DNA of 41,189 nucleotides, taken from assembly GCA_947475895.1 (NCBI GenBank), contig CANJMF010000006.1, positions 81,184 to 122,372 of the forward strand, written 5' to 3'. A program made the position numbers and the translations under genes. Below the pieces are notes generated by a model. That model did not search any database and was not told the origin of the DNA. It saw nothing but the letters and a program-made list of their open reading frames with translations. Positions 1-41,189 of this stretch are shown here, piece by piece; the stretch's first letter is position 1; the number at the start of each line of letters is the position of its first letter. Source of the stretch: Fidelibacterota bacterium (GTDB taxonomy: Bacteria > Pseudomonadota > Alphaproteobacteria > Rhodospirillales > Rhodospirillaceae).

Positions 1-2
1 AC

Positions 3-362
3 CCCCTCGCCTCATCCAGCCACTTAACCGACCTCTCTCTCCGCTTCGACGGCCCCGTCCCGCCGCATCTCACGGACTCCCCCGCTGCGTCTGCATTGGC
101 CGAGCGGGGCGCTTTAGCGATGCTGGAACGGATGCTGGCCGAATACCTAGATGAAGCGGATCGGCTCGAGCGGCGCATGTCCGAGCTTTCCGAGACCGCG
201 GCAGATCACCGCCATGAATGGGATGTAGCTCAAGCGCGCTATGCCGCGAGCGTGCGCTCAGCAGCGTGGGCGATGAAGGCTGTCGCCGCTCAGCGCATGA
301 AAATGGGGCTCGCGCCCCATCCCATCGCTGCCGCGCTTTTGATGTCTCAGGCCGCGGAGTAG
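3..362 (+). CDS. C-terminal part of an unknown protein, cut by the window edge
   Basis: The reading frame is open from the first bases of the window to the TAG at 360-362, so only the C-terminal ~119 residues are seen. A TTG at 96 could serve as a start, but no ribosome-binding site precedes it and the frame upstream is uninterrupted, so a gene entering from the left is more likely. The visible part starts with a Ser/Pro-rich stretch, continues as a charged helical segment (around residues 30-85 of the visible part, with heptad-like Leu/Met/Ala spacing suggesting a coiled coil), and ends in an Ala/Met-rich helix. I do not recognise the family. It converges on the cupin gene with only 3 bases between stop codons. 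Confidence 0.55.
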   Translation, partial: PLASSSHLTDLSLRFDGPVPPHLTDSPAASALAERGALAMLERMLAEYLDEADRLERRMSELSETAADHRHEWDVAQARYAASVRSAAWAMKAVAAQRMKMGLAPHPIAAALLMSQAAE

Positions 363-365
363 CGC

Positions 366-836
366 TTACTTCTCTTCAGCGGGCACGACTGTGGCCGGCC
401 CCATGCCCACGATCTGAATGACAGCGGGCTCGTCTTTCGCACCGTCGTAGTGAACTTCTTTGGCGAAGTGGGTTACGAAGCTGCCGGCTTTCACAGGCAC
501 CATGGTGTCGAGATTATACTTGGCGCCCGTGTTCACCCACCATGTTCCCGACAGGACGGTGATGAAACGGTCATTGGGATGAAAGTGCGGGCGGCTTGTA
601 TTGTTCGGCGACCACTTGATGATCTGGATATAAAGCCCCGGCTTTGTCGGATCACCAACAAGCGTGACGGATTGCGTTGATCCCTTAATCGTTGACCCCG
701 CCGGTGGCCCGCCCCATGGCATTTGATCCAAGGTTTTAATCGAGATCGCAGCAGGATTGAGTTCAGCCGCGCGCGTTTGCGTAAAGCTGATGACCGCACA
801 CAAAACCGCAGCACTCAACATTGATAGTTTCCGCAT
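366..836 (-). CDS. Secreted cupin-domain protein
   Basis: A 156-residue protein with a cleavable signal peptide (basic MRK start, hydrophobic core, cleavage likely after the TRAA region). A single cupin beta-barrel follows. The metal-binding pattern is visible as PHFHPND in motif 1 (His, His and a downstream acidic/polar residue) and FAKEVHYDG in motif 2. The start at 836 is chosen because it is preceded by GAGAGGGAAAGATC and begins a normal signal peptide. A longer in-frame ATG at 878 overlaps the stop of the upstream esterase gene (ATGA), which suggests translational coupling but would bury the signal peptide. It lies directly downstream of the tannase-like gene on the same strand, so the two are probably cotranscribed. 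A role in periplasmic processing of aromatic or hydroxy compounds is inferred only from that neighbour. Confidence 0.8.
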   Translation of the reverse strand: MRKLSMLSAAVLCAVISFTQTRAAELNPAAISIKTLDQMPWGGPPAGSTIKGSTQSVTLVGDPTKPGLYIQIIKWSPNNTSRPHFHPNDRFITVLSGTWWVNTGAKYNLDTMVPVKAGSFVTHFAKEVHYDGAKDEPAVIQIVGMGPATVVPAEEK

Positions 837-874
837 GATCTTTCCCTCTCTTTGCAACTCAAAAAACTCGATGC

Positions 875-2551
875 TCATTTAGAGACGCAGCTAAAATTCG
901 CCGCATCGTCTGTGCTGCCCTGCCCGCTCCAACGGGCGAAGTTCGGATAGGCACACAGCGGTCGCGTGCGTGCGACGCCTTTAGATGAGTTATCATCAAC
1001 GTGCTTTGTCGCAATAATGCGCTCAGGCGCCACACCGTCGCTCACCCACTTATCCAAAGCTGCAAGAATATTGTTCTGGGCATCGAGCTTGGTCGCCCGC
1101 TCCATGCTTTGCCCGAATGAATTTGGTCCGGGCCCTGCTCCGCAATGGTACATCCCGGGCACCATGAACAATCGCGCAAAGCCCTGTGCCTCTTTAGCGC
1201 CAACGGTCTTCTTCACATTCTCATAGTAATTAATGATGTCGTAGGGATTGAGATTAGGATCCGCCCACCCCGTGAACATGATCAGCTTCCCGCCTTTGGC
1301 ATGGAACGCTTTCAAATCGGGGTTAGCGTTTTCATAGGGCGCATAGTCGGCAAGATATTTATCCGTATCGCTTGCGAAATCGAACATCATCCAATCCGCC
1401 GCCTTGAACCCTTTTGGTAGAACCCACACCAAAGCGCCAGGCGTGTTCGCATTGATCTCCGACCCCGCGAACTCATTTGCCACGCGCGCCTTTGCGCCGG
1501 GCGTTAATTCCGCGCCAATGGGAAAGCCGGGATAGATCATGGCCTTGGTCAAAGGATGGCGAAACGGCGAGTAAATCCGGTTCAGAGCTTCAATTTGCCG
1601 CGCATTAAAACACTCGTCCGTCTTGCCTTTCGCGCATTGCATGGGCGTAAAATCGATTTTGCAAAGGCGCGGGTCGTTAATCACGCCATCTTTAACGCCG
1701 TCGAGCGCATCGCACTTTTCCATATAGTGCTTGTAGATCACCGGAAGCATTTCAGAGGGGATCGACGCATCCGGCTCCCGATGTGTCGCCACATAGCTGG
1801 CACCCTGCCAGATGCTGACCTTGCCGAAATTAATGGCGGGGTCACCGGAAATAATTCCGTCGTAATCTTCGGGATATCGCTGCGCTTCAGCCATAGCTTC
1901 CATTCCGCCGCCCGAGCACCCCATAAACAACGAAGCCTTTGGCTTCTTCTCGTAGAACGCTTGCACCACCTCTTTGGCGACAACCGCCATGGTGTGATAG
2001 CCACGATGCGAGTAATTGATGGCCCATTCCTTGTTGATCGCGCCGAACCTCATACCGATTGCTGTGCCGTTCGCGCCCAACTTTTCACGCGAGTGGCTAC
2101 CCGCGTCGGAATGTCCCGTGGCGTAGCCCTGGGCCAGGCCACTGGCCAAAGTACCGGGACTGAGCACGCCGGCCGGCCCTCCGTTCCCAGCGCCGAGAAA
2201 CCGTCCGTTCCATTTGGAGGGAGACGGCAACCAGACTTCTGATTTGATTTCGGCGCCGGCGACGGGCGTCGACGTAATTTCGACACGGCAAAAAGGGAGC
2301 GGCGCTTCGGCAGGCTGGGCGGCCACATTCTCGAACAATGGCCGGGCGGTCTCGCCGATATTTTGAATCGTGGAGTTGGAAAACTCACTGGCCGTCGTGA
2401 TGTACGTCGCTTTGATCGTACTGTTGGCCGTGGTTATTTTTGCGAGGCTTTCACATGCGGCCTTCGGTTCAGCGGCATTGGCCGCGCCTCCAAAACAGGC
2501 AATCGTGAATGGAATCGCACTGCAAAAAAGAGAAATTCGAAACGCTGTCAT
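875..2551 (-). CDS. Tannase/feruloyl esterase family alpha/beta hydrolase, secreted
   Basis: A 558-residue protein with an N-terminal signal peptide ending near the NAA/A site at about residue 27. It matches the tannase/feruloyl esterase family (PF07519), which hydrolyses ester bonds of galloyl or feruloyl compounds. The nucleophile motif GCSGGG is near residue 212, the acid GWADPN near 430 and the histidine MYHCGAG near 469. The Cys beside the Ser and the Cys beside the His form the family's CS-D-HC pair. A calcium-binding-like segment DGVKDGVIND occurs near residues 280-290. The start is supported by GGGAGGG upstream (2552-2565). Length is typical. It is followed after 38 bases by the cupin gene on the same strand. 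The substrate cannot be read from sequence; release of phenolic acids from plant esters is the family-based guess. Confidence 0.9.
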   Translation of the reverse strand: MTAFRISLFCSAIPFTIACFGGAANAAEPKAACESLAKITTANSTIKATYITTASEFSNSTIQNIGETARPLFENVAAQPAEAPLPFCRVEITSTPVAGAEIKSEVWLPSPSKWNGRFLGAGNGGPAGVLSPGTLASGLAQGYATGHSDAGSHSREKLGANGTAIGMRFGAINKEWAINYSHRGYHTMAVVAKEVVQAFYEKKPKASLFMGCSGGGMEAMAEAQRYPEDYDGIISGDPAINFGKVSIWQGASYVATHREPDASIPSEMLPVIYKHYMEKCDALDGVKDGVINDPRLCKIDFTPMQCAKGKTDECFNARQIEALNRIYSPFRHPLTKAMIYPGFPIGAELTPGAKARVANEFAGSEINANTPGALVWVLPKGFKAADWMMFDFASDTDKYLADYAPYENANPDLKAFHAKGGKLIMFTGWADPNLNPYDIINYYENVKKTVGAKEAQGFARLFMVPGMYHCGAGPGPNSFGQSMERATKLDAQNNILAALDKWVSDGVAPERIIATKHVDDNSSKGVARTRPLCAYPNFARWSGQGSTDDAANFSCVSK

Positions 2552-2927
2552 GCTGCCCTCCCTGTCGGCGGGGCCATTTTGTCATGAAGCAGGCGTTATG
2601 GCGACAGAGCCCGTGAGCGGGTTAAAGCATTGATTCCAAGGGTGGCCACTCCAACCGTCCCAAATTAACCGAGAGAACGGCCCTAAACCTTAAATCTCCC
2701 GAACGCGGTACCATGCTCACGCGCTTTTTGCCGTACGAATTTGCGCGTTTTCGTGCCGTTTACCTCAACCGCGCGAGTTCTTCGCGACAGCGGAAGCGTC
2801 TAAATTTTTTGTAAGGGATTCTTGACCCGAATAGGCGGTCTCCTAACTTCTCAATAGTTGCCGAACGTTTCATTTTTCGTCGTGAAGCGTCGGGCTTGTT
2901 GGAGAGGAAAAAACAGGAGAATGCTCT
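2552..2927. other. 376-bp intergenic region between divergent genes
   Basis: This gap separates the tannase-like gene (minus) from a small secreted-protein gene (plus) and must hold both promoters. A TTGACC at about 2822-2827 could be a -35 element for the plus-strand gene, but no convincing -10 follows, so no promoter is called. A 33-codon ATG frame at 2713-2814 encodes a basic peptide without a ribosome-binding site and is not called. No hairpin terminator, tRNA or repeat was seen. Confidence 0.4.
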
Positions 2928-3368
2928 ATGAAGTTTAGCTCACTCGGAATTTTGCCACGTGCTGCACGTGTTGGAACGACCGCCTGCTTAACCTCATTCA
3001 CCATGTGTCTTGCCGGAAATGCTTTTGCCTATTCCCCGGCTTGGCTGGCATGCACAGGAGATATCACCCTGACATCTGGCACTACGGCATCAAAACAGGC
3101 AACCAATGACACCTATGTTTACGATGCAGATGCAAAAAATCTTTTCCAATACAGCGAACCCCGCAAAGCGTTGTCATATATCGGGCACTCCCCGAACGCG
3201 GACGGGAAGGTGAGCTGGAGCGGAAGCGGCGGCGAAGACAATGGCCGGTGGAATGGCCAATTTGATAACAACGCTATGAGTCTGCGCATTGAACGCGTTG
3301 GAGACAATGCCACGCGCGTTTGGTCTCTGCGGTGCAAACCAACATCGCCTCGTGAAGAGGCATCATAA
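2928..3368 (+). CDS. Small secreted protein of unknown function
   Basis: A 146-residue protein starting at an ATG preceded by ACAGGAGAATGCTCT. It has a long N-terminal region followed by a hydrophobic segment and an AFA-type signal-peptidase site near residue 34. The mature part holds two cysteines (one near the start, one near the end) that could form a disulphide, and is rich in Ser, Gly, Asn and Trp. Its pattern (short beta-like segments, LSYIGHS and a C-terminal VWSLRC) suggests a small beta-sandwich, but I do not recognise a family. No neighbour on the same strand suggests a function. Periplasmic or extracellular location is likely. Confidence 0.7.
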   Translation: MKFSSLGILPRAARVGTTACLTSFTMCLAGNAFAYSPAWLACTGDITLTSGTTASKQATNDTYVYDADAKNLFQYSEPRKALSYIGHSPNADGKVSWSGSGGEDNGRWNGQFDNNAMSLRIERVGDNATRVWSLRCKPTSPREEAS

Positions 3369-3409
3369 TCGATGATCTGGTGTCAGCGGGGTCCCTGCCG
3401 ACAAATAAA

Positions 3410-3486
<77 letters not shown>

Positions 3487-3499
3487 CGCTGACGGCCGC

Positions 3500-3799
3500 T
3501 TAAGTTTGCGCGCGTTTATACGCGAAATTATCGGCGTAGGATTTCGGCGTCACTTTACGCTCGTGGGGCTCTTCGACGCGGTAAGCAAGATTTTTGCCTT
3601 GGGCGAAAGCAATCGCTTCGTCCTTGGTTGCGAACCACAGCTTCAGTTGCCGGTTGGTATCATGCGATCCCGCCCAGCCCATGAGTGCGCTGGGTTCCTG
3701 AGCGTCGGCTGGGTCAAATTCCAGCAGCCAGCGCGTCGCATTGCCGCGACCCGATTGCATCGCGTTCTTCGCCGGTCTGTAGATTCGCACCATGGCCAT
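3500..3799 (-). CDS. NADH dehydrogenase accessory subunit, NDUFS4/18 kDa-like (ETC complex I subunit)
   Basis: A 99-residue soluble protein that matches the ETC complex I subunit family (PF04800), the bacterial counterpart of mitochondrial NDUFS4. Family hallmarks are the N-terminal RIYRPAKNAMQSG, the central LMGWAGSHD followed by an aromatic/acidic beta segment, a DEAIAFAQ helix, and the C-terminal KSYADNF. In complex I this subunit sits on the peripheral arm and supports assembly and stability. The start at 3799 follows GAAGGGGTGATGC; the ATG two codons later (3793) is equally possible. It lies alone between tRNA-Pro and tRNA-Arg on the same strand, away from any nuo operon in this window. 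Confidence 0.92.
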   Translation of the reverse strand: MAMVRIYRPAKNAMQSGRGNATRWLLEFDPADAQEPSALMGWAGSHDTNRQLKLWFATKDEAIAFAQGKNLAYRVEEPHERKVTPKSYADNFAYKRAQT

Positions 3800-3847
3800 G
3801 CATCACCCCTTCGCTGCAGCGTCTCGCGAAATGATACGCACGATTAT

Positions 3848-3924
3848 TGGTCGGGGCGATAGGATTCGAACCTACGACATCCAGCTCCCAAAGCTGGCGC
3901 TCTACCAGGCTGAGCTACACCCCG
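3848..3924 (-). tRNA. tRNA-Pro (anticodon TGG)
   Basis: A complete 77-nt cloverleaf on the minus strand. The acceptor stem is CGGGGTG/CGCCCCG with one G-T pair, the D arm begins GCTCAGC, the anticodon stem is CCAGC/GCTGG around TTTGGGA (anticodon TGG), and the T loop is TTCGAAT. The discriminator is A and CCA is encoded. It is the first member of the minus-strand group tRNA-Pro, NDUFS4-like gene, tRNA-Arg. Confidence 0.97.
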
Positions 3925-4123
3925 AACCGATGGAGATTCGTGCAATCGGGCGGGAAACTATGCGGGGACGCGCCGCGAGGCAACAAAGAACGCTCGCTCC
4001 CACCAGGAACAAGGCCCGATACCGCTCATTTCGGTGCCAAGGCTCCAATAACGGCGCTCCGAACGCCTTTTAGGGCCCTCCACCAGCGTGTCATAGTTTC
4101 CGCCCCAATCGAGGAGAGACCCC

Positions 4124-4786
4124 ATGTCACGCGACACACTCAGCATGAGCGACGAACTCCTGGCCTATATTCGCGCTATTGGGTGTCGTGAAGACGCCGA
4201 CCTTCGGCGATTACGGGAGGAAACAGCCGCACACCCGGCGGCTCAAATGCAGATATCGCCGGAGCAAGGTCAATTCATGGCCCTCCTGGTCGAACTCATT
4301 GGCGCACGCAAAGTCGTCGAAGTTGGAACTTTTACCGGCTACAGCGCCATGTGGATGAGCAAAGCCATGGGGGCGAATGGACGCGTCGTTTGCCTCGATG
4401 TTAGTGCCGAATTCACAGCTATCGCGAAACACCACTGGGAGCTGGCCGGCATTAGCGATCGCATTGATTTGCGCCTCGCACCGGCGGCAGACAGCCTCAA
4501 GACTATGATCAACGCTGGCGAAACGGGGCAGTATGATTTCGCTTTCCTCGATGCCGACAAAACTGGTTACGACGCATATTACGAAGCAGCACTCGTTCTT
4601 TTACGGCCAGGTGGGCTTATCGCGATCGACAATGTTTTGTGGAGCGGCGCCGTCGCAGATCCCAGCGATCAGAAAGCCGACACGAAAGCCTTACGCGCGC
4701 TCAATGAAAAAATCGCGACGGACGCGCGCGTCACGGTATCGCTGATACCAATTGGAGATGGGTTAACCCTCGCACGCAAACGGTAG
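4124..4786 (+). CDS. SAM-dependent O-methyltransferase (caffeoyl-CoA/catechol OMT-like)
   Basis: A 220-residue class I methyltransferase of the PF01596 O-methyltransferase family. SAM-binding motif I reads EVGTFTGYSA near residue 66. An acidic motif II follows near residue 90 (VCLDVS). The metal/catalytic segment FLDADKTGYDAYYE lies near residue 143, followed by GGLIAIDNVLWSG. The family transfers methyl groups from SAM to catechol-type hydroxyls with a divalent metal, and many bacterial members have unknown substrates. The start follows GAGGAGAGACCCC. The protein is cytoplasmic and of normal length. The next gene is convergent with 4 bases between, so it is probably monocistronic. Confidence 0.9.
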   Translation: MSRDTLSMSDELLAYIRAIGCREDADLRRLREETAAHPAAQMQISPEQGQFMALLVELIGARKVVEVGTFTGYSAMWMSKAMGANGRVVCLDVSAEFTAIAKHHWELAGISDRIDLRLAPAADSLKTMINAGETGQYDFAFLDADKTGYDAYYEAALVLLRPGGLIAIDNVLWSGAVADPSDQKADTKALRALNEKIATDARVTVSLIPIGDGLTLARKR

Positions 4787-4790
4787 GCGG

Positions 4791-5306
4791 CTACTTCGCC
4801 GCCGTTTTGAAAATAGTGTGCGTCACTTTGTCGCCCATTTTCAGATCTAATCGGTCCGCGGTTCCCGCAGCGAGTTCCAATACCGCTTGAACACGCGCGT
4901 TCGGCCCGACAGGCGCTTCATCATGTGGCCTGACATTTTTAAAAACCGAAACCACGGTTCCATCGCCGCGTATAAAAAGCATATCGAGTGGAATGAAGGT
5001 ATTGCGCATCCAGAACCGGACGATTTGCGCGTCGTGAAAATCGAACAGCATTCCGTGATCGGGGGCAAGCTGCGTCCGGTGCATAAGACCGATATCGCGC
5101 TGCTCGTCAGTCTCGGCAAGCTCAACAGTGAATTTATGTGTTTTGCCGTTGCTAATAATCGTCAGCGGCGACGTGGTGAGAGTCTGCGCTTTCGCTGGGT
5201 TCAGCGGCTCATATGGGCGCAAACTCTGTGCCCACCCCTGTTGAGGGGCCGCCAGCAACAATAGAACGGCGGTAACGGCGGCGAATACCTTTAGAGTGAG
5301 TTTCAT
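4791..5306 (-). CDS. DUF192 family exported protein
   Basis: A 171-residue protein with a signal peptide (KLTLKVFAA..., cleavage likely after GWA near residue 26) followed by a DUF192 domain (about residues 60-168). Family features are the EQRDIGLMHR segment, HGMLFDF, FWMRNTFIPLDMLFI and the C-terminal VLELAAG. Function of the family is unknown. The start at 5306 is chosen because a signal peptide begins there and it sits one base after the TGA of the upstream Panacea-domain gene (TGAA then ATG). That spacing implies translational coupling, and no clear Shine-Dalgarno is present. A 17-residue in-frame extension to 5357 would overlap the upstream gene and is less likely. Confidence 0.88.
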   Translation of the reverse strand: MKLTLKVFAAVTAVLLLLAAPQQGWAQSLRPYEPLNPAKAQTLTTSPLTIISNGKTHKFTVELAETDEQRDIGLMHRTQLAPDHGMLFDFHDAQIVRFWMRNTFIPLDMLFIRGDGTVVSVFKNVRPHDEAPVGPNARVQAVLELAAGTADRLDLKMGDKVTHTIFKTAAK

Positions 5307-5307
5307 T

Positions 5308-5871
5308 TCAATCGACGCGCTTCGGCATCCAGCGCGTCGCGCTGACCGGCTTGCCACTATGATTACGCATCACCTTCGGGCGCAGCACCTTACTCGCTGA
5401 AGGCGCATCTTGCGCGACAACGGCCGACTGTTTGCGCGTCAACCCTTGCGTACCGTAGAACTCAACCATGCCTTCGTAAGAAATTTCAGTGTTTGGCGCC
5501 GCAGCTAATGCATCCGCATAAGGTGGATGCCGTCGAATAAGCTTATTCAGATAATCCACCGAATGCGCACCGAACTGTCGCCACACACTATCGAGAATGT
5601 GACTGGGCACTTCGTCGATAGGCGTGAGATCGATCATCGGGCGTCCACGCGCAAAGGCACGAAAAAGTGTTGGCTCGACAGGCCCCTCGTCTGCGGCAAC
5701 GAACGTCGCAGGCATGAGCTTGGCACCGTGCTGCAACACGCCAAAATATGCCTGCGCGAGATACAGCAAACGATGCAGCTTCTGCGGCTGGAGGTATTCA
5801 TGATCCTCCATAGCGCGGTCGAGGAACCAGAACGCGACCTCGAAAGAAGATGGAACCGCTGTGGGACGCAT
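5308..5871 (-). CDS. Panacea-domain protein (DUF4065/SocA-like)
   Basis: A 187-residue protein whose first two thirds resemble the Panacea domain (formerly DUF4065). Visible features are FEVAFWFLDRA, LQPQKLHRLLYLAQ, and the DEGPVEPTLFRAF segment corresponding to the family's conserved GPV. Panacea proteins include SocA, the Caulobacter antitoxin and ClpXP adaptor, and many toxin-neutralising proteins. The C-terminal ~45 residues are basic and probably disordered. The ATG at 5871 is chosen over a GTG at 5928 because ACGAGGAGCG precedes it. No recognisable toxin gene lies beside it; the downstream partner is the DUF192 gene, with coupled stop and start. Its role here, antitoxin or housekeeping adaptor, is unresolved. 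Confidence 0.75.
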   Translation of the reverse strand: MRPTAVPSSFEVAFWFLDRAMEDHEYLQPQKLHRLLYLAQAYFGVLQHGAKLMPATFVAADEGPVEPTLFRAFARGRPMIDLTPIDEVPSHILDSVWRQFGAHSVDYLNKLIRRHPPYADALAAAPNTEISYEGMVEFYGTQGLTRKQSAVVAQDAPSASKVLRPKVMRNHSGKPVSATRWMPKRVD

Positions 5872-5998
5872 CGCTCCTCGTTTCTCCGCCTGCGCGGTGT
5901 CATCGCAAGCGTCAATGAATGGCGCCACGCATTTTTATGGCAACACATCCAGACTTATAAAGGAAAATGGAAAAGAGAAAAACGGCGCGTGGACGCTA

Positions 5999-6415
5999 TC
6001 AGCGGCCCGAATTAACGGACATGCCGATATCCGTTGAAACTTCAGCCGCGCCCATGAGCGCCTGATTAAACTCATAGATCGCAATGCCACGCTCGGCTTC
6101 CGCCGCCAGAGGCGTGGCGCCGCGCAAGGAGGTGGCAGCCTGCTCTTTCATGATCGTCGCGCCCACTTCATGCGACACCAATACACCGCCAAAGCTGACG
6201 ACGTGATCTTGATAGGGGCTAGAGCGCCGGCGACGGCGAAAATCTCCGCCTTCGTGATCTTCGTCGAAATTCCGTGCCTGATCGCGCGCCGGCGGCGCAT
6301 AAGCCTCTGCCAGCGGATCGACAAACTGCATAGACGACGCCACTGCACCGCGCGCATGCGCCATGCGTGTCGTCGAACCTACAATCCCGGAGTTTGCGAC
6401 CTGAGCTGTGCTCAT
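5999..6415 (-). CDS. Conserved-looking 138-aa protein of unknown function, possible CtrA target
   Basis: A 138-residue soluble protein. The N-terminal half is Ala/Ser-rich and probably disordered. A polybasic run (five consecutive Arg near residue 60) follows, and then a compact part begins with SPYQDHVVSFGGVLVSHEVG and ends with a predicted helix (GIAIYEFNQALMG). There is no signal peptide. I do not recognise the family. No strong Shine-Dalgarno precedes the ATG. A perfect TTAA-N7-TTAA box lies about 117-131 bases upstream at 6532-6546, so cell-cycle control by CtrA is possible. Confidence 0.65.
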   Translation of the reverse strand: MSTAQVANSGIVGSTTRMAHARGAVASSMQFVDPLAEAYAPPARDQARNFDEDHEGGDFRRRRRSSPYQDHVVSFGGVLVSHEVGATIMKEQAATSLRGATPLAAEAERGIAIYEFNQALMGAAEVSTDIGMSVNSGR

Positions 6416-6531
6416 GGCGCAAACACGCGATCTGCAGAAACGAATTTTTGAGAGTTCTTCACAGATCCTTTATATGGTTCGCCCGACGGCAGAGTCAACA
6501 AAAGCTGCAAAAATCCCTTTTGTTTCGAGTA

Positions 6532-6546
6532 TTAACGACTCATTAA
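6532..6546. promoter_or_regulatory. CtrA-type box TTAA-N7-TTAA
   Basis: TTAACGACTCATTAA is a perfect match to the alphaproteobacterial CtrA recognition pattern TTAA-N7-TTAA, and the second half is followed by C as in the extended consensus. It lies upstream of the minus-strand 138-aa gene and just beyond the stop of the 32-aa ORF. A single short motif can occur by chance, but intergenic placement upstream of a gene start favours a real site. Confidence 0.55.
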
Positions 6547-6550
6547 CACG

Positions 6551-6649
6551 CTAGGACTGGAGGGCAAAAGCCAATACCGACCATAGGTAAAGGGTGAAGA
6601 ATAAACCCAGCAAAGCCGTCGCTTCTTTCAAAAACCCGGATGCAGACAT
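6551..6649 (-). CDS. 32-aa single-pass membrane peptide, SidA-like SOS-induced candidate
   Basis: The frame reads ATG at 6649 to TAG at 6551 and encodes 32 residues: a short N-terminal part (MSASGFLKEA) followed by about 20 mostly hydrophobic residues (LLGLFFTLYLWSVLAFA) and a QS tail, so one transmembrane helix is predicted. AGGGGG lies 6 bases before the ATG. Directly upstream is a strong promoter with one LexA box in its spacer and a second at the predicted transcription start. Size, topology and SOS control all match SidA of Caulobacter crescentus, a 29-aa inner-membrane protein that blocks division through FtsW/FtsN after DNA damage. I claim similarity of design, not demonstrated sequence homology. 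It falls below common ORF length cut-offs and would usually be left unannotated. Confidence 0.75.
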   Translation of the reverse strand: MSASGFLKEATALLGLFFTLYLWSVLAFALQS

Positions 6650-6668
6650 TGTTGACCCCCTAAATAAT

Positions 6669-6683
6669 GTTCGTTATTTGTTC
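6669..6683 (+). promoter_or_regulatory. LexA (SOS) box 1, GTTC-N7-GTTC
   Basis: GTTCGTTATTTGTTC is a perfect alphaproteobacterial LexA direct repeat. It covers about +2 to +16 of the predicted minus-strand transcript, where bound LexA would block transcription of the 32-aa ORF. Confidence 0.8.
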
Positions 6684-6691
6684 TCGTCGCT

Positions 6692-6720
6692 AATAGAACA
6701 AAGTGGGAACAAGTTGTCAA
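6692..6720 (-). promoter_or_regulatory. Sigma-70-type promoter overlapping LexA box 2
   Basis: On the minus strand TTGACA (6720-6715) and TCTATT (6697-6692) are separated by exactly 17 bases. The spacer and start of the -10 contain GTTCCCACTTTGTTC (6710-6696), a second perfect GTTC-N7-GTTC LexA box. Transcription would start near 6685 and run into the 32-aa ORF with a leader of about 36 bases. The -10 matches the consensus at 4 of 6 positions. The boxes are 38-79 bases upstream of dusA on the other strand and could affect it too, but the fit to the minus-strand promoter is much better. Confidence 0.78.
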
Positions 6721-6747
6721 GCGCTCTTCTAACCCTTAGGGGATGCC

Positions 6748-7773
6748 ATGCTTTCGCAACCGGTCCCTGAATCGCAAAATGCCCCCGCGCATCGCTTTTG
6801 CGTGGCCCCGATGATGGACCGCACGGACCGGCACTGCCGCTACTTGCTACGGCTGATGTCGCGTCACGCACGCCTTTATACCGAGATGATCACAGCCGCC
6901 GCCCTGACGCATGTGGTCGATCCGCGCCGCTTTTTAGATTTCGATCCCTCGGAGCACCCGCTTGCACTCCAACTGGGTGGAAGCGATCCAGGCCGAATGG
7001 CCAAGGCTGCCAGCCTTGGCCAGACTTGGGGGTATGACGAGATCAATCTCAATATTGGCTGTCCAAGCCCCCGCGTGACCGTGGGACGTTTCGGGGCCTG
7101 CCTAATGACGGAGCCGGCCCTGGTGGCGGATTGCGTACGTGCCATCGGCGCGGCCGTGACGATTCCGGTTACAGTCAAAACACGCATCGGCGTCGACATG
7201 CACGACAGCGATCAGTTCTTAGACGATTTCGTCGGTACGGTTTCGGCCGCCGGCTGCGACGTTTTTATGATCCATGCACGCAAAGCTTGGTTAAAGGGCC
7301 TGAGCCCTAAAGAAAATCGGGAAATCCCGCCGCTTAACTACGACCGCGCCGTTCGCTTGAAACGCGCCTTTCCTCATTTGACCGTCATTTTGAACGGCGG
7401 CCTCACGCGCGCCGAAGAGGCTCTCGCATCGATACGCACGACCCCAGCTTTAGACGGCGTGATGGTGGGCCGGGCCGCTTACGATACGCCGTTTCTGATG
7501 GCTGAAATCGATCGTCTTTTCTTTGATCATGCGCCCACGCCTCCCAACCGCGCAGCCGTTGCCGAAGCTTATGTCCACTACGTCGAACGCAGCGTCGCAA
7601 GCGGAGTAAGCCAGCACTTGGCTTTACGCCATATCTCGGGCTTGTTTCACGGGTTGCCTGGCGCCCGCGCATGGCGGCGTGCCGTCTCGCAAGTTTGCCA
7701 AGCCACTGCGCCCCTGTCGGATCTTATCCAACTCGCCTATATCCTCGAGAAAGGCGAACCCCTTGCCGCATAA
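6748..7773 (+). CDS. dusA: tRNA-dihydrouridine(20/20a) synthase DusA
   Basis: A 341-residue flavoprotein that reduces uridine 20/20a in the D loop of tRNA with FMN and NADPH. The TIM-barrel start VAPMMDRTDRHCRYLLR, the catalytic-cysteine motif NIGCPSPRV (Cys near 104) followed by GRFGACLM, the KTRIGVD segment, MIHARKAWLKGLSPKENR and LNGG-MVGRAAY are all DusA signatures. Length is normal. AGGGGATGCC precedes the ATG. The following DUF1045 gene starts 26 bases downstream and may be cotranscribed. Confidence 0.97.
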   Translation: MLSQPVPESQNAPAHRFCVAPMMDRTDRHCRYLLRLMSRHARLYTEMITAAALTHVVDPRRFLDFDPSEHPLALQLGGSDPGRMAKAASLGQTWGYDEINLNIGCPSPRVTVGRFGACLMTEPALVADCVRAIGAAVTIPVTVKTRIGVDMHDSDQFLDDFVGTVSAAGCDVFMIHARKAWLKGLSPKENREIPPLNYDRAVRLKRAFPHLTVILNGGLTRAEEALASIRTTPALDGVMVGRAAYDTPFLMAEIDRLFFDHAPTPPNRAAVAEAYVHYVERSVASGVSQHLALRHISGLFHGLPGARAWRRAVSQVCQATAPLSDLIQLAYILEKGEPLAA

Positions 7774-7798
7774 GGCGGTTTCGTGTCACTGAGGAAGA

Positions 7799-8506
7799 AT
7801 GAGTCAAGTAGCCCCTCCGCGCTATGCCATCTACTACGCGCCTGAACCCAGCACCCCGCTGGCACAGTTCGGTCATGCGTGGTTGAGCCACACCAATGGG
7901 GCAGCAAACGCCGCCAAGATCACGACCTCACGGCTCGATCCCGCACGCATTTCCGCGCTGACCGAAAGCTCGCGCCGGTATGGCTTGCACGGCACATTAA
8001 AGCCGCCATTTGAACTCAATCCTGTTTCCACGCTCGACGCCCTCATTGCCGCCGCCAAAGTATTTGCGCGAAGCGTTGCGCCCGTCGAAATCCCGCCGCT
8101 TGAGCTTGCCGTCATCGGCAAATTCATTGCGCTGACGCCGACCAGTCAGTCGGCCGCGCTTGAGAAGCTTTCAGCGGCCTGTGTGCGCGCCTTCGAGGCA
8201 TTTCGGATGCCGTTAAGCGAGCAACAAGTCTCCAGCTACAAGCACAACAAGCTCACGGTGCACCAAGAGCAAATGCTTGAGAACTGGGGTTATCCGTATG
8301 TCATGGAAGAATTCCGCTTCCACATTTCGATGACAGACCGCATCGACGACGACAACGAACGCGAAGCTGTGATGGAAAATCTGCAAACGCTCGCAGCGCC
8401 GATCTTGGGCCACCCGATCAAGATCACTGACATTACAATTTTCAGTCAGGCCGCGCGCGACGAACCAATGACCGAAATCGCGCGCATACCCTTCGGCCAC
8501 AAATAG
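7799..8506 (+). CDS. DUF1045 family protein (2H phosphoesterase-like)
   Basis: A 235-residue protein of the DUF1045 family, related to the 2H phosphoesterases. The two His-x-Thr/Ser motifs are visible as HGTLKPPF near residue 65 and FHISMT near residue 178. The opening RYAIYYAPEP and FGHAWL are typical of the family. Some relatives sit in phosphonate-degradation clusters (PhnN-associated), but no phn gene is present here, so a cyclic-phosphodiester substrate is only a family-level inference. GAGGAAGA precedes the ATG. It lies between dusA and the frameshifted gene on the same strand. Confidence 0.85.
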   Translation: MSQVAPPRYAIYYAPEPSTPLAQFGHAWLSHTNGAANAAKITTSRLDPARISALTESSRRYGLHGTLKPPFELNPVSTLDALIAAAKVFARSVAPVEIPPLELAVIGKFIALTPTSQSAALEKLSAACVRAFEAFRMPLSEQQVSSYKHNKLTVHQEQMLENWGYPYVMEEFRFHISMTDRIDDDNEREAVMENLQTLAAPILGHPIKITDITIFSQAARDEPMTEIARIPFGHK

Positions 8507-8515
8507 ACTCGCGAC

Positions 8516-9843
8516 ATGTTGTTTCGCTTGGCGCAGTGGGCTTTTAGTTCAATCACCCGCTTATTACGCGCAGCTTTCTCCGGGAAACAGTCTGAACAAA
8601 TCGAGGCACGCGTTTATTGGAATGATGGGGTTGCCCTCACGCTCCAAAATCTTGTGCATGAGTCGGAAACGCAGGCCAGCGGTCGCGTTCAGATCTTGAC
8701 GCTTGCCGCATTTCGCGCATCGATTCCCGACCTTTGGGATAAGTACAAAGACCGCATCCTCATCATCACCGAGTCGACGATCTCTCGATTGATCGGCAAA
8801 GGGAATACCTTCATTCCCCAGGGTGACGACGCGTGGCTGCTATTATTCCCAGCCGTCAGTGAGGAAGAAGCGCAAGCGCGCACCGATGCTATGGCCGTGA
8901 AAATTGGTGAGAAGCTCATGGGTGCTCGCTTCACGCCAGAGGCGCCGCCGATGCCAGCAACGGCAAAAATTGATTTGAACGGCGTTCTCCGAGCCGATGG
9001 CACTGTCGATCAAGCTGTTATCAACGCCGCGGTCGATAAGGCTCGCCACGCTCAGGCGGGAGCGTCCGTAACTCAGGCCCAATCGCGCGCCACCCCAAAA
9101 GTGGTTCGGCCAAAGCCGCCGGCGGCCATTGCTCCGCCTGTGCCAGAGTTAACGCTCTCGTTTCGGTTGGCGTGGAGCGCAGAAACACAGAGCCTGGACA
9201 CATTTTCGCTTCGCGCTTTGAACGACATGGGCGTGAATGTCTTCGCCGACGGCGCGCCGTCCATGAGCCCACTTGCTGCTGTCGCCGTGGTGCGCAATGG
9301 TGCCGTGTTCTTCCGAACCATGTGCGCAGCCGGTGTTCGCGCTAAATTTTCGATCCCGATTCAATTCTCGGTTCTCGCCACGCCGGCGCTGGCCGAAATC
9401 CAGCAGACGATCGCTGAGATCAACCAGCAAGCACGGCTTGTTCAATTACGCATCACATCACGCGCGTACCGGCGCGAGTGCCGATTGATCACATCGTCGC
9501 AATCCGCGAGCTATTTCGTCCCTTCGTGCGCGAAGTCGCATTTGCGATTGATCCCTTCCTTCTCCAAGATCAAGCGCTCGCGCTTGAACATGTCGTACTC
9601 AGCGCCGACGTTTCGACCCACGACATTCGAAACGAGAGCGAATTCCATCAGGCCATGCTGCTCTTGCGACAGCGCAGCGGTGGAAAAACGATTCACGTAA
9701 CGGGGTTGCAAAGTCACAAGCAGCTTGCAAGCGCCGTAAATGCTGGAATCGATGAGGTCAGCGGTCCGGCCGTTCACGAGGACCTCAAAGTTCTTCCGCA
9801 AAGCGTTATGGTGGTACGTAGGCAGGATTTACTGTTGCCGTAA
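8516..9843 (+). pseudogene. Unknown ~440-aa protein gene interrupted by a frameshift
   Basis: Two overlapping frames appear to form one protein. Frame one runs from ATG 8516 and is convincing to about 9450 (a basic/hydrophobic N-terminus, an ordered first domain to about residue 150, a Pro/Ala linker near 185-205, then a second domain beginning LTLSFRLAW). After that its translation becomes Ser/Arg-rich nonsense before a stop at 9700. The frame open from 9418 continues sensibly (VPIDHIVAIRELF, AFAIDPFLL, KTIHVTGLQSHKQL, DEVSGPAVHEDL) to the TAA at 9841-9843. The switch needs one base added or two removed near 9450-9478, beside the CATCACATCA tandem. It is either a recent inactivating indel or a sequencing error. 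The second domain faintly recalls a degenerate EAL-type barrel, but I do not claim this. Confidence 0.7.
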
Positions 9844-9895
9844 TTCCACCGTAACCCGGTGTTATAGGAGTATCCTGTAAATCCGGAGCATTCCC

Positions 9896-10249
9896 ATGAC
9901 CTTGAACAAACTCATCCCGTTAGTCGCCTTGTTCAGCCTAGCCGCCTTTGGCGCGCGGGGAACTGACCTACCTCTTCAATTTAAAGACATCGGCGGCGTC
10001 AAAGAGTGGCGCGCTGATGGCGCAGCGATCGTGTATGTGAAAAACGACTCTAACCAATGGTACAAAGTCGAAATGTACGAAGCATGCATGACCCAGAATA
10101 CGCAAAAGGGTGTGCAATTCTTGACGGAGCGCGACTTCGATACAAACCAGCCCGTCAGCAAAGTCGTCGTCGATCATCACATTTGCGTCGTGACATCGAT
10201 CAGCAAAGTCTCAGCCCCCTCGCCGACAGCGAAGCGGAACGCGCAATAG
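9896..10249 (+). CDS. Small secreted protein, DUF6491-like
   Basis: A 117-residue protein with a signal peptide (LIPLVALFSLAAFGARG). The mature part has the pattern of DUF6491: an FKDIGGVKEW opening, IVYVKNDSNQWYKVEMYEAC, a second conserved cysteine in VVVDHHICVVTSI and alternating beta-like segments. The two cysteines could pair. The function of the family is not known. GGAGCATTCCC lies before the ATG. The Ser/Pro/Lys tail is probably disordered. Confidence 0.7.
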   Translation: MTLNKLIPLVALFSLAAFGARGTDLPLQFKDIGGVKEWRADGAAIVYVKNDSNQWYKVEMYEACMTQNTQKGVQFLTERDFDTNQPVSKVVVDHHICVVTSISKVSAPSPTAKRNAQ

Positions 10250-10254
10250 GCGAT

Positions 10255-11550
10255 CTAAAAAGCGCCGTGCGTCCCTAGAACCTTATCTACATCCGCGCCC
10301 ATGATAATGGCGTAACGGATGTCGAATTCCTTTTTCAGCGTCGCCATAGCCTCATCTCGGATTTCAGGCCAAAGCGCTTGCGGAATCGCAAGCACGCCGT
10401 CGTCGTCGGCGTAAATATAATCACCGTTATTCACGACAACGTCGCCGATCGTGATGGCCCGGTTCATCGCATGAACCGTGCCCTCGTATTTGATGTCATC
10501 GCAGTTGATACCGTGCGCGAAAACCGAAAACTCAAGCCCATTCAGCTCGACGGAATCGCGCGTGAAGCTATCGACGACCGCGCCAATGGCGCCGGAACGG
10601 ATGGCGATGTTGGCGTTGAGATCACCGAAGTATGCCTTGTCCTTCACGTCGTTTTTCACAACGATCACATCGCCCGGACGAAGGAAGTTATAGGTGTCCA
10701 GGGCCGTATAAATACCTTTCCAATCATCGCCTTTTTTAAGCCGACGCAATTCCAGCGTCTTTGCGACACCGAGCATCGACCGACCGCTGACGCGTCGGAA
10801 TTTAGGCGGCAAAAGAGTCCGCAGCCCGCGCTCTTTGCATATATCCGCGAGCAATGACGAACACAGATGCGGACGAATAGCGTCGAGTTTTGCGTTATGC
10901 GCCGCGCGATAACCTGCCGAGATCCGTTCGGCTAAAGCCAAATCATCCGGCCAATTCACATCGAACGCTTCTTCATCGGTCAATTCGAATAGCACGACCT
11001 TGTCGCCAAAGCGGCGCTTGGGCTTCGCCTTGCCGCTGCGCTTCACCATGTAAAGGCCCATGGACTCAATGATGGTCTCCGGCAAATCGACCGAGTTGGG
11101 AATGCGCCCTTCGCCGTAAGCCGGCCGCCCCTTAGCCCAGGTGTATTGTTTGCGCTTCTGAACAGCGACCAGCGAGTCCGCGCCCTTTTGCGCTTTCAGT
11201 GCTTTGATCGCACGCGTCATGGTTTCTGCCGTCATAAACGGGCTGGTGCAAAGACACTGGATATAAAGATCCGCATTCACCTGCGCGCATTCGTTGGCAA
11301 ACAACTCGTGGCCGTCGGTTTTGTTGGACGCCAGTTTCGCATCGCGCTTCAAAACCTTGATCGGCAGGTCCGACGCCATTTCGATAATCTTTTCTGATTC
11401 CGTATCGAGATAAACGTCATCGATCTCCGGACACGCCAGCAGCTGGCGCAACTTGCGCTTGAAAAGATATTCGCCATCCAGGATGGCCGTATTCTTGCTG
11501 TGAATACGGCTGCTTTCGCCCTTGGCAGGCACGAACGCCACAGTGCGCAT
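10255..11550 (-). CDS. Two-domain fusion: acylneuraminate-type cytidylyltransferase plus RraA-like domain
   Basis: A 431-residue protein. Residues 1 to about 215 look like a CMP-sialic acid/CMP-Kdo-type cytidylyltransferase (PF02348). They open with AFVPAKGESSRIHSKN, the CTP-binding P-A-K/R-G-S-x-R-x-x-x-K-N signature, followed by YLDTESEKI and YIQCLCTSPFM. Residues ~220-431 look like an RraA/HMG-CHA aldolase-fold domain with FGDLNANIAIRSGAIGAVVDS and TRDS (the DG..RD-type active-site segment), then the GDVVVNNGDYIYADDDGVLAIP tail. The start at 11550 is chosen because CCGGAGAACCTC precedes it and the CTP-binding motif begins there; an in-frame ATG at 11658 has no ribosome-binding site. It may activate an acidic sugar and process a keto-acid precursor in one polypeptide. 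No sialic-acid synthase lies nearby. Confidence 0.82.
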   Translation of the reverse strand: MRTVAFVPAKGESSRIHSKNTAILDGEYLFKRKLRQLLACPEIDDVYLDTESEKIIEMASDLPIKVLKRDAKLASNKTDGHELFANECAQVNADLYIQCLCTSPFMTAETMTRAIKALKAQKGADSLVAVQKRKQYTWAKGRPAYGEGRIPNSVDLPETIIESMGLYMVKRSGKAKPKRRFGDKVVLFELTDEEAFDVNWPDDLALAERISAGYRAAHNAKLDAIRPHLCSSLLADICKERGLRTLLPPKFRRVSGRSMLGVAKTLELRRLKKGDDWKGIYTALDTYNFLRPGDVIVVKNDVKDKAYFGDLNANIAIRSGAIGAVVDSFTRDSVELNGLEFSVFAHGINCDDIKYEGTVHAMNRAITIGDVVVNNGDYIYADDDGVLAIPQALWPEIRDEAMATLKKEFDIRYAIIMGADVDKVLGTHGAF

Positions 11551-11701
11551 GAGGTTCTCCGGCGGAAGAAGTTGATTTTCCCGCATTATCTTAGGATCGG
11601 GCTGGTTAAAAAAGGGTTCCACATGCGGATTTGGCCACCCCTTATCCGTTTGAAACATCAGTCTATTCAGCTACCGTGACGTCTTAAGTACAGGATCGAA
11701 A

Positions 11702-14335
11702 ATGAAGACCGAAACGCCCCCAAAAGCCCAACCCAGCGTCATACAGCTCGCAGACTACACCCCCCCGCCCTATCGCATTGAGGCCGTGGACCTCGAGTTT
11801 GACCTGGTCCCAAACGCAACGCGGGTCAAGGCAACGCTCAAGATCGAAAGCGATCATGACCGTTCCAAAGGCGTGAAGGCCTTGGTCCTCGACGGAGAAG
11901 ATCTCAAGCTCCTGAGCATTGCCATAGATGGCAAGCAGCTAGCCCCGAGCGAATACACCCTGTCCGAGCGCAGCCTAACCCTGCCTGTGCCCCCCTCTTC
12001 GTTTACGCTCCAAACCGAAGTCGAAATCAGTCCCGAAGCCAACAAAGCGCTCGAAGGCCTCTACGTCTCGCGCGGCGTGTTCTGCACGCAGTGTGAAGCG
12101 GAAGGTTTCCGCCACATCACCTATTTCCTCGACCGCCCCGACGCGATGACGGTGTTCCGTGTCACCATGCGAGCGCCCAAAGCGACTTGTCCCGTTCTGT
12201 TGTCGAATGGAAATCTCGTCGAGCGCGGAGATTTGCCCGACGGTCGTCATTTCGCTGTCTGGCACGATCCGTTCCGCAAACCCTGTTACCTCTTCGCGCT
12301 TGTTGCCGGCGACCTCGCCCACATCGAGGACTCCTTCACGACAGCATCGGGTCGCAAGGTACGCCTTGGGATTTACGTCGAGCACGGCAAGGAGTCCCGC
12401 GCCGGCTACGCCATGGGCGCACTCCAGCGTTCCATGAAGTGGGATGAAGACGCTTGGGGGCGCGAGTACGACCTCGATATTTTCAATATTGTCGCCGTCA
12501 GCGACTTCAATATGGGCGCGATGGAGAACAAAAGCCTCAATATTTTCAACGACCGCTATATCCTTGCCGATTCCGACACCGCGACAGACATGGATTATTA
12601 TTTGATCGAGTCCATCGTCGGCCACGAATACTTTCACAACTGGAGCGGCAACCGCGTTACATGCCGCGATTGGTTTCAACTGAGTCTCAAGGAAGGGCTC
12701 ACGGTCTTCCGCGACCAAGAGTTCACCGCAGATATTCGTAATCGCGCGAACAAACGCATCGACGACGTTGAAGTTTTGCGTGTGAGTCAATTTCGCGAAG
12801 ATGCCGGCCCCCTCGCACACCCGGTGCGGCCAGACAGCTATATCGAGATCAACAACTTCTACACGGCGACCGTTTATCAAAAAGGCGCCGAAGTTATCCG
12901 CATGATGCAGACTGTGTTAGGGCCGGAGAAATTCCGCGCTGGCATGGATCTTTATTTCGCGCACCATGATGGTCAGGCCGTAACCTGCGACGATTTTGCC
13001 GCCGCCATGGAAGACGCGTCAGGCATCGACCTGAGCCAATTCAAACTTTGGTACAGCCAAGCCGGCACGCCTCGGCTCGCGGTAGAAACAATATATGACG
13101 CGGCCGCCAAAACTTTCGCCCTGAAGCTTACGCAAAGCTGCGCGTCGACGCCGGGGCAGCCAACGAAACAACCTTTCCAAATTCCTGTGGCCATGGCGCT
13201 CATTGCACCGAACGGTGGCGAAGTTCCAGGCGCGACCCAAGTTCTTGAACTCACGCAGCCGACACAGACTTTTACCTTTACGGACATTCCGTCGCAGCCG
13301 CGGCTATCGATCAACCGTAATTTCAGTGCGCCGCTCGTGGTGAACTACGATCAAAGCGACGCCGAGAAAGCATTTTTAATGACCCATGATACGGACCCCT
13401 TCAACCGCTGGAATGCGGGTCAGGACTACGGTAGCCAAGTCATCTTGCGCGGCGTGACCGCATTGCAGGCGGGAAACGCACCAGCGATCGACGACGCCTT
13501 CCTAGGAGCCATCGCCGGCGTTATCGCCGACCAACATATCGATAACGCCTATAAAGCCTCCCTACTGTCGCTTCCCAACGAGGACTACCTTGCCAATCAC
13601 ATGGCCGAGGAAGACCCCGTCAACATTCACAAATCGCGCAAGTTCCTACGGCAGACGGTCGGCCGCCGTTTCCAACGCGAACTTCTTGCTTTGTATCACT
13701 CGCTGGCAGCGAAAGAGCCGTATCAGCCCGACGCTGACGGTATGGGGCGCCGGCTACTAAAACGCGCCGCACTGTCGTATTTGGCCGCACTGGAAACGCA
13801 CGACTCAATCGCACTACTCAAACAACAGTTCGATACCGCCGACAACATGACGGATCGCATGGATGCGCTGGCGCTTCTCAATGGCATCGACACACCAGAA
13901 CGCGCTGAGGCGCTTACTGCGTTTTACAATCGCTTTAAAGACGATCACCTCGTCGTCAACAAGTGGCTGACGGTTCAGTCGGCATCGCCTCTCGCCAGCA
14001 CTCTCGCCACCATACACACGCTTATGAACCATCCCGCGTTCGATCTAAAGAATCCGAACAAGGTGCGCGCTGTGGTCGGCGCTTTCGCCAACAGCAATCC
14101 GGTCAACTTCCACGCGGAGGATGGCTCGGGTTATGCCTTCTTGGCCGATCAGATTCTGGCAATCGACGCTTTCAATCCCCAGACCGCGGCACGATTGGTC
14201 CCGCCGCTGGGACGTTGGAAGCGCTTTGCGCCCACGCGCCAAGCGCTCATGCGGAGCCAACTGCAACGGCTGGCAGATTCAAAAGTCTTGTCGTCCGACG
14301 TCGGCGAGTTGGTGATGAAAAGCTTGGCGCCTTAA
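11702..14335 (+). CDS. pepN: Aminopeptidase N (M1 family zinc metallopeptidase)
   Basis: An 877-residue cytoplasmic M1 aminopeptidase that removes N-terminal residues from peptides. It has the exopeptidase motif GAMEN near 272 and the zinc site HEYFHNWSGNRVT near 308 with the third ligand in LKEGLTVFRD about 20 residues on. The N-terminal domain contains the characteristic YVSRGVFCTQCEAEGFR segment. The C-terminal helical domain ends in the family's NPNKVRAVVGAF and RWKRF regions. Length matches E. coli PepN. Its stop codon shares the TTAA at 14332-14335 with the stop of the convergent emrB gene. Confidence 0.98.
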   Translation: MKTETPPKAQPSVIQLADYTPPPYRIEAVDLEFDLVPNATRVKATLKIESDHDRSKGVKALVLDGEDLKLLSIAIDGKQLAPSEYTLSERSLTLPVPPSSFTLQTEVEISPEANKALEGLYVSRGVFCTQCEAEGFRHITYFLDRPDAMTVFRVTMRAPKATCPVLLSNGNLVERGDLPDGRHFAVWHDPFRKPCYLFALVAGDLAHIEDSFTTASGRKVRLGIYVEHGKESRAGYAMGALQRSMKWDEDAWGREYDLDIFNIVAVSDFNMGAMENKSLNIFNDRYILADSDTATDMDYYLIESIVGHEYFHNWSGNRVTCRDWFQLSLKEGLTVFRDQEFTADIRNRANKRIDDVEVLRVSQFREDAGPLAHPVRPDSYIEINNFYTATVYQKGAEVIRMMQTVLGPEKFRAGMDLYFAHHDGQAVTCDDFAAAMEDASGIDLSQFKLWYSQAGTPRLAVETIYDAAAKTFALKLTQSCASTPGQPTKQPFQIPVAMALIAPNGGEVPGATQVLELTQPTQTFTFTDIPSQPRLSINRNFSAPLVVNYDQSDAEKAFLMTHDTDPFNRWNAGQDYGSQVILRGVTALQAGNAPAIDDAFLGAIAGVIADQHIDNAYKASLLSLPNEDYLANHMAEEDPVNIHKSRKFLRQTVGRRFQRELLALYHSLAAKEPYQPDADGMGRRLLKRAALSYLAALETHDSIALLKQQFDTADNMTDRMDALALLNGIDTPERAEALTAFYNRFKDDHLVVNKWLTVQSASPLASTLATIHTLMNHPAFDLKNPNKVRAVVGAFANSNPVNFHAEDGSGYAFLADQILAIDAFNPQTAARLVPPLGRWKRFAPTRQALMRSQLQRLADSKVLSSDVGELVMKSLAP

Positions 14336-15870
14336 GCTTCAACGACCATGTGCTCCGGGTCGAGCGCGGCCGCTTTCTTTTTGGGACGCAAAAGCAGCAA
14401 GAACGGCACGCCCGCAATCGAGGCGTACGCCATCAGACGGAAAGCGTCGACATACGCGATCATAGATGATTGACGATTCACCTCGCCCACCAGCGCCGCC
14501 CCTGCACGCCAGGGTGATTCGGGTGCGAGATTTTGGATTGAGCGGCTGAATGGCGTAATAAACTCGTTCAAAAGCGCATGGTTAATCTGCATGTGCTGCG
14601 AGATGAACGCGATAATCACGGAAATGCCGATACTGCTGCCCATATTGCGCACGAGACTGAACATGGCGGTGCTGTCGGCTCTGTATTTTGGGTCCAGCGT
14701 CGAGAATGCCAGGGCGTTCATGGGCGGGAACATGATTCCAATACCAAGGCCCTGGAGCACGCCGCTGATGGCAAAGTCTACCATTCGGGCGTTCAAATCG
14801 AAGTGGGACATCTCCCACATCGCGAAAAAATTCAATAGCAGGCCCGAGAGAACGAGAAGCCTTGGATCAACCTTGCCGATAAGACGGCCAGAGAGTCCCA
14901 TAGTGATCATGGTCGCGATCCCGCGCGGCATCATAGCAAGCCCCGTCGTGATAACGGGATACCCCAAAAGATTTTGCAACATCGTGGGCAGAATCGTCAT
15001 GGTCGTGAACAGCGTCATCCCCATGACAAAGAACAGTATCGTTCCGACGGAAAAATTGATGTCCTTGTAGATCGCGGGTGGAACGAAAGGCTTTTCCGTT
15101 GTGAAGATGTGCACGATGAACAGATAGAACGCCATCAATGCGACGAACAACTCGACCACGATTTCGGGCGACGAAAACCAATCAAGCGTTTCGCCGCGAT
15201 CAAGCATTAGTTGAATTGATGTCAACGCAACCGCGAGAAACGCAAAACCTCGCATATCGAAGGCCTTGAGGCGATTACGCGCGGTTTCCGGCAGCAACCA
15301 CACAACGCCCATCGCAGTGAGCACACCGAACGGCACATTAATAAAAAACACCCAGCGCCAACTGTAGTTTTCAGTCAGCCACCCACCAAGCGTCGGCCCA
15401 AAAATCGGCCCCAACATTACGCCCATCCCCCACATGGACATGGCGGGGCCAAACTTCTCACGCGGAAAAATATCCATCATGATTGTTTGCGACAACGGCA
15501 TCAGGCAAGCGCCCGACAGGCCCTGCAAGGTTCGAAAGATCACAATTTCCGGCAATGACTGCGCGATACCGCACAACATGGACGAGACCGTAAAACCGAT
15601 AATCGAAAAACAAAAGAGACGCGTGCGGCCGAGGCGCGCAGTCAGGAATCCCGTCATCGTCATGCCGATGGCGGTCGCGATCATGTACGACGTCAGAACC
15701 CAGCTGATCTGATCTTGCGCAGCGCTCATGCTGCCTTGCATATGCGGCAGGGCAACGTTGGCAATGGTGGAGTCCAATGCCTGCATGATCGTTGCCGCCA
15801 TAACGACGGCGACCAGCAGCTTCAGTTTTGTGGGGTGAAGCTTGAAATACTCGTCAAGTGGCATCGCCAT
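14332..15870 (-). CDS. emrB: DHA2-family MFS drug exporter, EmrB-like
   Basis: A 512-residue inner-membrane protein with about 14 hydrophobic segments. It has the DHA2 family features ALDSTIANVALPHMQG in the first helix, LTARLGRTRLF after helix 2, GLSGACLMPLSQTI and GPTLGGWLTENYSWRWVFFINVPFG. It would export lipophilic drugs with the EmrA-like adaptor encoded just upstream. The ATG at 15870 is chosen because it gives the usual EmrB length and lies 13 bases past the emrA stop; a GTG two codons earlier is better spaced from AAGGA and is an alternative. The 15906 TTG start overlaps emrA and is unlikely. No TolC-type gene is in the operon. Confidence 0.93.
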   Translation of the reverse strand: MAMPLDEYFKLHPTKLKLLVAVVMAATIMQALDSTIANVALPHMQGSMSAAQDQISWVLTSYMIATAIGMTMTGFLTARLGRTRLFCFSIIGFTVSSMLCGIAQSLPEIVIFRTLQGLSGACLMPLSQTIMMDIFPREKFGPAMSMWGMGVMLGPIFGPTLGGWLTENYSWRWVFFINVPFGVLTAMGVVWLLPETARNRLKAFDMRGFAFLAVALTSIQLMLDRGETLDWFSSPEIVVELFVALMAFYLFIVHIFTTEKPFVPPAIYKDINFSVGTILFFVMGMTLFTTMTILPTMLQNLLGYPVITTGLAMMPRGIATMITMGLSGRLIGKVDPRLLVLSGLLLNFFAMWEMSHFDLNARMVDFAISGVLQGLGIGIMFPPMNALAFSTLDPKYRADSTAMFSLVRNMGSSIGISVIIAFISQHMQINHALLNEFITPFSRSIQNLAPESPWRAGAALVGEVNRQSSMIAYVDAFRLMAYASIAGVPFLLLLRPKKKAAALDPEHMVVEA

Positions 15871-15883
15871 TTGCACGTTGTCC

Positions 15884-16966
15884 TTACTTGGACAAATACC
15901 CGTCAATCCGACGAATTTTTGTATCGACGTCAGCGTTGACGCTCATGCCTGCACGCAACGGCGGCGTATCCGCTGTCGCGTCGACGCTGATACGAACCGG
16001 TATGCGTTGAACGACCTTGATCCAGTTGCCGCTCGAATTCTGTGGCGGCAGCACGGCAAATTCTGCGCCGCTCGCTTGGCTAATGCTGGTCACCTTGCCG
16101 GGAAATTTTCGCCCAGGGTATGTGTCGACCGTCACCTCAACATCCTGCCCCACGCGCATTTGCGTCAGGTCGGTTTCTTTGAAATTGGCTTCGATCCACA
16201 CGCCAGCCGTCGACACAATGCTCAGAAGAGGCGCGCCCGTACGCGCAAAATCACCGGGCTTTGGTAGCTGACTGACGATGCCGTCAAAGGGCGCGACAAT
16301 CGTCGCGCGCTCAAAAAGCCGCTCCGCGGAAGCCTTAGCCGCCAACGCCTGCTGATAGGTCGGGTGCTTCATTGGATCGATGTTTGGATCACCCTGCAAT
16401 GATGCCAGTATTTCCGCCTGCTCTTGTTTGAGGAGCGCGATATTGCGCTGAGCCGTCTCTAAATTATGTTTTGCATCGTCGAGCTTGGCGGCCGCGACAT
16501 AATTACTCGCCGCCAAAGTCGCTTGGCGTTTGTATTCGCGCTCAGCGAACGCAACATTGCTTTGCATCAGCGCCGTGGATTCCTGCTTCTGACGATAACG
16601 CGCCTTGGCTTGTTCAATACTGGCGAGCGCGGCACGCATATTTGCTTCGGCGCCCGCGAGGGCGATCTGATAGTTCGACGAATCAATCGCCACCAATGGC
16701 TGCCCTTTGGTGACCTTTTGATTTTCGCTCACGAGCACGTTCAAAATGTTGCCCGACACTTCGGGGCTCAACGAGGCGATATCGGCTTTGATATAGGCGT
16801 TATCGGTGCTCACGAACCGTCCGCCGGACAGATAAAGCGCGCCCGCGACCAGGACGACAATCAACGGAATCACGAACATAAGAACGCGACGCACGGTCAG
16901 GAAGCTGCGTCCGTCGCCATGCATGACAGTAGATTGAAGTGATAACTGTTGAGGTTCTGCGTTCAT
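15884..16966 (-). CDS. emrA: HlyD-family membrane fusion protein, EmrA-like
   Basis: A 360-residue periplasmic adaptor with one N-terminal transmembrane helix (about residues 28-48, VLMFVIPLIVVLVAGALYL). A biotinyl-lipoyl half-motif (NAYIKADIASLSPEVSGNI) follows, then a long coiled-coil hairpin (about 95-210, with repeated Gln/Lys/Glu helices), the second lipoyl half (ATIVAPFDGIVSQL) and a beta-barrel ending in GMSVNADVDT. It links the EmrB exporter to an outer-membrane channel. AAGGATAAGGATT precedes the ATG, overlapping the end of marR, so the operon marR-emrA-emrB is tightly coupled. Confidence 0.94.
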   Translation of the reverse strand: MNAEPQQLSLQSTVMHGDGRSFLTVRRVLMFVIPLIVVLVAGALYLSGGRFVSTDNAYIKADIASLSPEVSGNILNVLVSENQKVTKGQPLVAIDSSNYQIALAGAEANMRAALASIEQAKARYRQKQESTALMQSNVAFAEREYKRQATLAASNYVAAAKLDDAKHNLETAQRNIALLKQEQAEILASLQGDPNIDPMKHPTYQQALAAKASAERLFERATIVAPFDGIVSQLPKPGDFARTGAPLLSIVSTAGVWIEANFKETDLTQMRVGQDVEVTVDTYPGRKFPGKVTSISQASGAEFAVLPPQNSSGNWIKVVQRIPVRISVDATADTPPLRAGMSVNADVDTKIRRIDGYLSK

Positions 16967-16971
16967 AATCC

Positions 16972-17448
16972 TTATCCTTCGGCCGATTTTTTGGCCGGCA
17001 CACTCGCGGTTAAATTATAGCTATCGAAATTGGCCCTCATCCGGCGCAACAACTCGATCATTTGAGATTGTTGCTCCGGCGACATACCTTGCGTCGCGAG
17101 GGCGCGAAGCTCTTCAAATTCCCGTTGAAGCATTTTGATGATGGGATCGGCTTGCGGCGTTAGAAACAATTTCAAAGCGCGCCGATCATGCGGATCGGGG
17201 CGACGTTCGATGAGGCCCGCAGCCGCCATGCGGTCCAGCGTGCGCGCTAATGTGATCGGTTGAATATCGAGAATGTCGGCGAGGCCGGCTTGCGTAATGC
17301 CCTCGTTGAGATTGAGGTGCCACAAGGCCCGCCACTGTTCGTTCGTCTGACCCACCGCGCGCGCGCGCATTTGCACGTACCGCGCCATGTCGCGCGACAG
17401 TTCGTAGACTTCAAGTCCGATAGGAAAAACGGGTTTGTTCATGACCAT
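16972..17448 (-). CDS. MarR-family transcriptional regulator of the emrAB operon
   Basis: A 158-residue winged-helix regulator. The MarR core runs from about residue 35 to 120: LNLNEGITQAGLADILDIQPITLARTLDRM is the helix-turn-helix, and AAGLIERRPDPHDRRALKLFLT is the wing with the conserved D-x-R-x-x-x-L pattern. N- and C-terminal helices for dimerisation flank it. The first gene of a three-gene operon with emrA and emrB, it most likely represses the operon from palindromic sites at 17469-17499 and is relieved by a small-molecule ligand. ATG codons at 17448 and 17442 are both possible starts; neither has a strong Shine-Dalgarno. Confidence 0.92.
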   Translation of the reverse strand: MVMNKPVFPIGLEVYELSRDMARYVQMRARAVGQTNEQWRALWHLNLNEGITQAGLADILDIQPITLARTLDRMAAAGLIERRPDPHDRRALKLFLTPQADPIIKMLQREFEELRALATQGMSPEQQSQMIELLRRMRANFDSYNLTASVPAKKSAEG

Positions 17449-17468
17449 TACTTAGCGTGAGGTCATTA

Positions 17469-17499
17469 ATATACAAGGTATATAATATACGCGATATAC
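17469..17499. promoter_or_regulatory. Probable MarR operator: palindromic ATATAC/GTATAT cluster
   Basis: The arms GTATAT and ATATAC form a perfect 6+1+6 palindrome at 17478-17490. Further ATATAC copies at 17469-17474 and 17494-17499 make a second inverted pair with 3-base spacing and a direct repeat. The cluster is 21-51 bases upstream of marR in an AT-rich promoter region, the usual place for MarR autoregulation. Confidence 0.65.
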
Positions 17500-17549
17500 T
17501 ATGTTGCATGGCAGCATTGCGTGCCGTGCAAACCAAATAATATTAGTTA

Positions 17550-18770
17550 TCAGGTGCTTATGGGGTTGTAACGTTTTGCGAGCGCTGGGACAAACGATGG
17601 TGTCCGAGCACGCACACTCGCTCCCGCGCCTGCTGCGGCCGCCAGGATGTCTTCCATATCCTGGCAATAGCTCCAGAATTCTTCCTCATAATTGCGCCGC
17701 CAAAACCCGCCATGAACGCGGTGCGTCACCGCCATCTTGCCCATGTAGTCGTCTTCATTGGCATGGGACCACGGCTTGGTTGCCACTGCGAACGACATTC
17801 CGTCGCACCCATAGATGTCCACTTGCTTCGAGATCGTGAGCGCGACCGGAAGCACCAGCATCGTAAAAATATTGGCCGTGGCCGCAGTCAAAAATTCCTG
17901 CGTCAGATCCAGATTGAATTTCGGCCGCCGGTCATTGCCGATGCCGATGATGCGTTCATGCGCACTCTCCGGCACTAGAAGCCGGAAATATGGAACATAG
18001 CCCAGCTGCGTGATGAGCACGCGCGACGGAACTTCCATGGCACGCGCCATGTCTTGCCGGAATTTCCCGGCATAAAGCGATGCGCCGCAATGCTGAACCG
18101 GATCGCCGCAAAAGAGAATTTCAGGATTCAGGTGATCGAGCGCAGCCTCATCGCCGAGCGTCGAATTGCAAATCATACGCAAATCCGCTTTTGGGTCGAC
18201 CCTGACTGAAACGACTTTCGCAAGTGAAGGGCCGTTGCCGAATGCGGCAACCGACTTTCCTTTCCATGCTTTCAAGCGCTGCTGAAAGGCGCGATAGCAC
18301 TGCATTACAAGCTGCTCGAGTTCACTCTGCTCAAAAAGCTGGTAGACGAACCGAATTGTTAGCAAGGTTTCTTGTTGAACAGTTGCTGGATCAGCGAAAA
18401 CGATTTCGGCGCCGGTCTGCGCCGCAATCCGGCGAGCTTCCGTTACCGCTTGATCGCTCGTTTGCCAAACCACAATCCCCTTGAGGCGATAGCGTGCCGG
18501 ATCAAACGACTTTGCGTCCGGGAACTCGACCTTGCCCTGATAGCTCGGCGCAAAATCGGCAATAGCCGGATCAAGGTCGCGATTAAGATATAGCTTAGCC
18601 ATGGACAATATTTGCGCCGTGTCCAGCAGCGCGTAATCGTCACCGCTATAGGGGAAAACCAGTCGGTCGATTTTCTGAAGTGCCGGCAGAAAATGCCACA
18701 CGCTGCGAAACAACTGGTCGAACAGTTGTGGCCGGCTGGGAAACGGCGGGTAAAAAAGGATGTCGGCCAT
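17550..18770 (-). CDS. Unknown protein with GNGPSL motif (DUF115/GT42-like Rossmann domain)
   Basis: A 406-residue soluble protein. Residues 1-160 form an unrecognised N-terminal domain rich in aromatic residues. From about 173 the sequence SVAAFGNGPSLAKV resembles the nucleotide-sugar-binding loop shared by GT42 sialyltransferases (CST-I/II) and by DUF115/MptE-like and flagellin-glycosylation Maf proteins. MICNSTLGDEAALDHLNPEILFCGDP follows, comparable to the 'RCNQF...' segment of GT42. Later segments include VDIYGCDGMSF, again similar to the family's D-x-x-G-x-D/C region. A glycosyltransferase role is inferred, not shown. The C-terminal part holds a helix ending in an Ala-rich stretch. It is alone on the minus strand, downstream of the pirin gene. 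Confidence 0.6.
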   Translation of the reverse strand: MADILFYPPFPSRPQLFDQLFRSVWHFLPALQKIDRLVFPYSGDDYALLDTAQILSMAKLYLNRDLDPAIADFAPSYQGKVEFPDAKSFDPARYRLKGIVVWQTSDQAVTEARRIAAQTGAEIVFADPATVQQETLLTIRFVYQLFEQSELEQLVMQCYRAFQQRLKAWKGKSVAAFGNGPSLAKVVSVRVDPKADLRMICNSTLGDEAALDHLNPEILFCGDPVQHCGASLYAGKFRQDMARAMEVPSRVLITQLGYVPYFRLLVPESAHERIIGIGNDRRPKFNLDLTQEFLTAATANIFTMLVLPVALTISKQVDIYGCDGMSFAVATKPWSHANEDDYMGKMAVTHRVHGGFWRRNYEEEFWSYCQDMEDILAAAAGAGASVRARTPSFVPALAKRYNPIST

Positions 18771-18836
18771 GGCCCATAAAACCAGCGTCAGATAGCGCCG
18801 ATTCTACCCACATGCCGACATTAAGCAAACACTCAG

Positions 18837-19544
18837 CTACGCCGCCGCCGGGAGGTCGAAAAGCAGCAGTTCAGTATCGGTGCTTGCTACCAGCTTCAGC
18901 GCCGTCTCTTTTGTGACGGCTGCGCCATCACCGGCGGTTAAAGCTATGCCGTTCACCTCAACGTCACCTGCCGCCACCTGAATCCAGGCAGCTCGCTGCG
19001 GCTTTAACTCGTGCGTCACGTTTTCCGCCGGCCTGAGGACAGACGCGTACAAATTTACGTCTTGGTGAATCGTCACCGACCCATCGCGACCGTCCGGTGA
19101 ACCGACGAGGCGCAATTGTCCTTGCCGCTGCTCCCAAGGAACAGCGATTTGCTCGTAGCTCGGCTCAAGATTCTTTTGGTTAGGCAAAATCCAAATCTGC
19201 AACAACTTGGTCGCATCAGCCTTGGACGGATTGTATTCGCTGTGTTGAATACCGCTTCCCGCGCTCATGCGCTGGATATCGCCGGGCTTGATCACGGAGC
19301 CCGTTCCAATGCTGTCCTTATGCTGGAGCGCACCCTCAAGAATATAGGTGATGATCTCCATGTCGCGATGGCCATGGGTCGGAAAACCGTGCCCGGCCGC
19401 AACGGTATCTTCGTTGATGACGCGCAGCGCCGAGAAACCCAAATGCTGCGGGTCATAATAATCGCCGAAGGAGAATGTGTGGAATGTATCGAGCCAGCCA
19501 AAATTGAAGTGGCCGCGATCGTTACCTTTACGTACCTTGATCAT
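18837..19544 (-). CDS. Pirin family protein (YhaK-like bicupin)
   Basis: A 235-residue pirin-type bicupin. The N-terminal cupin shows all metal ligands: GFPTHGHRDMEIITYILEG (two His plus later residues) and GSGIQHSEYN (His and Glu). FNFGWLDTFHTFSFGDYYD is the family's N-terminal signature. The second cupin is degenerate. Bacterial pirins include quercetin 2,3-dioxygenases and redox sensors; the substrate here is unknown. GGGTGAGGCGTC precedes the ATG. Length and motifs are typical of the YhaK class. Confidence 0.93.
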   Translation of the reverse strand: MIKVRKGNDRGHFNFGWLDTFHTFSFGDYYDPQHLGFSALRVINEDTVAAGHGFPTHGHRDMEIITYILEGALQHKDSIGTGSVIKPGDIQRMSAGSGIQHSEYNPSKADATKLLQIWILPNQKNLEPSYEQIAVPWEQRQGQLRLVGSPDGRDGSVTIHQDVNLYASVLRPAENVTHELKPQRAAWIQVAAGDVEVNGIALTAGDGAAVTKETALKLVASTDTELLLFDLPAAA

Positions 19545-19602
19545 GACGCCTCACCCTTTTGCACTCCGCCATAGATAGGGTGGCAACACTGGAACGGCAA
19601 GG

Positions 19603-20472
19603 TTACCGATCAGCCAGCAATGTCATCAACGACGAGGTGTCGAGCCGTCGGCCGCCCTCGGCTTGGACGTTGGCGTAAAACTGATCGACCAGGGCCGTAA
19701 CGGGCAGCCGCGAACCATTGCGGCGGGCCTCCTCGAAACAAATGCCGAGGTCCTTGCGCATCCAGTCCACGCTGAAGCCGAAATCATATTTGTTCTGAAG
19801 CATAGTCTTGGCACGGTTTTCCATCTGCCAGGACTGAGCCGCGCCTTTTGAAATCACATCGACAACGGCCTCCATATCAAGCCCTGCCTTCAATCCGAAA
19901 CTCATGCCTTCGGCAAGCGCTTGAACGAGGCCGGTGATACAGATTTGGTTGACCATCTTTGTGAGTTGGCCGGAACCGCTGGCCCCCATCAGCCGTGACG
20001 CGCGGGCGTATGCAGCCATCACCGGTTCCGCCTTGGCATAATCCGCGTCGGCACCGCCGCACATGATCGTGAGAACACCTTTCTCAGCGCCGGCTTGGCC
20101 GCCGGATACGGGCGCATCGAGGAAACCGACACCGAGGCCCGCGCACTCCGCAGCCATTTCGCGCGCAACGTTCGCCGAGGTCGTTGTGTGATCTGCGATC
20201 ACGGCTCCTGCAGCGACACCCGCCAGAATACCGTCCGGGCCGGTAACCACGGCGCGCACATCATCGTCGTTACCGACGCAGCACATGACAACAGAAGCAC
20301 CCGCGCTGGCCTGGCGCGGTGTAGGTGCAAAAGCCCCGCCGTGCGCTTTCGCCCACGCCTCGGCCTTGGCTAGCGTGCGGTTATAGACGGTGACGCGATG
20401 GCCTTTAGCGACGAGATGCCCGGCCATGGGAAAACCCATGGCGCCGAGACCTATGAATGCGACTGTAGCCAT
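19603..20472 (-). CDS. 3-hydroxyisobutyrate dehydrogenase-family (beta-hydroxyacid) NAD(P) oxidoreductase
   Basis: A 289-residue dehydrogenase. The N-terminal Rossmann motif is GLGAMGFPMAGHL with VYNRT after strand 2. The substrate-binding signature DAPVSGGQAGAEKG lies near residue 120, and the catalytic lysine is in GSGQLTKMVNQ near residue 170. A helical C-terminal dimerisation domain follows. The family oxidises 3-hydroxyisobutyrate, tartronate semialdehyde, 6-phosphogluconate or similar compounds. The Asn-Arg after strand 2 fits NADP preference, but the true substrate is uncertain. GAAACAGGAGGCGCGG provides a strong ribosome-binding site. Confidence 0.92.
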   Translation of the reverse strand: MATVAFIGLGAMGFPMAGHLVAKGHRVTVYNRTLAKAEAWAKAHGGAFAPTPRQASAGASVVMCCVGNDDDVRAVVTGPDGILAGVAAGAVIADHTTTSANVAREMAAECAGLGVGFLDAPVSGGQAGAEKGVLTIMCGGADADYAKAEPVMAAYARASRLMGASGSGQLTKMVNQICITGLVQALAEGMSFGLKAGLDMEAVVDVISKGAAQSWQMENRAKTMLQNKYDFGFSVDWMRKDLGICFEEARRNGSRLPVTALVDQFYANVQAEGGRRLDTSSLMTLLADR

Positions 20473-20547
20473 TAACCGCGCCTCCTGTTTCAGAGAGGCG
20501 CGAAGAATGGCGAAAAAACTGGAAGAGCGCTACCCGCGCTTTGGGTC

Positions 20548-22092
20548 TTAGCCGCCGTCGGCGCTGGCGCGACAGAACTGATTGTTCTGCTTCAGCTGTA
20601 TGCAGGCCGTTTCTGCCGCCGACATGGAAGTATACGAACCAGCCATCAATCGAAAGAAGATGCCCTTTTCACCAAGGTCCACCTTACGGATGATCGGTTT
20701 TACGCCGGTCAAAATCGCCTTGTTATGCGACATGACTTCGTCCCAGCCACGCTTTGCCGAAGCTTCCGAACTAAAGGACGCCAAATGTACAACCGGGCCC
20801 GTGATTTCCGTTGTCATGGGATCGGCTTCTACCACGGCCGCAGGTTTTACAGACGCGGTTTGGGCCTCCGCGGCCTTTTTACTGCCCTCGCCGCCATTTC
20901 GGCCTATCGCCTGCGACGGCAATAACCCGGTACGAAGCACCTGATCGATGGCGACCTTTTCCGCATCGAACTCATTCGAGGTGATCAATCTGTCGGTACG
21001 CAAAGCCTCGAGATAACCGACCATCGAGGCGCCTTCGATGACGTCGCGCGGCGGCGGTTGTCTGTTCGAGCGCTCGTCGGGGATTTCGGGCAACAGCGCA
21101 TTCAAAATCATGGTGCGTTCCAGCGCATGCTGTTGAGCTGTGATGGCGCGCATTTCGAATGCGCGGCGCAAAGCCGTCAATCGCGCGCTGATTGCATCGG
21201 CACCAGGCACACTTCGCTCGAGGCCGATGCCGGCTGGATCGCGCGTATAAGGAAGAAGCGCGCCAATATTGGCGTTACGACGACGATTGAATTCTTCTTC
21301 CGTGATGAGCGCTTCTTCCTGCAAGCGCCGCAGAGTCTGAAAACGCTGCACGATATTTCGCTGACCGGTAGTAAGCGACATGTCGCCCGGACCCAGCGCC
21401 GCCGGTCTCGGCGGATCAGGCATGACTGAAGCGGGGACAAATCCGCGCGCCTGCAATGGTGCCTTAGCGGCGGTCGTCGAGTTGATCACGACCGTCTCTT
21501 CTTCGTCTTTGCTGACCTTCGCCTGAGGAACAACCATGACCTGCGTCGTCATTTGCGCTGGCTTACTTGTGACCAAGGGCGGTGCTTTTTCGGCAACGAC
21601 TGGCTGCGGTACGATGACAGCGGCCGTTGGTTGTTGCGTTACCGGGGCCCGAACTGCGGGAGCGGTCGCCGGAGTATGTGTTTCACTTGCCATTACCGGA
21701 GTTTTCGCGGGGGGCGGCGCAAGCGGTACGGGTTGGCTGGGCGCTGACGTACTCAAGCTGCCGAGCGGTACGCGCTGCGATGTTTGTGAGTGGGCGGCGT
21801 CTGTGGAAGGCGCCGGGAGGAGCATCGCATCTGAAGAAGGAGGCGCAGGCGTCGCTGCAGCCGCACTTCCCGGAACCGGCGCATTCAAAGGGTCAAGCGC
21901 CGCAACCGCGATGGGCGGCGTAGACGCAGCAGCATCAGCCGGCGCTCCGGGTTGAGCCGTATCAGCCATGGCCGACTCTTGCTGCTTACGCGCGCGAAAA
22001 TCGAACATTTCTTTGGCGCTCATGCATCCGCTGAGCGCCGCCGAAAATCCGATCGCAAAACTTATTTCGATGATATGGCGCGTCGTCGCCAT
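20548..22092 (-). CDS. Lipoprotein with three SHOCT-like repeats and a C-terminal SPOR domain
   Basis: A 514-residue lipoprotein; the lipobox AALSGC puts the acylated Cys near residue 23. A long Pro/Ala/Ser-rich linker (about 40-235) should span the periplasm. Three related short helical modules follow: RFQTLRRLQEEALITEEEF near 250, RLTALRRAFEMRAITAQQH near 305 and YLEALRTDRLITSNEF near 360. Each has the SHOCT-like pattern of a Leu-rich helix, an 'ITxxEF' turn and a second helix. A SPOR domain (about 435-510: VVHLASFSSEASAKRGWDE ... FFRLMAGSYTSMSAAETAC) ends it; SPOR domains bind denuded septal peptidoglycan. The ATG at 22092 follows GAGGGAAGATC. A perfect CtrA-type box lies 105-119 bases upstream, so cell-cycle-timed expression at division is likely. 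Confidence 0.8.
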   Translation of the reverse strand: MATTRHIIEISFAIGFSAALSGCMSAKEMFDFRARKQQESAMADTAQPGAPADAAASTPPIAVAALDPLNAPVPGSAAAATPAPPSSDAMLLPAPSTDAAHSQTSQRVPLGSLSTSAPSQPVPLAPPPAKTPVMASETHTPATAPAVRAPVTQQPTAAVIVPQPVVAEKAPPLVTSKPAQMTTQVMVVPQAKVSKDEEETVVINSTTAAKAPLQARGFVPASVMPDPPRPAALGPGDMSLTTGQRNIVQRFQTLRRLQEEALITEEEFNRRRNANIGALLPYTRDPAGIGLERSVPGADAISARLTALRRAFEMRAITAQQHALERTMILNALLPEIPDERSNRQPPPRDVIEGASMVGYLEALRTDRLITSNEFDAEKVAIDQVLRTGLLPSQAIGRNGGEGSKKAAEAQTASVKPAAVVEADPMTTEITGPVVHLASFSSEASAKRGWDEVMSHNKAILTGVKPIIRKVDLGEKGIFFRLMAGSYTSMSAAETACIQLKQNNQFCRASADGG

Positions 22093-22196
22093 GATCTTCC
22101 CTCGCACCCGGTACGCTCGCTATCCGTCAATCATATCGCAGCACGATTATTTTTGCGACGTGATCAGACTCCCGACCGAACCCTGACGGACGCCAC

Positions 22197-22211
22197 TTAA
22201 CAAACTCTTAA
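22197..22211. promoter_or_regulatory. CtrA-type box TTAA-N7-TTAA upstream of the SPOR lipoprotein
   Basis: TTAACAAACTCTTAA matches the CtrA pattern exactly. It sits between the terminator at 22242-22273 and the lipoprotein start at 22092, where its only plausible target is that minus-strand gene. Confidence 0.6.
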
Positions 22212-22241
22212 GTCACCGTCGCCCTAAGCCAGCGACGTTAG

Positions 22242-22273
22242 AAAAAAACCCGCCGTTCAAGATAACGGCGGGT
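22242..22273 (-). terminator. Strong rho-independent terminator (minus strand)
   Basis: A perfect 10-bp stem (ACCCGCCGTT at 22248-22257 pairing with AACGGCGGGT at 22264-22273) with a 6-base loop is followed on the minus strand by seven T residues. No protein gene ends just upstream of it on that strand, so it must end a non-coding transcript (see the ncRNA entry). Confidence 0.9.
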
Positions 22274-22383
22274 GGAGTCTCAAAGAGGAGAGGACCGATA
22301 ACATACAAAACGGGCCCGAAACCCGTCGTGAAAGCCTAGCTCTAATGGGAACAACTGTTTACGCCCTCAAGCTTGAACTTCAC
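22242..22383 (-). ncRNA. Predicted ~140-nt small RNA with anti-Shine-Dalgarno motif
   Basis: On the minus strand a promoter (22390-22418) is followed, without any sizeable ORF, by a terminator at 22242-22273. The implied transcript of about 140 nt contains a small ACGGG/CCCGT hairpin in the middle. A pyrimidine-rich tract CCTCTCCTCTTT at about 22283-22294 is complementary to purine-rich ribosome-binding sites, as in several alphaproteobacterial trans-acting sRNAs. A 15-codon frame inside it has no ribosome-binding site. It does not match 6S, tmRNA, SRP RNA or RNase P as far as I can tell. It lies between the SPOR lipoprotein and the S24-like regulator. Confidence 0.68.
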
Positions 22384-22389
22384 GTCTCC

Positions 22390-22418
22390 ATAATCTCAAT
22401 CAATATTGCATATGTCAA
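22390..22418 (-). promoter_or_regulatory. Sigma-70-type promoter for the predicted sRNA
   Basis: On the minus strand TTGACA (22418-22413) is a perfect -35 and GATTAT (22395-22390) is a 4-of-6 match to the -10, separated by exactly 17 bases. The expected start is near 22383, about 140 bases before the terminator's T run. Confidence 0.68.
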
Positions 22419-22608
22419 TAGCTTTTTTACCTTTCATTGCACATCGACGGAGTCCTCTTACGTCAAATCCTTATATTTTCTCGCAATTATGCGAGTAAGT
22501 TCCAAACGAGGCTTATACCCGAGATGAATTTTTAATATATCTGATAGAATTAATACGCTCATTCGGCGCTTTTTTTAATAAGAGGCGCAATGTTACATTG
22601 GCGGCTTC

Positions 22609-23406
22609 ATGGACGGAGATCGCATTACCGCGACTATCCCCGACGCATCAGCTCATCAGGAGCAGACGCGTCAGCTCGTCCGCGCCATGATGGCTCTGAC
22701 CGGCGATACCGCGAGCGGCCTCGCGAAGGCGGCCGGTCTTACCGCCTCGACGCTCAACCGCTTCATGCACAAGCCGGTACGTCACACGCTGAGTCAGCGG
22801 ACAATGTTGGCGTTAATGACCGAAACGTTCCGCCGCATTAAAGACCGGCCTCTACAATCATTGTCCGCAACCGCGTTAAGTGCGCTTGGGCCTGCGATTG
22901 CAGTTTATGAACATGGCATTGTTGACCTTGCACCGGATGTGAAGCCCGCACTACAGGCCGCCAAATCCGCCGTTGCCGCATCGATCCGCCGCCAGGCCCC
23001 GCACCTTGAAAGCGCCGCTCCTGAATTACCGGTTTTGCTTGCGACGACCTGCGGCGTGAATATTAGCGCAGCCGACTTTACTCAGGCGCCACTGACGACA
23101 CCTCGCCCGCCCTTCCTCGAAAGCGATGCCGGGGCCTTTGCCATTTTAATGCCCGACCAAAGCATGGCGCCGCGCTTCGATGCCGGCGATATGCTGTACG
23201 TCAGCCCAGCCCGCGCGTTGGAGGGTGAACGCCTCGATGTGGTTGTGGAACGGAAAGTCGGCGGGAGCGTCATCGGCACCCTCGTCGCGATCACATCCGA
23301 CACTGTTCGGATCGCGACACTTCAGCCCCGCATGCGCCAGTCTTTTGCGCGGGATAAAGTTAGAGGCCTTTACCGGATTGTCGGTGTGCAGCGGCTTGGT
23401 GGTTAG
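22609..23406 (+). CDS. Transcriptional regulator with S24 (LexA/CI-like) C-terminal domain
   Basis: A 265-residue protein with an N-terminal helix-turn-helix (about 20-65: ASGLAKAAGLTASTLNRFMHKP), a linker of about 90 residues, and an S24-type domain from about 165. The serine region reads DQSMAPRFDAGDMLYVSPARALEGE (Ser near 185), with the usual S-M-x-P-x-F-x-x-G-D pattern. The position that normally carries the catalytic lysine reads GTLVA, and the self-cleavage Ala-Gly site is not obvious, so it is probably a repressor that does not autocleave. There is no adjacent prophage. The ATG at 22609 has only a weak GGCGG upstream. Its stop overlaps that of the convergent DUF2141 gene. Confidence 0.82.
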   Translation: MDGDRITATIPDASAHQEQTRQLVRAMMALTGDTASGLAKAAGLTASTLNRFMHKPVRHTLSQRTMLALMTETFRRIKDRPLQSLSATALSALGPAIAVYEHGIVDLAPDVKPALQAAKSAVAASIRRQAPHLESAAPELPVLLATTCGVNISAADFTQAPLTTPRPPFLESDAGAFAILMPDQSMAPRFDAGDMLYVSPARALEGERLDVVVERKVGGSVIGTLVAITSDTVRIATLQPRMRQSFARDKVRGLYRIVGVQRLGG

Positions 23407-23888
23407 CCGCGCAGCGTAACGGTCATCGGCGTCAACGGGCCTTTTACCTCAAAAATCGCCTCATCCAAGCGTGGCGCGCGCATCTCAAAGCGCGGATTGT
23501 TTGAAGTGCCGTATGGTTCTGCCGGCAACCCGATCCAGGTTTTATCAAACTTTGTGTTGTCGTTGCGGTCATGAAAGGACGCGATGGCGTATCCGCCGGC
23601 CTTTGGCACGGGAACGCACACTGTCACTGCTCCCTTCGCTGCCGGAACACGAATCCGATCCGACCTGAAAACGCCTTTCAAAAAGTGCTCTGGGACGTCG
23701 TCATAAAGCTCGACGACCACAACGCCACGGTCATCTTTAATGTTGTTCACCGTTACAAGGATAGAATAGGGCCGCTGTTCGCACGGCACCGCCGCGGCAG
23801 AATCGTGATTGTCTTCTGCCATAGCCATAGGCGCAGCGAGCGCAAACGCCAGCAAGGCCGTAACCGGCCAACGACGAACAAAGCTCAT
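23403..23888 (-). CDS. DUF2141 family secreted protein
   Basis: A 161-residue protein with a signal peptide ending near AMA-E at residue 24. The DUF2141 fold follows: ILVTVNNIKDDRGVVVVELYD, then YAIASFHDRNDNTKFDKTWIGLPAEPYGTSN, the family's most conserved stretch, and a final PLTPMTVTLRG. Asp/Asn residues of HDRNDNTKFD may bind a divalent cation. Function is unknown. GGGGAGTTCGC precedes the ATG. Confidence 0.9.
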   Translation of the reverse strand: MSFVRRWPVTALLAFALAAPMAMAEDNHDSAAAVPCEQRPYSILVTVNNIKDDRGVVVVELYDDVPEHFLKGVFRSDRIRVPAAKGAVTVCVPVPKAGGYAIASFHDRNDNTKFDKTWIGLPAEPYGTSNNPRFEMRAPRLDEAIFEVKGPLTPMTVTLRG

Positions 23889-23961
23889 GCGAACTCCCCA
23901 AAGGTTGCCCGACTATACCGACCTCAGGTATGCACGGGAATAAGGCTTATATTAAGGCGGC

Positions 23962-24585
23962 ATGAACAAACCCTTTTCAGACGGCACGGCGCCCCCAGCC
24001 GCAGTACGGAATACGCCAGCGATTTGTGACGTGTTGCAGCGCGTGCTGCTGCCCCGCCTCAAAACGGGCGCGCTGGTACTCGGCATTGCGGAAGGTTCGG
24101 CCTATCACGCTTTCCAGTTCGCGCAGACGTTTCCGAACCTCTTCTGGCAGCCAAGCGACGGCGATGCGCAAGCTTGCCGCCGCATTGGCGAAGTCGTTAT
24201 TGCCGCGCAGCTTCCTAACTTAAAGCCGCCTGTACACCTCGACGTATGCAGCGCACCGTGGCCCGTCCAACAGGCTGACGCGATCACGTGTATCAACATG
24301 ATCCACATTTCGCCGTGGGAGGCGACGCTCGCCCTTTTTAATGGTGCCGCAAAATTATTGGCCGCAGGGCAGCCTTTGTTGACCTACGGTCCATATGCGA
24401 TCGCCGGGGATTTTCTTTCGCAAAGCAATGTGGATTTCGACCAGTCGCTGCGCGCGCGAAATCCGGCATGGGGCATTCGCGATGTGATCGATGTCCGGAG
24501 CGCGGCGGATAATGCGGGCTTCGCGTTAGAGGAAACGATTCATATGCCAGCCAACAATCTCATGTTGGCATTTCGGCGCGCCTAA
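23962..24585 (+). CDS. DUF938 methyltransferase-like protein with altered SAM motif
   Basis: A 207-residue member of DUF938. Family segments are FWQPSDGD near 60, CINMIHISPWEATLALFNGAA near 110, LLTYGPYAIAGDFLSQSN, FDQSLRARNPAWGIRDV and the C-terminal MPANNLMLAFRR. In relatives the SAM-binding motif I is of the type LEIASGTGQH; here it is LGIAEGSAYH, so the acidic residue and a glycine are changed. It may bind SAM poorly or have lost activity. Family function is unknown. AAGGCGGC precedes the ATG. Confidence 0.88.
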   Translation: MNKPFSDGTAPPAAVRNTPAICDVLQRVLLPRLKTGALVLGIAEGSAYHAFQFAQTFPNLFWQPSDGDAQACRRIGEVVIAAQLPNLKPPVHLDVCSAPWPVQQADAITCINMIHISPWEATLALFNGAAKLLAAGQPLLTYGPYAIAGDFLSQSNVDFDQSLRARNPAWGIRDVIDVRSAADNAGFALEETIHMPANNLMLAFRRA

Positions 24586-25133
24586 TCGCCGTAGCGGATT
24601 TCAAGCACTTCAATCGACTCATCTCCGCTCGGCGTGCGGAGCGTTACGGTATCGCCCTCGTGTGCCTTGAGCAGCGCACGCGCGATTGGCGAAACCCAAC
24701 TGACGCGCCCTTCACCGAGGCGCGCTTCATCGATACCCACGATCGTTACTGTCTTTTCCGCGGCGTGCGGATCGGAGTATGTAACTGTCGCCCCGAAGAA
24801 CACCTGTTCGCGATTCTTCTGTTTCGCCGGATCAACGACTTCCGCGCTTTCGTGGCGTTTAGTTAAATATCGAATGCGGCGATCAATCTCACGCAGCTTG
24901 CGCTTACCGTAAATGTAATCCCCATTTTCGGAGCGATCGCCGTTTCCGGCAGCCCATGACACGACCTCGACCACCTTGGGCCGATCGACGCGCGTGAGTT
25001 GGCGTAATTCGTCTGAAATCTGCTGAAACCCCTGCGGGGTCACGTAGTTTTTTGTACCGCTGGGCAGATTCGGAAGGTCGTCTTCCGGACCATCATCATC
25101 GCCTTCGGGTTCTTTGGTGAATGCCTTACTCAT
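24582..25133 (-). CDS. greB: Transcription elongation factor GreB
   Basis: A 183-residue Gre factor that stimulates RNA polymerase to cleave backtracked transcripts. It has an acidic N-terminal extension (about 1-30), a coiled-coil domain (VTPQGFQQISDELRQL ... AAGNGDRSENGDYIYGKRKLREIDRRI), in which the D-x-S-E-N-x-D-Y tip carries the catalytic acids, and a C-terminal FKBP-like domain ending in GDESIEVLEIRYG. The YGKRKLREID segment and basic patch favour GreB over GreA. The ATG at 25133 is preferred over a TTG two codons upstream. It overlaps the end of the DUF938 gene by 4 bases, convergently. Confidence 0.94.
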   Translation of the reverse strand: MSKAFTKEPEGDDDGPEDDLPNLPSGTKNYVTPQGFQQISDELRQLTRVDRPKVVEVVSWAAGNGDRSENGDYIYGKRKLREIDRRIRYLTKRHESAEVVDPAKQKNREQVFFGATVTYSDPHAAEKTVTIVGIDEARLGEGRVSWVSPIARALLKAHEGDTVTLRTPSGDESIEVLEIRYGD

Positions 25134-25175
25134 CTTCAATAACGGTGTAGCAAAACATTGCCGGTCTGTCTAAAA

Positions 25176-25637
25176 ATGCGCTCCATGAGAACCATATTGA
25201 AAGCGGGCCTCGGGCTTGCCCTGAGTGTTAGCGTGACTTTCTTGGCATACGCCGAGGAAGGCGTGCCGGCCACGACGCGTTCGACAGCCACCGGCGTCTT
25301 TACGCAAAAACAAGCCGAGCGCGGTGCCGAGGTTTACCGGCAAAGTTGCAGCGACGGCTGTCACCTCTCCAGCCTCCTTGGAGAGGGCAAAGCGAAGCCT
25401 TTAGTGGGTGACACATTTCGAGAGCATTGGCATGGCAAGACACTTGCGGAGCTCTATGGGCACGTTTCAGTGAAGATGCCGCAAGACCTTCCCGGGACAC
25501 TCAGCGACGAGGAATACCTGTCTGCTGTGGTCTATCTTTTATCCAAGAACGGCTCTCCTTCCGGAGAGACCCCCCTACCGGGCGATTCCGAGACGTTGGC
25601 GACAATCGAAATTGCCGCAGCGCCTGCCGGGGAATAA
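25176..25637 (+). CDS. c-type cytochrome with unusual CX3CH haem motif
   Basis: A 153-residue exported protein with a signal peptide (ILKAGLGLALSVSVTFLAYA). The body looks like a class I cytochrome c: a helix (FTQKQAERGAEVYRQS), the haem site CSDGCH at 25347-25364, a W/L segment, VKMPQDLPGTLS holding the likely axial Met, and the EEYLSAVVYLLSKNG helix. The haem motif has three residues between the cysteines instead of two, and the codons (TGC AGC GAC GGC TGT CAC) leave no doubt about the reading. It would carry electrons in the periplasm, partner unknown. ATG codons at 25176 and 25185 are both possible; neither has a good ribosome-binding site. It is divergent from greB. Confidence 0.8.
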   Translation: MRSMRTILKAGLGLALSVSVTFLAYAEEGVPATTRSTATGVFTQKQAERGAEVYRQSCSDGCHLSSLLGEGKAKPLVGDTFREHWHGKTLAELYGHVSVKMPQDLPGTLSDEEYLSAVVYLLSKNGSPSGETPLPGDSETLATIEIAAAPAGE

Positions 25638-25778
25638 ATCATTTGCTGCCGGATCTTGAAGCTAAGCCACTGTAATATAACTTATTTTCTGCCTATATAA
25701 ACCCTCAAGAGCGCTTGTCCTGGCTTTCAACTTTGAAGCAGGAAGCAAAATAATGCGCCATGGACTATATATCCGCGC

Positions 25779-27815
25779 ATGAACGCCATCACGACCCCGC
25801 TTAAACCACTCTTTTCCTACCGGAAATTCTGGGCGCACCGTTTTGGCCCAGCGCCGTTCCTGCCCATGTCGCGTGCGGAAATGGACACACTGGGCTGGGA
25901 TTCTTGCGACGTCATTCTGGTAACCGGCGATGCTTACGTCGATCACCCGAGCTTCGGCATGGCAATCATCGGACGCTTGCTGGAAGCACAAGGCTTCCGC
26001 GTTGGAATTATTGCGCAGCCGGATTGGCAAAATCCCGATGCCTTCGCGGCCTTAGGTAAACCGAACCTCTACTTCGGCGTCACCGGCGGTAATATGGATT
26101 CGATGGTCAACCGCTATACGTCCGACCGTCGCCTCAGACATAACGACAGCTACACGCCCGGCGGTGAAGGCGGAAAGCGTCCTGACCGCTCTGTCATTGT
26201 GTACGCTCAGCGCTGCCGCGAGGCATTCAAAGATGCGCCGATTGTTTTGGGCGGCATCGAAAGCTCATTGCGGCGCATCGCGCATTACGACTATTGGTCC
26301 GACAAAGTGCGCCGTTCAGTTCTCGTCGACGCGAAAGCCGACATTCTGCTTTACGGCAACGCCGAACGCGCTATCGTGGAAGTTACGCACCGCATGGCGA
26401 AGGGCGAAAAAGCCTCAGAACTCGATGACGTACGCGGCGTCGCTTTGCTAAAACCAACCGCGCCGGAGAACTGGGCTGAAGTTCCGGCCGACGACATCGA
26501 ATCCAGTGACGAAGGGGCCCGTGCCAGCGGCCCTATGAGCGTCGTGCGCCTTCCCTCGTTCGAGCAGGTTGAAGCCGACAAGGAAACATACGCACGCGCG
26601 TCGCGCGTCCTTCACCGCGAAAGCAATCCCGGCAACGCGCGTCCGCTTATTCAAAAACACGGCGACCGTGAATTATGGGTGACGCCGCCGCCAATTCCGC
26701 TGACGACACCGGAAATGGATGGCGTCTATGAGCTGCCCTACGCGCGCGCGCCGCATCCGTCCTATGGGGATGCGAAAATTCCCGCCTGGGACATGATCCG
26801 CTTCTCTGTCACGATCATGCGCGGCTGTTTCGGCGGCTGTTCCTTCTGTTCTATTACTGAACACGAAGGTCGCATTATCCAGAACCGCTCGGAAGAATCG
26901 GTCCTGCGCGAAATCGGCGAAGTGCGCGACAAGACCGAAGGCTTCACCGGCGTCATCTCAGACATCGGCGGCCCCACCGCCAACATGTATCGCATCGCCT
27001 GCAAAGACAAAGAAACCGAAGCGCTCTGCCGTAAACCTTCGTGCGTCTATCCCGGCATTTGCCCAAATCTGAACACGAGCCACGAATCGCTTATCCAGCT
27101 TTATCGCAAGGCGCGCGAATTACCGGGCATCAAGAAAATCATGGTCGCCTCCGGCGTACGTTACGACCTCGCCGTGAAAAGCCCGGAGTACATCAAAGAG
27201 CTCGTGACGCACCACGTCGGCGGTTATTTGAAAATAGCGCCGGAGCACACCGAGGCTGGCCCGCTTTCGAAAATGATGAAGCCGGGTATTGGCGCCTACG
27301 ACCGCTTCAAACAACTTTTCGATCTGGCCGCGAAGCAAGCCGGCAAGGAATACTTTCTGATTCCGTATTTCATCGCCGCTCATCCGGGCACGTCGGACGA
27401 AGACATGATGAACTTGGCGCTATGGCTGAAGAAAAATAAATACCGCGCCGATCAAGTTCAGACGTTCCTGCCCTCACCTATGGCGCTTGCGACGGCCATG
27501 TATCACTCAGGAAAGAACCCTCTGCGCCCGATCCGACGCGGCGCATCGGAAGCGGTCAATGCCATTACGGGCCTCAAGCAACGCCGCCTGCATAAAGCTT
27601 TCTTGCGCTATCACGACGCGGAAAATTGGCCGGTTTTGCGGGAAGCACTGAAAGCCATGGGTCGCGCGGATTTGATAGGCCCTGGTAAGCACCAACTCGT
27701 TCCCACGTGGCAGCCGAAAGGTACCGGAGACAATGGTGGCGAGGGCAACCGTTTGGGCCGCAAGCACAAGACGCAGCGGTTCTTGACCAAAGGCGTACCG
27801 GCGCCACGCCGATAA
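25779..27815 (+). CDS. YgiQ-family radical SAM protein
   Basis: A 678-residue protein of the YgiQ family (UPF0313). A cobalamin-binding-like N-terminal region (about 40-330: [37 protein letters not shown]) precedes a radical SAM domain whose CX3CX2C cluster motif reads CFGGCSFC near residue 349. Typical downstream family segments are [31 protein letters not shown] and APEHTE. The basic C-terminal tail is probably disordered. Function of the family is not established; it belongs to the B12-binding-like radical SAM group. It stands alone, with about 140 bases upstream. Confidence 0.93.
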
Positions 27816-27824
27816 ATCCGGCGG

Positions 27825-28016
27825 CTATTCCGTCTCTTTCTTTTTCGCCAACTTAAGTTGATCGAGCCGTCGCTGGTCTTGCGCGATTTTAACCGAAGCT
27901 TCTTTTTTTGCTGCTTTTGTCAGTCCGAATTTGACGCGGTTATCCGCCGCTTCCGCCGCGCGCGAGGCACGAGCCTGAGCTTTACGCTTCTGGCGCAAAT
28001 TTATGATTTCGGCCAT
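27825..28016 (-). CDS. DUF4169 family small protein
   Basis: A 63-residue, very basic, helical protein beginning MAEIINLRQKRKA and continuing with RVKFGLTKA, the two conserved stretches of DUF4169. The Lys/Glu/Ala/Gln composition suggests one long helix, perhaps nucleic-acid bound. Function unknown. It is convergent with the YgiQ gene and divergent from the DUF952 gene. Confidence 0.88.
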   Translation of the reverse strand: MAEIINLRQKRKAQARASRAAEAADNRVKFGLTKAAKKEASVKIAQDQRRLDQLKLAKKKETE

Positions 28017-28048
28017 GCTAAGGATGTTCTGCGCATTTTCATTCAGAG

Positions 28049-28411
28049 ATGAATGTAACGGTGATCTACAAAATTCTCAAACGTTCGGAATGGCTGGCCG
28101 CACAAGCCTCCGGCCAATTCGTGGGCTCAGAGGTGGATAACCGCGACGGTTACATCCACTTCTCAACTGCCGAACAAGCGCAAGAAACGGCACACAAACA
28201 TTTCAAGGGCCAAAGCGATTTAGTCGTATTGGCAGTCGATGATGGCAAGATCGATTCCCATTTAAAATGGGAACCTTCACGCGGCGGCGCCTTGTTTCCG
28301 CACTTATACGAACCGCTAAAAATCGGATACGTCACGGCAGTCTTTGAAGCACCATTGGACAGCCAAGGCGTCCCAATGCTCGCCTTTTTGGAACCGGAAA
28401 AAGGAGAATAG
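28049..28411 (+). CDS. DUF952 family protein
   Basis: A 120-residue cytoplasmic protein of DUF952. It shows IYKILKRSEWLAA, DNRDGYIHFSTAEQAQETAHKHF and LKWEPSRGGALFPHLYEPL, the conserved core, which resembles an ADP-ribosyltransferase-like fold in distant comparisons. Biochemical role unknown. It overlaps functionally with the next gene: the ribosome-binding site of that gene (GGAGAATAGCT) lies within the last codons of this one, so the two are translationally coupled. Confidence 0.9.
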   Translation: MNVTVIYKILKRSEWLAAQASGQFVGSEVDNRDGYIHFSTAEQAQETAHKHFKGQSDLVVLAVDDGKIDSHLKWEPSRGGALFPHLYEPLKIGYVTAVFEAPLDSQGVPMLAFLEPEKGE

Positions 28412-28413
28412 CT

Positions 28414-28878
28414 ATGCATGCATTTATTCTAGCCGCCGGGCTATTTGCCTCCTCGACAGCATTCGCGGCTGACGCCGGAAATGCCCGTGACTCCCTTTTG
28501 CAAGCCGAAAGGAGTTATAGCGCGCGATCTGCCGTTGTCGGGTTTGTCGATGCAACGGCAGAGGTGCTTGCTGAATCCGCGATTACGATCACGGATAAGT
28601 CGCCGCCAATCGTCGGCAAGACCAAGATGCTCGCCGTTACGCGCGACGGATGGCCGACGGCCGAAGCGCGCCCCGTCATGACGTGGGAACCGCAAGACGC
28701 GACCGTATCAGCCGACGGCACCATGGGATTTACCTACGGCATCTATACACTGCACGTTGAAGACAAAGACGGCATGCTGAAACAAAGTCAGGGTACGTTT
28801 ACGACTGTATGGGCACGCAAACCGAACGGGCCGTGGCGCGTTCTCATGGATACGGGACACAACGGACTGGTGCCGTAA
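28414..28878 (+). CDS. Secreted NTF2-like/DUF4440-type protein
   Basis: A 154-residue protein with a signal peptide (FILAAGLFASSTAFA). The mature part follows the SnoaL/DUF4440 NTF2-like plan: an N-terminal helix (DSLLQAERSYSARSAVVGFVDATA), a central beta region with MLAVTRDGWPTA, and beta strands around MGFTYGIYTLHVED and TFTTVWARKPNGPWRVLMDTG. The last Trp-x-Val-x-x-D-x-G pattern is typical of these proteins. No catalytic function can be assigned. It is coupled to the DUF952 gene upstream. Confidence 0.85.
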   Translation: MHAFILAAGLFASSTAFAADAGNARDSLLQAERSYSARSAVVGFVDATAEVLAESAITITDKSPPIVGKTKMLAVTRDGWPTAEARPVMTWEPQDATVSADGTMGFTYGIYTLHVEDKDGMLKQSQGTFTTVWARKPNGPWRVLMDTGHNGLVP

Positions 28879-28961
28879 AAAATCCGCCCCGATAAAGCGC
28901 CCGCCTTTACTCCGAAACCCGCTGAGCACACACTGACAAAAATAACGTCTTAGGGATTGTC

Positions 28962-30617
28962 ATGACCCGCATACCCATGTTGGCCGTTGCTCTTTCACTC
29001 GCTTTCACCGCTTGCGCCCTGGCACAAACAGCTGAGATCAATGCAAGCAACATAGCCAAAACGATACAGACCATTTCTAGCGACGCTTATGAAGGCCGCG
29101 GACCTGCGACGCGCGCGGAAAAGAAAACCACTGAATACATTGCTGCCCAATTCGCAGCCGCAGGCCTTCAGCCCGCGGGGCCTAACGGGTCATGGCTTCA
29201 GCCGGTGCCGCTCGCGCGCTTTGAGATAAATGGACCGGTTAAGATGAGTTTCACGCTCGCCGGCACTGCTAAGAATCTTACGCAAGGCGAAGAAGCCGTC
29301 GTTCAAACATTAATGCCTGTGAATCGTGTCGCGATTGCGAATGCTCCGCTGGTCTTTGTCGGCTACGGCGTTAAAGCAAACGAATGCGGTTGGGACGATT
29401 TCAAAGGCGTCGATTTGAAGGGAAAGATTGCGGTCGTGCTGGTTAATGATCCCGACTTCGAATCTCCGCTGGCCTTGAAAAGCGATGGATGCTTCGGGGG
29501 CCTTGCCATGACCTATTACGGTCGCTGGACTTACAAATACGAAGAGGCCGCACGTCAGGGCGCGCTCGGCATGTTGATCGTGCACGAAACCGCCCCCGCC
29601 GCTTACGGCTGGGCGACGGTGAGGAATTCGAACTCTAATGCGCAATTCGATATTGTGCGTGAGGACGCCGGCAAAGCGCACCCTCTCGTTCAAGGCTGGA
29701 TTCAACGCGACATGGCGATCGCTTTGTTTAAAGCGGCCGGCCTTGAATTTGAGGCGCAAAAACGCGCCGCGCAAAGCCGGGATTTCCAGCCCGTTGTTTT
29801 GAAAAATACGACCTTCTCTGCGGACTACGCTGTGCAGGCGAGTCAGATTGTCAGCGCCAATGTCGCCGGCCGCGTTGTTGGCCAGTTACGGCCAAATGAA
29901 ACGGTCATCTACAGCGCCCACTGGGATCATCTCGGTATTGGCGCACCCGACGCCAAGGGCGACCGCATTTTTAACGGCGCGCTCGATAACGCAACCGGCG
30001 TCGCTGCACTTATCGAGATGGCGCGCGTTTATGCCAAGGCGCCGCCGCCCGGACGTTCAGTGCTATTCCTCGCTGTAACGGCCGAAGAAAAAGGTCTTTT
30101 AGGTTCCGCGTACTATGCGGCTCATCCATTGTTTCCGTTGGCCACTACGGTCGCGGATATCAACATGGATGGCTTCAAGGCCGATGGGCGCTCGCATGAC
30201 CTCTCAACTTCGGGAAGCGGAAAAACTAATCTTGAAGACAACGTGAAAGCCCTTCTCACGGGGAGCGGCCGCTATTTCACGGTCGATCCCGAGCCCGAAA
30301 AAGGTCACTTCTACCGCTCCGATCACTTCTCATTCGCGCGCGTCGGTGTTCCTGCCATTTCGGTTGAATCCGGAACCGATCTTTTGAAGGGCGGCACGGA
30401 AGCCGGAATCGTCTGGCGCGAGGAATATGTAAAAAACCGCTACCATCAGCCGGCCGATGAGTGGGATGCCAAGTGGGATCTCAGCGGCGTCGTCGAAGAT
30501 GTGGGCCTGCTCTATACGCTCGGATGGCGGCTTGCCAATTCCAAAGCGTGGCCGGCATGGAATCCTGACACCGAATTCAAAACGCTACGCGATCAAAGCG
30601 TGAATGAGCGCAGGTAA
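28962..30617 (+). CDS. Secreted M28-family zinc aminopeptidase with PA domain
   Basis: A 551-residue exported peptidase. A signal peptide (LAVALSLAFTACALA) is followed by an N-terminal segment, a PA-type insert domain (about 110-260, with LVFVGYGVKANECGWDDFKGVDLKGKIAVVLVND) and a two-zinc M28 catalytic domain. Ligand motifs are SAHWDHLG near 320, ALDNATGVAAL near 342, TAEEKGLLGS near 375 (the general base Glu and a ligand), INMDG and a late RSDHFSF. The Cys in the signal region (FTACALA) could also be read as a lipobox but is poorly placed. It would cleave N-terminal residues from external peptides. The next gene begins 2 bases after its stop. Confidence 0.93.
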   Translation: MTRIPMLAVALSLAFTACALAQTAEINASNIAKTIQTISSDAYEGRGPATRAEKKTTEYIAAQFAAAGLQPAGPNGSWLQPVPLARFEINGPVKMSFTLAGTAKNLTQGEEAVVQTLMPVNRVAIANAPLVFVGYGVKANECGWDDFKGVDLKGKIAVVLVNDPDFESPLALKSDGCFGGLAMTYYGRWTYKYEEAARQGALGMLIVHETAPAAYGWATVRNSNSNAQFDIVREDAGKAHPLVQGWIQRDMAIALFKAAGLEFEAQKRAAQSRDFQPVVLKNTTFSADYAVQASQIVSANVAGRVVGQLRPNETVIYSAHWDHLGIGAPDAKGDRIFNGALDNATGVAALIEMARVYAKAPPPGRSVLFLAVTAEEKGLLGSAYYAAHPLFPLATTVADINMDGFKADGRSHDLSTSGSGKTNLEDNVKALLTGSGRYFTVDPEPEKGHFYRSDHFSFARVGVPAISVESGTDLLKGGTEAGIVWREEYVKNRYHQPADEWDAKWDLSGVVEDVGLLYTLGWRLANSKAWPAWNPDTEFKTLRDQSVNERR

Positions 30618-30619
30618 TT

Positions 30620-31270
30620 GTGAGCACACCGGATGACTTCAGCCTGCGCGAAGGGCCTGCGTCTTATCAGCACGCTCTCTCGGGGCTGACGCCCTATAAC
30701 AAATACTTGCTACCGACCGTGAAGCGACTCTTAGGTCCGCCGGCAGGACGCACATTGTTTGAGATTGGCTTTGGCAATGGCGCCGTCGCCGATCACCTCG
30801 CGAGTCAAGGATTTCAAGTGTCCGGGATTGAAGCCTCGCACCAAGGACTCGCGCGCGCCCACGCGTCGTTTCCGCATCTGACCAATTTGGTGCAAGGCTC
30901 GCTTTATGAACCGCTGACAGAGCGCTTTGGGACGTTTTCCGCCGTTGTCAGCCTAGAGGTAATCGAGCACCTCTATTTTCCGCGGCGTCTCGCCGAGGCG
31001 GCGTTCGCTTTGCTCGAGCCGGGCGGAACGCTCGTCCTGTCGACGATCTATCATGGATATCTTAAGAACATCGCCCTCGCCGCGTTTGGACAATTTGATC
31101 GCCATTACGACCCCCTCTGGGATCATGGGCACATCAAATTCTTCACGCGCCGCATGCTGACGAAATTGCTGGTGGAGGCGGGATTTGAAAATGTCGTAAT
31201 CCGCCGGCCGGATATTATTCCGCAGTTTTCGCGCTCAATGGTCGCCGCGGCGCGGCGTCCATTGCGCTAA
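30620..31270 (+). CDS. Class I SAM-dependent methyltransferase (UbiG/Methyltransf_11-like)
   Basis: A 216-residue methyltransferase. Motif I is LFEIGFGNGAVADHL near 48. The acidic residue after strand 2 is in VSGIEASHQGL, the post-II segment is VVSLEVIEHLYFPRRLAEAAF and motif III is EPGGTLVLSTIYHGYLKN. The substrate is unknown; similar proteins methylate quinone precursors, sugars or lipids. The GTG start at 30620 lies 2 bases after the M28 peptidase stop, so translation is coupled. HIKFFTRRMLTKLLVEAGFENV near the end is typical of the Methyltransf_11/23 group. Confidence 0.88.
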   Translation: MSTPDDFSLREGPASYQHALSGLTPYNKYLLPTVKRLLGPPAGRTLFEIGFGNGAVADHLASQGFQVSGIEASHQGLARAHASFPHLTNLVQGSLYEPLTERFGTFSAVVSLEVIEHLYFPRRLAEAAFALLEPGGTLVLSTIYHGYLKNIALAAFGQFDRHYDPLWDHGHIKFFTRRMLTKLLVEAGFENVVIRRPDIIPQFSRSMVAAARRPLR

Positions 31271-31283
31271 AGACGTCCTATTT

Positions 31284-31577
31284 TTAACGCGCAGAGCCGT
31301 CCGCGTCGGACACGCTCAGTTCGCTTTCGCTGACAACCCGTTCTTGGCCTGTCGTCGTGTTCTTGATGCGATACTGAAAGATATGCGCTTCCGTCGGCAG
31401 AAGGCGCGTAACTTCGAAGTCGTCTCCATTCAGAGACTTCTCGCTCTCTTTAGTCTTTCGACCAAAAGAACTGGGAAGCACGCGAACCTTTTGGCCGACG
31501 GCAAACTGATGTTGCACGATACGGCGGCCCGGCGGGATTCGGTCGAAACGGACATGCGCTTTGTTAGGAACAGACAT
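31284..31577 (-). CDS. Small basic protein of unknown function in the infA operon
   Basis: A 97-residue protein with a central VGQKVRVLPSSFGRK segment that resembles a small beta-barrel/KOW-type start, followed by FEVTRLLPTEAHIFQYRIKNTTTGQERVVSESEL. The latter pattern (ligand-like YRIK and ERVV) is familiar from conserved short alphaproteobacterial proteins of unknown role. No membrane segment. CGAGGAGCCCGAT is a strong ribosome-binding site. It begins 15 bases after the infA stop on the same strand, so it is most likely in one operon with it. Confidence 0.78.
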   Translation of the reverse strand: MSVPNKAHVRFDRIPPGRRIVQHQFAVGQKVRVLPSSFGRKTKESEKSLNGDDFEVTRLLPTEAHIFQYRIKNTTTGQERVVSESELSVSDADGSAR

Positions 31578-31592
31578 ATCGGGCTCCTCGCT

Positions 31593-31871
31593 TTAACGAC
31601 GCCGGGGAATCCGGCGTTGCGGGCTCGCACTGCGAAATCCTTCGGCAGCGGTATCCTTATGTCGAAATATCAAACGTCCCTTATTCAGGTCGTAAGGCGA
31701 TACTTCGACGGACACACGGTCGCCGACTAAAGTTCGGATGCGGTTCTTCTTCATGCGCCCAGCCGTATAGGCGATGATTTCGTGATCATTGACGAGGCGA
31801 ACGCGGAAGCGTCCTTCAGGAAGCGCTTCGGTGATGATGCCTTCGAATTCGAGCAGTTCTTCTTTGGCCAC
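31593..31871 (-). CDS. infA: Translation initiation factor IF-1, long form
   Basis: A 92-residue OB-fold protein beginning [22 protein letters not shown], with [37 protein letters not shown], the IF-1 core. IF-1 binds the 30S A site and assists initiation with IF-2 and IF-3. The E. coli protein is 72 residues; this one adds a basic tail ending in QRRIPRRR. Alphaproteobacteria often carry a second IF-1 like this beside a cold-shock gene, so another infA probably exists elsewhere. It starts with GTG, supported by TTGGAGTAAAGC upstream. It is cotranscribed with the downstream 97-aa gene and possibly follows cspA. Confidence 0.95.
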
Positions 31872-31893
31872 GCTTTACTCCAATAAAATGCAG

Positions 31894-31925
31894 GGAACGC
31901 GCGGCAACAAATTGCCGCGCGTTCC
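31894..31925 (-). terminator. Perfect 14-bp hairpin between cspA and infA
   Basis: GGAACGCGCGGCAA (31894-31907) and TTGCCGCGCGTTCC (31912-31925) pair without mismatch around a 4-base loop. No T run follows directly on either strand (the minus side continues CTGCATTTTATT). It may be a weak terminator, an attenuator in the infA leader or a 3' stabilising structure for the cspA mRNA. Confidence 0.55.
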
Positions 31926-31950
31926 AGGCGTGATGCCGATAGCAAGATTA

Positions 31951-31974
31951 AGCGGGGCGTTTGGTCGCCCCACT
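31951..31974 (-). terminator. Hairpin just after the cspA stop codon
   Basis: GGGGCG (31954-31959) and CGCCCC (31966-31971) pair around a 6-base loop, extended by an AAG/CTT pair with one G-T wobble. It starts 8 bases after the cspA stop on the minus strand. The T tract is poor, so termination is probable but not certain. Confidence 0.5.
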
Positions 31975-31981
31975 TAAAACT

Positions 31982-32185
31982 TTAGAGTGCTTTAAGATTG
32001 CCGGCCGACGATTTACCGCGCTCTTGCACGATGTCGTAGCTGACCTTCTGGCCTTCATTCAGGCGCGCGATTCCTGCGCGTTCGACAGCCGAGATGTGTA
32101 CGAACACGTCTTTCGAACCATCTTCAGGCTGGATGAAACCAAAGCCCTTTTGGGCGTTGAACCATTTCACGGTCCCGTTAGCCAT
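31982..32185 (-). CDS. Cold-shock domain protein, CspA family
   Basis: A 67-residue single cold-shock domain. It begins [38 protein letters not shown], with both RNP motifs (KGFGFI and DVFVHI) intact, and ends [10 protein letters not shown]. Such proteins bind single-stranded RNA and DNA, melt RNA structure and act as RNA chaperones. The ATG at 32185 lies 8 bases after GGAG; an ATG two codons upstream is too close to it. It is the first gene of the minus-strand run cspA, infA, 97-aa gene, with hairpins separating cspA from infA. Confidence 0.95.
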
Positions 32186-32203
32186 TCTCATTCTCCAAGT
32201 CAT

Positions 32204-32743
32204 GCGTGGCCGAGGCGCACATGCGCTACGGCGTTAACTTCGCGACGGGGGACCGAGCTTAGCTTCTCGAGTAGAGAGTGCGAAACGGGGGCAACCCATA
32301 GTGAGTCGACGGGCCCTATTTAAGCCGTATCCGCCAATATGGCAATAAAATCGGTTTAGATGCACGTGAACAAGCACCGCACCTGTGCGCAATTTAAGAT
32401 ATAAAATCCATTATAATCAAATAGTTATATGGATCTTGAGATTCGCGCCGGAATTCATTCTGAAGCAAGTCCCGCCCACGTAACCGCATGCTTTCCCGCT
32501 TTGTCGCAATCACTCGCTAGGCAGGCGCCACCCTTTATTCATTGCGTTGCAGCAAAACACAGCCCATATTAGGCGTTCCACGCACACCACCCGCCCTCCT
32601 CTTCTGCCGGACCCCTTGAAAGCGGGTCCGTGTCTTTTGAGTCGACAAAAAGCAAAGCTGCAACGTGCGCCGTGATGACGGCAGACACGCTCATGCGCGT
32701 TTTGATTTTCACACGCGCTCGCCGACTAAAAAACGGAGTTCAA
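32204..32743. other. 540-bp intergenic region between cspA and carD
   Basis: It lies between divergent genes and holds both leaders. The AT-rich middle (about 32340-32430) contains a TATAAT at 32412-32417 on the plus strand, without a good -35. A 7-bp hairpin at 32608-32630 is described separately. The in-frame extension of carD upstream to 32630 lacks a ribosome-binding site and has non-conserved composition. No tRNA or repeat seen. Confidence 0.4.
32608..32635 (+). terminator. Possible terminator or attenuator hairpin upstream of carD
   Basis: CGGACCC (32608-32614) pairs with GGGTCCG (32624-32630) around a 9-base loop and is followed by TGTCTTTT. It lies 113 bases before the carD start. 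It could end a short plus-strand transcript from the 32340-32600 gap or attenuate carD. Confidence 0.35.
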
Positions 32744-33259
32744 ATGATGGATAACGCACCCGCGAGCACAAAAATGGCGTTCGCGCCTGGCGACATCGTC
32801 GTCTATCCCAGCCACGGTTTGGGCAAGGTCATAAGCATCGAAACTCAGCGCATCGGCGAACAAGAAGTAACGCTGTTCGTTATCAACTTCGAACGTGATC
32901 GCATGACTTTGCGCGTTCCACTTCACAAAGCCAAGACTTCGGGACTGCGAAACATTTCGACGAAACGCGTCATGCAAGCTGCATTAGCGATCCTCAAAGA
33001 ACCCGCCAGCCAGAAACGTATGATGTGGAATCGCCGCGCCGTCGAATACGCCACAAAAATCAATTCAGGCGATCCGATCTTGTTGGCGGAAGTCGTGCGC
33101 GATCTCAATCGTGCGGTTGGCGAACGCGAACGCTCGCACAGCGAGCGTCTCATCTACGAACAAGCGCTCGATCGTCTCACGCTGGAAGTCGCAGCCGTGG
33201 AACGGACAGAAGTTCAAACCGCCGTCGCAAAGCTTGAGCAGCTCTTAAAAGCCGCCTGA
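32744..33259 (+). CDS. CarD-family transcriptional regulator
   Basis: A 171-residue protein. After a short N-terminus the CarD/TRCF RNA-polymerase-interacting domain reads FAPGDIVVYPSHGLGKVISIETQ and LFVINFERDRMTLRVPLHKA, followed by GLRNIS. A helical C-terminal domain (about 75-171) binds promoter DNA at the upstream edge of the bubble. CarD homologues stabilise open complexes and control stringent and growth-rate responses in alphaproteobacteria. The ATG at 32744 follows ACGGAGTTCAA; ATG 32747 is adjacent. A rho-independent terminator follows at 33273-33307. Monocistronic. Confidence 0.93.
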   Translation: MMDNAPASTKMAFAPGDIVVYPSHGLGKVISIETQRIGEQEVTLFVINFERDRMTLRVPLHKAKTSGLRNISTKRVMQAALAILKEPASQKRMMWNRRAVEYATKINSGDPILLAEVVRDLNRAVGERERSHSERLIYEQALDRLTLEVAAVERTEVQTAVAKLEQLLKAA

Positions 33260-33272
33260 AGCAAAGGCCCTT

Positions 33273-33307
33273 AAAGCGTTATTCCCTTTAGCGGAATAAT
33301 GCTTTTT
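33273..33307 (+). terminator. Rho-independent terminator after carD
   Basis: AAGCGTTATTCC (33274-33285) pairs with GGAATAATGCTT (33293-33304), with one G-T wobble, around a 7-base loop and runs into TTTTT at 33303-33307. It starts 14 bases after the carD stop. Confidence 0.88.
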
Positions 33308-33318
33308 GCCGGCCCGCG

Positions 33319-34275
33319 CTAAGTCTCTGATTTTTGTGCGCCCTCTACGGCGCCCCCACGCCGGTCGGCGTCAAAACTCTGCGCTTCAATAAAAACGCGC
33401 GTGACGTCCGAGTGGGCGGCTTTGATGGCGCGCTCGATGTGTGTGACGATGCGTTCAACTTCGGACGCCGGCAGGGCGTCTTCGAAATCCAAACTCAAGG
33501 CGACAAAGACATCATTGGGTCCAAAATGCATTGTCATGGCCTGATTGAGTCCGACGACGCCGGGTGTGGCGCGCGCAATCCGATTGATGCCCAGGCGCGT
33601 ATCGTGACTGGCAGCTTCGCCGGTCAGCAGACTCTGACTCCGCGCCGCTAGAAATAGTGCCGTCACCGAAAGAATGACTCCGATAACGATGGAAGCAACG
33701 CCGTCAAGAATGGGGAGATCCAATTCCTCACTCAACAGCACGCCAAAGAAAGCGACGATCAGACCTAGAAGTGCCGCGCTGTCTTCAAAGAGAACGGTAA
33801 AAACCGTCGGATCTTTGCTCGACCGGATCGCGGCGAGCCACGACCGCCCTTCACGCTCTTCGTTAAACGATTTGAATGCGACAAGCCAAACGGCGCTTTC
33901 GAAAAGTGCGCTGACACCGAGAACGATATAATTGATCCATGCATCTTCGACGCTCGCCGGCGTGCGTACTTTTTCGATACCGCGCACAATTGAAATGACA
34001 GCGCCAACGCCGAAGATCAAAACGGCAACGACAAAGGTATAAAAATAGAGCTGCAGTCCATAACCGAAGGGGTGCTTGGCGCTAGGGGGTTTGGCGGCAC
34101 GACGAAGCCCAAAGAGCAACAGGAGCTGATTACCGGTATCGACAACCGAGTGGATCGCTTCGCTCAGCATCGCGGCACTTCCGGTTAATCCGGCCGCGCC
34201 AAACTTGGTAACTGCAATGGCGGCATTCCCCAGGAGTGCTGCATAAATGACGGTTCGGGAGGTGGGGGAGGCCAT
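33319..34275 (-). CDS. Cation diffusion facilitator (CDF) family metal transporter
   Basis: A 318-residue membrane protein with about six hydrophobic segments. The first metal site motif is SEAIHSVVDTGNQ in the second helix (His-x3-Asp) and the second is DGVASIVIGVIL in the fifth. HPFGYGLQLYFYTFVVA is the family's inter-helix signature. The C-terminal ~90 residues form the cytoplasmic ferredoxin-like dimerisation domain (HFGPNDVFVALSLDFED...). It exports Zn2+, Fe2+ or similar ions in exchange for protons. The exact metal is not readable. Its 3' end faces the carD terminator. Confidence 0.93.
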   Translation of the reverse strand: MASPTSRTVIYAALLGNAAIAVTKFGAAGLTGSAAMLSEAIHSVVDTGNQLLLLFGLRRAAKPPSAKHPFGYGLQLYFYTFVVAVLIFGVGAVISIVRGIEKVRTPASVEDAWINYIVLGVSALFESAVWLVAFKSFNEEREGRSWLAAIRSSKDPTVFTVLFEDSAALLGLIVAFFGVLLSEELDLPILDGVASIVIGVILSVTALFLAARSQSLLTGEAASHDTRLGINRIARATPGVVGLNQAMTMHFGPNDVFVALSLDFEDALPASEVERIVTHIERAIKAAHSDVTRVFIEAQSFDADRRGGAVEGAQKSET

Positions 34276-34464
34276 ATTCCATTTCGTGAGGAAAAGAAGC
34301 GCAAAGTCATTCTAAGCCACCAGACCACAAGATCTGGTAACAATTCAGAGAGATTCCAGGCTTTTGCAATGTGATCCGGGTATCCATAAGCCTCGGCCCC
34401 ATCTATAAGCTCTCCTCAGACGCATGCTCCGCGCAGCGCCCTAAACTCTCATAAGGTTATTTTT

Positions 34465-36396
34465 TTGGCATTTCCTCCAACGGCCCCGCCGCTCGCCCGC
34501 GCGCTGTCCGAGCGCGACTACAACGACCCAACATCCGTTCAGACTGCGGTCCTCGCTTCTGACGCAGTCGATCGCGACCTATTGGTCTCAGCGCAAACGG
34601 GATCCGGAAAGACGGTTGCGTTCGGGCTTTCGATTGCCACCACGCTTTTAGATGGCGCGCAGACGCTGGGCAAACCAGGCGACCCCATGGCGCTGATTGT
34701 CGCGCCGACCCGGGAATTGGCGCTGCAGGTTCAGCGCGAGCTCGTCTGGCTCTATCAATACATCGACGCAAAAATTGTCGCATGCGTCGGTGGGATGGAT
34801 CCGCGCGCAGAAAAGCATCAGCTGTATGCCGGCTGTCATGTCGTCGTCGGCACACCGGGCCGTTTGCGTGACCACCTCGAGCGCAACAATCTGAAGATCA
34901 ATGCGCTTAAAGCTGTCGTTCTGGATGAAGCTGACGAAATGCTTGACTTGGGATTCCGCGAGGATCTTGAGTTCATTCTCGAAGCAACGCCGAAAGAACG
35001 GCGCACGCTGTTGTTCTCGGCAACGCTTCCCCGCGAAATCGTGAATATGGCGAAGCGTTATCAAAGCAACGCGCTTCGCATTGAAGCGTCGGGCGGCGGT
35101 CGCGCTCACGCCGATATTGAATACCGTGCAATGCGGATCGCACATCAAGACGCAGTCCATGCTGTGGTCAATGTTGTGCGCTTTGTCGATTCACCAGCGT
35201 CGTTGGTATTTTGTAATACGCGCGACGGCGTACGCCACCTTCATGCCGCTCTCGTCGAGCGCGGTTTTTCGGCCGTGTCCCTCTCCGGCGAATTCAGCCA
35301 AACCGAACGCAACCATGCCCTTCAAGCATTGCGCGACGGGCGTGCGCGCGTTTGCGTTGCTACCGACGTCGCTGCGCGCGGCATCGACCTTCCAAATCTT
35401 GGACTCGTCATTCACGCCGATCTACCAAACGATGCGGAAACACTGCAGCATCGCAGCGGACGGACAGGACGCGCCGGCCGCAAGGGCGTTAGCGTGCTTC
35501 TCATTACGCCTGCGCATCATCGCCGTAGTGAACGCTTACTCGCAAATGCCGGCATTAAAGCCGCTTGGGTCAATCCGCCCACGCCAGACGCCATTCGTAA
35601 AATCGACAACGAGCGTTTGCTGCAAAGCCTGCTCACGGCGGAATCTGGCGGCGCCGATGATATGACATTAGCCAAGGAACTTTTGGCCAAACGTTCACCC
35701 GAAGACATTGCAGCTGCTTTGGTGCGTATTTACCGCTCACAATTACCCGCGCCGGAAGATGTTATGGAAACGGGCATGCCGGGTCCACGCGACACTAAAA
35801 GCGGGCTTGCCAATAGCGTGTGGTTCCGACTCAACGTCGGCCGTCAGCGCAAAGCCGATCCAAAATGGTTGATCCCGGAAATTTGCCGTCAAGGCGGCAT
35901 CACGAAACGCGAAATCGGCGCGATCCGGATCTTCGATGACGAAACCAAATTCGAGATCGACGCCTCTATCGCCGACAAATTCGCCGAACGTATCGGCAAG
36001 GTGACGAAAGGCGATATTTTCATCGGTCCAACCGAAGCGCCCGCGGACGGCGGACATGCGCGCCGCCCGCAACCCCATCAGGGCGAGAAGAAAGACTGGA
36101 AGCAAAAGCATTCTGGCAAAAGCACCCACGGTGCGCCGGCAGGCGAACCCTCGCGCGACAAACCGAAATGGGCCGGTAAACCAAAGCATTACGGAAATAA
36201 ACCCGAAGGGCAGAAGCACGACGGCAAACCGAAGTACGAGGGCAAGGCAAAGTACGAGGGCAAGGCAAAGTACGAGGGCAAGGCAAAGTACGATGGCAAG
36301 CCAAAGTTCGCCGGCAAGCCCAGCGGGGGCAAACACTCTGGTAAGCCCGGTGGTGGGTTTAAGAAGCCGGCTAAAGCACATTCACGCGCCGAGTAA
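34465..36396 (+). CDS. DEAD-box RNA helicase with DbpA-type RNA-binding domain and repetitive Lys/Gly tail
   Basis: A 643-residue helicase. The core carries SAQTGSGKT (motif I, near 43), APTRELALQ (Ia), TPGRLRD (Ib), DEADEM (II, near 154), SATLP (III), ATDVAARGID (V) and HRSGRTGRAGR (VI). A DbpA-type RNA-recognition domain (about 450-520: WFRLNVGRQRKADPKWLIPEIC) follows, then a disordered tail rich in Lys, Gly, Pro and His (about 530-643) containing 6-residue repeats of the KYEGKA type. It probably remodels rRNA or structured mRNA in ribosome assembly or at low temperature. It starts with TTG at 34465, preceded by ATAAGGTTATTTT; no better ATG fits. The DEAD core begins early, so the N-terminus is short. 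Confidence 0.94.
   Translation: MAFPPTAPPLARALSERDYNDPTSVQTAVLASDAVDRDLLVSAQTGSGKTVAFGLSIATTLLDGAQTLGKPGDPMALIVAPTRELALQVQRELVWLYQYIDAKIVACVGGMDPRAEKHQLYAGCHVVVGTPGRLRDHLERNNLKINALKAVVLDEADEMLDLGFREDLEFILEATPKERRTLLFSATLPREIVNMAKRYQSNALRIEASGGGRAHADIEYRAMRIAHQDAVHAVVNVVRFVDSPASLVFCNTRDGVRHLHAALVERGFSAVSLSGEFSQTERNHALQALRDGRARVCVATDVAARGIDLPNLGLVIHADLPNDAETLQHRSGRTGRAGRKGVSVLLITPAHHRRSERLLANAGIKAAWVNPPTPDAIRKIDNERLLQSLLTAESGGADDMTLAKELLAKRSPEDIAAALVRIYRSQLPAPEDVMETGMPGPRDTKSGLANSVWFRLNVGRQRKADPKWLIPEICRQGGITKREIGAIRIFDDETKFEIDASIADKFAERIGKVTKGDIFIGPTEAPADGGHARRPQPHQGEKKDWKQKHSGKSTHGAPAGEPSRDKPKWAGKPKHYGNKPEGQKHDGKPKYEGKAKYEGKAKYEGKAKYDGKPKFAGKPSGGKHSGKPGGGFKKPAKAHSRAE
36232..36303 (+). repeat. 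In-frame 18-bp tandem repeat in the helicase tail
   Basis: The 18-bp unit AAGTACGAGGGCAAGGCA occurs three times exactly (36232-36285) and a fourth time with three changes (36286-36303). It encodes KYEGKA x3 then KYDGKP. A region such as this can gain or lose units by slippage without breaking the frame. Confidence 0.95.
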
Positions 36397-36434
36397 CGGT
36401 ACACGACTTCTAGCCGACACCGCGTGCGTTTACG

Positions 36435-37694
36435 CTACTTCGTAAACGCAGCCACCAATTCCACATGATGCGACCAGGTGAATTGGTCGACGGCCTTCAC
36501 GCTGTCGAGCACATACCCTCCCTCAACGAGGATGCGGGCATCGCGGGCGAAAGTCACCGGATTGCAAGAGACGGCGACAAGTCTCGGGATTTTGCTCAGA
36601 GCCAACTCCTTCACTTGCTCCTCCGCTCCAGCGCGCGGCGGATCAAAAACCAGCGCGTCATAGCCGCTGGCTTCATCACGACCGAGGGGATTGCGGAAGA
36701 GATCGCGGTGTACGGCATTTAACGACTTTGCGCCCTTGGACTTGTTAAGCGCGCGAATGGCAGGGCCGACACTTTCATAGGCATCGACAGATCCGCGCTC
36801 CAGCATATGTCCCGTGAACGTGCCGCACCCGGAAAAGAGATCAGCGAATTTTCCAGTCATTGGCAACACGTCCATCACCGCCGCGACCAGAGCATGTTCT
36901 CCTACTAGCGTGGGCTGCAAAAAAGCCAGCGGCGGAAGCGCCACATCGAGTGAACCGAACTTTGCTTGCAGCGGTCTTATCTCAATTTGCACCTCGGCTT
37001 CATCATGCTCGCGGGCGCGCCAGGACATCCGACTGATGCCAGACGCTTGCACAAGGTCCGCCGCCGCCTCATGCATCTGAAGATCGGGCACGCCCTTCTC
37101 GCCTACGGGTCCGGTAATGACGACTTCCGATAAGCCATTAATGCTTTGGACAAAAACGTCGACGGTTTTTCCCTCTTGAAGGGCCGGAGCTAGCGCAGTT
37201 TCTAGCTTCAACCGTAATTGGAGTATAAGGGGATCAAGAACGAGGCATGACGTGATGTCCGTGATGTCGTGCGAGCGGCGCCGAAAGTAGCCAAGTCGCA
37301 CTGTACTGTTGCGCTTAGTCGCGGCAAACGTGGCGCGGCGCCGATTTCCGCCGGGAAGAAAAAGCGGGTCGTGCCAAATCTTAGGCGATAACCCTTGCCG
37401 CTCCAAAGCGACGCGGACAATTTCGACTTTCCAATTTCTGTAAAATTCTTCAGTCGCATGCTGAAGCGAGCAACCGCCGCATACGGCATAGTGCTGGCAT
37501 GGCGCCGTTAAACGATGAGGCGAGTGAGCAACAACCTCAATCAGATCACCACGAAGGACTCCGCCCGTCTTGCGAACTTTTGCTCGAATGCTGTCCCCGG
37601 GCAACGTGCGGTCGATATAGACGCGCCCTTGTTCGGATTGGTGGATGCCATCGCCCGTGAGGCCGAGTTCATGAATGAGAAGATCGTCAGCCAC
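36435..37694 (-). CDS. 23S rRNA m5U methyltransferase, RlmD/TrmA family
   Basis: A 419-residue enzyme. A short TRAM-type N-terminus leads to the 4Fe-4S cluster cysteines in CQHYAVCGGCSLQH (near 66-77), with the fourth Cys in DITSCLVL. The methyltransferase domain has DLFSGCGTFTGHML (motif I, near 290), FDPPRAG (motif IV) and SCNPVTFARD with the catalytic Cys. A Glu in the last helix (HVELVAAF) completes the family pattern. It methylates C5 of uridine in rRNA; which site is unclear. The start is GTG at 37694, without a clear ribosome-binding site, so the true start may differ slightly. It is shorter than E. coli RlmD (433). Confidence 0.9.
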   Translation of the reverse strand: MADDLLIHELGLTGDGIHQSEQGRVYIDRTLPGDSIRAKVRKTGGVLRGDLIEVVAHSPHRLTAPCQHYAVCGGCSLQHATEEFYRNWKVEIVRVALERQGLSPKIWHDPLFLPGGNRRRATFAATKRNSTVRLGYFRRRSHDITDITSCLVLDPLILQLRLKLETALAPALQEGKTVDVFVQSINGLSEVVITGPVGEKGVPDLQMHEAAADLVQASGISRMSWRAREHDEAEVQIEIRPLQAKFGSLDVALPPLAFLQPTLVGEHALVAAVMDVLPMTGKFADLFSGCGTFTGHMLERGSVDAYESVGPAIRALNKSKGAKSLNAVHRDLFRNPLGRDEASGYDALVFDPPRAGAEEQVKELALSKIPRLVAVSCNPVTFARDARILVEGGYVLDSVKAVDQFTWSHHVELVAAFTK

Positions 37695-37841
37695 GCGACG
37701 CTTTCACCAGGGCGGAAGAACGATGACACCTAGATAACAGTACGGTGACGCGCTTGGGCAATTAAATGCGGCCGGGCGCGAATCTCCTGCCCTCTCGCTG
37801 GCAACCCTGCGTCTCGCAGAGTTGGAGGGCGGACTCCCGAA

Positions 37842-37976
37842 TTAGGCGTAGCGCGCCTCTCGTTGCGCTTCCATATCGGCAATGGTTCTCCAGAAGCCCA
37901 GCATTTTGAAATCAAACGCGGCAAAAGCGTTGAATGCCAGCAAGCCGATGACCATTGCAGGCTCGGCCTTGTTCAT
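37842..37976 (-). CDS. Possible 44-aa small protein
   Basis: A short frame ending ...FWRTIADMEAQREARYA, starting at an ATG at 37976 (a TTG at 38075 would give 77 residues). It has an amphipathic helix with aromatic residues (AFNAFAAFDFKMLGFW). No ribosome-binding site precedes either start and I do not recognise a family. It is kept only because the composition is protein-like and the gap is otherwise empty. Confidence 0.3.
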   Translation of the reverse strand: MNKAEPAMVIGLLAFNAFAAFDFKMLGFWRTIADMEAQREARYA

Positions 37977-38151
37977 AACGCAGAGATTGAGAAGATGAAT
38001 ATGGGTCGTAGCGGCTCGGGACATGGTGCAGAGACATCCGTAAAGTGATCGTGCAACGTCACTGTCCTCTGCCAAGGTTAAGAGAAAGAGAATCGTTTGA
38101 GCAATAATACCGTCAGAAATAAACGCCCTGGTTGAATCGGCAACATCGCGC

Positions 38152-38177
38152 CGGAGGCGCGCTCTCGCGCCCCTCCG
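38152..38177. terminator. GC-rich hairpin downstream of the DUF1993 gene
   Basis: CGGAGGCGCGC (38152-38162) pairs with GCGCCCCTCCG (38167-38177), one mismatch, around a TCTC loop. It sits 16 bases after the DUF1993 stop on the minus strand. It has no T run there; on the plus strand it is followed after 5 bases by AATTTT. A terminator role is likely but the direction is unsure. Confidence 0.45.
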
Positions 38178-38193
38178 TGCAATTTTCCGGATT

Positions 38194-38700
38194 CTAGGGA
38201 TTACCTAGGAAGTCGCGCTTGCCGATCTCGACACCGTTGTGGCGAAGAATGTTGTAGGCCGTCGTCACGTGAAAATAAAAATTTGGAATGGCGTGACCCA
38301 AAAGAAACTGCATTCCCTTGAAATGCGTTTCTTTGTCTCCCCGCTTCCTCACAATATCTTTTCCTTCAGTTCCGTCGATCTGTTCGGGCGTAACCGTTTG
38401 TATGAAAGCGATGGTCTTAGCGACGCGCGATTTCAAGTCGCTCAGCGTCGCTTCATTGTCCTCATAAACGGGAGCGTCAATGCCCGCCAAATTGGCAACC
38501 ACCCCTTTCGCCGCGTCGCAAGCAATCTGGATTTGTCTGGTCATGGGCAGCATATCTGGAAACAGCCGGTAGGCCGTCAGCGCATCGGGCGCGAGTTTTT
38601 TCGCGGCGCTGTGAGCTTGCGCCTTATCGAGGATATTCATCAAATTGCCGAGGATGTTGACAAAGCGCGGCACGCTCGCCTGGAACATGGAAATGGTCAT
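38194..38700 (-). CDS. DUF1993 family protein
   Basis: A 168-residue, all-helical cytoplasmic protein. Conserved family segments are FVNILGNLMNILDKAQ, RLFPDMLPMTRQIQIACDAAKG, DNEATLSDLKSRVAKTIAFI and FLLGHAIPNFYFHVTTAYNILRHNGV. The last contains His/Tyr residues at positions reminiscent of DinB-type four-helix bundles. Its function is unknown. GTAGGGTTTTCC precedes the ATG. It is monocistronic. Confidence 0.88.
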   Translation of the reverse strand: MTISMFQASVPRFVNILGNLMNILDKAQAHSAAKKLAPDALTAYRLFPDMLPMTRQIQIACDAAKGVVANLAGIDAPVYEDNEATLSDLKSRVAKTIAFIQTVTPEQIDGTEGKDIVRKRGDKETHFKGMQFLLGHAIPNFYFHVTTAYNILRHNGVEIGKRDFLGNP

Positions 38701-38810
38701 GGAAAACCCTACTGTTGCGGCACGACAGGATGATCGCGCTTAGGAAAGTTGTCGTGGCGATATTAGAAGCGAGGACGGTCTAGAGCACCAGCACTTTAAG
38801 AACCAGCGCG

Positions 38811-40007
38811 CTATTGCGCCGCCACCAGCCGGGGCGAGCTGAGCACGAAAAAAGATAGAATTGCCGCACCTACCGCACACGCCGCAATGGCACCAACCAT
38901 CGGCGCCGCCGTTCCGTCGAAGAACAAGCTGACGATGATCATGACAATTCCGCCAGTCAGCATCTGCAACGTGCCACCCAAGGACGCGGCCATACCGGCA
39001 ATGGGGCCCTGGTCATCCAGCGAAAGAACCATTGTCGCGGGTATCACCAGCCCGAGGAAAGCGAAGGATGGAAATAGCAGCGCCATGACAACCACCAAAC
39101 TATCGATGCCGAGCGCCGTCGTCGCGAGCAAGGCTACAGCAAACGCGGCGTAGAAACCGACGGAGACTCCCACAACACGCGTCATACCAAATCGCTCGCC
39201 GAGCGCCGCGGCAAATTGCGACGCACCAATGAAGCCGACGGCGTTGATCGAAAACGCTAGGCCATACTGCATCGGCGTAAGATGGAAATGCGTGATGTAG
39301 ACAAAGGACGAACTGGCCAGGAAGGCAAAGAAGCTCTCCATTCCCAGGCCGCCGATAAACGTCAGCCCCAAAAACCGGCGATGACGCAAAAGGTGCGCAA
39401 AACTACGCAAAACCTCGCTCACACTGACCTTAATGCGATCCTCAGCGGCTCGCGTTTCCGGGAGCACGTACGCTGTCAGAAACAGCGAAAGAACGGTGGC
39501 AACAGCAAGAACGATAAAGATCGCCCGCCAACCGACCACCACGATCAGGCCGCTTCCCGTCAGTGGCGCAAGGATTGGAGAGACACTGAACACCAGCATG
39601 ACAAGGGACATCAGCCGTGTGGCTTGCGTGCCGGTATGCAAGTCGCGAATGATCGCCCTCGGGATAACCGCGACGGATGCGGCGCCTATTCCCTGCACAA
39701 CGCGGAAGAAAATAAGGGTTTCGATGGTTGGGGCCACGGTACAGCCGAGCGATCCCAGCAAGAAGACGGTCAAGCCAAAGTAAAGCGGCCGCTTGCGCCC
39801 TACCATGTCCGAAATCGGGCCGTAGACCAGTTGGCAAACCCCGAATGCCACAAAAAATGCCGTTAATGTCATCTGCGTTGCTGACGTTGATGCGCGCAAG
39901 TCGGCTGCGATAGTCGGCAAAGCCGGAAGATACATATCGATCGCAAACGGTCCCACGGCCGACAACAGGCCCAGAACAATCGCCATACTCGCAAAACTCA
40001 AACGCAT
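38811..40007 (-). CDS. Bcr/CflA-family MFS multidrug exporter
   Basis: A 398-residue protein with about 12 transmembrane segments. The Bcr/CflA features are FAIDMYLPALPTIAADL in helix 1, GVCQLVYGPISDMVGRKRPLYFGL (motif A) and RVVQGIGAASVAVIPRAIIRD in helices 4-5. Relatives export chloramphenicol, bicyclomycin or sulfonamides by proton antiport. The substrate is unknown here. The sequence is intact and ends near the DUF1993 gene's promoter region. Confidence 0.93.
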   Translation of the reverse strand: MRLSFASMAIVLGLLSAVGPFAIDMYLPALPTIAADLRASTSATQMTLTAFFVAFGVCQLVYGPISDMVGRKRPLYFGLTVFLLGSLGCTVAPTIETLIFFRVVQGIGAASVAVIPRAIIRDLHTGTQATRLMSLVMLVFSVSPILAPLTGSGLIVVVGWRAIFIVLAVATVLSLFLTAYVLPETRAAEDRIKVSVSEVLRSFAHLLRHRRFLGLTFIGGLGMESFFAFLASSSFVYITHFHLTPMQYGLAFSINAVGFIGASQFAAALGERFGMTRVVGVSVGFYAAFAVALLATTALGIDSLVVVMALLFPSFAFLGLVIPATMVLSLDDQGPIAGMAASLGGTLQMLTGGIVMIIVSLFFDGTAAPMVGAIAACAVGAAILSFFVLSSPRLVAAQ

Positions 40008-40185
40008 CCGAAAATCTCCAGCCTTTGCGGCAACCTACGTCGCGCAAAAAAATATTGGGGGGTAAAAAATTGACGGCAGAGGGACGTGTCAGGCCCTCTC
40101 CCTGCAGCGCTTACAGTATAGCCATGTCTGCGGAAGAGCCAGCCAGGAACACATCTCGACAGGCACGTACGGTGGAATGGACGTA

Positions 40186-40653
40186 CTAAGCAACCTGCAG
40201 CGCGTCGGCACCGATTTCGTAATAGCCTTGCTGGTTTAACGCGAATGACCGGCGGCGTGCCGACATAATCGCCATCTGCAATTTATTGACGGTGAATGGT
40301 TTCACGAGGAATGCATTCACGTCGAGGCGACGCGCCACACTTGCGATGTTCGCCGAGGCCAGCCCGGACATCAGCAAGACGCACATATCCGGACGGAAAT
40401 TCCGTGCCACCGTTGTCGTTCGGATTTGATACAGCAGTTCAAGCCCGTTGCCTTCGGGCATGCAAACGTCGGCGATAACGCAATCAAAGCGCTCACGGTT
40501 GTTTGCAATCAGCGTGAACCCCTCCATGCCGGTGCGGGCTACGGTGACCTTCTTGGCACCCAGCCTTCCGAGCAAGTGCGACATACTTTCAATTGTGGAA
40601 GTGTCGTCATCGACAACAAGGACGCTTAAGTCTTCGAGCATCGAGCAACTCAT
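40186..40653 (-). CDS. Single-domain response regulator (CheY-like receiver)
   Basis: A 155-residue receiver domain. LVVDDDTSTIESM provides the acidic pocket, VIADVCMPEGNG the phosphorylated Asp (near 61), LLMSGLAS the conserved Ser and AFLVKPFT the Lys (near 116). A tail of about 25 residues follows the domain, without a DNA-binding output. Such stand-alone receivers relay phosphoryl groups or bind partner proteins. No histidine kinase lies nearby. The first ATG (40653) is used; a second at 40641 is possible and neither has a good ribosome-binding site. Confidence 0.9.
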   Translation of the reverse strand: MSCSMLEDLSVLVVDDDTSTIESMSHLLGRLGAKKVTVARTGMEGFTLIANNRERFDCVIADVCMPEGNGLELLYQIRTTTVARNFRPDMCVLLMSGLASANIASVARRLDVNAFLVKPFTVNKLQMAIMSARRRSFALNQQGYYEIGADALQVA

Positions 40654-41060
40654 AAGTCAGAAAAACGATACGGCCATTTTCCCAATGCTTCGTGATCAAA
40701 GTCTTAAAAGAGTTGGCTCGTATGAAGCATTCCACGGAATATCTATTATATTTGCATTCGGAGATCACGGCGCACCCCACCCCCAGTTGCTTTTCTCGCT
40801 GCCGAGCAGCTTATTAAACGCTGAGTTGGGTAGACGCAGCGAAACTCGCATGTCCTGCTGTCTTTCATTTCTTGAGTAAGCGCACTGTTCGAAATGCATC
40901 AATGCGCTGCCTGCTCCGTTTCGCGAAAATTGCGTGGCTCGACGGTCACGTATGAATGATTTTCGCTCGACATGAGGTGGTCGGAGCGCGCGACGACTAG
41001 GCGCACGCTACTATTTACTTTGAAGAAATGGTCGCGGAGGCTTGACCTGACGGCTTTTTT
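40654..41060. other. 407-bp gap between the response regulator and the IS element
   Basis: No convincing gene was found. A 31-codon ATG frame starting near 40720 has no ribosome-binding site. The inverted words CGTGATC and GATCACG flank it about 70 bases apart. The promoter of the response regulator should lie at the left end. Composition is more mixed than in the coding neighbours. Confidence 0.4.
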
Positions 41061-41189
41061 TGTACCGGTCGATTTGAGAGAATTGACCCTGACAGAAGGA
41101 GCTGAAGATGGGGAAACGTGGATTTGGTGCCGAGCAGATTGTTTCCAAGTTAAGGCAGATCGAGGTGCTGATGGCGCAGGGCAAGACTG
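41061..41189 (+). mobile_element. Left end of an IS3-family insertion sequence, cut by the window edge
   Basis: A TGTACCGG end at 41061, typical of IS3-family tips beginning with TG, is followed 47 bases later by the start of an orfA. The right end, orfB and target duplication are outside the window, so the exact tip is provisional. Confidence 0.7.
41108..41189 (+). CDS. IS3-family transposase OrfA, N-terminal fragment
   Basis: The frame starts at ATG 41108 after AGAAGGAGCTGAAG and reads MGKRGFGAEQIVSKLRQIEV, then LMAQGKT at the window edge. This matches the N-terminus of IS3-family OrfA proteins of the IS407-like group ('K-R-x-F-x-x-E-Q-I-x-x-K-L-R-x-x-E-V-x-x-x-x-G'), which forms the helix-turn-helix that binds the inverted repeats. 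Only 27 residues are visible, so intactness cannot be judged. Confidence 0.88.
   Translation, partial: MGKRGFGAEQIVSKLRQIEVLMAQGKT

Follow-up and report, generated by a model that had tools for sequence, protein, structure and literature searches.

The SOS division inhibitor studied in alphaproteobacteria is SidA of Caulobacter crescentus, and SOS-induced hydrophobic micropeptides are also known from E. coli, where TisB and DinQ target the membrane and are each paired with an antisense RNA. SidA has a published length of 29 residues; both it and DidA, also from Caulobacter, are described as leaving divisome assembly intact and as probably holding the FtsW/I/N subcomplex in an inactive state, and SidA is suppressed by mutations in ftsW or ftsI (PMC4211646). 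In a 2026 paper on YneA, models that are not of high confidence place SidA on TM7 of FtsW (PMC13396833). DidA, which we liken to the peptide studied here by description, is a small transmembrane division inhibitor reported to act on FtsN/FtsW (PMC4211646), but it is SOS-independent and induced by DriD. YneA (Bacillus), SosA (Staphylococcus) and ChiZ (Mycobacterium), again likened by description, are SOS-induced membrane division inhibitors as well, but are larger and have extracellular parts (a LysM domain in YneA); YneA is reported to bind FtsW (PMC13396833). Among the titles and opening lines of abstracts listed from the open-licence literature, none reports SidA relatives outside Caulobacter.

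The window, by which we mean the whole 41,189-nt stretch of DNA analysed, carries on its minus strand a short ORF that the initial annotation had likened to sidA on the grounds of size, topology and LexA control. As can be seen in Table 1, the 32-codon hydrophobic frame and the AGGGGG motif 6 nt before its ATG were both found as described, and the single hydrophobic helix that had been claimed is matched by a predicted structure consisting of one helix (residues 3-31, mean pLDDT 94.8). From its composition, the peptide would be a single-pass inner-membrane micropeptide. Searches against the Pfam, NCBIfam and PHROG models gave no match to the peptide.

Table 1. Features of the peptide locus, in window coordinates
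Feature	Position	Strand	Basis and remarks
Putative promoter TTGACA-17-TCTATT	6692..6720	minus	sequence and conservation; -35 at 6720-6715, -10 at 6697-6692
LexA box 1, GTTC-CCACTTT-GTTC, exact	6696..6710	minus	between -35 and -10, final base overlapping the -10 hexamer
LexA box 2, exact GTTC-N7-GTTC	6669..6683	plus	GAAC-AAATAAC-GAAC when read on the minus strand, hence opposite in orientation to the peptide
AGGGGG, ribosome-binding-site-like	6656..6661	minus	6 nt 5' of ATG 6649-6647, read from sequence
ORF, 32-aa peptide with a predicted single helix (MSASGFLKEATALLGLFFTLYLWSVLAFALQS)	6551..6649	minus	32 codons, conservation, selection, predicted helix
dusA (tRNA dihydrouridine synthase A)	6748..7773	plus	NF008774, 463 bits (cut-off 269); divergent, outside the peptide unit

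The peptide was searched for in 61 genomes, comprising the source genome and 60 relatives, and a match at E<=1 was obtained in 33 of them. It was present in 17 of the 18 sampled congeners (E<=5.4e-7) and in 11 of 18 other sampled members of the same family (E<0.01), some sampled family members giving no match at the thresholds used. In all 30 listed loci the frame starts with ATG, and 27 encode 32 residues as called. Synonymous change dominates: over 406 pairs drawn from 29 family sequences of 32 codons each, pN/pS was 0.33, with values of 0.05-0.23 for the four closest pairs and pS near saturation in the remainder. Column entropy in the same 29 sequences was 0.83, 0.43 and 1.44 bits at codon positions 1, 2 and 3, respectively. 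Since the ORF is conserved in relatives and under purifying selection, sequence comparison confirms it as a real, selected gene, and a chance open frame is ruled out. Decay of the ORF with persistence of the boxes, which the initial annotation had named as evidence against its proposal, was not the pattern seen; in the relatives the frame is intact and the boxes are retained.

Upstream of the ORF, the TTGACA-17-TCTATT promoter with a perfect GTTC-N7-GTTC box in its spacer has every element at the place claimed for it. The second box is likewise perfect, but it is inverted relative to the peptide. A sigma-70 consensus scan of positions 6380-6800 called zero promoters on either strand, so the case for this promoter rests on conservation; read from the sequence, the leader would be at most about 45 nt long. 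The contention that such an arrangement is hard to get by chance gains little from one box alone. The 3.3-Mb genome contains 96 exact GTTC-N7-GTTC matches compared with 104 for the reversed pattern, and the window contains 3 compared with 1.52 expected, a number reached in 20 of 100 shuffles; a single exact box therefore says little. The contention did hold for two boxes that together span 42 bp ahead of a conserved ORF, a configuration repeated in relatives and, by sequence, far beyond chance. Exact copies also lie just upstream of lexA in the source genome and upstream of ORFs that we take to be recA and imuA-like, and GTTC-N7-GTTC is on this sequence evidence the LexA box of the source genome. 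One further exact LexA-type box (G000:C4:181004-181018; L280, 1705) lies about 174 nt 5' of an ORF that presumably corresponds to mraZ, with which the division and cell wall cluster usually begins; this placement may be due to chance.

Across the 30 listed loci, the exact forward box was found in 29 and the exact inverted box in 28. We then pooled the loci found in relatives, in the order, in the class and in Caulobacterales, which gave 167 whose ORF encodes 22-40 residues. The genomes concerned are related and the loci not independent; L149 and L150, being duplicates, had been removed beforehand, whereas the evident false matches L238 and L242 were retained. An exact box within 160 nt upstream was present at 114 of the 167 loci (34/35, 42/82 and 38/50 by set), and 66 had at least two. 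In the controls, 5 of 1806 flank windows carried an exact box, as did 0 of 17 profile matches lying inside long frames, which we deemed false. Among the 53 loci lacking an exact box, 37 carry GTTG-N7-GTTC in one orientation or the other, compared with 5 of 1976 background windows, a variant that was first spotted in these same loci and counted afterwards, making this count post hoc. One GTTG-N7-GTTC operator, GTTGCTATTTTGTTC, recurs letter for letter in 14 loci (the variant is seen at L154, L158, L159 and L163, among others, and at L269), and in one genome with a GTTG-type box at the peptide, lexA carries a GTTG box alongside an exact one. Neither type of box was found at 16 of the 167 loci. 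Of the 82 exact boxes that precede these ORFs in the GTTC orientation, 47 have TTGAC 4-5 nt ahead of them, compared with 1.1% of background 14-mers. LexA control of the peptide gene is well supported by these comparisons, from which we infer LexA occupancy and induction by DNA damage.

The family extends well beyond the close relatives. With a 25-sequence profile, 113 of 297 genomes of the window's order matched at E<=0.1, many of the frames being 26-36 residues long, and the combined 45-sequence alignment is nearly ungapped, with the pattern M-x4-[FY]-x-K-[ED]-F-x-A-L-x-x-L-F-x-x-x-Y-x-W. One member, boxed and beside dusA, comes from a genome (G638) that we take to be Rhodospirillum rubrum. 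Class-wide searches matched 20 of 385 genomes (A1; 11 of 22 matches inspected, apart from the window's own locus), 19 of 289 (A3; 16 of 20 inspected, the other four being known places) and 12 of 367 (A7; 6 of 13 inspected, two more being known places). Boxed members beyond the window's order fall in the families labelled f76, f29, f89, f88 and f151. A1 missed a boxed SidA-like ORF in G414 that A7 recovered, so a lack of matches in other genomes carries little weight. Further short membrane ORFs with boxes, in families f151 (L417, G185) and f89 (L248, G243), are possible outliers of the same family. A tblastn search of plasmids with the window peptide, a very short query, gave zero matches.

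The surroundings of the gene vary. Among 169 loci, 52 lie next to dnaE (always downstream on the same strand); the neighbour is a thioesterase gene in 44 (always downstream and convergent, with a 4HBT domain in the one tested), dusA in 40 (always upstream and divergent) and another gene in 33. Promoter boxes and coding part travel together across the dnaE, thioesterase and dusA positions. At the window locus itself, a 138-aa ORF without a Pfam or NCBIfam match lies directly 3' of the peptide on the same strand (5999-6415, minus), and a SocA/Panacea antitoxin-like domain scoring below the Pfam cut-off (20.9 compared with 25.7 bits) lies at 5308-5928, minus.

The comparison with SidA was borne out beyond size and control, a chain of profiles joining the peptide's family to genuine SidA. 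The 45-sequence profile was run against 200 genomes from the order to which a Marinicaulis genome belongs, which we take to be Caulobacterales, and gave 61 matches in 53 genomes at E<=1, mostly false. Of 23 matches inspected, we discarded 19 that were false or lacked proof; the remaining four are short frames, with an exact box at L321, L324 and L325 and a box bearing one mismatch at L326. A profile built from these four and two class-search members matched 131 of 348 genomes of the same order at E<=0.1. We inspected 50 loci from this search (30 matches listed and 20 chosen by hand, four being seeds of the profile), and 38 had an exact box. Many of the ORFs are exactly 29 residues long and follow M-x-R-x-A-R-[ED]-x-x-A-[LF]-x-S-V-x-x-F-V-W-M. 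The NCBIfam model for the cell division inhibitor SidA, NF033228, matched all 12 of the 29-mers tested, the first at 72 bits (cut-off 35). In C. crescentus, sidA is listed as CCNA_02004 (PMC11034885) and CCNA_02005 as an inosine-uridine preferring nucleoside hydrolase (PMC3667746). A nucleoside hydrolase gene lies divergently upstream in 16 of the 169 loci, and at L351 Pfam confirms both the nucleoside hydrolase and the dnaE neighbour. Because of the NF033228 matches and this shared neighbour, the 29-mers beside dnaE are identified, by sequence, as SidA.

Aligned with SidA by hhalign, the 45-row profile gave a probability of 63.9 (P 6.6e-5). When SidA columns were permuted within the N-terminal and membrane parts separately, 0 of 1000 permutations reached the score of 19.2 (best 16.4), and two permutation modes, run 100 times each, likewise stayed below it (best 17.8). 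Restricting the profile to the 14 rows that belong to the window's own family lowers the probability to 22.2; the remaining rows give a higher score, 20.4. Intermediates, 30-34 residues long, match both the Rhodospirillales and the SidA sides (94.5 and 94.6), although some were recovered with the Rhodospirillales profile, so that their similarity to it is partly circular; 7 of the 8 (including L051, L249, L337, L341 and L343) lie beside dnaE or before its start. NF033228 gave no match to the window peptide at E<=10 (cut-off 35 bits) and matched 0 of the 45 profile members and 0 of the 8 intermediates, and we therefore use the term SidA-like rather than SidA for a family that is probably homologous to it. 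Both have a short single helix (32 aa here, 29 aa in SidA), LexA boxes upstream (two exact boxes at the window locus) and an N-terminal [KR][ED]xxAL pattern that leads into a helix in which aromatic residues are conserved. They differ in the distance from the conserved Glu to the Trp (14 residues here, 12 in SidA), in the longer C-terminus of the window peptide and in their neighbours, which are dnaE and a nucleoside hydrolase for SidA and dusA for the window peptide (a 4HBT thioesterase in other families). Distant homology of the peptide to SidA is well supported by these comparisons.

It could be argued that the boxes serve the divergent dusA, whose start is 98 nt from the peptide ATG, and that the ORF is an accidental open frame. 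Among 22 hand-picked genomes, chosen mainly for lacking the peptide beside dusA and of which 20 contain DusA, an exact box within 420 nt of dusA was found in 4 of 5 with an adjacent peptide and in 1 of 15 without one. The exception, the relative G008, does have an exact box before dusA while its own boxed peptide lies 3.8 kb away. In the first 35 loci, dusA is divergent to the peptide in 24, and in the other 11 the peptide is not beside dusA and every one still has an exact box. Codon-level selection on the ORF also contradicts an accidental frame. The boxes follow the peptide; we rejected dusA as their owner and consider this explanation very improbable. In two congeners (L004 in G016 and L008 in G008; see also L386), the gap between peptide and dusA measures 1.6 and 3.8 kb and includes a long ORF, which in G016 we take to be transporter-like.

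The main alternative to divisome action is that the peptide depolarises the membrane in the manner of TisB or DinQ, lowering the potential and arresting growth without acting on the divisome. Its size, hydrophobicity and LexA control are the same as theirs, and DinQ is described as a toxic single-transmembrane SOS peptide (PMC3567139). Against this, the peptide family is related to SidA by profile, the leader would be short, and there is no sign of an antisense partner: in scans that are weak for this purpose, no consensus promoter was found on either strand in the interval given above and no Rfam family was found in 5900-6900, novel RNAs being outside the reach of such scans. We regard a TisB/DinQ-like action as unlikely. 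The peptide might instead be an SOS-controlled micropeptide with another target, such as a membrane protease, kinase or transporter, tied to SidA by descent only or by convergence of short helices. For helices of 30 residues, profile similarity says little about the target, and the strict SidA model goes unmatched; but the N-terminal pattern is common to both families and none of the 1000 permutations reached the SidA score, and we judge another target improbable too.

The reading that we favour, and consider likely, is that the ORF encodes a LexA-controlled single-pass inner-membrane micropeptide, a distant homologue of SidA that probably acts as a SidA-like brake on division at FtsW/FtsI/FtsN. 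For the window peptide itself we infer induction, membrane insertion, an FtsW/FtsN target and division arrest. With LexA bound at the two operators over the promoter, the gene would be off; upon DNA damage LexA would be removed and the peptide made from the short leader. Once the divisome has assembled, the helix would probably dock on its septal wall synthase complex (FtsW/FtsI/FtsN), and the docked peptide would hold back constriction until repair is complete.

SidA-like ORFs of 32-33 aa without an exact or GTTG-type box were also observed in a prophage-like operon (L160 in G647, L166 in G627 and L185 in G558) and, box-less as well, in predicted viral contigs (L419, L420 and L421). The prophage-type ORFs lie downstream of a phage DNA primase gene (phrog_1139), and at L160 a GapR-like gene (PF10073) and an ORF with an ASCH domain come after the SidA-like ORF. 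A SidA-like ORF is present at 3 of 80 viral loci with related primases, and a tblastn search of phage records with a prophage copy, a very short query, found no match.

On the best reading of these comparisons, LexA-controlled micropeptides form a wider family in alphaproteobacteria, in which SidA is one branch and the window peptide represents the Rhodospirillaceae branch. We lean slightly towards the broader view that this family is old, has settled in no fewer than three genome positions (next to dnaE, to a 4HBT thioesterase gene and to dusA) with its operators kept, and provides a SidA-type, FtsW-directed checkpoint as a common SOS division brake of these lineages, and that prophages of one genus took up a box-less copy, which shares an operon with primase and GapR-like genes and may serve to stop host division during phage growth. 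The wider family is unrecognised by Pfam, NCBIfam and PHROGs, yet occurs in many Rhodospirillales genomes, including an apparent R. rubrum. Such peptides are too short for gene finders, and a LexA operator can flag them. The family offers concrete genes with which an SOS division checkpoint can be tested, and its natural variation could map how a helix of ~20 residues switches off FtsW.
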